Assembly (NCBI RefSeq): GCF_950295315.1
Contig: NC_080171.1
Span: 32,232,361 to 32,296,360, forward strand
Direction of reading: 5' to 3'
DNA length: 64,000 nucleotides
Source: Erinaceus europaeus
Taxonomy: Eukaryota > Chordata > Mammalia > Eulipotyphla > Erinaceidae
Shown: in pieces, positions 1-64,000 of the stretch
How positions within the stretch are numbered: the first letter of the stretch is position 1
How the letters are laid out: each line of letters opens with the position of its first letter
Translations under genes and position numbers: made by a program
The notes under the pieces: generated by a model
Database searches by the model: none
What the model was told of the DNA's origin: nothing
What the model saw: the letters and a program-made list of their open reading frames with translations, nothing else

Positions 1-49
1 CTAAATGAGGAATACACTGCTCTTGGAGGCCATTCCCCACCCCACCCCC

Positions 50-600
50 TTTTAAAAAATTTAATACAACAGAGAGAAAATGAGAAGGGTAAGGGAGATA
101 AGAGAAGGAAAGAGAAAGAGAATCACCTGCAGACTTTTCTTACCACACATAAAGCTTCATTGATGCAGGTGTTTCAATCAAAGTCATTGCCAAAGATAAC
201 ATTTCTTGGACACAGGTATGGGCCAAAGAGAGGCACGGAAGTTTGATCCCAAGAATGATTAAAGATAAGGCTCTTAAGAATCTTGTGGACTTCAAGGTCC
301 CATGTTAAATCTCTGACATTAGCCAGAGCTGAGCAGTACTTGGGTTAAAAGAAAGAGAGAAGGAAAGAAATAAAGAAACAAAGAAAGAAAGAAAGGAGGC
401 CTGGCAGTGGCACACTCCGTAGAGCACACATGTTATCATGCTTAATTAAGGGTTCTAGCCCTTGCTTCCCACCTGCACAAGTGATGCTTCATAAGCAGTG
501 AAGCAGGTCTGCTGGTCTCTCTCTTGTTTTTCAACTTCTGTCTGTGTACTACTGGTTTTTATTCCCTGTAGATTGCCCATATTAGAATAAAAACAAAGCC
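50..600. repeat. Two family B SINEs and an A/G-rich run
   Basis: 50-172 is a degraded minus-strand B copy (CACCTGCAGACTTTTCTTACC). 355-393 is AAAG-rich. 396-600 is a plus-strand B copy (GGCCTGGCAGTGGCACAC ... TTAATTAAGGGTTCTAGCCC) with an AATAAAAACA tail. Confidence 0.7.
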
Positions 601-1521
601 TGAAAATGATGACCAAGTTGTGCCTTGTAACTATTTAGATGAAATTTGGTGGCTTTCCTGTTGGCATGACCTGAAAATTTCTATAGTCTTAGCAGAGAAG
701 TAATAAAAAGATAACTATGATGTGGCAAGTGGGCATCATAAATGGTGCCTGCTGGCTCCCCACCTGTGATGAGCAATATAACCAAGTGAAGGTGCTCTCT
801 GTTCTAGGAAAGACTGTCACATTTTTCCTCCCTGGAGCCTTTGTTAGCGAATTGCTTTGATTGGTGACTGAAAGTTTAAATCCCCAAGACTATTACAGCC
901 CTCCAGGCTAGATATTCCTGTCTGATGTGCATGTGGTTCCTTCCAGCCTCTTGGTGGTTGCAGGGTTATTCTGCTCCTTAGAGGGATGTGTTGCTGTTTT
1001 CATTTTTATCCTCTGAGTCTCATGTGCTAAATCTCTATTCTTCTCCTAGGAGCTGTTGAGAAATCCTCTTGCATGAGTGTTCTCCAAGATGCAGAGAGAG
1101 GAATGAAGGTACCCAGGCCAAGCACTATATGGATAACCAGCATGCTAGTTTTGTTACTTCATTTGGGCTAATCTCAGCGTTTCCACATGGGAAAAGCCAT
1201 GTTTGAATTGAAGCGTCATTTGGTGATTAACTGAGTATGAAACAGTGTGAAAGGGAGAAGCTGATCAATCTCTAAATTATGACTTTTTTGGTAAATCCAG
1301 GCAAAGATTTCAGAATGCCTCCTTCCCTCCCCCACAGCAGAGTTGTGATAATTCGAGTGGAAATAGCTCTAGTGTTGGTTATTGGTGATTATGTATGTTA
1401 ATTAAATACAGGTGGGAAACTTTGCAAACTACCATAACTTTTCCAGCCATTCCTATCCTCCTGTTTAGGCATCCCCTACCACCAATATGCAAAGATATGA
1501 ACCATGATGAAAATGCATCAC
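601..1521. other. Intron without recognised elements
   Basis: No convincing exon, repeat or RNA gene seen. 1723-2617 is similarly unassigned. Confidence 0.5.
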
Positions 1522-1722
1522 CTGTGGCTGAGTGGTGGTGCATTCAGTTGAGTGTGCATGTTACCATGCACAAGGACCCGGATTCAAGCCCCCATTCCTC
1601 ACCTGCATGAAAGGAAGCTTTATAAGTGGTGAAGGAGTACTGCAGGTGTCTCTTTATTGCCTCTTTCCCTCTTGATTTCTCTGTCTCTACCCAATAAATA
1701 TAGAAAACAAAATTTAAATGCA
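1522..1722 (+). repeat. SINE family B
   Basis: Head GTGGCTGAGTGGTGGTGCATT, B-box-like GGATTCAAGCCCC, then the AAGCTTTATAAGTGGTGAAG and TGCAGGTGTCTCT body and an AATAAATATAG tail. Confidence 0.85.
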
Positions 1723-2617
1723 GCACTCACAGAACTAAAATAGTAAATGTGAAACCCAGAATCAAAAATAAGATAAAAGGCTGGGAGATAAACCTAGATC
1801 TTCAAAGACCTGACATCACAAGCACATGAAAGGCATGCGTATCAAAGAACAGGTGTTTTTCTTGTGTGTGTTTGTATATATTTAGAGAGCTGCCCATTGA
1901 GCCATTAGAATGAAATAGCTAGCTTAGCTTGTTTTTATGATACACTAATTTGTTTTAACCTAGTTTAATCACTTAATGATGCAGTGTGCTTTTTACATGA
2001 ATTTGAAGGGCAGTTTTTCCATGGGCCTTGAGTTCAGATATAAATACCTCATATAACAGGGACAACAGATTTTAATCATAGGGTAATTAGAAGTCATTTG
2101 AATACTGTGAAGAAATTGCTGTAGGAAGCCAAACAGGCCACTGAGATTTTATAATAAGAAAGGTTAAAATGTTAGTATAAGAAGGAATTATCCAGAAAGG
2201 CAAGGGGATGGGAGTGGATTGGGTAGGAGGACATTTGGGTGGGAGTTGGAAGTACAGTCTAAGGGGCAACTATAGAAGGTAAAGAAGTTTGAAAGGTAAA
2301 TAAACAGGAAAGCAGGCATTGAAGATATTTTTGTAGGATTGTTCCTCCTTTGATATTTTTAGGAGTGTCTTTATTTTTGATGCTTAAGGGAATTTATATT
2401 TGGGTGAGATGCACAGGGACTGAGCCTAGCCACAACTGTGGTATCAGTGTCACCTGGGGAACCATAGGACTGTGGTGGAGGCTTCTACCTATAAAGCACC
2501 TGTCATATCAGGGGGCAGCCCTATGTCAAAGACTGGAGAAGCTCCTGAGATGTGACCAACCAGTACCAATGAGACACTGCACAGCAGTGAGCTCAAAGAG
2601 ATTAAAATAATGCTATT

Positions 2618-3193
2618 GAGGGCTGGATAGAGAGTTCTCTACGTAGGAGGGACATGCCATGCCACACACACAGTGTAGTTTCAAGCCCCAGAACCACCCA
2701 GGAGAGCCACAGTACTGGGGAAAGTCCTGCTGCTATCCTGTCTCTCCCTTTCTCTGCATCTTCTGCATGAACGAAAAAGTCTGCCCAGAGCCAAGAAATC
2801 TAGCTGCTGAATTTCTCATTTCAAAAATAAATATTATTATTTATCTATTATTGGATAGACAAAGAAATTGAAAGGGTGATGGAGATAGAGAGAGACAGAG
2901 AGACAACTGCAACCCTGTTTCACCGCTCGTGAAGCTTTCCCCTCACAGATGGGGACCAGGGGCTTGAACCTGGGTCCTTGCACACTGCAATGTGTGCACT
3001 TAACCAGGTGCACCACCACCTGGCCCCAATGTTTTCATTTTTCAGATTTGTTTTACTTTAGAGAAAGGGAGAGAGATAACACAAACAAGGACAGAACACT
3101 GCTCAGCTCTGGTTTATGTGGATTGAACCTGGGGCTTTGGAGCCTCAGGTAAGAAAGTCTTTTTGTGTAACTTTATGAGGTCTTCCCAGCCCA
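2618..3193. repeat. SINE cluster: C (+), B (-) inside C (-)
   Basis: 2618-2822 is a plus-strand C-like SINE. 2823-3027 is a minus-strand B SINE ending CCACCACCTGGCCCC. 3045-3193 is a minus-strand C SINE (CACTGCTCAGCTCTGGTTTA ... GGAGCCTCAGG). Confidence 0.75.
2823..3080. repeat. 258-bp near-identical repeat, copy 1
   Basis: Contains a minus-strand family B SINE (2823-3027) plus 53 bp of the neighbouring family C SINE (to GAGAGAGATAAC). The copy at 3618-3875 is the same over the full length with about two substitutions and no indel. This copy continues naturally into the rest of the family C SINE, so it is probably the source. Confidence 0.9.
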
Positions 3194-3407
3194 TGTTTTC
3201 ATCTGGTTCTCAGATTTTGGCATGTGAGCGCTGTATGATGGATGTGCTGGGCTGAGGTGAGCTGAAGAATAGAATAGAGATACTCAGTCTCTGAGCAGTG
3301 TGTGCACTCTATGAAAACTTCCCATTTCTTTTAAACTGTGAAGATGTGTGACTTTCCTTTGTCTACACTAACCTTTTAGCTACCTGTTACCTCTTGTTCC
3401 ATTCCAG

Positions 3408-3561
3408 AAGCAAGAAGGAGCCACCACCGGTTTCTCACAGTGGCTACTCCTCCCTGATGAGCTGTGGATTTGTATATTCTCCTTCCTGTCCCACAAGGAG
3501 CTGGCTTGGGTCGCACAGGTGTGCCACCACTTCCACCAGCTTGCATGTGACGGCAGCCTCT
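3408..3561 (+). CDS. FBXL-type gene, internal exon with F-box
   Basis: This exon encodes an F-box, the motif that docks a substrate receptor onto SKP1 in SCF ubiquitin ligases. A pyrimidine tract and CAG precede 3408, and the donor GTAAGC starts at 3562. Read from the first base, the frame is open for 51 codons plus one base. LPDELW lies at 3450-3467, followed by I-C-I-F-S-F-L-S-H-K-E-L and then VAQVCHHFHQLA, the two-helix pattern of an F-box. The last base T joins the GG that opens the exon at 28539 to make the Trp expected in the conserved SLW motif. The frame is open up to the acceptor, so the start codon lies in an upstream exon outside the window. The family is clear; the exact FBXL paralogue is not. 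Confidence 0.85.
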
Positions 3562-3617
3562 GTAAGCAGATCAGACAGTACTTGAAATGAATGGGCTGCT
3601 GTTGGGAAGGAAAATTT

Positions 3618-3875
3618 AAAAATAAATATTATTATTTATCTATTATTGGATAGACAAAGAAATTGAAAGGGTGATGGAGATAGAGAGAGACAGAGAGACA
3701 CCTGCAACCCTGTTTCACCACTCGTGAAGCTTTCCCCTCACAGATGGGGACCAGGGGCTTGAACCTGGGTCCTTGCACACTGCAATGTGTGCACTTAACC
3801 AGGTGCACCACCACCTGGCCCCAATGTTTTCATTTTTCAGATTTGTTTTACTTTAGAGAAAGGGAGAGAGATAAC
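3618..3875. repeat. 258-bp near-identical repeat, copy 2
   Basis: Begins 56 bp after the exon ending at 3561. It ends abruptly inside SINE C sequence and goes on with unrelated intron (TTCTTCAGCAAG). Confidence 0.9.
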
Positions 3876-4130
3876 TTCTTCAGCAAGTGTGCTTGCTAAC
3901 TTTTCTGTGGTCTGAGAGAAGTCTTTGGTGCATTCCACTTTCCTGCCCATTATCATCTTGATTGGTTCATCCTAACCATTTATTCATTAGTTTGTCCATC
4001 TATTCAATCTATCAGTTAGTGACTATGGGAATAAATGAGAAGATGAGACACGGGCCCCACTGTCAAAGGACTTCTCTGTCAGGGAGGCCACTTGATAGCT
4101 AAGTAATTGAGGCACAGGTAATAATAGCAA
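3876..4130. other. Unassigned intron
   Basis: No feature recognised here. 4341-5094 (with a short (ATT)n near 4830) and 5471-6149 are also unassigned. Confidence 0.45.
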
Positions 4131-4340
4131 CTGGGCTGGCAAGATAGCTCACCTGGACAGTGCACCTGCTCTGTCATGTGTCCAACTCAAGTTTGAGCCA
4201 GGCCCTCATGGCACTGGGGGGAGTTTCAGTGATGTGGTATCTTTCCCTCACTCTCTCTGTTCCTATTACTATCTATCTGAAAATGTCATATTGAAGACCT
4301 GTCAGTGACAAAGAAAGCAAGCAAGAAAGAAAGCAATAGT
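4131..4340 (+). repeat. SINE family C-like
   Basis: GGGCTGGCAAGATAGCTCACCTGG head, GAGCCAGGCCCTCATGGCACTGG, CTCTCTCTGTTCC body and a GAAAG-rich tail. Confidence 0.65.
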
Positions 4341-5094
4341 ATCAACAATACTAGTCATTAAAATAATTTATTGACTACTTTCTATCTGCCAGGCATTATA
4401 CTGTTTCATGTACTTTATCTTATACTTCTCCCAACAATAGTATTCAATGGGGCTTTCTCCATGCCCTTTTGGCAGATGAAGGAAGTTGATCTTATAGAAG
4501 TCAAGTAAAGTGCTTTTATATAGTCTTCCTGACTAGGGCTGCCAAAAGCTGTTGCTGAGCTCAGAACTGCTGTTACATGGGTGAAAGGTAAAGTGTTCAG
4601 TAGCTGTGGTAGGGGGAGGGATTCAGGAGGAGATAGCATTTGTGCTGAGTTTTGGAGAATGAGCAGTATTTTGAAAGGTGAAGGAATAGAAGGTAGAGGG
4701 AGAAAGGCATTCTGAAGATGTTGACCAGCAACATGAAAGAAAAGAGATATTACATCAATGAGGGACTAATACCATTTGGCTACCAGTTACAGAGAATTCA
4801 AATAACAGTGGCTTCAACTTTCAGAATGACTATTATTATTATTAATATTATTAATCTTATTCTCATAAACCGTAGGTAGCTTCCCCAGGACAAGGAGCCA
4901 GGTTTCCTCTGTTGCTCTGGTTTCCTTCTACTACCATGGCTATGACTTCTATCTTGAAGACTAATCCAGAAACATGCTTTCTGAAAGTTTTAACTTTATG
5001 TCTTATCTTTGTAAAGAATACAAATGCTGAGAAGAGCAAAAGGGCAGCTACCATCTTAAAATCTTTTGTTTTTTCTTAAAACCATTCAATGACA

Positions 5095-5470
5095 TTTTAT
5101 ATTTTATTGATTATCTCTTCTCTCCTCCTCCCCGTGGAGATGAGACACACAGAAGGAGATACCACAGCTCCTAAGTTTCATTTAATGTAGTGGGATCCAG
5201 ACTCAAACCTGGGTCATGCACATGGCAAAGCAGCACACTATCCAAATGAGTTCTTTTGCTGGCCTATTTATTTGTTTTCAATGTGGGCACATTGTCTTCC
5301 CCACCGTTATGAGGATTCTGTTAGGAAGAGTAAGAGCTGACAGCCCAGGAAATAGCTTAGCTGGTATAATTCAGGACTTGCATGTCTAAGTTGCTGGTTC
5401 GATCCATACTTCTCTCTCTCATGTGAAATTCCATATCTTATGTGTAATAAATAAAAAAATTTAAAAATAA
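5095..5470. repeat. SINE family C pair (- then +)
   Basis: 5095-5265 minus (GACTCAAACCTGGGTCATGC ... CTGGCC) and 5338-5470 plus (CAGCCCAGGAAATAGCTTAGC, GGTTCGATCCATAC) with an AATAAATAAAAAA tail. Confidence 0.7.
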
Positions 5471-6149
5471 CAAGAGCATGGTTATTGGCTAGGTAATTCA
5501 CAACACTTGCTATAAACATGAAGTGTGAACACATAGTATGTGGAAAGTAGGGTTTAGAAGATTGTGGAGAAGGAGGCTGAGGCTGAGGTCAAGCATGGGA
5601 GGTGTCCCTTAAATACTGTACTCAGATTAAATTTGATTATCCAGAGACTAGGGAATATTTGAAGGCTTTCAAGTGACAGTTTTAGAAAGACTAATCAGGA
5701 ACATGTGTCAGACAGGAAAAACTCTGCCTAGGGGAAGAAAAGCCAATAAATTGGAGTCTGCAGTGTACCTTGGGAAAAAGAAGATGTTGGGGAGGAGATT
5801 ATTGTGAATGTAGAGAGGAAGAGACACAGACCAAGACTCTGCAGCCAAGAGCTGTAAGTCTGGGTGGCTGTTTGGAGGTGTGGGACTGTGTGTCCACAGC
5901 AACTGAAACTTCTTATCCTGGCTTCATTCCCTCCTTAGAGGAAACGGCTCTATAATATATTGAGAACAAATCCCCAAGGCCCAGTGCTGTTATGTTAAAG
6001 GCAGGAAGGAGCTTCTAACAAGGGACCAGGGAATTAGAGAGGGACTTTCTTAATTTGGCTCACTTGACTTTTTTTGAGTAACTCACTCCTGGGTATTGGT
6101 TGTTAAGTTCCCCCTCACCCCCTTAGCAACAGGAAAATCATGGGGTTTC

Positions 6150-6510
6150 CTGAGGCCAGAGGATTGTGAACTTTGTCTCATGGGCCAAAGTTGAAAGCCA
6201 CCTGTTTTTGTAAATAAAAACAGTTTGGAACACAGCCCTGCCACCTGTTTGCACATTATCTATGGCCACTTTTTAACTTTTAAAATTGTTTTATTAGGAA
6301 AATAGCAATTTACTAGACAGTTGTCACATGAAGGTAATTTCCTATCTCCCATGATAGGCATTTACACACTACTCCCACCAGCAACTAGTGTTCAGGGTCC
6401 CTTATGATAGTTACAGCAGAGTGGTTGGCAGAACCTAGTGTGCTTACTCCTTCAAGTCTCTTTGAAACCTAGAAAAAGTTGGCTGACTCTTGCCTAATAC
6501 ATATCTTTAT
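6150..6510. mobile_element. Ancient mammal-wide repeat split by an L1 piece
   Basis: CCTGTTTTTGTAAATAAAAAC, GGAACACAGCCCTGCC and ATTATCTATGGCCACTTTT, then after an interruption (about 6285-6405, L1-like) AGAAAAAGTTGGCTGACTC. This is the order of a common old mammalian repeat as I remember it; family name not certain. Confidence 0.5.
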
Positions 6511-6999
6511 AAAACTGGAACCTTTTCTCCCGGGAATCTAGGAATCCTTTTGCTCATGGGCCAGAGGGCTAAGGGCTTAATTAATTCTTTTTATAATGTT
6601 TTGAGACTTCTTTTTCTTTTGAAAAGCCAGTTAAAAAAAGACAAACACCATCAAATTAAATAAAAACAGAATTATCTTGTACTTGTCTATTCTAAAGTAA
6701 TTAGGTGAATTGTGTGGTCATATAAATATATTAGAAATTAATTGCAAACCCCTAATGGAGCTTCTTATACTCCACATTTAATAATGTATTTGCTATTGCA
6801 ACCTCAAGTGTGAATACCAACTCCTCACATTTAAATTGTTCTCCAGTGAAGCAAATAAAAAAGCAAGTGTTTTATCTGGGGCTAACCTTAACTAAAGGTT
6901 ATTTAAGATTATGACTCTAGGTGTCCTGCATTCTAACACTGGGCAAATATTTGGATGGAGGGTAGACACAAAATAACTACTGAGAGGTGAAAGAATAAT

Positions 7000-7112
7000 T
7001 CTTTTAAAAAGTTTTTAATTGTCACCAAGATTAGGCATTTGCAGTACTGCTTCACCACTTATGAAGCTTCCCTTATGCAGGTGGGGACCGGGGGCTTGAA
7101 TCCAGGGAAAGG
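7000..7112 (-). repeat. SINE family B fragment
   Basis: GTCACCAAGATTAGGCATTTGC, CACTTATGAAGCTTCCCTTA and GGTGGGGACCGGGGGCTTGA; the promoter end is missing. Confidence 0.7.
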
Positions 7113-7793
7113 ATAATTCTTTCTGGAGACTTTTGTTCTACCAACAGTCACAAACACAGTTCCTCTAGTGATCATGTAGCTTCACCCTTAGGACACTGAG
7201 AAAAGAAATATCAAGAGCAATCACAATACCATTGAGTTTTAGGATGCAGGTAGTTGCACCCTATATGTGGCCTTTTGGGATTTTTGAGTTGCTTTGGTTG
7301 TCAGAGTCCTGCTGAGGAGAAGTGCTGATGCAGATGTGACCCTGCAGTCTGGCCCCAGTTTACGTTCAGACCTGAAAGATCTGCCTGGTGGTGTCTCAGA
7401 GGAATTTTTTTTCTATTGGGAAGCAGCCTGAGGACACACGCTGTGTTTTCTGGAAGCCTGTTGAGAACATCACACTCTGTGCATCCAGCTCCCTGTGGCA
7501 CACACAGGGTGAACTCATTACATGCAACAGTTGTACATCTCCCAAGTAGCTATTTTCTTTGGATTCATGGCACTGAGCTATGTGAAAACATAGCAATGGA
7601 AAACATAGTGCCAGCCTGGCCTACCTCTAACCTACATAAAGGACCTAGGTGACAGTAGAGGGTGTTCTTATTTTGTTGACCAAGCCAAGTTCAGCTCTGG
7701 TAAGTTTTCTTTTTTTTTAAATTAAAAAAAAATTAAAAAATTTTTATTTATTTTCCCTTTTGTTGCCCTTGTTGTCTGGTAAGTTTTCTTATC

Positions 7794-7798
<5 letters not shown>

Positions 7799-7838
<40 letters not shown>
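7799..7838. repeat. (TC)n microsatellite
   Basis: About 20 TC units with a pyrimidine-rich (TCC/TTC) continuation to 7882. Confidence 0.9.
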
Positions 7839-7841
<3 letters not shown>

Positions 7842-7891
7842 CATCATCTTCTTCTCCTTCTCCTCCTCTTCCTCCTTCTTTTTAAAATTAT

Positions 7892-8356
7892 TATTGGCTT
7901 GAGGTGTGGAGGCAGATAGCACAATGGCCCCAAGGTCCCAGGTTCAGTACTCTACACCACCATAAGCCAGAGCTGAACAGTGCTCTGGTTGAAAAACAAA
8001 AATTGATTAAATTACTGGCTTGTTGGAAAATCCATGACACATTTTTGTATAGAAAAACAGCAAAAATCCATCATGACCTTCCCAACCACCCAATATGTAT
8101 ATTTACAAATACTTATTATTTGGCCATCAGGATTATTGCTGTGACAAGTCAGTTGCCTGCATGATGACTTCACTGCTCCCGGTGACCTTTTTCTTTCTTT
8201 TTTTGATAGGCAGACATAGAGAGTTGTAGAAAGAGAAAGACACCTGTTCCACCGCTCATGAAAATTCCTCTGTGTGGGTGGGGACAAAGGACTTGAACCC
8301 GGGTCTTTATGCATGGTAATGTGTGTCATCTGTCAGGTACACCACCACCCAGCCCC
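7892..8356. repeat. SINE C (+) and SINE B (-)
   Basis: 7892-8020 plus C (GAGGTGTGGAGGCAGATAGCAC ... GAACAGTGCTCTGG). 8190-8356 minus B (CACCGCTCATGAAAATTCC ... CCACCACCCAGCCCC). Confidence 0.8.
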
Positions 8357-8427
8357 TGTGTTTTAATTGTGTTTGTGCTACAGGCACCAAACTAGCCATT
8401 ATTGGATAATGGTTTTTGTTAAACCTT

Positions 8428-8712
8428 TTTAAAAAAATTTATTTATTTATTTTCCCTTTTGTTGCTCTTGTTGTTTTTTATTGTTGTTATAGTTATTATT
8501 GTTGTCATCGTTGTTAGATAGGACACAGAGAAATGGAGAGAGAAGGGGAAGACAGGGGGAGAGAAAGACAGACACCTGCAGACTTGCTTTACTGCCTGTG
8601 AAGCGATTCCCCTGCAGGTGGGGATCTGGGGGCTTGAACTGGGATCCTTATGCCAGTCCTTGTGCTTTGTGCCATTTGTGCTTAACCTGCTGCGCTACCT
8701 GCCCAACTCCCC
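8428..8712 (-). repeat. SINE family A
   Basis: T-rich and ATT-rich start (reverse tail), GATAGGACACAGAGAAATGGAG, CTTGAACTGGGATCC (B box) and TGCTTAACCTGCTGCGCTAC (A box) in complement. Confidence 0.88.
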
Positions 8713-8721
8713 AAGTTTTTT

Positions 8722-8876
8722 TTTTTAAAGATTTTATTTATTTATTCATGAGAAATGATAGGAGAGAGAAAAAGAACTATACAGCACTCTGGTAAATGTG
8801 CTGCCGGCCATTGAACTCAGGACCTCATGCTTGAGAGTCCAGTGACCTCTCCACTGCGCCATCTCCTGGACCACTT
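8722..8876 (-). repeat. SINE family C
   Basis: AAAGATTTTATTTATTTATTC, CAGCACTCTGGTAAATGTG, TTGAACTCAGGACCTCATGC, ending CCATCTCCTGGACC. The 5S retrocopy inserted at its end. Confidence 0.8.
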
Positions 8877-8929
8877 GGCTTCTGAGATCAGATGAGATCA
8901 GGCGTGTTCAGGGTGGTATGCCGTAGACC
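8877..8929 (-). pseudogene. Tailless 5S rRNA retropseudogene (first ~51 nt)
   Basis: On the minus strand the sequence starts GTCTACGGC, continues ATACCACCCTGAACACG and ends around GATCTCAGAAGCC. That is the first ~51 nt of 5S rRNA with a few transitions and one missing C. It is flanked by a perfect 14-nt direct repeat, CTCCTGGACCACTT (8863-8876 and 8930-8943). It has no poly(A) tail and stops inside the 5S sequence, so it looks like an L1-mediated 3'-truncated tailless retrocopy. It lacks the 5S internal promoter region, so it should not be transcribed as 5S. Confidence 0.83.
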
Positions 8930-8966
8930 CTCCTGGACCACTTCTACAATAGTTTTTATCCTAAGA

Positions 8967-9015
8967 AGATTTTTCTTTTCTTTCTTTCCTTCTTTCTTTC
9001 TTTCTCTCTTTCTTC

Positions 9016-9080
<65 letters not shown>

Positions 9081-9104
9081 TTCCTTCCTTCCTTCCTTCC
9101 TTCC

Positions 9105-9144
<40 letters not shown>

Positions 9145-9150
9145 TTTTTT
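8967..9150. repeat. Large pyrimidine microsatellite (CTTT)n/(CCTT)n/(CT)n
   Basis: About 180 bp: CTTT units, then a pure CCTT block (about 9078-9109), then a CT run and a T run. Open frames encoding FLSFFLS or ERKEGRKE repeats here are artefacts. Confidence 0.95.
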
Positions 9151-9246
9151 TTTTTTTTTGCCACCAGTGTTATCTCTAGGGCTTGGTGCCAGTACAATGA
9201 CTCAATCACCATTTCTTCCCCACCCCCTTTGTAAAAAAAAATTATA

Positions 9247-9600
9247 TTGGGTGTCGGGCGGTGGCGCAGTGGGTTAAGCGCATGTGGCGCAAAGCGCAAG
9301 GGCCGGCATAAGGATCCCGGTTCAAGCCCGCAGCTCCCCTCCTGCAGGGGAGTCGCTTCACAGGCGGTGGAGCAGGTCTGCAGGTGTCTATCTTTCTCTC
9401 CCCCTCTCTGTCTTCCCCTCCTCTCTCCATTTCTCTCTGTCCTATCCAACAATGAACGACATCAACAATGGCAATAATAATAACCACAACAAGGCTACAA
9501 CAACAAGGGCAACAAAAGGGGGAAAAATGGCCTCCAGGAGTGGTGGATTCATGGTGCAGGCACCGAGCCTAGCAATAACCCTGGAGGAAAAAAATTATAT
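9247..9600 (+). repeat. SINE family A, full length
   Basis: Clear A box (GGTGGCGCAGTGGGTTAAGCG) and B box (GGTTCAAGCCC), pyrimidine body and AAC-rich region. A 3' module (GGCCTCCAGGAGTGGTGGATT ... ATAACCCTGGAGG) is also shared with many B copies. One of the best-preserved copies. Confidence 0.9.
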
Positions 9601-9829
9601 TTATGTGTCTTCTCCTCCCTCTTCTCTCTTAAAGAAAGAAAAGAATGATTATCAGTGGCAAAAGGCAGTTGTAGAAGCAACACCTAGAGCTGACTTCACA
9701 CTCAGGAGAGGATGCTGTGCCCCCCTCCTCATGGTTTCAGGTGCTCTACACGATCAGAGAAACTTCTCTGGTAATAAAATATAGAAATGATTTCAAAAGT
9801 ATAGTCTTTCAATCACCACTTCTCAGTGG

Positions 9830-10010
9830 CTTTTTTTTTTTTTTTTTTCACATAGAGGGTGAGAGACATGTAGAGAGGGTTAAGACAGAGAGGAGAGACA
9901 GCTGCAGCACTGCTTCACCACACGTTTCCTTCATGAAGATGGAGGCTGGGATCCTTGCACCTGGGAGCATGTACTACCTATTGGGTGAGCTGTCACCTAA
10001 TCCCCAAGTA
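9830..10010 (-). repeat. SINE family B, degraded
   Basis: T run, GGGTGAGAGACATGTAGAG, CTGCAGCACTGCTTCACCAC, ending GAGCTGTCACCTAATCCCC. Confidence 0.65.
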
Positions 10011-11537
10011 GTTTTTCTGATTGGCTGCAAAGATGATAGATACATATAAATGAGAAAAGGGCAATGTCTAACCACATATAAATCTGGTGGGACAATCACT
10101 GGGGTCTTTAAGAAGGAACACAATGAAACTAGGATTTGTGCGGGTCTTTGAAATGAAGATAGGTTTTGAAGGGTGGAATAAGGGATGATGAGAAGGGGTC
10201 TTGTAGTCAGAGAACTGGCATTGACAAAAGGGGAATGTTTGTGTGAAAGCCCCTCTAATACTACAATTGGATGGTTCACACAGAGCACAGAACTCCACAG
10301 AGCAGAGTGCTGACTGACCTTGACTATGGAAGACAGTACGGCCTGAAAGTTGGACCATCTCACTGCCCCTCCCCACTACTGTACTTCTTGTACTTCCCAA
10401 GGCTATTCTGTTTTTGGTGCTTTGATTGTGATATTTCCTTCACCACACATTTTGCTCTCCCAGTCACCTACTTCCACATGACACAGCTCAGACACCAATT
10501 CATTGTAGTGATCAGCGAATAGTTCAAATGATGATGATGATAGAGCCCTTCCACCATTTTTTTTTTTTTTTGGTCTCAAACCTTTACACCTCTTCTGGCA
10601 AGTCTAATTTCCTTGTCTTCCCTCTGTGACATGTTCTGAAAATGAGTTCCACTGACCAGGAATATCACCTGAGAACTCATTAGAAAAGCAGATACTCCAT
10701 CCCCTGCCCATACCTGAATGGGATACTGGGCACAGGTCCCTGCAGTCTAAGTTTCCACAGACTTCCAGCTGCCTGCTCAATGCTGCCCTGTGAGGAATAC
10801 TAATGACTGGCAAATGGCCATGAGTGCCCTCCCAGAGGAATCCCTCGTCCCTGTGAAATCCCTGTGATCTAATTGCTAATGGACCATTTTAAGAGTTGAG
10901 TGTTAGCGTTTCTTACAAGATGAACAGTTTTAATTTCCTCAGCAGTTTGCTTTTTTTAAAAAAAAAACACATCAGGATGTTTTCCCCATAAGTTTAACAT
11001 TTCACTGACTTTATTATGTTGTATGAACACCCTGACCACTTTTTAAAATGATTATAGCCCAAGCATAGATAATGAATGCTTTCAAGTGCTGTAACAAATT
11101 GGATAATAACAATGATTTAATAGAAGTCAAACTGTCTGACAGTAGGGAGAGAAGCCCTGCTGATTAAATTCATTTTTCTCAAAAAAAAAATCAAGCCCAT
11201 TTAAAGGAAAATGCAATCATACCTAAAATCTTGCTCAATTCAGCATATACATGTACATACATGTTTTCTCATGGGAAGGAATGAGAAAAATTATGAGCAC
11301 CTCACTTTAAAAAAACACTGTGCTCTTTAAGGATTTATAATATATTGTTTATTGTTCAGTGCCATTGTAACTGCTTGGTTATGTGCACAGAGCATATAAG
11401 AATGCTTTTTCCACATAGACATAAATCTATATACATATATTGAATACACAAATCCTAGGGATGTTAGTAGAATTCTCTCATGACTTTATAAAAATCCCGT
11501 CCTCTGAATAAAACTATACTCATTTCAAGTCTATAAC
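10011..11537. other. Repeat-poor intron
   Basis: Apart from the MER5A-like remnant nothing is recognised. 10840-11510 is free of hedgehog-type SINEs and is a reasonable place to look for conserved non-coding sequence. Confidence 0.45.
10640..10790. mobile_element. MER5A-like DNA transposon remnant
   Basis: AATATCACCTGAGAACTCATT, AGAAAAGCAGATACTC and GAATGGGATACTGGGCACAG resemble the MER5A (hAT-Charlie) consensus as I remember it. Non-autonomous and ancient. Confidence 0.5.
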
Positions 11538-12312
11538 TGGGGCAGTGAGCTAGCTCAGGAGGTAGGTGCTTGTATTGCTATGTGCCCGACCCAGATTGGA
11601 GCCCTGGTAACACATAGCAGGGAGGAGGAAGCTTTGGTCTCCTCTTCCTCTTGTGCTGTGCTCTAACACTGACATATCTTCCCAGCCCTAAATTTTATTT
11701 TATTTTATTTACTATTTAAAAGAACTTTTATTGCCTAGGCTTATAACTAGGGCTTGGTGCTGACACTATGAACCCACTGGCCATATTTTTTATTATTTAT
11801 CTTTATCAATATTTTATTTGATAGAATAGAGAGAAGCAAAGAGGGATAGGGGAAATAGGAAATAGGACCTGCATATCTATTTTAAACCTCATGAAGCTTT
11901 TCTTCTGCCAGTGGGAAGCTGCAGCTTGAACTCAGGTCCTCGTGCATAGTAATATGTGTGCTCAACCAGATGGGCCACTTTCCACCACCACCCCCAATTT
12001 TATTTATTTATTTATTATTTAGTTAGTTAGTTAGTTATTTCCCCTTTTGTTGCACTTGTTGTTTTATTGTTGTAGTTATTATTGTTGTCATTGATGTCGT
12101 TGTTGTTGGATAGGACAGAGAGAAATGGAGAGAGGAGGGGAAGACAGAGAGGGAGAGAGAAAGAGAGACACTTACAGATCTGCTTCACTGGCTGTGAAGG
12201 GACTCCCCTGCAAGTGGGGAGTTGGGGGCTTGAACCAGGATCCTTAAGCCAGTCTCTGCGCTTTGCGCCACATGCCCTTAACCCACTGTGCTACCACCCG
12301 ACTCCCCCAATT
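11538..12312. repeat. SINE cluster C (+), B (-), A (-)
   Basis: 11538-11690 plus C (GGGGCAGTGAGCTAGCTCAGG). 11695-11997 minus B with the GGGCTTGGTGCTGACACTAT module. 11998-12312 minus A (GATAGGACAGAGAGAAATGG ... CCACTGTGCTACCACCCGAC). Confidence 0.8.
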
Positions 12313-13245
12313 TTATTTTTTAATGCTCACCATTTAATGTTCAGTATTTAGTAGAAAGTATGCAATTGTTTCTCTAGATCAACAAATTCAATTCTATCTG
12401 TATATAGCAACTGTTTATATATTTATGAGGCTATGACTAGTGCTTATCTGAATACAGAAATAATTTACATATTCTTTTCTATTATTTTTGTCTAGTCTTC
12501 TTGCCTTCATTTATGGCTTGCCTCTTCAGGACAATGTTTTTACATAGAAATAGTCAGGAAGGACATTCTTGCCTTTTCCCCAGTCTTGGGGGTAGGAGGA
12601 TAGTTTGATATTTTACTGATAAGGATGATGCTGGTTATTAGTTTTTAATAGATGATGCAGATCAGAATGATGAAGCTGTCTACTTCTACTTGAGAATTTT
12701 GTTCACAAATTACAATTGCATTTTATCTAATGCTTCTTATGCATCTACTGAAGTGATACATTTATCTCCTTTATTCCATTCATATGATAAGTCATATTTA
12801 TTGAGTATAGCTTTTGCAGTACTAAGCTAATCCTTCATTTGAATATTATATTCAAATGCATGATGGTGAGTTATATTGCCCCATTGGAGTTCTTAGTTTT
12901 TTTTTTCTTATCATTCAGTTCCAGATTTTCGTTTCTATTAGATCTGCTATGTCACCTTTTCAATTTGCCAGATCTACCCTGAGATTTTGGTTTCCTTGGC
13001 ACATTGTGACCATACTTATTTTATAATATATGTCTGATAATTTGTTGTCCTGTAGGTCTCTTTCTACTGTCCCTTATTTCTACTGGATTTTGTGTGTGTT
13101 ACTTTATCTTTTCATAAGCCTTGTTTTGGGCAGTAGGCACCTTAACCCTATCACCGCTACTGTGCTTGGTTGACCAAGTCCCAGCCACGGCTTAGAGAGT
13201 GACAAGTGCAAAATTCCTTATGCAAGTTACTAATTACATTCAATA
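12313..13245. other. Unassigned intron
   Basis: AT-rich, no exon or SINE seen. Some phrases (GAATATTATATTCAAATGC, GATCTACCCTGAGATTTTGG) may be remnants of an old L1. Confidence 0.35.
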
Positions 13246-13506
13246 GGATCACCCCTTCTGTGTCATTCTTTGAGGAAAATGAATTATAAGGGAGGAAAAA
13301 TCTGAACACTTTAAGCAATCCCTTGAGAAGCCAAAGTTACCAGAAGGCCGTTTTGATGTACTAGAAGATTCCAATTTAGAGAAAGAACCACTGACAACAT
13401 TTCCAGATGATGTTAATCCTGTCACCAACAAAAGGGTGGACCCAGAAGCTCATAACCTACCAGATACAGAAACTTGGAATGAAAAGGACATTGTATTAAT
13501 TTTTAG
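13246..13506 (+). pseudogene. SDHAF4: SDHAF4 processed pseudogene, 5'-truncated
   Basis: SDHAF4 is a small mitochondrial chaperone that helps assemble the flavinated SDHA subunit of succinate dehydrogenase. The parental-type motifs SPLLCHSLRK, KPKLPEGRFD, EDSNLEKEPL and FPDDVNPVT occur in order, with C-terminal similarity up to TW-E-K-D-I and a TAG at the normal end. The coding segment is contiguous, as in a cDNA. It is broken: no start codon, a +1 shift near 13300, and many substitutions in the conserved C-terminal block. An L1 is inserted exactly at the stop codon, so any retrotransposed 3' UTR or poly(A) tail may resume after 16321. The family match is from memory. Confidence 0.8.
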
Positions 13507-14859
13507 TCACTTTAAAAAAAAATTTTATTTAAGAAAGGATTAATGAACAAAAACATAAGGTAGGAGGGGTACAACTCCACACAATTCCCACCACCCAATC
13601 TCCATAACCCACCCCCTCCCATGATAGCTTTCCCATTCTCTATCCCTCTGGGAGCATGGACCCAGGGTCGTTAAGGGTTGCAGAAGGTAAAGGTCTGGCT
13701 TCTGTAATTGCTTCCCCATTGAACATGGGCATTGACTGGTCGGTCCATACTCCCAGTCTGCCTCTCTCTTTGCCTAGTAAGCTGTGTCTCTGGGGAAGCT
13801 GAGCTCCAGGACACATTAGTGGGGTCTTCAATCCAGGGAAGGCTGGCCAGCATCCTGGTGGCATCTGGAACCTGGTGATTGAAAAGAGAGTTAACATACG
13901 AAGCCAAACAATTTGTTGAGCAATCATGGATCCCAAGCTTGGAATAGTGGAGAGGAAGTGTTAGGGAGGTACTGACTGCAAATTCTAGTGTACTTCTGCT
14001 TTCAGGTATATATTTTGCAGTAGTTTATGGATACGTGTGAACATAAGCTCTCTCTCACAGAAACTGGTGTATATCTAGGTTATGGGACTTTGTTAGAAAG
14101 TGAACTACCTGAGATGAAATTAGAGTATACTATAAAAGGAAAGATCTCACCTGAGTAATGAAGCTGAAGGGTTGTCATTCCACACGTGAAGTCTCTGGAC
14201 ACAGTCTGAGGTGAAGCATGTTGAGGTGGCAATCATTGTGTTGGTTAGGTTGTGATCGGCGGATGCAATATTATTTGGTTTGGATTGGGAGACGCATAAG
14301 GGAAAGTGGGCCCTATCCAAGGGTTCCAGGACTGGGGGAAGTAGGGGCTCTATAGTGGAGATGTGAGGTTCCTGCTGTCTTAGGGTTCAAAAAGACAATC
14401 GATAGTTAATGTTATCATCACATTATTTGGTAATTGGGTTAACTTTGAAAAGTCCTTTTGTTATGGTTTTCTGTACAGTATCCAGTATCTTGTATATAGC
14501 TGTGCTATTGGATGCTTCTAATCTACTTGGTCTAGGCTTTTGAGAGAGTCCGCATATCAATTACACAGCCTATATATTAAAAAGATTCAGTTTGTGTTTT
14601 GAGAAACTTTGAGACATACAACTGATTTTCCCCCTCTCATATTAATTAACTAGTGATTTATATGTCTACATTTTACTAGGAGTGTACATAAACACCATTC
14701 TCACCACCAAAAGACTGTGACCCATCCCTCCCACCCACTCCCACCCCCCACTAGCCCAGGAAGCTGCATGTCTACCCCTCACTACAGGGTTTTTACTTTG
14801 GTGCCCTACTTACAATTTGATCAGGTCCTGCTTTTAGTTTCCCTTTCAGATCTTCTTAC

Positions 14860-15408
14860 TCAACTTCTGTTGATGAGTGGGATCATCCCATACTCATCTT
14901 TATCTTTCTGACTTAGTTCACTTAACATCATTCCTTCTAGCTCTGTCCAAGATGGGTCAGAGAAGGTGGGTTCATTGTTCTTGATAGCTGCATAGTATTC
15001 CATTGTGTATATATACCACAGCTTTCTCAGCCACTCATCTGGTGTTGGGCACCTGGGTAGCTTCCAGGTTATAGCTATTATGAATTGTGCTGCTATGAAC
15101 ATAGGAGTACACACCTCTTTTTGGTTGGGTGTTATGGAGTCCTTGGGGTATAAGCCCAGGAGAGGAATTACTGGATCATATGGAAGGTCCATGTCTAGCC
15201 TTCTGAGAGTTTTCCAGACTGCTCTCCACAGAGGCTGTACCAATTTACATTCCCACCAGCAATGTAAAAGGGTTCCTCTGTCCCCACAACCTCTCCAGCA
15301 TTTGTTGCTGCTGTCCTTTTTGATGTATGCCATTCTTACAGGGGTGAGGTGGTATCTTAGTGTTGTCTTAATTTGCATTTCTCTGACAATCAGTGACCTA
15401 GAGCAGTT
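14860..15408 (-). pseudogene. L1 ORF2 C-terminus, antisense part of the twin-primed copy
   Basis: Read on the minus strand this is the last ~180 codons of L1 ORF2. Landmarks are [16 protein letters not shown], the cysteine motif region [29 protein letters not shown], and [15 protein letters not shown] near the end, closing with a stop just before the 3' UTR. The zinc-knuckle-like Cys/His pattern (C-x3-C ... H-C-x3-C) is intact. It is a passenger fragment of the twin-primed L1 and is not a host gene. Confidence 0.85.
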
Positions 15409-16320
15409 AGAAACTGATACCAAGAAATGGAAAGATATCCCATGCTCATGGATTGGAAGAATAAATATCATCAAAATGAATATTCTCCCCAGAGCCATAT
15501 ACAAATTCAATGCAATACCCATCAAAGTTCCACCAAGCTTCTTTAAGAGAATAGAACAAACACTACAATCATTTATCTGAAACCTGAAAACACCTAGAAT
15601 TGCCAAAACCATCTTGAGGAAAAGAAACAGAAATGGAGGCATCACACTCCCAGACCTTAAACTATATTATAAAGCCAGCATCATCAAAACAGTATGGTAC
15701 TGGAACAAAAATAGGCACACAAACCAGTGGAACAGAATTGAAAGCCCAGAAGTAAATCCCAACACCTATGGGCATCTAATCTTTGATAAGGGGGCCCAAA
15801 GGATTAAATGGAAAAAGGAGGCTCTCTTCAATAAATGGTGCTGGGAAAACTGGGTTGAAACATGCAGAAGAATGAAATTGAACCACTTTATCTCACCAGA
15901 AACAAAAATCAACTCCAAATGGATCAAAGACCTAGATGTCAGACCAGAAACAGTCAAATACTTAGAGGAAAACATTGGTAAAACACTTTCCCACCTACAC
16001 CTCAAGGACATCTTTGATGAATCAAACCCAATTGCAAGGAAGACTAAAGCAGAAACAAACCAATGGGACTACATCAAATTGAAAAGCTTCTGCACATCCA
16101 AAGAAACTATTAAACAAACAGAGAGACCCCTCACAGAATGGGAGAAGATCTTCACATGCCCGACATCAGGCAAGAAACTAATCACCAAAATATATAAAGA
16201 GCTCAGCAAACTTAGCACCAAAAAAGCATATGACCCCATCCAAAAATGGGCAGAGGATATGAACAAAACATTCACCTCAGAGGAGATCCAAAAGGCTAAC
16301 AAACATATGAAAAACTGCTC
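15409..16320 (+). pseudogene. L1 ORF2 segment, inverted part of the twin-primed copy
   Basis: About 300 codons of L1 ORF2 downstream of the reverse transcriptase, in sense orientation. Landmarks are [51 protein letters not shown] and [15 protein letters not shown] near 15579 replaces the Trp expected in the IWN-type motif. The segment joins end to end with the antisense ORF2 part on its left. Confidence 0.85.
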
Positions 16321-16454
16321 TAGTCACATTTTTTTAAACCTCAGCATCTTTTTAAGAATATGTACCTTTCTATTAACTCATTTTTTTAATGTTCTTTCTT
16401 TTTATCCTGTAAGTCAAATGATTTTCTTAATATATTTAAAATGTAAGTTTTGGT

Positions 16455-16925
16455 AGCTTGGAAGATAGCACAGTAGCCAGACTTAGAATGAAAAGGGTGA
16501 GGTCTTTGGTTCAGCCCCTGGCATTACATATGCTAGAGTGATATACTCAGACTCTCCCTCTTTCTCTCTTTTTCTTGTTAAAAAATAGGAAATAAGCCCT
16601 GTTTTCTATTTATTGTGTGTGGAAAATTGGTTTTGAAAAGTTATTTATGGAGAAAACTCAAGGCCTAAGATGGTTTTCCATTTCTCTAGCAGGTGATTTT
16701 ATGTGATTCTGCTCTCCCTTTGGAGAATTATTAATTTCAGTAGCCACCTTATCTAATTTTAGTGTTAAAGATTTTCCTAGCTCAGGGGTAGATAGCATAA
16801 TGGTTATGCAAACAGACTCTCATGCCTGAGGCTCCAAAGTTTCAGGTTTAATCCCCTGCACCACCATAAACCAGAGCTGATCAGTGCTCTGGTAAAAACA
16901 AACAAACAAACAAACAAAAACCTAG
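16455..16925 (+). repeat. Two plus-strand SINE C copies
   Basis: 16455-16588 (GGAAGATAGCACAGTAGCC ... CTAGAGTGATATACTC) and 16786-16925 (GTAGATAGCATAATGGTTATG ... GATCAGTGCTCTGGT, (AAAC)n tail). Confidence 0.8.
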
Positions 16926-17244
16926 AGATTTTCCTAGCTACTTAGAAGCATCTGAGTTTCAAGTTTCGGAACTTGTTTGCTTTCAAATCACCTTTACTCC
17001 CAGAGTTCAGCTTAAATCTATGGCCTTAGGTTCTGATCTTTGCAGTCTCTGAAGTCTTTAAATTTTACTATCTGCAAGAATCAGAGAACATCACTGGCCT
17101 CTCAGCTGTTTCTGCTGGGTTGTTCTATACTCTGGGGGAAAGGAAGTTTCAAATGCTAGACTCACCACACTGCATTTAAGCCTTCCCAGAGTTTTAGTCA
17201 GATAGTTCCTTACCATTTACTTAGCTTTCTAGCATTTTCATGAT

Positions 17245-17455
17245 GACTTTTAAACATGATTTATTTATATAGTCATTCATTTATTTATTATGAGAGAAAA
17301 TTAAAGCAAGGACTAGAGTATTTATTTACTTATATTTACTTATACCAGAGCACTGTTTAGTTCTGGTATAAGGTGGTGCTAGGGATTGAACCTGTGGCCT
17401 CTGGGATCCGTGCCTGCAAGTTAATTCTGTAGCTGACTGAACTGTTGGGTTATTG
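17245..17455 (-). repeat. SINE family C
   Basis: TTTATTATGAGAGAAAATTA, CAGAGCACTGTTTAGTTCTGG, GATTGAACCTGTGGCCTC. Confidence 0.75.
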
Positions 17456-17727
17456 GGAAAGTCATTATTTTTTTTCTATGTAAAAAAGCATCACAGCTTT
17501 TTAACAGCCCAAAATCTCATTGATCCCTCAAAATGACTTATATAAGCAAACAAAACACCTTACTTGTTTAATTCCTTCACCTTCAGACACTGAGTTCCTA
17601 CCCTTCTCTTCAGCCTCACCCACCTTCCTCCTTTAGAGCCTTTGGATCTGCTGTTATTGACCAGATCTAATTAAGCTTTACTGATTTTTACCTTCCTTTG
17701 TTTCTTAAGTTCTACCTGTAAGACTAA

Positions 17728-17795
17728 TAGTTGTCTTTTTTTTTTTTTTCTGACTTATTTCACTTAACATGATTCCTTCTTGTTCACCCAGATGA
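17728..17795 (-). mobile_element. Small L1 ORF2-end remnant
   Basis: CTGACTTATTTCACTTAACATG and ATTCCTTCT are the complement of the MLSE-type end of ORF2; the remainder is missing. Confidence 0.5.
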
Positions 17796-18002
17796 TGGAA
17801 AAAGAGAAAAAAACCATCACAGGGTGTGGTGTGCTCTCTTCTATCAGAGAGAGATGTGAAATTATACACCCTGTAATTCATTTAATGTTTTTTCCTCACA
17901 TTTGGATGCTACAAACCTAATATAAAATATATAATAAGCATCTTTTTTTTTTTAGTAATGATTTAATAATGATTAACAAGATTTTAAGATAACAGGGGTA
18001 AT

Positions 18003-18232
18003 GGGGCCAGGTGGTGGCACACCTGGTTGAGTGCACATGTTATAATGTGCAAGGACCTGGGTTCGAACCCTGGTCCCTACCTGCAGGAAGAAAGCTTCAC
18101 AACTGGTGAAGCAGTGCTGCAGGTGTCTCTCTCTGTCTCTCCACCTCTCTATCTTTCCCTTCCCTTTCAATTTCTGGCTGTCTCTCCTATCCAATAAGCA
18201 AATAAAGATAATAAAAATTTAAAAAATAAACA
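18003..18232 (+). repeat. SINE family B, full length
   Basis: Best B copy: GGGGCCAGGTGGTGGCACAC head, A box TGGCACACCTGGTTGAGTG, B box GGGTTCGAACCCTGG, GGTGAAGCAGTGCTGCAGG body, A-rich AATAAAGATAAT tail. Confidence 0.92.
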
Positions 18233-19084
18233 GTTCCCACTACCTGCATCTTTTTTTTCATTAAAAATTGTCCACGTAAGACAACAGAAATCCTGTAAAT
18301 CAACATTTACCCAATAAAGTGATTTATTTAGAATAAAAGGAAGAAGAGGGGAAAATGATGAAAATAAATTTTACTTAGCTTTCTCAGTTAGTCCCAGAGG
18401 GAAAATCAATCTGAATTACCCAAAACAAACACCCTACTGTTTCCTCCTTGGTACCTCTGTACATGACCCTGAGATGAATCAGTTGTTGATTCCACATGAT
18501 TTCCCCAGATCATGTACATGCTTCAGAGAAAGGATTTACTTTCCTGACACAATTCTATGGTTTACTGTTATATTTGCTTCAACTTGTCTCTCACTTGTGG
18601 GTGTTAAAGAAAATTTAGGGCTGAGTCTGATACCTGTTCATCCTGTTCTCCATACTCTATCAGGTGCTTACCAAGCTTCTTGAATCTTCTTTGACAATCT
18701 CTCACTACATTTGCGAGGCGGACTACAAGTGCTAACCCCTCTTAGTTGTTACCCACAGTGCATCAACAATTCTAAAGAATTTCTCTCAACTTCAACTTCT
18801 AGCCTCTTCAACTGCAGCCTTGTTATCTCTCAAAATGGATGAGTAGCTAAAGGTTGCAAAACTGGTTTTTAGAAGCCCTCTTTGTAAACACTTAGGATCC
18901 AGTAATTGGCACAATAATGGGTGAATGAGGATAAAATATTTCAACATCCCAATATATGGCTGACAACTGTTTTCTCAGTTTCTTACTTACCTCTTCATTT
19001 CCTGTGGGAGTGTTTTGATGCGTCCATGTTAAATTTTAATATAATGAAATATATGAGTGGTTTCGGATCCTATGCTCATTTTAA

Positions 19085-19262
19085 AAAATGAGCTGGGAAG
19101 ATAGCATAATGGCTATGTAAAAGCCTTTCAAACCTGAGGTTCCATGGTCCCAAGTTCAATCCCCAGAACTACCATAAGCCAGAACTGAGCAGTGTTCTGG
19201 TCTCTCTCTGTCTCTATCTGTCTCTCTCTCTTTTGCTCTCAAAATAAAATAATTAAAAGAGT
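19085..19262 (+). repeat. SINE family C
   Basis: GAGCTGGGAAGATAGCATAATGG, GTTCAATCCCCAGAACTACC, GAGCAGTGTTCTGGTCTCTC, AAAATAAAATAATTAAAA tail. Confidence 0.85.
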
Positions 19263-19940
19263 CTAAAAGTATTTATGCTTCATCAACATTATCTACCTGT
19301 ATTTTCTTATATGTTTATGAATTTCTTTCTATCTTTAATGCGTCTGTCATTTGGCAAGTTAGAAAATATAAATTTTTCTTCTGAATGTTAAGTCACCCAA
19401 ATACTTACCATGTTTTTGTTCCGCTCTAGATTTTTATATTATTTGCATTGGTCTGTTTGATTAACTGACATGAAATTGTGAATGTGTTTATCTTAAGTAT
19501 TTATGCTAATCCTGATGATGTAACTCTTGGTCAAGCAGTTGCTTTGGAAATGAATTAAAATTAGCCACAGAGAAATCTGGGGTTTCCTTTGTTTTACAGT
19601 TTAACTTTTGCCTGTCTAGTGGCAGTGACGGTGGATTGGTGAGAAACCCTCAAATTTGGTCAGAGAATACAAAGGCATTGAAGTCTGTAAACAGAACATG
19701 TTTGAAAAGATGCCAACTTTGGTTGATTGATCTGGATCTCACCTGCTGTTAGTTGGAGATTCTGGTTCCTGTGACATTCTCAGGGTGAAGCTTGAATTAA
19801 GAGCTGACTGTGTTAACAAGGCTGAATGACTAGAAGCAGCAAGTGCTGTGTTTGAGTAACAGAGCCTCACTGTTCTAGACATCAGGCATATTGTTCTTCA
19901 CAGTGAGGAGGAATCTTGGGCTGGGATCCTACAAAGGAGC

Positions 19941-19942
<2 letters not shown>

Positions 19943-19993
<51 letters not shown>

Positions 19994-20200
19994 TCACTTT
20001 TTAAAGTTCATTTAATTTAATTTGGATAGAGACAAAAAAGAAACTGAGAGGGAAGGGGGACATAGAAAAGGAGAAAGACACCTGCAGCATTCCTTGCCCA
20101 CTTGTGAAGCTTTCCTTTGCAGATGGGGACTGGAAGCTTGAGCCCAGGTCCTTTTGCATTGTAACAAGTGCACTCAGCCAGGTGCACCAAAGCCTGGCCC
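19943..20200. repeat. (TG)n run and SINE B (-)
   Basis: 19943-19990 is a pure TG run of about 24 units. 20000-20200 is a minus-strand B SINE ending CACCAAAGCCTGGCCCC. Confidence 0.85.
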
Positions 20201-20454
20201 CTCAAAAGCTTTTTTGCATAACTATTAGACTATCTTCCCAGTCCCTTATAAATTCTATTAAGTGTGATACATAGAAATACATATTATATCATGACTTTGT
20301 GTTAAAAACAGCCTGGAACAGCTTTTGCTTTGCAGGAGCTAAACAAACCCTTCATCTGTCACACGCTCTGGTGAGCTAGGGTAGGCAGGGCAGAGGAGAA
20401 ACAGCAGGGTTTGTATGTATGTCTCACCCTTATGCAAAAAACCCAGCCTAGGAA

Positions 20455-20470
20455 CAACAACAACAACAAC

Positions 20471-20513
<43 letters not shown>
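20455..20513. repeat. (AAC)n-(CA)n microsatellite
   Basis: Six AAC units followed by about 20 CA units. Confidence 0.92.
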
Positions 20514-20515
<2 letters not shown>

Positions 20516-21244
20516 CACTATCACAATCCTGACACTGTCCTACTGCTAACACAGCCACAGAGCTGCATGTTATTTTATACCCTGCCTCCCAAGCTTCTGC
20601 GTCAATGGGCCTGTCCTCACCTACTTCCTGGACTTGTCTGTCTGGTTGGATGTTTAGAGAAGGCTTCATTTGTGATACGCTTTTCTTGTGACCCTCAGTC
20701 AGTATTTGCAAAATGTCAGATGTTTCACTTTAGGCAGATTACTCTTCCAAAAGCTTTACTTTGACTTCATAATTGGATTAAAAAAAAAAAAGTCAAACCA
20801 GCATATGTCAGTCTCCCTGTATTTGAGGCACTAGTTGTATTTCATTTGGAAGGGGTTGGGAAAAGAGAGATGTGTTGTTTTAAATGTAGCTACATATGAA
20901 AGCAAAACACCTGTGCTTTATTGCCTGTGCACTCAAGTCCCTGGCGGAGTCCCTAACTTATGGATATGTGTATACATGTACCCAGTCCCCTAGGCCCTAG
21001 CCTATATTTAGTGTTGCAGGATCAGAAGTCAGAACCAACTGATGGAATCTAAATAAGGAGAAAAAATTTATTAGTGTTAAAGGGGCCACAGAAAGAGCTC
21101 ATGCTCTTAAAGAATTTTGCACCCCAAACAAAGGGATGGTACAAGCTTATATGGGGGGGCAGGCTGAGAGCAGAAAGCATCATTACAGAAGGGGAGGCTG
21201 CAAGGTTAAGGGGGTGGAACTTGGACCCTTGCTCAGGGCCTGTT

Positions 21245-21600
21245 GCCTTAGTTACTATTATTATTTTTTTTTTTCCTCTGGAGTTAGTTATTGCTGGAGC
21301 TCCATGCCTGCACTACGAATCCACTGCTCCTGGAGTCCATTTTTTTCCCTTTTGTTGACTTGTTGTTTATCGTTGTTGTTATTATTATTGTTGTTGTTAT
21401 TCCTGTAACTGTTGTTGGATAGGACAGTGAGAAATGGAGAGAGGAGGGGAAGACAGAGAGGAGGAGAGAAAGAAAGACACCTGCAGACCTACTTTACTGC
21501 CTGTGAAGCAACTCCCCTGAAGGTGGGGAGCAGGGGCTTGACTGGATCCTTACGGAGGTCCTTGTGCTTTGTGCCATGTGCACTTAAGCTACCACGGGGC
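21245..21600 (-). repeat. SINE family A with 3' module
   Basis: CCTCTGGAGTTAGTTATTGC and CCATGCCTGCACTACGAATC module, GGATAGGACAGTGAGAAATGG, CTGGATCCTTACGGAGGTCC; the promoter end is partly deleted. Confidence 0.85.
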
Positions 21601-21969
21601 CATACTGTTATCTTGTTTCTGCATAGCTGGGCCTGGAGAACTTTAGAAGTGTCAGTATAAGATATACCACTAGGGGAGGGGTACCTTTCTCAAGGTCTAC
21701 TGTTATCTGGGGCTTCTGTCCTTCTTACAGTTTGGTTAGTTAACTCTTTCTTTGTCTGGACATTCTTTTTTCCACTTCACTAGGATCTGTAATTTTGCTA
21801 GAGAAAGGACCACCTGAAGTGGAACTAGATAGTCCCATGTGCTAGGAAAGGTGTCACTAGATTATTGGGGTTGGAAGGTTGACAATTCCAGCAAAAAGGC
21901 AGTGGTGGCATAAAGTGGCATGGTGGCACTGATTGCATTAATTGCACTTTTATATTTCATAAGAAATTA

Positions 21970-22110
21970 GGGGGTGGGCTGGAGAGATGGCATAATGGTT
22001 ATGTAGATGACTTCTTTGCCTGAGGCTCTGGGTTCAATTCTCAGCACCACCATAAGCCAGAGCTGAGCAGTGCTCTGAAAAAAAGAGAAAAACAAAAAGT
22101 CATAGGAGTG
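21970..22110 (+). repeat. SINE family C
   Basis: GGGCTGGAGAGATGGCATAATGG, GGTTCAATTCTCAGCACC, GAGCTGAGCAGTGCTCTG. Confidence 0.83.
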
Positions 22111-22309
22111 CTTTGTCTTGTCTCTGCCTCTTGTTTTTCTCATGGAACCCACAGTGGTAGTGGGTAGGATGTTGATTCAGTTTTATCTAATAGTCTCACA
22201 CTATCTAGGTGTCCTTGAGGCAAATCACTTATCTTTTCTGGACCTTATTTTTAAATTTCAATTTTGTATTCTCTCTCTTTTTTCCATCTTTCTTTCTTTC
22301 TTCTTCTTT

Positions 22310-22716
22310 TTTTCCTCCTCCAATGTTGTTGCTAGGGCTCAGTGTCTACACTACACATCACGACTTCTGGTGGCCATTTTTTCCTTTAAAAAGTTCCAGA
22401 TGCCATCCAGGTTCCAGATGCCATCTAGGTTCCAGATGCCATCAGGATGCCGGCCAGCCTTCCCTGGATTGAAGACCCCACCAATGTGTCCTGGAGCTCA
22501 GCTTCCCCAGAGACACAGCTTACTAGGGAAAGAGAGAGGCAGACTGGGAGTATGGACCGACCAGTCAACGCCCATGTTCAGCGTGGAAGCAATTACAGAA
22601 GCCAGACCTTCTACCTTCTGCAACCCTCAATGACCCAGGGGGCCAGGGGCTTAATTCCATGTCCTTGCTTATGGCAACTTACACTCTCAACTGAGTGTGC
22701 CACTACCAGGCCCTGT
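22310..22716 (-). repeat. SINE family B interrupted by an L1 piece
   Basis: 22310-22389 (GGGCTCAGTGTCTACACTAC module) and 22633-22716 (CCAGGGGCTTAATTCCATGT ... GCCACTACCAGGCCC) flank the sense L1 fragment. Confidence 0.7.
22390..22632 (+). mobile_element. L1 3' UTR piece in sense, inside a SINE
   Basis: Sense copy of the L1 UTR segment (CCTGGATTGAAGACCCCACC through CTTCTGCAACCC). It lies between two parts of a minus-strand family B SINE (22310-22389 and 22633-22716). Its left end carries an 18-bp unit three times (TTCCAGATGCCATC-AGG, 22395-22446). Confidence 0.75.
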
Positions 22717-22844
22717 TTTAAAAATAGACGTAAGACAACTTTCCCAACGACTTCCTTAGATAGTTGATAACCTGTAGTATTTGTGATCTTACCTGGTGTA
22801 GGATTCTTATTTTATTTATTTGTGTTACCTTATGAGTACTCAAT

Positions 22845-23032
22845 ACCAAATTTCTGGAGATATAGATAGATAGATAGATAGATAGACTGTATGGAGGGAG
22901 GAGAGACACCAACCCACTGCTTCACCATCCATCTCATGCTCTGGTGCTCCCATGTGATGATATGCCAGGGCTGGATCCCTGGGCTTCTTCATAGTTAGGC
23001 ACATATCCTGACAGGTGAGCTGCCTCCTGGCA
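22845..23032 (-). repeat. SINE family C with (GATA)n
   Basis: (GATA)n at 22862-22886, then ACTGCTTCACCATCCATCTC, CCAGGGCTGGATCCCTGGG, GAGCTGCCTCCTGGC. Confidence 0.7.
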
Positions 23033-23334
23033 CAAGGATTCTCATTTTAAAAGCTATCGACGAAGGGGATATACTGATGTGAAGAGAAGAAAAGACAGAC
23101 TCTTAAAAAACATATCAGATTGTGAGCAAAGGAATTGCCACCAGGCAGAAGGAGAGGTAGCCAGCTTAGATCAAGAAATTGGAGTAATCATGGACTCACA
23201 TTTTGTGCTTTAAAAGTTTCTGGATTTTCAGTGATTTCAAGGCAATCTTGTCTAGCCAAGGAGTGAGAGCACAGTGTGAGGGGGAGGAACTTTTTCTCAC
23301 TAGGAGAGTTTTCTCACTGATATATTATTATTAT

Positions 23335-23530
23335 TATTATTATTAGTGATTTAATAATGATTGACAAGATTGTGGTTTAAGAGGGGTACAATTCCACATA
23401 ATTCCCACCACCAGAGTACCACATCCCATCCCTTCCATTGGAAGACTCCCTATTCTTTTTCCCTTCAGCAGTATGGACCAAAGACCTTTATGGGGAGCAG
23501 AAAATGGGAGGTCTGGCTTCTGCAAATACT
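23335..23530 (-). mobile_element. L1 3' UTR fragment
   Basis: (ATT)n run, then GTGATTTAATAATGATTGAC, GGGGTACAATTCCACATAAT and GAAAATGGGAGGTCTGGCTT. Same UTR variant as 47517-47660. Confidence 0.75.
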
Positions 23531-23989
23531 CACTGGGACTCTAAGGCAGAAGGAGCCTCAGTGTCCTGGAATTTCTAGCTCATCTGAAATTACAGGATTG
23601 GAAATGTGACTGTGGATAGTATTTCAGTACAATGGAGAAAGTGTTCCAGGAAAAATTCAGCTTTTGAATGGGGTCTGACAGGCAAGAGGGCAAGGCAGGG
23701 AGGTCCAAGGAGATGTCTCTCAATCAATTTGGAATAGAGAGTGTAGTCCACAGGCCAGCTCTCCTTTCATTCTAATAGCAACAGTAGGCAAACACAGCAG
23801 CTATTGATGAAGGCATTATGAAGCTATAGTGACTCAGAGAGCTGCCAAGTGGCAGAGTGTAGACTAAAACTCAAGTCTGCTGTTTTCATTTACTTTTCTC
23901 ACACCAGACTAGCCAAGGACTGTATTTGATAAAGCTCAGAAAGGTTAAGAAACTTCTAAAGGATCACTCAGCAGTCAACAGCAGAGCTA

Positions 23990-24320
23990 ATAACCAAAAG
24001 AACTCACAAAACACAAGAAAAAATTTAATATATGGGAAAAAGATCTGAACACTCTTTGCTAAACAGATACAGAGGGCAAACAAGCATATGAAAACATTCT
24101 CAGTTACTGATTATCAGAGAAATTCACATGGAGACAACAAAGAGCTACCACTTTACACCTGTGAGAATGTTATATATCCAAAAGCACAGAAACAAGTGCT
24201 AGCATGGAAGTGATGGAAAAGGGACACTTTTACACTATTGGTGGAAATGTAAATTGGTCAAGTCCCAGTGGAAGAGAGTATGGAGGGCCATGGTTGTAAA
24301 TCAACCATGACAAAACTAGG
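23990..24320 (+). mobile_element. Degraded L1 ORF2 remnant
   Basis: Recognisable ORF2 C-terminal phrases in broken frames: CAAACAAGCATATGAAAA, TCAGAGAAATTCACATGG, ACACTATTGGTGGAAATGTA. Heavily mutated, so older than the hedgehog-type L1 copies. Confidence 0.65.
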
Positions 24321-24959
24321 ACCTCAGGGAGTTGAAGGTAGAGGAAGAAGTTCAGACTGTGAGAGGGAAGGCAACTTGGAAAGTGACCATGCTTCTTTTG
24401 GATTTCAAAAAGACAATGATGTGTGAGGTGGTGCTTACTTTAGTGAGGAAGTGGACAGAGCAGCGTGAGGTTAGAGGATAATGACTTTTCTGGAGACTTA
24501 GGAACCTTCATGGTTAAATAGCCAGCATACACAAGAGGGCCATTTTGAGAATATCAGCTCTGAGAATCTTGAGGTGATCTAATTTGAACATCTTCACCAC
24601 AAAAAAGGAAACAACTTTAATTGGTGGTTATGTTGGCTTTATATGTCTAATATTTAGCAGAAGGAAACTTCTGTGTTGCACTGTTTTTTGGTCATAAATG
24701 AAGCAGCCTAATAAATGTTAATACTATCTTTAAAATGGAAGGCATCTTTAAAGGTATTACTCTAAGGCTAAATGATTTCAGAAAATACAATGATTTTTAA
24801 TAGAAAATAATTTTATCCTATAAAGGAGGGGGAAATTCCCAACTTTTGCTCCATGTCATAACTAGTCTGTAGTTTGTTTGCTTATTGTGGTGTCAAAGAA
24901 TACTCAATACTATGTGTCTTGTGTATGTGTGATATTTCCAAATAGCTTCTCCAGATTAA

Positions 24960-25192
24960 CTTGATATTTATTTATTTATTTATTTATTTCTGAGAAGAGA
25001 ATGAGTATGAGAGAGAGAGGATATGAGAGGGAGGAGAGGAAGACAGAGAAAGGCAAGTTACCACAGCACTACTCCACTAACCAGGAAGTTCCTCTAGTAC
25101 CCATGATGCTCTCATGTGGTTCTGGCATGTGAACCCAGGGTCACAGACACACAGCAGTGCATATACTCTACTGAGTGAACTATCTCCTGGCC
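24960..25192 (-). repeat. SINE family C
   Basis: (TTTA)n, GAGAGAGGATATGAGAGGG, GGCATGTGAACCCAGGGTC, GAACTATCTCCTGGCCC. Confidence 0.75.
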
Positions 25193-25989
25193 CTAAAAGT
25201 GACCTTGAAAAACCCGAAAATACAGTCTGATTTTTGCTTATTAAAAAGAGCGAGAAAAAGTGTATTAAAAAAGAATCAGTGTCATGTGCAACTTAATAGG
25301 GAAACAAAACTTTTGAAACCCTGTTTAAAAAGATACATTGGCCAGTGTGTGTGGGGGATATGTTTCTGAAATCATCTCCCCATTCTTGTCCTTTTCCTCT
25401 TATATAGGTTTTCTCTCCTTGTACCTGTAAAAATACGTGCTTTCAGAGTCATTCATGTTAAAAGTCTGTCCTGTGGAGCCAGATGCTTCTTTTCAGAATT
25501 CCTTAGCAACAAATTTTAATTTCTTCTTGCTCAGCTCTACTTAGGACCATTGGGTTCATGCTGCCTCATCTTGGGTTGGCACCCCCCTCCCTCACTGCCC
25601 CTCCCCCATCTGACTGCCAGTCAGACCAAACTTTATTCACCTCTTTTGTGCCCAACTGTCTCCTCCTTGGAATAAGCTTTGGGGCTTCACCCTTCCCCTT
25701 TGCCTGACTCTCTATTCTCCTTTGTATTTCAGTGGAAATATCTCTTCCTGGAGGAAGTTTTCTCTATTGATCTCTTGTCACCTTTGTTTTGGTATCTTCT
25801 ACTTGAACATTTATCAACTCATTGGTTACACACCTGACCCTGTGAGTAAGGTTAACCTGCTGTGGCTGGCCATGTCAGAGTGTGTAATCATGGGGATGCT
25901 AAGACTGATGATGGATGCATAGCCCAGTGCCACAGAAAGTCAGACACTTATACCAACTTTTATTTTGTCTTATTATTTTTCTTATAAAT

Positions 25990-26185
25990 CTTTATGTTTT
26001 ATATATTTTATTTGTTGGATAGAGACAGATGGAAGTTAAAAGGGAAAGAGAAAATAGAGAGGGAGAGAGAAAGGCACTTATAACACCGCTTCACTGCTTG
26101 TGAAATGTTCCCCCAGTGTGTGAGGAGCTGAGGCTTGAACCCAAGCCCTTGGACATGGTAATGTTTGTGTTTAACCAGGTAAAGT
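25990..26185 (-). repeat. SINE family B
   Basis: TTTGTTGGATAGAGACAGATGG, CACCGCTTCACTGCTTGTGA, GGCTTGAACCCAAGCCCTTG, GTGTTTAACCAGGT. Confidence 0.8.
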
Positions 26186-26194
26186 TCCCCCCCC

Positions 26195-27090
26195 TTTTAA
26201 ATTTTTATTTATAAAAAGGAAACACTGACAAAACCATAGCATAAGAGGGGTACAACTCCACACAATTCCCACCACCAGATCTCTGTATCCCATCCCCTAC
26301 CCTGATAACTTTCCTGTTCTTTATCCCTCTGAGAGTATGGACCCAGGGTCATTGTGGAATGCAGAAAGTGGAAGGTCTGGCTTCTGTAATTGCTATCCCA
26401 CTGAACATGGGTGTTGGCAGGTCGATCCATACTCCCAGCCTGTCTCTCTTTTTCCCTAGTGGAGCAGGGCTCTGGGGAAGCAGGGCTCCAGGACACAATG
26501 GTGGGGTCGTCTGCCCAGGGAAGTATGTTGGCATCATGGCTGCATCTGGAACCTGGTGGCTGAAAAAAGAGTTAACATATAGAGCCAAACAAATTGTTGA
26601 CTAATCATGAACCTAAAGGCTGGACTATTAAAGATGTAGATGTTCGGTCTCCGTTATATAGATAGTATGCCTATTTTAGTTATATTCTAAAGGGCCCATG
26701 ACTTTACTAGTTTTTTCCTGAGCCTGACATCTGATATGCAGGTGGACCCAAGTTGTTGTCTGGGGAGATGATGTCATGGCTGGAAAAAGGGCTAGAAAGC
26801 TAGATCAGGGAAGAGAGTAGCACCCAAATATGAGAAAGTTGTATAAATATTATTGACTATAAACCCCATCAATTTCATCTGGGGCCCATACTCAGCTTAG
26901 GAGCCTATAAAACCTCTGCATCCCTGTAGGTCTGAGCTTGCATTCTGTGGTCATGAGTAGGAATGTTACAAGCTGCCCCAATTTTAGGACCTATCTTCCT
27001 CAGGTGGTAGATAAGAGTATGTTATCCAGCCTCCCTCGAAGGATGGAACATTCTGTACCATTGTTGATCCACATTGAGGGAAAGGTCCTA
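26195..27090 (-). mobile_element. L1 3' UTR fragment
   Basis: The first ~440 bp match the antisense UTR of the 13.5-kb L1 (GGGGTACAACTCCACACAAT through GAGTTAACATATAGAGCC). The rest to about 27090 is probably the continued UTR of a diverged subfamily. Confidence 0.7.
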
Positions 27091-27104
27091 TGGGTCAGGC
27101 CTTT

Positions 27105-27460
27105 ATATATATTTCAAAGATTTATTTATATATTCATTTATTTATTTATTTATAAAAGAGAGAGGTGGGGAGAGATAGAACCAGAGCATCACTTTAGCAT
27201 ATGAGATGATAGAGATTGAACTTAGGACCTCATAAGAGTCCAATACCTCATCCACTGTGCCACCTCCCAGGCTACTTTTACACCAGTTATTTTCCATAAT
27301 AAGTAAAAGTTTTATGAATATTCACACTTGTAGTTGGAGAGCAGAGTATACATGTATATTATGCATATAATTTATTTTTATCATTTATATTTATTTATTT
27401 ATTTTTACCAGAGCACTACTCAGCTCTGGCCTATGGAGGTGTGGGGAATTGAAAGAGTAT
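27105..27460 (-). repeat. SINE family C copies
   Basis: 27105-27280 (TTATTTATTTATTTATAAAAG ... CCACTGTGCCACCTCCCAGG) and a fragment at 27370-27460 (ACCAGAGCACTACTCAGCTC). Confidence 0.72.
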
Positions 27461-27769
27461 ATTAACTGAAATCAACTCCCCTATCTTTTAAAGGGAGTCA
27501 GCTATTATTCAGGTAGACATGGGAGAAGACTGAAAAGCTGGGACCTGGACTGAGAGTGGAGGTGGGAGGAAAGGGGGATGAGCAAAGACGTGTCCAAGGC
27601 CTTCAGGCTTCTTACCTTTGGGACCTAGGCTCTTCAAATGTGTTCCTAGAACAAAACCTATAGTTGGTCTTTAAGGATTTCATTTTTGATTTTTGAATAA
27701 GGTGAGCAGGGACAGTGTGGGGTTGAGTCTCCAATAATTTTAGTATATTAGCATCTTTAGAAAAGAGTT

Positions 27770-27990
27770 TCTCTAGGGGTTGGTGGTTCATCTGGTTGCC
27801 TACACACATTACTATGCACAGGGATCCAGGTTCAAGCCTCTCGTCCCCACCCACCTGCAAGGTGAGAAGCTTTATCAGTGGTAAAACAATGCTACAGATA
27901 TCTCTCTTTCTCCCTCTTTGTCTCCCACTCCCCTTTCAATTTCTCTCTTTCTATTCAAATTAATGAATTATAGTTTTCAAAGATGTTTAA
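27770..27990 (+). repeat. SINE family B
   Basis: GGGGTTGGTGGTTCATCTGG, GGATCCAGGTTCAAGCC, GGTGAGAAGCTTTATCAGTGG. Confidence 0.8.
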
Positions 27991-28194
27991 AATAATGTAA
28001 AAATAATAAAAAGTTCTATGTGTCAACAGCTGTAACCCATTAACCTCCCAGTAAAGTATAACAATATAATAAACTTTAAAAACAGAAACAAAAAAATTTC
28101 TGTAAACTGAGCACCTAGAGTTACCACCAGTCATAGATCACCCCTCTCTGTTCCCATCACCATATTAGACAACCCGGTATTATGGCGTACTCAG

Positions 28195-28418
28195 TTTTAA
28201 AAATTAATTTATCTGTTTTGCATAGAAACAGGGAAATTAATAGGGGAAAGGGAGGGAGAGAGAGAGAGAAGAAGGGAGAGAGAGAGAGGGAGAGAGACCT
28301 ATAGCACTGTTTCACCACTTATGAATCTTCCCTCTTGCAAATGGGGACCAGGGTCTTGAATTGATGTCCTTGCACACTGTAACGTTTGCAGTCTACCAGA
28401 TGTGCTACCATCTGGCCT
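28195..28418 (-). repeat. SINE family B just upstream of an exon
   Basis: AG-rich run at 28252-28298, CACTGTTTCACCACTTATGAA, GGGGACCAGGGTCTTGAAT, ending TGCTACCATCTGGCC. It ends about 120 bp before the acceptor at 28538. Confidence 0.82.
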
Positions 28419-28538
28419 CAGGCTCCCCATTTCAGTGCCACCATTGGAACAGGCACTTTCCTGATAGTGTTGTTGGAGGGGAGCTCCACTTATGGAGCTT
28501 GGTTTTTATTTTCTCTATCAATATTTTCCAACCCCCAG

Positions 28539-28708
28539 GGAAACAGGTCCAGATTGAAGACTGTTGTGTTCTGGAAGATCACTGGTTGGTGGCTCTGGCT
28601 TGCCACCAGCCCCGCTCCCTCATCCTGCACCACTGCTGTTCTCTGGGCCAGGCTGTCACTGACTCTGGGCTCAGGCAACTTTTCCTACACTGCAGGGACA
28701 CTCTCCAG
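28539..28708 (+). CDS. FBXL-type gene, exon with first leucine-rich repeats
   Basis: The acceptor is a pyrimidine-rich run ending CCCCCAG, and the donor is CAG|GTATCA. The exon is 170 nt: two bases that complete the Trp codon split from the exon at 3408-3561, then 56 codons ending in phase 0. The product runs from the F-box end (KQVQIEDCC) into cysteine-type leucine-rich repeats: LVALACHQP, then VTDSGLRQLFLHCRDTLQ, the -L--L---C pattern of FBXL and AMN1-like proteins. No stop interrupts this frame. A family B SINE on the opposite strand ends about 120 bp upstream of the acceptor. LRRs in this class bind the substrate of the SCF ligase. The intron before it is about 25 kb. Confidence 0.85.
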
Positions 28709-29324
28709 GTATCAGTACCCATCACAGAACACTTCCTGACCTCTTACCTACCTTCTGTTTACTCCCCAGAAAACAAAAGCTCTTTTGTATGGGATTGCAT
28801 CAAAACATAATATAATGTATGGATGGACTTAAATGTGGGGAACTCCAGATATTTAAATTAATAGATGACTCTTGCCTCTATTAGTATTGAAAAATTATCA
28901 ATAGAGACTATTATAAAACCAGCAAACATATTGATTGAAGATAGGATTTTACATTATACAATTGGGACTATGAACTACATTATGACTAGTGGTCAATAAA
29001 TATTTAGTTAGCAGACACTATAGAAACATGGGTCTCTTTAAAGATATGTCTATAATTTTTTTATCTTTTGCATTTTATATCTTGGTAAAATGAAACTGTG
29101 CTAGATCCAAATCAAAGGTCAAGAAACATCACGGTTCTGTTTTCAAAAGTTCTAATCATTTAGATGCATGTAATAGACATATTTAAAAATTGTCACTTTT
29201 TAAATGCTTTTAGTTGGGAGGTTATGATTCTTTTTGATGCATTCAGTTGTCAACTTCCATTGTGATTCAGTTAAAAGACCAAGTCCACTGTGAAGCTGCA
29301 TTTGAAAGAAATAACATAAATCAA

Positions 29325-29430
29325 GGGGTGAGGTAGTGGTGTACTTGGTTGAACACAAACATCACTATACACAAGGGCCTGGGTTTAAGTCTCTGCTCCC
29401 CACTTACTGAAGGGAAGCTTCATGATCCCC
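29325..29430 (+). repeat. SINE family B fragment
   Basis: GGGGTGAGGTAGTGGTGTACTT, GGGCCTGGGTTTAAGTC; cut at 29430 by the following L1 piece. Confidence 0.7.
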
Positions 29431-29436
29431 CATCTT

Positions 29437-29740
29437 TTTTTTTAGTGATTTAATGTAGATTTACAAAATTGCAAGGTAATAGATGTATGATTCCATAACA
29501 TTTCCATCACCAGAGTTCCATGTCTTATCCCCTCCATTAGAAACTGCAATAGTTCTCCCATGGTCACAGATATGGGTTGACTTTACATCTATAACTATCC
29601 ATATCTATATAATTTTTTGCCTTTTTTTTTTTCTACATTCCTGCCTTCACTTTTCTAAGTCATACCTACACCCAACCTATTACTACTTCCGAGTGTCCTT
29701 CCTTCCCCACCCCACCCCTGCTCGCTGATAAAAGGAAACA
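29437..29740 (-). mobile_element. L1 3' UTR fragment, diverged
   Basis: GTGATTTAATGTAGATTTAC, then CATCACCAGAGTTCCATGTC and the TATGGGTTGACTTTACATCT block shared with the copy at 43.9 kb. Confidence 0.6.
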
Positions 29741-29814
29741 GTACCTGGCTTCCTCTAGTCTTTTCCAGATTTACTTCCCTTTCTATGATGGTACAAAAAC
29801 AAGCTTCCTTTTTA

Positions 29815-30390
29815 AAAAATATTTATTTAGTTATTTATTCCCTTTTGTTGCCCTTGTTGATTTTGTTGTTGTAGTTGTTATTGTTGTCATAATTGTTGGA
29901 TAGGACAGAGAGAAATGGAGAGAGGAGGGGAAAACAGAGAAGGGGAGAGAAAGATAGACACCTGCAGACCTGCTTCACTGTTTGTCAAGCGACTCTCCTG
30001 CTGGTGGGGAGCCGGTGGCTTGAACTGGGATCCTTATGCCGGTCCTTGCACTTTGTGCCACCTGCGCTTAACCCGCTGCGCTACTGTCAGACTCACTTCC
30101 CCTTTTGTTGCCCTTGTTTATTTTTTTAATTGTTGTTGTAGTTATGGTTGTTGTTCTTGATGTCGTCGTTGTTAGATAAGAAAGAGAGAAATGGAGAGAA
30201 GGGGGAAGACAGAGGGGGAGAGAAAGATAGACACCTGCAGACCTGCTTCACAGGCTGTGAATCGACTCCCCTGCAGGTGGGGAGCTGGGGGCTCTAACCT
30301 GGGGCTCTAACAGGGATCCTTATGCTGGTCCTTATGCTTTGTGCCATGTACGCTTAACCTGCTGCACTACTGCCCAACCTCCACTCCCAG
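29815..30390 (-). repeat. Two adjacent SINE family A copies
   Basis: 29815-30092 and 30093-30390, both minus. Each has CCCTTTTGTTGCCCTTGTT, GGAGAGA-GGGG body and a TGCTGCACTAC or CGCTGCGCTAC A-box complement. The right copy has a small GGGGCTCTAAC duplication near 30290. Confidence 0.85.
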
Positions 30391-30954
30391 AATTTTTCTG
30401 TATTTCCCTAGTGGGGTAGAGCTCTGGAGATGTGAGACTTTGAAACACATTGGTGCTGTTAAATTGCAGATTCTACTATTGATGCTGATGTTATAAACAC
30501 TAACGTGATAGAGGGCTTGTGTCGTATCCTTGATCTGAAGCCAACATCTTTCCTGTTTTAGCCAACATCTTTCCTGTTTTGATTACCATCAGGAAGACTC
30601 TAGCTGGCAAAATTCTGCAATGTTACCCTCTCCAGACACATGAAGAGTCAGGTGAACTGTGACCTCTGCACCCAAAGCAGAAATTATCACCTAATGATTG
30701 TTCTACTAACAATATGTGCCATTCCATATCCAAACATTCATGGCCTTTTTATTTGGGAGGAGACAGAGTAAGAAGGTGAAACCACAGATATGTCTTATCA
30801 TTTTCCTGACACCAAGGCCGCCTAGCATTTACTGCTCTTCAACCATTATTTTTTCAGTCTCTTTATAGATAAAAAAAATTCCCTGTTGGACTCCTACTTC
30901 TTCCCAGTGCTGAAATGATATTTTCCTTTTTATTGTGTTTTAATTTTTTAAAAT

Positions 30955-31235
30955 TTATTAATTTACCGTTAAGGTTATTGCTGTGTCTCTGTGCCTGCAC
31001 AACTAATCCACCACTCCTGGAAGCCATTTTCCCTTTTTATTTTTCTTCCTTTTTTTTTTTTTTTTTCTTTTTCCCTATTAGGACAGAAAGAAATTGAGAG
31101 GCAATGGAAAGATAGAGAGAGAGAGGGAAGGAGACACACCTGCAAGCCTGCAGGTGGAAAGTGGGGGCTAGAACCCAGGCTCTTGCACATTCTGATAGAA
31201 CAATATCCACTTGTTCTATTCTTCCCCAATTGATA
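30955..31235 (-). repeat. SINE family B with module
   Basis: GTGTCTCTGTGCCTGCACAAC module, T/C run, GGACAGAAAGAAATTGAGAGG, GGCTAGAACCCAGGCTCTTG. Confidence 0.72.
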
Positions 31236-31254
31236 TAACATCTGACTTCAGTCA

Positions 31255-31440
31255 GCAAGTTGTTTTTTTTTTTTTTACAAATTATTTTAATTTGTGATTA
31301 ATGGTTGTTTCCAACATTGTAAGATTACAGTATGTACTTCAGAAACCTTTATAATATTTATCCATGCCACTGTTTTTCTTCTTTCTTGGGTTTTTCTGTG
31401 GCTGTCTTATTGTCTCAATCTCTTTATCTTAATTTTCTAA
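31255..31440 (-). mobile_element. L1 3' end remnant
   Basis: T-run followed by TTGTGATTAATGGTTGTTTCC and TGTAAGATTACAGTATGTAC, like the other diverged antisense L1 UTR starts. Weak evidence. Confidence 0.4.
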
Positions 31441-31952
31441 GGTTTATTTTATATTACACATGAAAGAGATTTTCACATGAGACATAAAGAGGAAGAGGGA
31501 AGCTAGAGCTCTGCTGGGATAGCTTGAGGGTGATTCTTCCTGAGCACGTGCTCTCTGGGTTGGAGAGAACTCAACTGGAGCCAACCTAGGCTGCTGCGTG
31601 TAAGAACCAGTGGGATTAAACCAGTGCCCTGCAGGCAGGGTGGGTCTCAGGTAAAACAGTGATTATGTAAATAGACCACAGCGTTAAGCAGGGGGGAGCT
31701 GGCATACTGCCCAACATTGCTCTGCTGTGGTGTGTGTCATACCAGGGGTTGAACCAAGGGCAGATGAGAGCATAAAGGTTATGCTAATAGACTCTCATAC
31801 CTGAGGTTCTGAGGTACCCTTCCCCCCATCCCTGAGCTGAGCAGTGCTCTGGAAAACAAAACAAAACAAAACAAAAACAAACAAAACAGAATTTGAACCA
31901 GGAACCTCAAGCTTACAAGTTTGATGTTCTACTAGTTATTTCCCCGGTCTTG
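31440..31952. repeat. SINE C (-) hosting an LTR and a SINE C (+)
   Basis: Minus C pieces at 31440-31511, 31717-31762 and 31889-31952. They are interrupted by the LTR at 31512-31716 and by a plus C copy at 31765-31888 (GAGAGCATAAAGGTTATGC ... (AAAAC)n). Confidence 0.62.
31512..31716 (-). mobile_element. Short solo LTR related to the 48-kb provirus
   Basis: Begins TGCTGGGATAGCTT and ends CCCAACA. It shares the AACCAGTGGGATTAAACCAGTG and GTTATGTAAATAGA-type blocks with the 390-bp LTR but is only 205 bp, so it is internally deleted. It interrupts a minus-strand family C SINE (about 31440-31511 and 31717-31762); GCTC occurs on both sides. Confidence 0.6.
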
Positions 31953-32084
31953 TTATCCTTGTTAGTGTTTTCTAGTGTGTTGTTTTCTGACTATTAGGTC
32001 ATGTTCCATCATCATAAAACAGCTATAAGAATTTAAGACATATCTAGCAAAATATTTTTCAAGGTTAACTATTAATACAGTTTT

Positions 32085-33090
32085 TTTTATCATCACAAGA
32101 CATATTGCTCGGGCTTGGTGCCTGCACAACAAATTCACTACATGCTAGTGGACATTTTTTCCCCTTTACCTTTTCTTTTATTTGATCGGGCAGAGAGAAG
32201 TTGAGAAGAGAGTGGCAGATAGAGAAGAGATGGACAGATAGGGAGAGAAAGAGAGACACCTGAAGACCTGCCTCATGACTCTTGAAGCTTCCTCCATGCA
32301 GGTGGGAAATAGCACTTGAACCAGGTCCTTGTGCGTAGTAATATGTATGCTGTCACCTGACCCCTACATATATTTTATAATTATTTAAAAATATTTATTT
32401 AAGACAGAGAGAGAGACAGAGAGACAGAGAGAGAGAGAAAATACAAGAGCACTCTGGATATCTGGGCATCAAACTCAGGACTTCACCATTGAGAGTCCAG
32501 TGTTTTATCCACTGTGCCACCTTCTGGACCCCTACAACTCCTTTACTATATGCAAGTGCTGTGTGCTTTTTTGTTTGTTTTTTGTTTTTTGATAGGACAG
32601 AGAGAAATTGAGAGGGGAGGGGGAGAGAAAGATAAACACCTGCAGACCTGCCTTACTGCTTGCAAAGCGACCCCTTCCCTCTGCAGGTAGAGAACCTGGA
32701 TCTCAAACTGGGATCTTTCTGCTTCATATTGTGTGCATTTAACTTGCTGCCCCACTGCCTGGCCCTCCCATACAATTCTTTTTAAATAATAGTTGTCATT
32801 TGTTTTTAAGGTGACCGCCAAATGTTTGTTTATTTTTATTGTCACCAAGATTATTCTGGGGCTTGGTGCCTGCACGAAGAATCTACTGCTCCCAGCTACC
32901 CATCCCCCATTTTTCTCTTTATTTTTGATAGGAATGAGAGAAATTGAGAGGAGAGGTAGAGAGGGAGAAAGAGACACCTGCAGTCTTTTGCTTCATCATT
33001 CATGAAGCTTTGCCCCTGCTGGAGGGGACTTGGGGATCACCTGGTTTGTGTGTGGTCTTAACTAGGTGCACTCCTGTCCAACCCCCCCAA
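32085..33090 (-). repeat. SINE run: B, C, A/B, B (all minus)
   Basis: 32085-32365 (GGGCTTGGTGCCTGCACAAC module), 32385-32530 C (AGAGCACTCTGGATATCTGG), 32560-32770 (GATAGGACAGAGAGAAATTG ... CCACTGCCTGGCCC), 32835-33090 (GGGCTTGGTGCCTGCACGAA). Confidence 0.75.
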
Positions 33091-33314
33091 ATCTCAAAAT
33101 GTTTAAAAAGTGAACATTTCCACCTCCTCGAAATGCATTGAGCCACCTCCATTCCCACCATCACCCCATTGTCCAAGAACCGTGGAGCCACCTCCCTTTC
33201 GTTGACATTTCTTCTGCATGCTGCGTCCAAAGTCTTCCCTGGGCTTTGCTTGTTTGTTTTCCTTGCTTTGCTTGTTTACTCTCTGTGGGTGAGGCCCTTG
33301 TCTATTTTACAGTT

Positions 33315-33500
33315 CTTTTCTTTTTTATTTGATAGAACAGACAGAAATCGAGAGGGAAAGATGAAATAGAGAAGAAGAGAGACAGAGCAATACTTGTGGC
33401 ACAGCTTCACTGCTCATGAAGTTTCCCCCTGCACCAGGAGTTTGAACCCAGTTCCTTGCACCTGATAATGTGTGTGCTCAACTGGGTGTGCCCTCCCTTC
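33315..33500 (-). repeat. SINE family B
   Basis: TTTGATAGAACAGACAGAAATC, CACAGCTTCACTGCTCATGA, GAGTTTGAACCCAGTTCC, CAACTGGGTGTGCC. Confidence 0.78.
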
Positions 33501-33669
33501 TGTTGCTACTTTATAATTTTCTTAACTCCCTTCCTCCGACTTAGTTTTTATGATTGTTATATACTTATTATCTTACTCAACTTGTTAACAATGATAATGT
33601 TCTTTTTTATATGTACATTAGATTTACATCATAAACTATCAATCCCCCCAGCAACACTTTGCTACAGTA

Positions 33670-33840
33670 AATATAGGAGTATCGATTAATATAAAGTTAT
33701 TAATATTAATATAGTTATTAATTATATAAACCATATTATATAAATTACATTAATTGTATAAATTATATTAATAAATATAAAGTTATTATATTAATATAAG
33801 TTATTAATATTAATATAAAGTATTGATTAATATAAAGTTC
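33670..33840. repeat. AT-rich degenerate tandem repeat
   Basis: Repeated TTAATATAAAGTTATTAATA-type units, almost pure A/T. Confidence 0.85.
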
Positions 33841-34204
33841 TGTTTGGACCAGCATAAGGCAATCAGATGTAAGCAAAACTATGTGCATGCATTTTTTTCA
33901 GGAGGTAAAAGGTTTACTTAATACAAGGTGTTATAGAAACAGTTTAACAGTTAAGGCCAATCCCTTGCTTTATCTTGTTTCAAAGTCAATTCACATGAAG
34001 TAAAGAATTCACTGTAAAATTATAACCAAATATAATAAAATTGATTACAGTATGTATTCAATAATAGACAGGAGGTAACTGCTTGATTTTCAGATAAATA
34101 ATTATGAAGAGATGACTGACTGAATGCTTCAAATATATACATATTTAAATTTTATTTGCCATAAAATAATCTGATCTGATTATACAATATTTGATAAAAT
34201 TTAA

Positions 34205-35065
34205 TATTTTCCTTTTAAAATTTCATTATATATTTTCATTTATTTTGGATAGAGACAAGGAGAAGCTAAGAGGTAAGAGGGTATGGGTAGCAGGATGTGC
34301 AGAAAAAGATACACCTACAGACTATTTCACCACCCATAAGACTTGCCCTCTGCAGGTAGGGCCTGGGGGCTTGAACTCGGGTCTTTGTGTACTGAAATGT
34401 GTGCATTCAACCAAGTGTGCCACCACCCAGCCCTGACATTAGTATTTCTAAAGAAGAGACCTACATTTTATTTATTTTTATTTTTCCATCCAGGGTTATT
34501 GTTGGGGTTTGGTGCTGGCACTACTAATCCATGGCTCCTGGAGGCCATTCCCCCCCCCATTTTTATTGGATAGGACAGAGAGAAATTGACAGAGGAGGGG
34601 AAGATAGAGAAGGAGAGGGAAAGATAGATACCCACTGCCCCACTACCCACCACAGGTGGGGAACTGGGGACTCAAGTCCAAATTTTTATGCAGGTCCTTG
34701 TGCTTAATACTATGCATGCCTAGCTAGGTGTGTCACTACCTGGCCCCTGAGACACACACTTTAAAAGATAAATGAAAAGGGGGATATGAATACATTGCGC
34801 TGAAAGTGAATTTTTTTTTTCCACCGGGGTTACTGCTGGTGGTTCACACCTGAAAAATTTCTCCACTGTCAATGGACTTTTGTTTTTTCAAGATAGATAG
34901 AGGGTGAGAGACAGAGAGTGAGAGAAAGATAGGCATAAAGTGACAGATGGAGAGAAGTGTCTCCCATGCAGGTGCACCTATGTGGTGGGTAGGAACTTGA
35001 ACCCTGGTCCTTGTACACGCCAAAGTGTACATGCTGCCAGTTGAGCCATCTCCCAGTTCTTGTCA
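34205..35065 (-). repeat. Three minus-strand SINE B copies
   Basis: 34205-34440 (CCACCACCCAGCCC end), 34490-34745 (GTTTGGTGCTGGCACTACTA module ... CACTACCTGGCCCC), 34815-35065 (diverged; GGAACTTGAACCCTGGTCC, GCCATCTCCCAG). Confidence 0.78.
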
Positions 35066-36117
35066 TTGCCTCATAAATATAGAGACATGTCTGTATACTT
35101 CATATAGTATTAATAAATGTTGAATTAATAAGTGGTTAAAGAGGAAAAGAAGGAAGCAAACATCTAAAAGTCATCACTGCAAAAAGAAATATGTGAAGTA
35201 AATAGCTTTAAACAAATAAAATATTCCAATTAAAGTATTTGAAAATTATATGATACAATATTAATATTATTATAATAGAATTGGCATAGTCCTTGCAGTG
35301 AGCCTGTAAATTGGTTACCTTTTGAAGGTAATGTGATCATTTGTACTAAGAACACATCATACACCACACAAAAATCTATCTTAAAGAAACGAAGGTTAAA
35401 TATACCATATGTATGCATTATGCAAATATTTAGATATTTCCATATATTCAGTATGCATTTCTACATAAAAATATTCAATCTAATTTTATATACAGTGTTA
35501 TATTAGAGGGACAGTTATAATATTTGCTTTGTGCAAATCTTAATTCTTAAAGATAAATTATGAGGTTTCTTATGTTAGAATAGAGTAATTCTGATTATAT
35601 CCTAATTGCAACTATAAAAAGTCTATAAGTATGCAGAAGACAATATTCATGCATAGGAAAATAAAAGCCATTTTGTGGGGGTGTTAAACTTATGATCTTA
35701 CTATTAATGATTTAAAATTTGTAGTATAGCTTTGATTAAAACAAAGTGATATCTCTATTAGATATTATGTATGTATAGGAATAAATAAAATCTATATTCT
35801 TGTGAGCCTAGTCTTCCAGGGAAACTATAATTTTATTTATGCTTATTAATTAATAGACTACCTATCAATACTGACATACTCATTAATGAATATTTTCAAA
35901 AGAGCAGGAAGGCAGTTTCAATTAAGCATTGAATAGAGAAGCACTATATACCTTAACACAGCTAAGCTGCAAACCAGGTAGTAGTTTTCACCTACAGAGA
36001 CATTGAGATCGTGTTTACCTAAATGACATTTGGGGCTATAGTTTTGTAGCAGATTGACTGGTAGAGACCCAGTAGGTAGAATATAATTCACAACACTGGT
36101 AATGTTACCTGTACTTT
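35066..36117. other. AT-rich repeat-poor intron
   Basis: About 1 kb with no SINE or L1 recognised and no exon. Confidence 0.45.
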
Positions 36118-36915
36118 AATTTTTATTGGGGGGGTAATTAATGGTTTACAGTCAATAGTAAATACAGTTGTTAGTACATGTGTAAAATTTCTCAGTTTTC
36201 TTCAAAACACTCTAACTACCACCACCCCCCACCTAGGTCCTTCTCCACCATTGTGCACCAGGATCTTAAAGCCCCCCAAGCCCCCAGAATCCTTTATTTA
36301 AGTGCAATACACCAAATCCAGTCCAAGATCTGCTTTGTGTTTCTCTTCTGCTCTTATCTTTCAACTTCTGTCTGTGAGTGAGATCACCCCTTATTCATCC
36401 TACTCTTTCTGGCTTATCTCACTTTACATGATTCCTTCAAGCTCCCTCCAAGATGAGGTGAAGATGATGAACTCACCATTTTTTTCTAATAGCTAAGTAG
36501 TATTCCATTGTGTATATATACCACAACTTAGTCACTCATCTGTTGTTGCACGCCTGGGTTGCTTCCAGGTTTTGGCCATTACAAAGTGTGCTGCTATGAA
36601 TATAGATGTACAAAGGTCTTTTTGGATGGATATGTTTAGTTCCTTAGGATCTATCCACAGCAGAGGAATTGCAGGATCATAGAGTAAGCCCACTGCTAGC
36701 CTACTGAGAATTCTCCAGACTGCTCTCTACAGGGGTTGGACCAAGTTACATTCCCACTAGCAGTGCAAGAAGGTTCCTTTGCCCTCACCACCTCTCCAGC
36801 ATTTGTTGTTGCTATCATTTATGATATATGACATTCTCATAGTGGTGAAGTGTTTTCTCATTGTTGTCTTAATTTACATTTCTCTAACAGTCAATGACTT
36901 GGAACATTTTATTTA
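36118..36915 (-). mobile_element. Older L1 3' end (3' UTR plus ORF2 tail)
   Basis: Antisense L1: GTTAGTACATGTGTAAAATT-type UTR, then the complement of the ORF2 end (ATTCCATTGTGTATATATAC; CTCTCCAGCATTTGTTG). Many substitutions and stops. The subfamily is closest to the 56.4-kb copy. Confidence 0.8.
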
Positions 36916-37060
36916 ACTGCCACTAAAGTTATCACTGGTAATCACATGGTGTTTGTAGGACAACTCCAAGTTCTCAGTGACCATTTTTTCTATTTTTACT
37001 TAATGGAGGTTAGAGATAGGAGACAGAGAGCCAAAGGTAGGGAGGGATGGAGAAAGGGGG

Positions 37061-37094
<34 letters not shown>

Positions 37095-37575
37095 CTCACA
37101 ACACTATACATTGCTCATGAAATTGCTTCCCTGTAGGTGGGGACCTGGGACTTGAACCCAGTCCATTCACATGGTATTATGTGCACTGTATCAGGTGAGC
37201 CACCAGATGGCCCCAGTTATCCACATTATTTGTTTGTTTATTTATTCATCTGTTAATGTATTTAAGTTTTCATGTACTCTTTATTGTCACCGGGGTTATC
37301 ACTGGGGGGCTTGGTGCCACCACTATAAATTCACTGTTCCAAGCATCCGTTTTTCTTTCTTTCTTCCTTTCTTTCTTTCTTTCTTTCTTTCTTTTTTTTT
37401 TAATAATCAGGACAGAAATTGAGAGGGAAGAGGGGATTGAGATGGAGAGACAAAGAGACATCTGTAGGCCAGCTTTACTGTTTGTGAAGCTTTCACCCTG
37501 CAGGTAGTGATGGGGGCTCAAAACTTGGCCACTGAGTATGTGTGCTCAACTGGGTGAAGCACCACCCAGACCCTG
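36916..37575 (-). repeat. Two SINE B copies with microsatellites
   Basis: 36916-37215 with (GA)n at 37063-37091. 37280-37575 with (CTTT)n at 37355-37392 (GGGCTTGGTGCCACCACTAT module). Confidence 0.78.
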
Positions 37576-37619
37576 TACTTATTTTAATGTATTGATTTTA
37601 TAGAAATGTTCTAGAGAAA

Positions 37620-38990
37620 TAATTGGTTTATTAAAATGTAATTTACATGCCACTAAATTCTCCTCTTAATGTGTATAATTCAGTTGTTTTTAGCATATTT
37701 CTGAATTATGCAATCAATCAATTTTGCCTAATTTGACAATACTTCCATCCCTCCCAAAAGGAATCCATATGCTGGGGTGAAGTGGCATATCCTGTAATAT
37801 GCATGTGCTATCATGTGTAAGGACCTGGGTTCAAGGCCCCAGTCCCCAACTGCAGAGAGGAAGCAAGGCTGCAGATCTCTCTCCCTCTCCTTCTTTACCT
37901 TCCCTTACCTCTCAAATTCTGTTTTTATGCAACAAATAAATAAATAAATTGAAAAATGTTTATTCGGGGGGGGAGGTAACATAGTTGCTATGCAAAAGAC
38001 TTCATGCCCGAGGGTCCTATGTCTCAGGTTCAGTTCCTAGCTACAACATAATGCAGAGTTGAGCAATGCTCTGGTTTTCTTCTCTGTTTTTCTTTTGATC
38101 TCTCTCTCATTAAAATAAAATAAATGAAATATTTTTTTTCCTCCAGGGTTATTTCTGGGATCGGTACCTGCACCATGAATCCACCGCTCCTGGAGGTCAT
38201 TTTTCCCCCCTTCTGTTGCCCTTGTTGTTGTAGCCTCATTGCGGTTATTATTATTGCCATTGTTGATGTTGTTCGTTGTTGGATAGGACAGAGAGAAATG
38301 GAGAGGAGGGGAAGACAGATAGGGGGAGAGAAAGACAGACACCTGCAGACCTGCTTCACCCTGTGAAGTGACTCCCCTGCAGGTGGGGAGCCGGGGGCTC
38401 GAACCGAACTGGGATCCTTACGCCGGTCCTTACGCTTTGTGCCACATGTGCTTAATCCATTGCTCCACCGCCCGACCCCTAAATGAAATACTTTTAAAAG
38501 GACAGTAACTATAACAAAAAAAGAAATCCCTATCCACTAGCTGCCACTTCTGGCATTTCTCCTCCCATCCTAGTAATCACTAGTCTCTTTTTTGTTTCTG
38601 GGGGTTCTCTATTCAGGATGTTTTATCTGAGTGGAATCATGTTTTGTGTCTGACTTCTTTCACTTTATATAACATTTTCAAGGTTCATTTGTGTTACAGG
38701 ATATATCAAAGTTCCATTTATTCTTCAGTGGCTGAATAATTTCATTGTATTGATACATCACATTTGTTTATCCATTCTTTAGTTGATGGACATTTGGATT
38801 TTCTCCACTTTTCTTTTTTTTTTGTTACAATGAACAGTGCTGTTCTGGGCATTCTTGTATGAGTTTATTGTGAGCATATGTTTGTTTTAAACTATCTTGG
38901 CAGTATACCTCCCACTGGAAATTACTGGGTCATATAGTAACTCTATATTTGACACTTAAAGGAACTGCCAGACTATTTCTCAGAAAAGCT
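37620..38990 (-). mobile_element. Ancient mammalian L1 3' end, split by SINEs
   Basis: 37620-37768 and 38495-38990 read as one old L1: CTTAATGTGTATAATTCAGT, GTCTGACTTCTTTCACTTTA, TGGCTGAATAATTTCATTGT, ATTACTGGGTCATATAGTAA. Family B, C and A SINEs (37770-38480) were inserted between the two parts. Confidence 0.65.
37770..38480. repeat. SINE B (+), C (+), A (-) block inside the old L1
   Basis: 37770-37960 plus B (GGACCTGGGTTCAAGGCCC). 37965-38125 plus C (GAGGTAACATAGTTGCTATG). 38135-38480 minus A with module (ACCTGCACCATGAATCCACC ... GCTCCACCGCCCGACCCC). Confidence 0.8.
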
Positions 38991-39029
38991 TCATTATTTA
39001 AAATCCCACTGCATGGAACTTTAACATGT

Positions 39030-39570
39030 TTTGCTCTTTTTTATGCCTTGACTGAGGCCTTAACCTCTGAACCAGCTTGTTTCAGATGGAAGGAGACAGA
39101 GGAAGGGAGGGAAAAAAACAACCCCACAGTACTGAAGCTTATTCCAGTGGGATGGGAACTGGGCTTACGCCTGCATTATGCACATGAGAAAGCTGGCATA
39201 CCATCCAGAGGCAACCAGATGTATGTTTTTTTTAAAGCTATTTGATAGGACAGAGAGAAATTGAGAGGGGATATATATATATGATATATATATATCATAT
39301 ATATATATCCCCTATATATAATATACTATATATAATTATATATTGTATTATAATAATATATTTATACTATTATAATATATAATTATATATTATATTATAA
39401 TATAATATATATAATATATATATTGAGAGAGAGGGAGAGAGGAAGCTGCAGTAGCACTGCTTCACCACTAGTGAAACTTCCCTTCTGCAGGTGGGGAATG
39501 GGGTCTTGAACCCAGGTTCTTGTGCATTTTAATGGTTGTGCTCAACCAGGTACATCATCACCTAGCTCCC
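39030..39570 (-). repeat. Two minus-strand SINEs with an AT-rich run
   Basis: 39030-39225 is a diverged C-like copy. 39230-39570 is a B copy whose body holds an AT-only run at about 39270-39425 (ATATAT and TATAAT units). Confidence 0.72.
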
Positions 39571-39954
39571 ATATGTTGCTTTACTAATAAGAAAAGTAGG
39601 TTTTAGAAAAAGTCTGTGAGTCTCAATCTGTGAATCACAGACTTGTTACAATAAGTTTTAATTTATTTTTGTACTATTCTTGCTTTTTTTTAAATTTTAA
39701 TTTATTTTAAAAAAGGAGACATTAACAAAACCATAGGATAGGAGGGGTACAACTCCACACAATTCCCACCACCAGATCTCTGTATTCCATCCCCTCCCCT
39801 GATAGCTTTCCTATTCTTTAACCCTCTGGGAGTATGGACCCAAGGTCATTATGGGATGCAGAAGGTGGAAGGTCTGGCTTCCGTAATTGCTTTCCCACTG
39901 AACATGGACCTTGACAGGTCAATCCATACTCCCAGTCTGCCTCTCTCTTTCCCT

Positions 39955-40045
39955 TCTTCTTCTTCTTCTTCTTCTTCTTCTTCTTCTTCTTCTTCTTCTT
40001 CTTCTTCTTCTTCTTCTTCTTCTTCTTCTTCTTCTTCTTCTTCTT
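39955..40045. repeat. (TTC)n microsatellite, 3' tail of the LINE
   Basis: About 30 uninterrupted TTC units on the + strand. Because it starts right after the LINE stop codon on the minus strand and ends at the target duplication, it is best read as the element's (GAA)n tail rather than an independent microsatellite. Confidence 0.9.
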
Positions 40046-40583
40046 CTAGCGTTTGCCCTTCTTCCGTAGCCAGTTAACAGCGTCAGGTTGAGCCTGATGT
40101 AAAGTTCTGAGACCTCCTTTGAATCTGGAGAGGGGGCAGTCATTGACTGTCATAGTCTGTCTGTAGCCGCAGGGGCAGTTCGGGTTGCCTCTGGCTCCCC
40201 AGCGATGGAACATAGCGGCGCACCGGCCATGGCCTGTTCGATAGCAATTGAGGAGGGCCCAATCATAATGTGCTAGGTCAAAGCCGGGTTGACGCTTGCA
40301 GGGGTCTGTGATGAGGTGTTTGTTCTTTACCTCAGCTGACTGCCAACTCTGTTTCCAAGAGTCTGGAACAGAAAAGTTCAGTGTAGGCGTAGTAGACCAG
40401 ATTGGATGACGAGACGTCAAGTGTTGGGCAGGGTGGGCGAAGATATCCACATATATTCGCAGGTCTGGTCGAGCGTAGACGTGAACTTCGATGATGCCGC
40501 ATCCCGATGAATATCTGGCGGGGCGATGTTGCTAAGAACTGGCAGCCATGGAACCGGGGTGGAATGGATGGTTCCAGAAATTA
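40046..40583 (-). pseudogene. C-terminal part of a non-L1 LINE ORF2-like protein
   Basis: Two overlapping minus-strand frames carry one protein end, separated by a frameshift between about 40420 and 40490. The upstream frame shows WLPVLSNIAPPDI. The downstream frame shows DIFAHP, SRHPIW, PGFDLAHYDWALLNCYRTGHGRC, then HRWGARGNPNCPCG and DCPL, ending at TAG 40046-40048. The order I recall from arthropod-type LINE ORFs is IAPP, RRPIW, LNRFRTG-GRC, HKWG, CDCG, M-HIV-DCP. Here the Cys pair is kept, but the His usually found before the last Cys seems lost. Clade unresolved (RTE, Jockey or CR1-like are possible); it is not L1. No reverse transcriptase domain remains. Confidence 0.72.
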
Positions 40584-40991
40584 TCTCTTTCCCTAGTAGG
40601 GTGGGTCTCTGGGGAAGTGGAGCTCCAGGACACATTGGTGGGGTCGTCTGTCCAAGGAAGTTGGGTCAGCACCATGCTGGCATCTGGAACCTGGTGGCTG
40701 AAAAGAGTTAACATACAAAGCCAAACAAATTGTTGAACAATTATAAACCTAAAGGCTGGAATAGTGCAGATGAGGTGTTGTGGGATACTCACTGCAGACT
40801 ATTGTGTACTTTTGCGTTCAGGTATATATTTTGCCCTAGTTTATGGATACGTGTGAACATATGCTCTATCTCATGGAACGTGGTCTATATCTAGGTTTTG
40901 GGACTTTGTTAGGAAGTGAACCACCTGGGATGGAATTAGAGAATACTATGAAAGGAAAGGTCTCACCTGAGTAATGAAGCTGAAGAGTTGT

Positions 40992-41468
40992 TGTCGGGCT
41001 GTGCCACGGAGAATAGAGAGAGGAGGTCTGGAGCGAAGAGGGAACACAAATCTTTATTTGCGCTGGCACCTCAGAGTTGGGTGCGAGAGAAGCAGGTTGG
41101 GCCACCTGGAGGTAGCAAAACTGGCCGCCTCACGCAGTAACCTTTCCTGCGTCTAAACACCGAAGTGAAGCACTGGCAAGAGAGAGAGAGGTGCGGAAGG
41201 AGAAAGGCTTTTATAGGAGTAGCTTTCATGAGAATGGGAAGAGGGAGGAGTAACCACAGCACTCCAGGGTAGGATAACAACTCTCGTGAGAATGGGAAGG
41301 GGGAGGAGCAACCAGAGCACCCGCAACCATTGCCAGGGAATAGACAGTGCCCTGAGGGCACAACATGGCGGAACAGGCACTCCAAGAATGTCCCAACTCT
41401 CGCGGGAACTAGCAATAGCCTGAGGGGACAACATGGCAGATGTGACTGCGTCTGCACAACTTCCCAGC
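40992..41468 (-). mobile_element. Solo LTR, tRNA-Lys-type ERV family
   Basis: This ~475-bp block interrupts the L1 3' UTR; the related L1 near 14.17 kb runs straight through this point. Read on the minus strand it has a TATA box (ATAAAAG, complement near 41206-41216) and an AATAAA signal (complement at 41053-41058), ending CAGCCCGACA. The + strand begins TGTCGGG. Imperfect 7-nt flanks GAGTTGT/GGGTTGT (40985-40991, 41469-41475) may be the target duplication. U3 has a tandem ~60-bp repeat (about 41217-41270 and 41273-41325) around GAGAATGGGAAG. It resembles the LTR at 59665-60166. Confidence 0.75.
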
Positions 41469-42067
41469 GGGTTGTCATTCCACACCTGAAGTCTCTGGAC
41501 ACAGTCTGAAGTGAAGCATGCTGAGGTGGCACTCGTTGCATTGATCAGGTTGGGATCGGCGGATGCAATATTATTTGATATGAATTGAGAGAAGCATGCA
41601 GGAAAGTGGGCCCCACCCCAATGTTCCAGGACTGGGGGAAATATAGGCTCTATAGTGGAAATGTGAGGTTCCTGTTGTCTTTGTGTTCAAGAAGACAATA
41701 GATAGTTATTGTTATCATTACATTAATTGGTAATTGGGTTATCTTTGAAAAATCCCTTTGTTAGGATTTGCTGTATAATACCCAACACCTTGTATATAGC
41801 TGTGCTACCAGTTGCTTCTGTTCTCCCTGGTCTAGGCTTTTGAGAGAGTCAACATATCAAAGACTCAGCCTATGTATTAAAAATATTCAGTCTGTGCTTC
41901 AAAAAGTTTGAGACATACTATCAATTTTTCCACTCTCATATTAATTAAATAGTGATTTATATGACTACAAATTAATAGGAGTATACATAAACACCATTCC
42001 CACCACCAAAAGACTGTGTCCCATCCCACCCGCCCCCACCCCCGCTGCCCTGGGAAGCTGAATGTCC

Positions 42068-42162
42068 ACCCTTACCCTTACCCTTACCCTTACCCTTACC
42101 CTTACCCTTACCCTTACCTTTACCCTTACCCTTACCCTTACCCTTACCCTTACCCTTACCCT
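42068..42162. repeat. (CCCTTA)n hexanucleotide array
   Basis: About 16 tandem CCCTTA units with one variant unit near 42118. The complement is TAAGGG, which is not a rotation of the TTAGGG telomere repeat. It sits where the related L1 copy near 14.77 kb has a short CCACCCCTCACTACAGGG stretch, so it looks like an expansion inside the L1 3' UTR. Confidence 0.9.
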
Positions 42163-42185
42163 AGGGTTTTTATTTTGGTGCAATT

Positions 42186-42262
42186 GTTGTCTTTTTTTTT
42201 TATTTATAAAAAGAAACAATGACAAAACCATAGGATAAGAGGGGTACAAGTCCACACACCAC
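42186..42262 (-). mobile_element. Short L1 3' end fragment
   Basis: A T-run is followed by the antisense L1 3' terminus (AACAATGACAAAACCATAGG, then GGGGTACAAGTCCACAC). It directly abuts the 5' end of the larger L1 fragment to its left. Confidence 0.65.
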
Positions 42263-42604
42263 TGTTGCTTTTAAACTGAGCAAAGTCTCTATTTCATATG
42301 TTGTATGGTTATTATAATAAAGAGCACATTCATTTTGTTGGGGAAAGTGTTCTATGTCCAATAATTTTGGTGACAAATCATTAAGCTCATGGGAAGAGGC
42401 ACAAACAGAATGTTCTTTGCAGGGATTCCCTGTGTGTTGTGCTCAGCTCCTGTCCATGGTCTTTCTGTTGCATGGACCTGTGAAAGTACAGTACAATCCT
42501 CTCTTCTGCTCAAGTAACTGTGAACCAGGAGTGGGAGGGGTACAATTAATGGGATTGAGAAGCTGTCTCTGTACTTTTGGTATGTCAGTCTGCTTGTCAC
42601 TTTA

Positions 42605-42812
42605 TATCTCTATATTTATTTTTTTAACATTTATTTAATGAGAGGTATATAGAGAAAAAGATATGAGAGGGGGAGAGAGAGTGAGAGAGACTCCGAGACC
42701 AGAGCACTTCTTAGCTCTGGCATATGGTGGTGGTGGGGATTGGACCTGGAACCTTGGAGTTTCAGGCATAAAAGTGTTTTGCTGAACCATTATGCTGTCT
42801 CCCCAGCTCCGT
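42605..42812 (-). repeat. SINE family C
   Basis: ATTTATTTAATGAGAGGTATA, CCAGAGCACTTCTTAGCTCTGG, GATTGGACCTGGAACCTTGG, ATGCTGTCTCCCCAGC. Confidence 0.85.
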
Positions 42813-43214
42813 ATTTTTATCTTTCTCTTCATAGGTTTAGTTGTCTACAGGATTTTTACTTTTGCAGAGTCCTGAGGTGATTTCCTTAAATAAATATAAT
42901 CTACATGTAAAAGAATGTTTCTGGGTTATATGGGGGAGTCCACAAACTATGTAAGCATTGATTCATTGTCAGCCATAATTACTGTGTGATGAATTGAGAG
43001 AGCTTAGCATGTGTGACTTTTAGGGCTCAGTGACAGTGCTATCTGTGCCACTGAAAGCTTTGAGTTTTTGTTTAAGTCTTGCTTACATTAATATTTAATG
43101 AGATAATACACTATATATTTTGTGTCTTGACTACAGAGTTTGTATTCTTCCTCAAATGTTGCAACCAAAGAGAAGGCATTCTTGGCCTTACCACACATAC
43201 AGCTCTCACTTAGA

Positions 43215-43310
43215 TTTGGTTAGTTTTTATGAAAGAGAGAAAGGAAATGCACTGGAGTGTTCCTTTGGTATATGCAGTACTGGGGATCCAACCAGCAATC
43301 TCAGGTGAGC
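43215..43310 (-). repeat. SINE family C fragment
   Basis: GTTTTTATGAAAGAGAGAAAG, GTACTGGGGATCCAACCAGC. Weak. Confidence 0.5.
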
Positions 43311-43859
43311 AAGTCCTGTGCCCCTCATCTCCTCTCTTCCCTCCCCCCTCTCTCTGAGATCTCTCCAAGTCCCTACTTCCTTCTCTAATTTTGACTGTAT
43401 TCAGAGTTGCTTTGAATATAGGTGAGTGGCAGTTTATTCATGGGGTAACTGAGTCATGGATCAGATAACTTGATGTCTTACATGTCATACAGTGACTAAG
43501 TGGGAGTCCTAAGTAACTCCTAACTGCTGCTCTTTCATCAAATAAATAAGTGATACTCCCTTGTTATATATTTACTGAAGTCTGATCACATTACCTTAAT
43601 TCTCATCTACTTGTTGGATTAGAAAAAAAAAAAAAGAACTATTTCGAATGTCTCAATATTTTCTCTTTAATATTTTGGCATGTACAAAATCAGGCAAAAA
43701 TTCCCAGTCATCACTCTAACAGTTTAATCCTCCTCATTCCTAGCCTTTTAGAATTATTTATAGAAACACTTAATTTATTTTTACTTGGGAATTAACAGTT
43801 TACAATAGGAAATACTTTTTTAAAATCAGGTGGGAAACTGTTCTTATTTTTTATTTTTT

Positions 43860-44425
43860 AAAAAATTGTACTAGTGACTTACTATTGACTTAGAAAATTA
43901 CATGTCAACAGGGGTATAATTCCAGACCGGTCCCACCATCAGAGTTCTGAATCTCCAATGTCTTTATTGTAAGCTATAACAGTTTTCCTGTGGTTGAGGT
44001 TAACTTTCCTAAGATATGGGTTAACTATTATTTCTACAATTGTATGTCTATTTGTATATAATCCCCTTCCTTTCCAAGCTACACATAACCCTATTACTAT
44101 GTCTAAACATCCCTTTCTTTTTCCTCTTCTCTCCATGGGTTTGGATGGAGTTGGAGTCCATAACTCTCTTATTCTCTTCCTCCTATCACTTCTTCCTCAC
44201 TGGGAGTATGGATCAAAAGTATTTTTGGGGTGCAGAAAGTAGGAATTCTGGCTTCTGTAATTGCTTCTCTGCTGGACATGAGTGTTGGCAGATTTATTCA
44301 TACCCCCAGCCTGTTTCTGTTTTTCCCTAGTGGGCTAGAGCTCTCGAGAGGCAATGTTCTAGGATGTATTGGTGTGGAGAAGTCAGGATAGAATCATAGC
44401 ATCTGCAACTTAGTGGCTAGAAGGC
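43860..44425 (-). mobile_element. L1 3' UTR fragment, diverged
   Basis: GGGGTATAATTCCAGACCGG, CACTGGGAGTATGGATCAAA, GTAGGAATTCTGGCTTCTGT and CCCCAGCCTGTTTCTGTTTT correspond in order to the antisense UTR at 13.56-13.9 kb. Confidence 0.7.
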
Positions 44426-45449
44426 AGCAAGATATAAAGTGAGACAAAATGGTTAATGAACAGGGATCAAAAAGTAGGAACAGAGCAAATGAGATTAGGG
44501 GTGTTATGGTGGAAGGGGAAACTGATCTTATAATGGGATGGACCTCTTCTCTGCTGAATTCCTTTATTCTTCTAAAAGATTTGAGAAACAAAATATTTCT
44601 TTCTCTCATTCGACCTCTCCTCCTCTTCACTGTTTCTTTCTTACCAATTTTTAAGAGCTTTTCTGTTTGAATAATTGAGACAGTCAGAGAAGTTCATGAA
44701 GATTTCTGCACATTGAAATGTTTGTCAAGCCCATCAGAAGAAAAGCACATCCTGGAGCTATTATTGGCACAGCAAATAGTGAGTGACATTCAGAGTTTAT
44801 GCTGTTTGCTCTGTGATACTGCTGGAATAACTTGACGTCAAACATGGGAGTTTCCAAGAAGTCACTCTTCTGGGTTTGCCAAGAATCATTTGTTTGTCCT
44901 TTAACTTATGATTGCCATGAAACAGAATCTTCACTATCTGTACTTCAGATCACTGTTGATGATAGAAATATGTACATGAAATGATATTCCAGCATGTTCC
45001 AAAATTATCCCTTGAAAGTAATTATAAGAATGGTTTCTTGGGGAGGTAAGTTAGAAAATAACTCAATTTTAATACCAGTATTGGAGACACACATGCTGAT
45101 TAGCTTGGCAAGTCTGAGTGCTTCTCTAGAGGAAAACAAAAACCTACAGAGTTTAGATTCAAATTTTTTTATGTAACTTCTTGGTGTTGCTTTGAGATAA
45201 ACTGACTTACAATGATTGTTAGAATATGTCTCATGGTATTTGTAGGCCAAGAATTTGGGGAAGAGTCACACAAGTGCTTCTGTTCTGGATCTTCGTATTC
45301 AGTGGAATCGGGTCTTGGCTGGTGCTAGAACGGTTGTTGGCAGACATAACTGGACACTGACTGGCCTTGTCTCTTTGTATCACCTTACAGTTTCTCCTTG
45401 TGTCTCTTCATGTAGGTTATTTTGAGTTTCTTCAAAGTAAGGCCGCTGG

Positions 45450-46012
45450 ACAGGAAGACAGCATAGTCATTATATAAAATCTTTTCATGTGTGAGGCTCC
45501 AAGGTCCCACGTGCAGTCTCCAATACCAGTCAAAGTTGAGGTGTGCTCTGGTACAAAAAAAAAAATCACACTAACAAAATAATATGGAATAAATACTATT
45601 ATGTTAAAGGTATCCTTAAAGAGTCTCAGAATTATAGAGAGGTTTCATATAAAAAAGTTTCTATAATAATTTCAGAGTAGGAGAAGTAAAAGTGTCAAAT
45701 AAAACCCACTAGATTTTGCAAAACTTTCTCCAGCCTTTGCCCCTTTTCCTTGAGCTGCTGATCAATAAATAGGAGTTTATGCAAACTTTTCTAAGAAAGA
45801 TCAGGAGGATAGATAAAAATGTCTAGCTCTTATTTGAAGCGTACAAGAAGTCAGGTATTTTTTTTAAGATATAAAGATAATTAGAGGCAAATAAAGAGTG
45901 AAAGAGACTAAAGCACCAAAGCTGCCTTCAATGTGGTGGGGGCCAGGCTCAAACCTGGGTCGTGCGCATGGCAAAGCAGTGTGCTATCCAAGTAAGCTAT
46001 TTTACCAGCCTA
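45450..46012. repeat. SINE C (+) and SINE C (-)
   Basis: 45450-45570 plus (GAAGACAGCATAGTCATTAT ... GGTGTGCTCTGGT). 45860-46012 minus (GGCTCAAACCTGGGTCGTGC ... TTTTACCAGCC). Confidence 0.75.
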
Positions 46013-46889
46013 AATTTCTAAATCTACTGGTGACTGCTATAGGCACTAGGGAATGCACCCTGGTAGACTTGCCAGGTTTCCCACACTCTTGCTGGTAGTA
46101 TCCTGTTTCAGGGGGTTCTGGTAGACAAAGGATGGCTTGTAAAACTTGTCACACACCTGAACACCACTGTGATGAAACTCTTTTCTTACTTCAGACTCTC
46201 CTCCACCTCCACAGTCAAAACACCCCTACCCCTGCCTCTAACTTTTATTTCTCCTCTTCCCAACAGCACTTTATACTTTCATTCTCCTTGCTGGAACTGT
46301 TATTACTTATGTTCTCTCTCACTTCTCTCTCTCTTATTTTTTTATTTTTCTAGTTTGTTCTAACAGAGGGATAAATGAAGCCCCTACTTAGGATCTTAAC
46401 CCGAAGACCTCGAGTAGAAATTCAAAGGGCTTTTGAACTTGGAAGGAAAAGTAAATCATAATTATTTTCACTTCTCCTCCTGACAGAAATTAGCATCTCT
46501 TTCAACTAAGACTATATGAAAGCAATCACTTTGCATTAGCAATACCTGTGGTGTGGTTACTAAGAGAAATCAGATGATACATTTCATTTCACAAGTTGTT
46601 GTGAAATCTCAAAATGACTCATGTCTTGTGTTACTTTAAGACTATTGTTGTTACTGGCTCAGTAGCTAGATTATATTATGCACTGTACTCACAAAGGAAC
46701 AAATTTTGAATGTGAAGAAAATGTGCTTGCCACTTCTATCACCCCATTGATCACAGTGTTATAGTATTGATCTGGCTGGCTAGCCAGGTGTCCTCTCCCT
46801 CCCTCATTTTCTCCCAAATGCTCTGTGTGCATTCCTCCAGAAGCTGAACAACTCCTTAAGGAGGAGACCTTTTCCAAGTAGGGATTAGC

Positions 46890-46992
46890 CAGGGACTGGG
46901 TGATGGCTCACTCAGTTGAGCATGCATATTACAATGTGCCAGGACCCATGTTCAAAGTAGGCACCCTTCCAGGGGAGTTATTTCACTGGCCC
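46890..46992 (+). repeat. SINE family B fragment
   Basis: GGACTGGGTGATGGCTCACTC, GCATATTACAATGTGCCAGG; body missing. Confidence 0.65.
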
Positions 46993-47009
46993 TAATTTTC
47001 CAAATTTTC

Positions 47010-47440
47010 AGCGAAAAATTACATGTATACTTAAAAGTTGAAGGAATTGTACAGTTCACACCTATTCGAGTTGCTGTGATGTTAGAATTTGGTAATATTG
47101 TATTCGATTTACCCCATATCTATCTACCTATATATTTCTCCCACTATTTATGGTCCCATCATGACATTTTTTCAGAGTGAATTACAGACATATATTTACC
47201 TCACTCCTAAACACTTCTGCATGCTTATCATTATAGCTTTCTTCATAATGAAGTAAAATGGATTCCTTGATAATATAGTGTTTATAGTTATGATAATGCA
47301 TACAGCTGTGTAGCCTACCCCATCCAGAAATACAACATGGCTAATACCCCAGAAAGTTGCCTCATCCCTCGTCCCACTAAGTCTCCACACTTCCGTTCCC
47401 TCAAGCTAGTTAATTGTTCTATGTTTTTCCACTGTTATTT
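47010..47440. mobile_element. Ancient L1 3' UTR remnant
   Basis: TGTACAGTTCACACCTATTC, ATCTATCTACCTATATATTT, GCATGCTTATCATTATAGC and CCCCAGAAAGTTGCCTCAT follow the order of an old mammal-wide L1 3' UTR as I remember it. Subfamily not assigned. Confidence 0.5.
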
Positions 47441-47516
47441 AATTTTTACTTCTGGCAAGTAAAATATTTTAGACTACAAAGATAAATCATATCAATGTAT
47501 ATGAGCATTTTATTTC

Positions 47517-47660
47517 ATTTATTCTATTAGTGATTCAATAATGATTGACAAGATTGCGGGATAAGAGGGGTACAATTCCATTCCAACCACCAGAGTACCA
47601 TATCTCCTCCCCTTCCATTGGAAGGTTCCTTATTCTTTATCCCTGACCAAAGATCTTTAT
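47517..47660 (-). mobile_element. L1 3' UTR, left part interrupted by the provirus
   Basis: Antisense L1 3' end (GTGATTCAATAATGATTGACA, GGGGTACAATTCCA) that runs into the proviral target duplication. Its continuation is in the inverted block (about 50505-50712). Confidence 0.8.
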
Positions 47661-48050
47661 TGCCGGGCTAGCTTCATGGGCAGGAGACAGAGACGACCAG
47701 AGACTCATGGCTGAGCTGTATGCAGTATCTCTTTATTCATGTGGAACACTGCACAATTTAAGCTATCTCTAATCACAATCCTGTCCTTATATATACTCGC
47801 CAAGTAGGGTGGAAACAGGATGTGACATAGAGAGGGTGGAGCAAAAAAAGACTGGTGGAAATCTGGGTGTACTAGGAGAGGGGGTGGAGCAAAAAGACAT
47901 CGTGAACCAGTGGGGATTAAACCAATGTCCTGCAGGCAGGGTGGTGCTTAGTTAACAGTGGTTATGTAAATAGAATACAGTGTTAAGCAGGGGGGATTAA
48001 ACCAATGAAACAGAAGGGGTTTTAGGAGCAGAATTAGAAGCATACCAACA
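47661..48050 (-). repeat. 3' LTR of the provirus (complete, 390 bp)
   Basis: TG...CA termini (TGCCGGG ... CCAACA on the + strand). Complement of AATAAA at about 47731 (TCTTTATTCATG), and TATA-like TTATATATACTC near 47787-47798. It matches the R-U5 piece at 49969-50124 and the inverted U3 piece at 50713-50944, whose lengths sum to 388. Confidence 0.88.
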
Positions 48051-48072
48051 ATTTTCCCTTTCTTTTTAACTA
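48051..48072 (-). other. Polypurine tract of the provirus
   Basis: The complement reads AAAAAGAAAGGGAAAAT immediately upstream of the 3' LTR terminus TGTTGGTATGC. This is the expected primer for plus-strand DNA synthesis. The same motif abuts the LTR at 59665-60166. Confidence 0.8.
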
Positions 48073-48179
48073 ATGGCCATAGTATCAGGAGTGTGGGGTG
48101 AATAGAAACCTATATCTTACTGGCATTTTCAAAAGAACTGGCATAAGACATGGACAAACAAAATAGGAGAGCAGCAAGA

Positions 48180-48430
48180 ACCACTGTGATGCCAAGGGGA
48201 GGCCTGAAGGGGGGTTTCCTGCCTTAAAGGGCAGTGCCTAGCAGGTGAAAGGGCATTTCTTGCCTCTGGGGGCATCTATTGCCTCAAAGGGCGTTTCCTG
48301 CCTCTGTGGGCATCTCTTGCCTCTGTGGGTATTTCCTGTCTCAAAGGGCATTTCCTGCCTCTGTGGGCATGACCTAGTAAGGAGGGGGGTTTCCTGCCTC
48401 TGGGCACAGGGCCTGCAGGCGAGGGGGTGT
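48180..48430. repeat. Degenerate ~25-bp tandem repeats inside the provirus
   Basis: Imperfect units of the type GGGCATTTCCTGCCTCTGTG recur about nine or ten times, alternating CTCAAA- and CTCTGTG-type linkers. They lie near the 3' end of the internal region. Open frames through them are by-products of the repeat. Confidence 0.8.
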
Positions 48431-49559
48431 GTCCTATAGAGTCCCAAGGCAGCTGGCTGTGGTCAGTCTTTGAGAAACCCAGCAGCATAAAGGGAAACTG
48501 CTGTAAAGTTGTGTAAAGTGTCTAAGAGGTGTACCAGTAAGTCCGATGGAAGTGTCAGTCCAAAGCAGATGACCACGGAATAAATGCCAGGGGATGAAAC
48601 GCTGCACATCTGCCTCAATGGGGAATGTTAGCCACTGGAATTCCGCTTTTCTGTAGTAAGTGAGCTTTGGAGTCTGTGAATCTGTTTCTTCAGGTCGTGC
48701 GAGGTCACATCATTGGTTTTTGGAGGTGCGTTGTAGTCATGCCATTTTGTGGGTGATGCCAGAGAACAGGGGTCCAAATGGATTTCCAGGGGTTACATTT
48801 GAGCAGATGTTTCTTCATGTGAAAACTTGACAGCTGAAATTCACTTACTTGCGAAGCAAAACTTGTAGCAGATTAGAAGTTTACTATAATTGATAACTCC
48901 ATTATAATTGGAAGTCCTTTCTAGTATGATTTTAAGGTTGTTTAAACAGTTTAAACTCAATAAAAGAACCATGGTTAGAAGCCTTAGGCATGAGAGTCAT
49001 TAACATAATCATTGCACTATCTGCCCCGCCCATAACTCATACAATTTTCAGGATTAAACATTTCAGATTTATGCCAAGATGTAAAAAAAAAAAAAAATCA
49101 AAGGAGCAAAAAACAATTTGCTGCGTACAACATATTTTTTAAGTCAATGTCATAAAAAATTCAGTCATTCAAATCACTCTCTTATGAAACACAACTGAAA
49201 GCAGACAGCAAACAAGATATTCAGAGAGAACGAGGGGGAAATAGAGAGAAAAGCCATAGGCAGCTTTTGCTTCTTTCACCTTGAACCAGATTATCCAGAT
49301 CTCATCATGTAGCATCATGAATCCCCGAAGGGCATCCTAGTCCCAAAAGCTCGTCAATATTCCATTTAGGGTGCTTCTGGTGGTTCCTGCTGGATTGCTG
49401 CAGGCACCCATTTTTAAAAGTGTCTTCCCAAAGAAGAAAGAATCATATCAGGAGGGTAGAACTAACCACATTTCTCCATTCTTGGGGACTTCCAGGGTAC
49501 TTGAGAATGCACTTCAAGTTATAGTAGTCCTTCTCCATGGGAAACATGCGAGAGGAAGT

Positions 49560-49800
49560 CCAAAAAGTCCAAGGAGAAATTTTTGGGCATCTCCCAGGCT
49601 ATACGATCACAGTCATAAGAAACCAAAGTGTGGCCTGGAGCAAAATGTAGTCCTCCTCAGGAAATATGGGAGAGTGAATCCAGAAAGTCCAAGGAGAAAT
49701 CTCCATGCATCTTCCAATCTCTATGATCACAGTCATAAGGAACCACAAAGTTCCTGGTCAGGGAACCAAAGTGTGACCCAGAGCAAAATGTTCCAGAGAC
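49560..49800. repeat. 120-bp tandem duplication in the proviral leader
   Basis: AAGTCCAAGGAGAAAT starts at 49566 and again at 49686, exactly 120 bp apart. Further matches follow in each unit (GATCACAGTCATAAG; CAAAGTGTG...GAGCAAAATG). The duplication lies between the primer-binding site and the rest of the internal region, where a packaging leader would be expected. Confidence 0.75.
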
Positions 49801-49943
49801 AGAGAAACTGTCTCACAATGAAACAGTGGAGGCTTTGGGAAACCTCTTCATAAGTAGAAAGGCAGCCCATAGTGGATAGGTAGCCAAGTTTACTTATCTG
49901 GGGGATGGGCAGGTTAGGTCCCACATTGGTTGGGCACCATATG

Positions 49944-49965
49944 CCAGTCCCTGTTCAGGGCAACA
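49944..49965 (-). other. tRNA-Lys-type primer-binding site
   Basis: The complement contains TTGCCCTGAACAGGGACT, close to the tRNA-Lys3 primer-binding consensus TGGCGCCCGAACAGGGAC, three bases from the LTR end. A second Lys1,2-like motif (GGTGCCCAACC...TGTGGGAC) follows about 20 bp further in. Lys priming points to a class II (betaretrovirus-like) ERV. Confidence 0.72.
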
Positions 49966-49968
49966 TTA

Positions 49969-50124
49969 TGCCGGGCTATCTTCACGGGCAGGAGAGAGAG
50001 ATGACCAGAGACTCATGGCTGAGTGGTACGCAGTTCAGTCTTTATTCATGTGAAACACTGCACAATCTAAGCTATCTCTAATCACAATCCTGTCCTTATA
50101 TATACTCACCAAGTAGGGTGGAAA
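49969..50124 (-). repeat. 5' LTR, remaining R-U5 part
   Basis: Co-linear with the left LTR from TGCCGGGC to GGGTGGAAA, then breaks off. The complement of AATAAA (CTTTATTCATG, near 50040) and TATATATACTC are retained. Confidence 0.88.
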
Positions 50125-50249
50125 GTACAAAGTTTTACCAGTTAAGCTATTTCTCTAGGAACTTATTTTATTTATTTATTTATTACTGTCTCTTTAGTTT
50201 AATGGAAAATTAGCTAAAGAATGGAGAAATATATGTGCAAAACTTCAGT

Positions 50250-50250
<1 letters not shown>

Positions 50251-50292
<42 letters not shown>
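50251..50292. repeat. (AC)n microsatellite
   Basis: About 20 AC units inside the inverted block. Confidence 0.92.
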
Positions 50293-50712
50293 CCATTATG
50301 GGGATTATAAGAGCTCCATCAAACAGTTAACAATTATATAGTTATTAAAATTATCATGATCTTTTTTTAATACCTGCTAGTGATTCATACCTACATGATT
50401 CCATTGCTTCTAAAAGATTTCTTTTTTTTCACATAAAGTGAGACAGAAAGAGAAATAACACCACAGCACCACTACATTTTCAGAGCTTTTCAGCTACCAA
50501 GTTGCAGATGCTTCCATGATGCCAGCCTGACCTCCCTAGGTAGATGACCACACCAATGTATACTGGAGCCCTGCCTCCCTAGAGCCCTCCTAACCCAGGA
50601 GGGAAAGATAGAAACAGGCTGGGGGTATGGATCTACCTTCTAACACCCATGTCCAGTGGAGTGGAGAAGCAATTACAGAAGTCATACCTCCTACCTTCTG
50701 CACTTCATAAAG

Positions 50713-50944
50713 TGTTGGTATGCTTCTAATTCTGCTTCTAAAACCCCTTCTGTTTCATTAGTTTAATCCCCTCTGCTTAACACTGCATTCTATTTACATA
50801 ACCACTGTTAATTAAGCACTACTCTGCCTGCAGGACATTGGTTTAATCCCCATTGGTTCACGATGTCTTTTTGCTCCACCCCCTCTCTAGTACACCCAGA
50901 TTTCCACCAGTCTTTTTACGCTCCACCCTCTCTATGTCACATCC
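50713..50944 (+). repeat. 5' LTR, inverted U3 part
   Basis: Starts TGTTGGTATGC and runs to CTATGTCACATCC. It is the reverse complement of the left LTR from its outer terminus to the GGATGTGACATAG block near 47818. Confidence 0.88.
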
Positions 50945-51200
50945 CTGAGGTTCCTGGTTCAGTCCCTGGCACTACACGTACTGCTGTGATGCTCTGACTG
51001 GTCTCTCTCACTCCTTCTCTTTCTCATGTGAAGCTCTCACTTTTCATCTCATGTAATAAAGAAATTAAAATCTTAAAAAATAGATTTTTTAAAAAAAGTG
51101 AGAGGAAGAAACACTATAGCCCCAATCTTCCCTTGGTGACATAGCACCTCCCACATGGTGCTAAAGTAGACACCCTACCCAGTGACCTCTGTCTTTGGCC
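50945..51200. repeat. SINE C (+) body and SINE C (-)
   Basis: 50945-51070 (CTGAGGTTCCTGGTTCAGTCC ... AATAAAGAAATT) lacks its head, which lies inverted at 50125-50165. 51075-51200 is minus (GAGGAAGAAACACTATAGCC ... GTCTTTGGCCCC). Confidence 0.75.
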
Positions 51201-51510
51201 CCTGTAATGGCTCTTCAACTTCTTCTCTCCCCTGTCAATCAAAAAGGAAGAAGGGTGGTTTCTATAAACAAACAGATCTGGTGGAAGAGAAACTGTCTTG
51301 AACAGAAACATGCTAGTTTCAACTGTTTTAGTCAATTTCTTCCTCCTTGGCTGAGCTGTATATTATACCTTAGTGCTGGCTTCCATGGTGATTTCTGTTG
51401 CTCCCTAATCCTTTCTTATTAGCTCCTAGAATTGCTTTCTGATCACTCCCTGTTCTGACGGCATTATGAAATATGCCTAATGAACACTGTCTTGGTCTTT
51501 AATCACTCAG

Positions 51511-51665
51511 GAGCTGAATGTGACAAGCTGCAGTGGTCCCGGACTTACAGGAGATAAGGTCCTGCTTCACGCTGGAACCATTTGCTGCAGGTTGATATCG
51601 GTGAACATTAGTTGGTCGGGAGCCACAGATGTGGGTGTGATGGCTCTCATACAGGGAGCATCAAG
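51511..51665 (+). CDS. FBXL-type gene, leucine-rich-repeat exon
   Basis: The acceptor is TTTAATCACTCAG|GAG and the donor is AAG|GTAATG. The exon begins in phase 0, matching the end of the exon at 28539-28708, and is 51 codons plus two bases. It reads ELNVTSCSG, then LTGDKVLLHAGTICCRL, ISVNISWSGATDVGVMAL and IQGAS, which is about two leucine-rich repeats with the -L-V-SCS consensus. The trailing AG joins a C from the next exon to give Ser. The exon lies shortly after the rearranged provirus at 47.7-50.9 kb and is not damaged by it. Confidence 0.85.
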
Positions 51666-51724
51666 GTAATGCTGAAAGTGTCCTGCAGCTCCCTCAATTT
51701 ATAACATGATAATAAGGTGTTTTT

Positions 51725-51895
51725 TTAAAAAAAGTTGTTATTTGCTATTAATAGTTTGTTACAAGATCGTAAGATTATGACATATAGTTCCACAACACAC
51801 CCATCACCAAAGTTCTGTATCCCCATCCTCCCAAAGACAACTACCATAGTCATAATAAGTTTTTAAACATAGCAACTAACATTTCTTGTTTTTTA
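51725..51895 (-). mobile_element. L1 3' end fragment
   Basis: TTGTTACAAGATCGTAAGAT, then CCACAACACACCCATCACCA and a GTATCCCCATCCTCCC block, the antisense start of an older L1 UTR. It begins 60 bp after the donor of the 51511-51665 exon. Confidence 0.6.
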
Positions 51896-51899
51896 ACAC

Positions 51900-52197
51900 A
51901 TTTTTATTTATTTTAATGAGAGAGAGACTGAGAGACAGAGACTAGAGCATTGCTCAGTTCTGGCTTATGGTGGTGTTAGGGATTGAAACTGGGATGTTGG
52001 GTGGAGGGTAGATAGCATAATGGTTATGCAAACAGACTCTCATGCCTGAGGCTCCTGAGTCCCAGGTTCAAGCCTCAGATCCACCCTAAGCCAGAGTTGA
52101 ACAGTGCTCTGCTTAAAAAAAAAAAAAAAAGAAGCTGGGATGTCAGAGCCTCAGACATGTAAGTCTTTTTCATAACCATTATGCTGTCTCCCCAGTC
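51900..52197. repeat. SINE C (-) interrupted by a SINE C (+)
   Basis: The host is minus (GAGCATTGCTCAGTTCTGGC ... GAAACTGGGATG | GGATGTCAGAGCCTCAG ... GCTGTCTCCCCAG). The insert at about 52005-52130 is plus (GATAGCATAATGGTTATGC, poly(A)). GCTGGGATGT/CTGGGATGTT-type flanks repeat on both sides. Confidence 0.82.
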
Positions 52198-52234
52198 CTG
52201 ACACTTCTTATTATTTGAAAATCATTCTCCTTTT

Positions 52235-52453
52235 TTTAAAAGACATAGTTAACTTTTAAAATATTTCATTTATTTATTTATTGGTTAGAGGCAGAAATCA
52301 AGAGGGGAGGGGAAGAAAGAAAGAGAGAGATCTGTATCATTACTTCACCATTTGTAAAACTTTCCCTTTTAGGTGGGGATTGAGGGCTTGAACCTGGGTC
52401 CTTGTGCATTGTAACATGTGTGTTCAACCAGATGCACCATCATCTAGCTCCCA
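52235..52453 (-). repeat. SINE family B
   Basis: TTGGTTAGAGGCAGAAATCAAG, GGCTTGAACCTGGGTCC, GCACCATCATCTAGCTCCC. Confidence 0.82.
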
Positions 52454-52574
52454 AAAACCAATTTTCTAAGTGTTGTATTTGCATTTCTTAAATCCCCAGG
52501 ACAACTGTCAAGAAATTACATTTATTATTTTCATCAGGTGGCAGGGTACATTTGACCTACTTTCCATAGTTTAT

Positions 52575-52725
52575 TGTGGTCAGGGGAAATAGAACAGCAG
52601 TAGTTTATAGGACTTACATGCTAGTGGCTTCCAAGGGTTCCAAGTTCAATTCCTGGCATCAACACATATCCTAGAACTATTCAGTGATCTAGTTTATCTT
52701 ATACAGTTGAATAATCAAATCTTTA
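52575..52725 (+). repeat. SINE family C, diverged
   Basis: GTCAGGGGAAATAGAACAGC, GTTCCAAGTTCAATTCCTGG, ACTATTCAGTGATCTAG. Confidence 0.6.
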
Positions 52726-52784
52726 AAAATCATGAAGTATAAGTTCTTTTTAAAGAAGATGATAATGGTGGTGATGATGATGAT

Positions 52785-53665
52785 GATTGTCTCCCTCCAG
52801 GGTTACTACTGGGGCTTGGTGCCTGCATCACAAATCTACCTCTCCCAGAAGTCTTTTTTCTTTCTTTCTTTTTAAAAAAATTTATTTATTTATTTTCCCT
52901 TTTGTTGCCCTTTTTTTATTATTGTTGTTGTAGATATTATTGATGTCATTGTTGTTAGGACAGAGAGGAATGGAGAGAGGAGGGGAAAACAGAGAGGGGG
53001 AGAGAAAGACACCTGCAGACCTGCTTCACCACTTGTGAAGCGACTTCCCTTCAGGTGGGGAGCCGGCTCGAACTGAGATCCTTATGCCATTCTTGTGCTT
53101 TGCACCACATGCGCTTAACTTGCTGCGCTACAGCCTGACTCCTCAGAAGTCCTTTCTTTTACTCCTTCTTTCTCTTTATAGAGACAGAAATTAAAAATTG
53201 AGAGGGAATGGAGAGGGAGAGAGACACCTATAGCACAGTTTCACCACTTGTGAAGCTCCTCCCCACCCCGTAGACGGGGGCTAGAAAATTGAATCCAGGG
53301 AGTCGGGCGGTTAAGCTCAGCAGGTTTAGCGCACGTGGCGCAAAACGCAAGGACTGGTGAAGGATCCTGGTTCAAGCCCCTGGCTCCCCACCTGCAGGAG
53401 AGTTAATTCACAGGTGGTGAAGCAGGTCTGCAGGTGTCTGTCTTTCTCTCCCCCTCTGTCTTCCCCTCCTCTCTCCATTTCTCTCTGTCCTGTCCAACAA
53501 CGACGACATCAACAACAGTAATAACTACAACAATAAAGAAAAAACAAGGGCAACAAAAGGGAATAAGTAAATACATATTTTTTAAAAAGTCTTTAGAAAA
53601 TTGAATCCTGATCCTAGAGTATGATAAAGTATGCACTCAACCAGTTGTGCCATTACCCAGCCCTA
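52785..53665. repeat. SINE B (-) hosting two opposite SINE A copies
   Basis: The host B pieces are 52785-52853, 53144-53296 and 53595-53665. A minus A copy (52854-53143) is flanked by CAGAAGTC (52846-52853, 53144-53151). A plus A copy (53297-53594) is flanked by the perfect 14-nt repeat AGAAAATTGAATCC (53283-53296, 53595-53608). Confidence 0.9.
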
Positions 53666-53727
53666 GGGAAATAAATTCTTTAGAGAAGCATATGAAAGTA
53701 ATGGATTACTACTTATAATTAGCCATA

Positions 53728-53780
53728 GAAATACACACACATATATACATGTGTGTATATATACATATATATGTAAACCT
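53728..53780. repeat. AT/GT-rich alternating run
   Basis: ACACACACATATATACATGTG followed by TATATACATATATATG; purine-pyrimidine alternation with dyad symmetry. Confidence 0.75.
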
Positions 53781-54474
53781 CTGCACATATTGATAACTTT
53801 AACATATGCAAATCTTTATATGTTTCATGTATGTGTGTATCAACTGGCATACATGATATATTCATTGACATGTTCTATTTACACATATTGATGTATTGCT
53901 TGAAGGTCTATTTGTTCCAGAAAAATTAGAACAACATAATCCTTAATAACTATCTCATACATATTTTTCATGTAAAAATTAATTCCACCTCTGAACAATA
54001 GAAATCATTTCAAGCTGCATAATTGAAATGTAAAACAAAAATCAAATCTGTTCTAGAGCAACTCTAATGTAAAATCTGCTCCTGAATGCAAATATCATCT
54101 CTATATCCCTACTGGTTGCGACTTTCCACTTTCTATTCTGATGGTAAAGCAAGCTGAATGTTGAGAGCCCTACCTTAAAGGTGCAGAAATGCCTTAAATG
54201 GAGTCATATTGTGGAGCCACGTTATAGTAGGTCTCTTTGTCAGGTACATGTCAAGGAATTGTGAATTTCTCAGAGGCTCTTGAAGTGGACTGATTATGCA
54301 TCACTTCCCTTGTTTGAAAACTATCGGGGGTCATCCGGGTGAGGTGTTCATCATGAGGACAGTATATGGCAGCAGTAATACAGTTATAGATCTGTGTTTT
54401 ATTTCTAAGGAACACTGGAGTTGCGGTCTCAGGACAGAATTCTGCAATCTTCCTTGTGTATTAACTTTTCTTCA

Positions 54475-54808
54475 GGATCATAACTGGGGCTTGGTGCCTG
54501 CACAACTCCAACACTCCAGGCAGACATTTCTTCTATTCAGGCAGCCCCAGAGAATGAACCCAGGGCCTTGCTCATATGTATTACTGCTGAGCAGCTTTCC
54601 TGGCCCATATTTTCATTTACTTTATTTAGAGGTGAGGGTTTGGGAAAAGAGAGAGAGAGAAGCACAGAGACAGCAGCAAATTTCCACCAAAGCTAGCACT
54701 ATTCCCGCCATTCTCCAGTGCCCCTCATGGTGCTCCCTCCCATGTGGTACTGGGTTCTCACTTAGGTCCTTGTGCACACTCCACCAAGTGAGTGACTTCC
54801 TGCCCCCT
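54475..54808 (-). repeat. Two diverged minus-strand SINEs
   Basis: 54475-54605 (GGGGCTTGGTGCCTGCACAAC ... CTTTCCTGGCCC) and 54608-54808 (GAGAGAGAGAAGCACAGAG ... GTGACTTCCTGCCCCC). Confidence 0.65.
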
Positions 54809-54957
54809 TTCAAAGATTCTGATTAGCTGCAAAGCTGTATTTATAGAAGTAGTCTAGTGATAGCAAGTTGTCAAAGTCCTTGTATCAATCAAGAAAAACT
54901 ATCACGTTGTACCAAATACTAGCCTCTACATCTCGGTAACTTAAAAATGAAAAGGAT

Positions 54958-55262
54958 CGGGGAGTCGGGCGGTAGCGCAGCGGGTTAAGCGCAGGTGGCG
55001 TCAAACTCAAGGACTGGCAAAAGGATCCAGGTTTGAGCCCCCGTCTCCCCACCTGCAGGGGAGTCGCTTCATAGGCGGTGAAGCAGGTCTGCAGGTGTCT
55101 ATCTTTCTCTCCTCCTCTCTGTCTTCCCCTCCTCTCTCCATTTCTCTCTGTCCTATCCAACAACAATGACATCGATAATAACTACAACAATAAAACAACA
55201 AGGGCAACAAAAGGGGAATAAATAAATAAATAAATAAAATTTTTAAAAAATTTAAAAAAAAG
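54958..55262 (+). repeat. SINE family A, full length
   Basis: GGGGAGTCGGGCGGTAGCGC head, A box TAGCGCAGCGGGTTAAGCGC, B box GGTTTGAGCCC, CAACAACAATGACATCGAT region, (AAAT)n-type tail. Confidence 0.92.
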
Positions 55263-55418
55263 AAAAGGATCATACTTTGCTTCTGTCCATTTGGGATGGG
55301 TGAAAGACTTCACCCCACAACTCAAAGCAATGCAGTTCACTTTTGTGTCCAGATTAGTAAGTAGAGCAGGCACTGCCTGGAGTGCTGGTAACTATCATAG
55401 AAGAAGGGAGAGTGACTG

Positions 55419-55420
55419 GT

Positions 55421-55477
<57 letters not shown>

Positions 55478-55530
55478 TGGTTGGGATGGAGACAGGGACC
55501 CAACACTGCTTCATTGCTCATGAAGTCTTG
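55419..55530. repeat. (GATA)n/(GACA)n microsatellite in a SINE remnant
   Basis: GATA units followed by about ten GACA units to 55476, then a SINE remnant (CACTGCTTCATTGCTCATGA). Confidence 0.85.
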
Positions 55531-56009
55531 GTTAGAATTTTTTAAAAAGTGTCTTTGATGCCAACATCTACAGAGGCAGAAGACAATGAGTCACTGGGGC
55601 TTTTCTATATAGTGAAACAAAATCAGGTGTATTGTCAAACATCACACATGTGCTTTCTGCATACAGAGTCTATAAGCCCTGTTTGGGGACCACACTTAAC
55701 ATCATTCTAAAGATCACAGTGCCTATCAGATTCCTGAAATATTAACGCAAACCAGAAATCCATCCCTGAGGGTTCCCACTGTATTTAACAGATGAGAACT
55801 TGGAAATGACTAGACTAGACTGAGACAAATCAGTAATTTTACCCAATTCTTTGTGTATGGAAAATAGTACAAATGCCAGCCAGTTATTCCATGGTCTGCT
55901 TCAAAACTGCAGATGGCATATCTAATGGGGTGGGGGTGGGGTCAGGCTGTTGCTTCTGTTTTCATTCTTTTCTGTAATCCATAAGGTTGCATAAACATCT
56001 CTATGGCTA

Positions 56010-56275
56010 CATATTTTTATTGCCACCAAGGTGTCTACACAACAGATCCACTATTCCCAGCAGCTCCTGCCCTCCCCCTTTCCCCTTCTTTCTTATGATT
56101 GATAAGACAAGGAAAAATTGAGGGGAGGGAGATAGGAAGAGAGATAGCGAGAGACTCCTATAGCTTCACCACCCATGAAACTTCCTCTCTTCCCCCTGTC
56201 CCCCCCACACAGATGGAGACCTGGGTACTTGCTGGTAACATGTGTGCTCAACCAGGTGCAAACCACCCAGCCCAT
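56010..56275 (-). repeat. SINE family B with module
   Basis: TTGCCACCAAGGTGTCTACAC module, GATAAGACAAGGAAAAATTG, CACCACCCATGAAACTTCC, AACCACCCAGCCC. Confidence 0.72.
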
Positions 56276-56359
56276 CTATGGATATAATCATATTACAAGT
56301 CTTTCATTTATACTTATCAATGTGCAGTTTCCTTACATAATTAATGATAAAGATTTTTT

Positions 56360-57927
56360 CAACTTTTTTTAATGTTTTACATTCAACAGTAAATACAATA
56401 GTTTGTACATGCATAACATTCCCCAGTTTCCCATTTAACAATACAACCCCCACTATGTCATTTATCATCCTTCATGGACCTGTATTCTCCCCACCCATCC
56501 ACCCCAGAGTCTTTTACTTTGGTGTAATACTCCAGTTTCATTTCAGGTTCGACTTGTGTTTTCTTTTCTAATCTTGTTTTTCAACTTCGGCCTGAGAGTG
56601 AGATCACCCCATATTCATCCTTCTGTTTCTGACTTATTTCACTTAACATGAATTTTTCAAGGTCCATCCAAGATCGGCTGAAAATGGTGAAGTCACCATT
56701 TTTTACAGCTGAGTAGTATTCCATTGTGTATATATACCACAACTTGCTCAGCCACTCATCTGTTGTTGGACACCTAGGTTGCTTCCAGGTTTTGGCTATT
56801 ACAAATTGTGCTACCAAGAACATATGTGTACACAGATCTTTTTGGATGGATGTGTTGGGTTCCTTAGGATCTATCCCCAGGAGGGGAATTGCAGGGTCAT
56901 AGGGTAGGTCCATTTCTAGCCTTCTGAGAGTTCTCCAGACTGTTCTCCACAGAGGCTGGACCAATTTACATTCCCACCAGCAGTGCAGGAGGGTTCCTTT
57001 GACCCCACACCCTCTCCAGCATTTGCTGCTGTTACCTTTTCTGATGTATGACATTCTCACAGGAGTGAAGTGATATCTCATTGTTGTCTTGATTTGCATT
57101 TCTCTGACAATCAGAGACTTGGAGCATTTTTTCATGTGTTTCTTGGCCTTTTGGATCTCTTCTGTGGTGAATATTCTGTCCAAGTCCTCCCCCCATTTTT
57201 GGATGGGGTTATTTGTTGTCTTGTTGTTGAGTCTGGCAAGCTCTTTATATATGTTGGTTATTAAACTCTTATCTGATTTATGGCATGTAAAAATCTTCTC
57301 CCATTCTGTGAGGGGTCTCTTGGTTTGGGTAGTGGTTTCTTTTGCTGTGAAGAAACTTTTTAATTTGATGTAGTCCCGTAGGTTTATACTTGCCTTAGTC
57401 TTCTTTGTAATTGGATTCGTTTCATTGAAAATATCTTTAAAAATTATGTGGAAAAGAGTTCTGCCAATATTTTCCTCTAAGTATTTGATAGTTTGTGGTC
57501 TAACATCCAAGTCCTTGATCCACTTGGAATTTACTTTTGTATTTGGTGAAATACAGTGATTCAGTTTCATTCTTCTGCATGTTTCAACCCATTGTTTCCA
57601 ACACCATTTGTTGAAGAGACTCTGCTTTCCCCATGTAATAGTCTGGGCCCCTTTGTCAAAGATTAGATGTCCATAGGTGTGGGGCCTCATTTCTGGGCTC
57701 TCAATTCTATTCCACTGGTCAGTGTGTCTATTCATGTTCCAGTACCAAGCAGTTTTGATGACAATGGCCCTATAATATAGTTTGAGATCTGGGAGTGTGA
57801 TGCCTCCAGTTCTGTTCTTTTTTCTCAAAATTGTATTGGCAATTCTAGGTCTTTTCTGGTTCCAGATAAACATTTGTAGCATATTTTCTATTCTCCTAAA
57901 AAATGTGCTTAGGATCTTGATAGGAAT
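56360..57927 (-). mobile_element. 5'-truncated L1 with target duplication
   Basis: Antisense 3' UTR (56360-56580) and a long ORF2 C-terminal fragment. TGATAAAGATTTTTT occurs at 56345-56359 and 57928-57942 as a target-site duplication. The 3' UTR is short and unlike that of the copies at 13.5 and 39.7 kb, so this is another subfamily. Confidence 0.9.
56581..57927 (-). pseudogene. L1 ORF2 C-terminal fragment, still open
   Basis: About 449 codons without a stop, from just downstream of the reverse transcriptase to the natural end. Landmarks are [62 protein letters not shown]...[17 protein letters not shown] and [15 protein letters not shown]. Endonuclease and reverse transcriptase are absent because of 5' truncation, so the fragment cannot mobilise itself. 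The 5' frame extends a few codons into flanking DNA up to 57966. Confidence 0.88.
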
Positions 57928-57942
57928 TGATAAAGATTTTTT

Positions 57943-58075
57943 TTGGGGTGGGGGGAACCAAAGCACTGCTCAACTCTGACTTATGGTCCTGCTGGGGATT
58001 GAACCTGGGATCTTCGTTTGGTGCCCCAGGCATGAAAATCTTTTTGCATAACCACTATGCTATTTCCCCAGTCCA
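57943..58075 (-). repeat. SINE family C
   Basis: CCAAAGCACTGCTCAACTCTG, GGGATTGAACCTGGGATC, GCTATTTCCCCAGTCC. It follows the L1 target duplication directly. Confidence 0.85.
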
Positions 58076-59664
58076 AGATAAGTTCTTTTAAAATTTTTTT
58101 AAATTAAAAAAATTATTAGTGATTTAGATAATTGCTTTCTATTAAGCTAACTTTGAAGTTTTAATAAAGATTTAGTCTTTGAAAACTGAGTTTTCTTTTC
58201 ACATAATCCATACTGCTGCTATAGTTTTGTCATTGTAGAATAAGATATTCTTTTGGCTTTTCTGATTTTATGCATCCAGTGGAGAAAAATAGGTCATAGA
58301 AAAAACACTGTGACTTTTATGACCTATGACATTTGGTAAGACATCTAAAATAAAATGCTATGTAAGACTTACTATTTATCATTTCTTTAAAAATGTATAG
58401 CTAGAGGTTGACTTGGTAGTGGTCAAAGATAATCATGAGTAATCATGAGGCCATAATACATTTAATTTGTCCCGATGAGAAATTATTACTAACAATAGCA
58501 TGATGCTAAGAGTTGAAATTATACTGGAACATATCCAAGATAATTCCATACTCCTTACACAACCATATACTTTGGATATAATCAAAGTCTTTATAATATA
58601 GTTTAAAGTAGCAACATTTTTTCTGAAAAGACAATATCAAAGTATCAGAAAATAAATCCAAGAAATAGAGATATAAATGTATGCCTGGCCTAGTTATTGA
58701 ATCCCCAAAAGTTGATAATGAAAACCAAAATTTAATTACATTGTTCACCAAAAACAAAACTCCTTGTATAGTTTTGAAATTTCTGATATAACTAATGGGC
58801 TATAAGTCTTGGGTATGGAATCTTTTATTTTTAAAGACATTATTGATATGTGAATTTTTTTGGTGAACTTTCAGCCTTCAAGAACTCTCTATTAATGGAT
58901 GCCAGATTACAGACAAAGCAATTAAAGCTCTAGTGAAGAAGCATGGAAACAGGTAATAATAGTACATTCTCATTTCTTTATCTTACATTTATAAATCAGC
59001 TTACAGAGTACATTCTGAGGTCTTATTTATATTTCACTGCTTTGCGTTTTCATCAAGCACCCACTGGGGTGGCATTATTTGTGCTTGCCAGTTGATTAAA
59101 TTGAAGCCCAGAAGCTCTGAATAGCCTAACTGATACACTCACATTGCCAGCACTGGAGCCTTTCTGTTTTAGTATTCTCTATGTTATAGCATAACTTAAG
59201 GAAACCTCATTAAAATATTTTCCCTAATCATGTGCCAGACTTTCTCCAATGTGATTTGATTTCCACTGTCTTGGGCTGAGTAAATATAAAGCATTTGCCC
59301 ATCTATTCTGGAATGATCGTCAAATGACTATTTATTCAATTGCTATCATTTTCCCATACTCTGGAATATTGGTTACTGTATATCAAACTCAGAACCTCCT
59401 ACTTTCATTTCCATCGTACTACCTCCTGTGCCACTTATTGGTCTGCCCCATATTTTGGGCAAGGAATTATCCACCCAATACTGTAGAATGCCCAGTAGCA
59501 GATAACACACATATGAAGAATTTGTAGAATTAGAGGATACTCAAGGGTATAATGAGGTCTGGCCTCTGTAACCTAAAGGCTCACCAAACAGGACTGTTAG
59601 GAGTCCTCAGATAAAGTGGCATTAGAGACCCATGTCTGGTGTCAGAGTACAATTACTACTATAT
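58076..59664. other. Repeat-poor intron around the 58.9-kb exon
   Basis: No mobile element recognised on either side of the exon; 58953-59664 has no further exon that fits the phase left open. Confidence 0.45.
58875..58952 (+). CDS. FBXL-type gene, single-repeat exon
   Basis: This is a 78-nt exon between TTGGTGAACTTTCAG and the donor CAG|GTAATA. One base completes the Ser codon left by the exon at 51511-51665, 25 codons follow, and two bases remain for the next exon. The product LQELSINGCQITDKAIKALV is one textbook cysteine-type leucine-rich repeat. Together the four exons give a continuous 557-nt reading frame. No further exon of this gene is visible up to 64000, so the rest of the gene lies downstream. 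Confidence 0.83.
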
Positions 59665-60166
59665 TGCTGGGCTAGTGTTGTGGGCGGGAGAGAGGATCCA
59701 GGAATTTGTGGTGGTGTGGTAATACAATTCTTCGTTCAGGCAGACACTCCAGAGTCGGTTGTGAGCACAGCGGGTTAAGCCACGTGGCGCCAAACTGCAA
59801 TGGCCGCCTCCTGCTCTGCACACCAGCCCTTCTCTAAGTCAGGACATGGGAGAGAAAGAGAGTGAAACCAAGAACAGAAGTGGGTTTTATGGGATAAAAC
59901 TGGAAGTGGCAAGTCAGGAATGGCGATGGCTAGGAAAGGGGGTGGAGAAAAGAAAAAGGCACACTGGGACCTTCCTTAGCTACAGTTGCTATGGTTTTAG
60001 CTAGTGGGAATTAGCAATACTCTGAGGGGATAATATGGTGGGGAGGAGACCTTTTGTCATTTATAAGACAAAGCAGAAGATTGGTATGTACATAATAATA
60101 CTAGCATGGAATATGGTGATTTGTGGACCCTGCCAAACTCCACCACATCTGCACAGTTTTCCAACA
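59665..60166 (-). mobile_element. LTR of a second ERV copy
   Basis: TGCTGGGC ... CCAACA termini, 502 bp, followed by the same polypurine motif and internal sequence as the provirus at 48051. Inside, 59750-59810 (GAGCACAGCGGGTTAAGCCACGT region) resembles a family A SINE head. The related LTR at 40992-41468 has a diverged version at the same relative position. No matching second LTR is visible in the window. Confidence 0.75.
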
Positions 60167-60690
60167 TCTCCCCCTTTCTTTTTATCTAATGGCCATAGTA
60201 TCAGGAATGCAGGGTACTTTGTGAGGCAGGGAGTCTGATAAGATGAGGCACACCTTTGGGGTTACTACTGTCCCTCCTTGCTCAACCTCTCAGTAGAGAG
60301 AGAGACTAACAGGATAGACACACTCCTCAGGTTCAAGCCCTGCCAAGCTCAACCACATCCTCACAATTTCCCAACATCTCCATTTTTCTTAATGCCCATA
60401 TATAAATGGGTCAATGTCTGTAAAAGACTCCATTTCTGTCAGAGGAATAGCAGTGTAGGGGTGAACAGAAACCTATATCATGCAGGCGTTTTTAAAAGAA
60501 CTGGAATAAGACAGGGAGTGATAAGTAAGAGTAGCAAGGGACAGGGTGAGACTGAAGAGAGGCCTGGTAAGTGGAGAGGGGATGCCTGATGGGCAGAAAG
60601 GGGGCGCTACCTGATAGGTGGAGGAGTAGGGGCCTGATAGGCCGAGGGGCGAGAGGGGTGATCTGGTGTTGCAGAGTCCCGAGACAGTTT
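60167..60690 (-). mobile_element. ERV internal remnant with duplicated LTR/PPT junction
   Basis: Similar to the 3' internal part of the 48-kb provirus (GAACAGAAACCTATATC, AAAAGAACTGG-ATAAGACA). The junction CTGCCAA-CTC-ACCACAT ... CCAACATCTCC plus a PPT-like stretch occurs at 60130-60190 and again at 60338-60400, 208 bp apart. Short GGCCTGATAGG-type repeats follow at 60560-60660. The element is cut near 60690 by L1 sequence. Confidence 0.68.
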
Positions 60691-61375
60691 CTTCTTTTGA
60701 GATTATCTCATATGTCTCTGTTGTTGTTTTCAGTGTCTCTCAATTTTTTTTTTGATTTTTTTACTTCTTTCTTGGTTTTATCTAATTCATCCCCAGTCTG
60801 GATAATTCTGTTTTCTGCTTCTGTAATTCTGCTCTCCTTTCTCACAGCTTCATTCTTGAGTCTGGCTATTTTTTCTACCTTGCTCATTTACAGTATTAGC
60901 TTGTTCTGGCCTTTTAGCTCAGTTATTTCAGCTTTCAGTTCTTTGATTAACTCATGATAGTACATGTTTTTGTTCAAGGTCTCATTTGTTACTTCCCTCC
61001 AAAGCTTTCCTCACTCCTATGATTAATATACCAATTAATGTTTGGATGCTTTCCTCATTCTTAGTTTCCTCTGCCTTGCTTGGAATTTTTTCTGGGTTCC
61101 TGTCCTGGTTCATTGTTGTAGGGCTTCTTTTTTATTGGACCATATTTTTCGTGTCTTTTATCATTTCTGTCCTGGCTATTGCTCTTCCGGTATGGTGTGG
61201 GGTGACCTCTAGTCTGTTTGTTCCTAGAGAACTAAAGCTAGTAACCTTATTGTCAGACTAAGGATTGGCTATAGGTGTTGTTCTAATGTGATACCACTGC
61301 CACTACCTTTGGAAGATGGGATAAAATGTCCTTTGTGTTCAAATTGAAGTGTGTGATATATGACTAAAACAGTTA
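60691..61375 (-). mobile_element. L1 5' region and ORF1 start, antisense
   Basis: On the minus strand, 60757-60870 encodes an L1 ORF1-type coiled coil (EAVRKESRITEAENRI, DELDKTKKEVKK). Sequence further right up to about 61375 looks like the start of ORF1 and the 5' UTR. It has several stops. It stands head to head with the sense L1 that begins near 61380, as after a 5' inversion with loss of the middle of ORF1. The exact joint is not certain. Confidence 0.6.
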
Positions 61376-61379
61376 CAAC

Positions 61380-62045
61380 AACAACAACAACAAAAGCAAT
61401 ATCAAATAAAACTAATATCCTCCTACAAAAGAGAACACAACTAATCACCACAGGCAACACAAGAACAACTGCAAAATTAAATCTTGATCAAATCATAAAG
61501 AGAGGGGGACAAACAAGGGAAAAAAATATAACAAGAAGTCTGCAATTCAAACAAAACCCAAGCAAGAAACAAAATCCCACTCCCCCAAAGAAAAGCAAAA
61601 ACATGCAATTACAAAAATCAACTATCAAGTATAAATTCAAGAGATAATGGGAAAGAAGAAACCATCAAGCTCATCCTACTATGAAGAGTAGAGCTAATCA
61701 CCAGTCAGTACTACAAGAAAAACAAATCTTGATCATACCAGAGAGAAGGGAAAACAAACAAAAACAAAACAAAACAAAAAAAGAAACCTAACAAACAACC
61801 TGCAAACTAAAGTATACCAAATCAACTACACAAAACCTCCACTGGCCAAAACAAAGCAAAAAAAATAACAAAAAAACAACTATCCAACATAAACTCCAGA
61901 GATAGAGGGAAGAAAGAAAAATAGTTAAAGGAGGCAACCATCACCAAGCCGGCCCTGAAAGAGGTTCTAAAAGACCTCTTATAAACAAAAACATCACTAT
62001 AATACTTGCAATATACCAGAGCAAACAAAAATTTTTTTTTGAACA
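61380..62045 (+). mobile_element. L1 A-rich region before ORF2, with ~250-bp repeats
   Basis: Very A-rich. Two degenerate copies: CTAATCACCA...AAATCTTGATCA at 61441-61495 and again at 61690-61735; ATCAACTATCAAGTATAAATTC at 61618 and CAACTATCCAACATAAACTC at 61877. Periods are about 245-260. It ends with codons for PALKEVLKDLL and a stop, an ORF1-end-like motif, about 60 bp before the ORF2 start. Confidence 0.65.
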
Positions 62046-64000
62046 ATGGCACTACAATACATTAAATCCATAATATCAATAAATGTCAATGGCATAAACT
62101 CACCCATCAAAAGGCACAGGGTGGGGGGATGGATCAGAAAACATAACCCAACCATATGCTGCTTGCAAGAATCCTATCTGTCACAACAAGATAAACAGAG
62201 ACTTAAAGTGAAAGGATGGAAAACTATCAAACAGGCTAACGGACCACAAAAAAGGGCAGGAACAGCCATTCTCATCTCAGACACGATAGATTTTAAATTA
62301 AATAAAGTAATAAAATATAGGCAAGGACATTACATAATGATTAGAGGATCAATCAGCCAAGAAGACTTAACAATTATTAACATCTATGCACCCAATGAGG
62401 GACCATCTAAATACATCAAGCACCTACTGAAAGAATTTCAAAAATACATCAATAGTAATACAATAATAGTGGGAGACTTCAATACCCCACTCTTACACTT
62501 AGAAAGATCAACAAAGCAGAAAACCAATAAAGATACAAGAGAATTGAATGAAGAGATTGACCTAGACCTCTTGGACATTTTCAGACTCCTTCTCCCCCCA
62601 AAACTGGAATACACCTTCTTTTCAAATCCACATAACACATACTCAAGGATAGACCACATGTTAGGCCACAAAGACAGCATCAATAAATTCAAGAGCATTG
62701 AAATCATCCCAAGTATCTTCTCAGACCACAGTGGACTAAAACTAACATTTAACAAAAAACAGAAAATTATTAAAAGTCACAGAATTTGGAAACTAAACAA
62801 CATACTCCTTAAGAACCACTGGGTCAGATACTCACTCAAGCAGGAAATTCAAATGTTCCTGGAAATAAATGAAAATGAAGACACAACCTATCAAAATATT
62901 TGGGACACAGCTAAAGCAGTACTGAGAGGGAAACTCATAGCCATACAATCACATATTAAACACCAAGAAGCTCAAATGAACGACCTTACTGCACACCTCA
63001 AGGACTTAGGGGAAGAGGAACAAAGGAACCCTAAAGCATCCAGAAGGACAGAAATAACTAAAGTTAGAGCAGAAATAAACAACATCAAAAATAAAAGAAC
63101 CATACAAAAGATCAATGAAGCCAAATGTTGGTTCTCTGAAAGATTAAACAAAATTGACAACCCCCTAGCCAGACTCACCAAACAAAAAAGAGAGAAGACT
63201 CAAATTAATAGAATTGTAAACAATGGAGGAGATAACACAACTGACACCACAGAAATCCAGAGAATCCTGCGATACTTCTACAAAGAACTATACGCCACCA
63301 AGCTAGAGAATCTGGAAGAAATGGAACAATTCCTAGAAGCATATGCCCTTCCAAAACTGAACCAAGAAGAACTACAAAATCTAAATGCACCAATCACAGA
63401 CAAAGAAATTGAAACCGTTATTAAGAATCTCCCCAACAACAAAAGTCCTGGACCAGATGGCTTCACAAACAAATTCTACAAAACTTTCAGGAAACAGTTA
63501 AAACCCATACTTCTTAAGCTTTTCCATAAGATTGAAGAAACAGGAATACTCCCTTCCACCTTCTATGCAGCCACATCACACTGATACCAAAAGCTGATAG
63601 GGACAGAACAAAAAAGGAAAACTACAGACCAATATCTCTGATGAACATAGATGCCAAAATATTAAACAAGATCTTAGCCAACTGGATACAGCAACATATC
63701 AAAAAGATTGTTCATCATGACCAAGTGGGATTCATCCCAGGAATGCAAGGCTTGTTCAACATCCATAAGTCAATCAATGTCATTCACCACATCAATAAAA
63801 GCAAAGCCAAAAACCACATGATTATCTCAATAGATGCAGAGAAAGCCTTTGACAAAATCCAACACCCATTCATGCTCAAAACTCTACAAAAAATGGGAAT
63901 AGATGGAAAATTCCTCAAGATAGTGGAGTCTATATATAGCAAACCTACAGCCAACATCATACTCAATGGACAGAAGCTGAAAGCATTCCCCCTCAGATCA
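62046..64000 (+). pseudogene. L1 ORF2, nearly intact, one frameshift, runs off the window
   Basis: ORF2 is the L1 endonuclease and reverse transcriptase. The ATG at 62046 follows the A-rich region. The endonuclease is complete with all catalytic motifs: [33 protein letters not shown] and SDHSGLKL. The linker and start of the reverse transcriptase follow ([10 protein letters not shown]). The frame stops with TGA at 63582-63584. The neighbouring frame continues at once with [27 protein letters not shown] and [13 protein letters not shown] (motif A Asp) to 64000. So one small indel near 63570 kills an otherwise open ORF2. The FADD catalytic loop and the C-terminus lie beyond the window. Confidence 0.88.

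Follow-up and report, generated by a model that had tools for sequence, protein, structure and literature searches.

Vingi reportedly forms a sister clade of Ingi and has no RNase H. Two hedgehog genomes are said to contain it and 33 other mammals to lack it, a finding for which horizontal transfer was reportedly suggested with vertical descent not excluded. The RTE, Jockey, CR1 and L2 clades differ from Vingi in their C-terminus and in their relatives. BovB and other RTE LINEs are non-L1 elements with a short-unit tail and suspected horizontal spread. Hedgehog Vingi has been in print since 2011 (Kojima, Kapitonov and Jurka, Mol Biol Evol 28:17-20), a paper cited for it in passages of PMC5753468 and PMC3183009. 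The second of these gives, in the passage concerned, 311 copies of Vingi-1N3_EE less than 1% diverged in Erinaceus europaeus, and an excerpt of PMC3391268 names Vingi as a new clade that is also present in a locust transcriptome.

The feature described here lies in a 64-kb stretch of hedgehog DNA (the window, meaning the whole stretch analysed). It is very probably a 5'-truncated hedgehog Vingi LINE of the Vingi-1_EE type that entered an older L1 3' UTR by target-primed reverse transcription; the assignment to Vingi draws on the hedgehog literature and on an endonuclease and reverse transcriptase without RNase H, Vingi-1_EE being compared by description only. The element itself is almost certainly a known one.

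Structure of the insertion and of its host L1

The coordinates of the insertion and its surroundings are collected in Table 1. The flanking duplication is exact over 11 nt, and on the + strand of the window this sequence occurs only at these two places; its reverse complement lies at 22525 and 26041. The stop codon abuts a pure array, for which TRF gives 39953-40047, with 31.7 GAA/TTC units and 100% purity, a span that includes stop-codon and duplication bases. Each of these features, the 11-nt duplications, the truncated LINE-type ORF end and the stop codon running straight into (GAA)n, is present as the initial annotation had read it from the letters. Only one copy of the element occurs in the window, and in this copy the 3' end of the LINE ORF is split over two frames: comparison with 20 other copies reveals two deletions, one of 7 nt near 40484 that causes a frameshift and one of 6 nt near 40148 that costs two residues.

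Table 1. Features of the Vingi-type insertion and its host in the window
Feature	Position	Strand	Basis or sequence
Target-site duplication, 3' (tail) side of Vingi-type copy	39944..39954	.	TCTCTTTCCCT
(GAA)n tail, ~30 units, pure	39955..40045	-	Sequence reading and TRF
TAG stop codon of LINE ORF, tail directly after	40046..40048	-	Sequence reading, ORF translation
Last 535 bp of Vingi-type LINE ORF, 5'-truncated	40049..40583	-	ORF translations, comparison with 20 copies
Target-site duplication, 5' (truncation) side of Vingi-type copy	40584..40594	.	TCTCTTTCCCT
Host L1 3' UTR, interrupted by Vingi-type insertion and by a separate insert (~40992-41470)	39690..42071	-	BLAST, flank alignment, sister copy

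The flanks are identified as L1 3' UTR because a sister copy of this sequence (13521-14777) sits behind the C-terminus of an L1 ORF2, starting ~85 nt downstream of it (minus strand, 14863-15666); 181 residues encoded there match human L1 ORF2p (PDB) with an E value of 4.6e-75. When joined, the flanks align without interruption to every paralogous L1 copy of the window that extends to the insertion site (five of five), which upholds the earlier proposal of an insertion into an L1 UTR. The insertion has the same orientation as its host. Target-site duplication, 5' truncation, 3' tail and an empty-site counterpart, the features by which target-primed reverse transcription of a LINE is recognised, are all found at this locus. 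BLAST identity to other copies within the window is 72.5-88.6% for the left flank and 73.5-84.4% for the right, as against the 4.09% divergence of the insert; the L1 family of the flank is therefore older than the Vingi insert.

It is proposed that the Vingi endonuclease would have nicked the + strand after the sequence ending in TCTCTTTCCCT, and that the freed 3' end would have annealed to the (GAA)n tail of the Vingi RNA and served as the primer for cDNA synthesis, which would have halted after ~535 bp plus the tail. Nicking of the second strand at a distance of 11 nt would have given rise to the target-site duplication. Afterwards the copy would have gained two small deletions and ~4% substitutions, and microsatellite expansion may have lengthened its GAA tail from a few units to ~30.

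Several neighbouring sequences deserve mention in their own right. The second insert in the host 3' UTR (~480 bp) has a 5-nt direct repeat, GTTGT, on either side, and its minus strand carries an AATAAA signal; near 14169-14175 the sister L1 is without this insert. It may be a solo LTR, although its outer end (minus strand) has no initial TG. At the far end of the host 3' UTR segment lies an (ACCCTT)n array of 15.8 units (42068-42162), presumably one base per unit off the vertebrate telomere repeat. The L1 copy at 13521-16456 has its ORF2 C-terminus and 3' UTR on the minus strand, and the adjoining sequence from ~15440 presumably reads as + strand L1 ORF2, an arrangement like that left by twin priming.

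Copies in the hedgehog assembly and their ages

The genome search covered the hedgehog assembly to which the window belongs (2.72 Gb, 1,172 contigs). A 536-bp query returned 5,571 first-look candidates, which are unverified copies, so that candidate totals here and below are not copy numbers; all 40 scored places match, the window copy itself at 100% and the 39 others at 93-94%. With a 2.8-kb query taken from a long copy there are 6,092 first-look candidates, and the 40 scored places (self included) all match at 96-100%, starting at position 1 and ending at 2797-2801. The family thus has many copies in the assembly, young ones among them. A scan of the assembly with PF14529 gave 150 scored matches among 21,896 candidates, clades taken together.

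These counts bear on contamination or an assembly chimera, the explanation that the initial annotation reserved for an element with no other copies in the genome. The single copy in the 64-kb window would agree with it. However, all 40 scored places match in the element's own assembly, 39 of them elsewhere and on many large contigs, so that the element is not to be regarded as contamination; the insert moreover bears a target-site duplication within L1 sequence. A contaminant or chimeric origin of this kind is vanishingly improbable.

Twenty of the 39 non-self matches (rows 2-21) were read with long flanks. All of them end in TAG followed by 1.7-4 GAA units, the layout seen in the window copy, and their 5' ends vary, the shortest copy starting ~0.55 kb and the longest at least 3.0 kb ahead of the stop codon. 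Exact target-site duplications of 11-12 nt are present in six copies. A simple search found no exact duplication of at least 11 nt in the other 14, four of which have 7-9 nt, six 5-6 nt (near chance) and four none; among the 20, the 5' end of L019 is not evaluable and L010 is interrupted. The latter, at oriented coordinates 1650-3530, is a Vingi copy broken by ~0.78 kb that opens with the 3' end of a Vingi element in inverted orientation and is probably a second insertion nested in the first. On its 5' side L010 is flanked by the L1 3' UTR segment that also hosts the window copy.

The tail of ~30 pure units in the window copy compares with the 1.7-4 units of all the other copies read: the expansion is specific to the window copy, where a LINE tail has become a microsatellite. 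The GAA tail that had been attributed to the family is present on its copies, whereas the long tract is no family trait.

In their last 550 bp, the 20 copies diverge from their own majority by 0.73-3.09%, five of them by less than 1%, an age profile that is biased since these copies were the ones most similar to the window copy. The window copy differs from the 20-copy majority at 4.09% of 538 positions, in addition to its two deletions. This divergence suggests that it is an older member of a family that was active after it arose, and it agrees with the earlier view that the family was active after the host L1 copy arose, and hence recently.

Clade assignment and protein relatives

The two ORF fragments of the window have no Pfam match. 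Searched against proteins, the 124-aa one yields a single match, at 52% identity; the classification was therefore made via longer genomic copies. L019 contains an 859-aa open frame with RVT_1 (2.8e-29) and part of Exo_endo_phos_2 (1.1e-8), and L010 a 309-aa frame with the N-terminal part of the endonuclease (Exo_endo_phos_2, Exo_endo_phos). The APE-type endonuclease and reverse transcriptase characteristic of Vingi are thus found in these frames. No RNase H match appears in either of the two at E <= 0.01, and PF00075 is present in none of 120 listed relatives (precomputed domains) and in none of five relatives scanned. The description of the element, nested in L1, as a non-L1 LINE is borne out.

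The first guess as to its clade was Nimb, an I-related clade, which was dropped once the hedgehog Vingi reference was found among the references of PMC5753468.

The Pfam models matched, for the endonuclease and the reverse transcriptase, do not discriminate between Vingi and other RNase H-less clades, and the element could in principle be a non-L1 LINE of RTE, Jockey, CR1 or L2 type. Nevertheless, the passages of the literature searched name no non-L1 LINE other than Vingi as having expanded recently in hedgehogs, which makes such an affiliation very unlikely. The parallel with RTE and BovB drawn by the initial annotation fares accordingly: the hedgehog literature and the absent RNase H fit the Ingi-related Vingi, and RTE is disfavoured, short of formal exclusion.

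A protein search with the L019 frame scored 7,984 candidates and gave 783 matches, of which 120 were listed. The closest of those listed, P0002 (582 aa; contig of 2,072 bases), matches the frame at 96% identity along 563 residues, or 66% of the query, and the next 21 show 55-58% identity over 98-99% of it. Apart from P0002, the listed relatives reach 60% identity at most, in a match that covers 64% of the query. The named organisms among the 120 are a pseudoscorpion (Cordylochernes), an aphid (Uroleucon), a sand fly (Phlebotomus) and an ascidian (Phallusia), at 41-45%; since they are mostly arthropods, the remembered likeness to arthropod-type LINE ORFs was a fair one. The viral contigs and prokaryote genome contigs searched contain no relative. 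If P0002 came from a non-hedgehog organism, for example a parasite, it would be the mark of a very recent transfer. Such a source is highly improbable, and P0002 is far more likely to be hedgehog DNA.

Origin of the family and comparison with known elements

The idea of horizontal transfer of hedgehog Vingi is already published: a passage of PMC3183009, citing Kojima et al. 2011, lists it among older 'likely horizontal transfers in mammals'. The alternative, an ancient Vingi lineage of mammals that persisted by vertical descent, is kept alive by human Vingi fossils, X12_LINE being listed as human Vingi in an excerpt of PMC5753468 and one pre-amniote Vingi protein fossil being recorded in human in an excerpt of PMC9004415. 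In view of the judgement of likely horizontal transfer quoted above, vertical persistence seems unlikely, although it deserves serious attention. No donor is visible among the 119 relatives listed besides P0002 (120 of 783 matches listed), none of which exceeds 60% identity.

The observation made in the initial annotation is confirmed and its interpretation partly supported: an unaided reading of raw sequence found a mammalian LINE family that is real and unusual, though already in print. For hedgehog genomics, the locus provides a worked example of a Vingi insertion in L1 whose short tail became a long GAA/TTC microsatellite.

Among eulipotyphlan elements, RTE1_Sar of the common shrew is a suspected horizontally acquired LINE of the RTE clade, with no significant matches, according to a passage of the source, in reads of European hedgehog, solenodon and star-nosed mole (PMC6542046). 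The window family is likewise a suspected horizontally acquired eulipotyphlan LINE, RTE1_Sar being assigned, in that passage, to RTE. BovB and other RTE elements share with the window family their non-L1 nature, a short-unit tail and a suspected horizontal spread, and on the literature match they probably belong to another clade. Without an RNase H match, the window family presumably agrees with the definition of the Vingi-1_EE family as a group without RNase H. Vingi-1_EE with its derivatives, such as Vingi-1N3_EE, and the family of the window are both non-L1 LINEs, with what is probably a recent multicopy expansion in a hedgehog-type genome.
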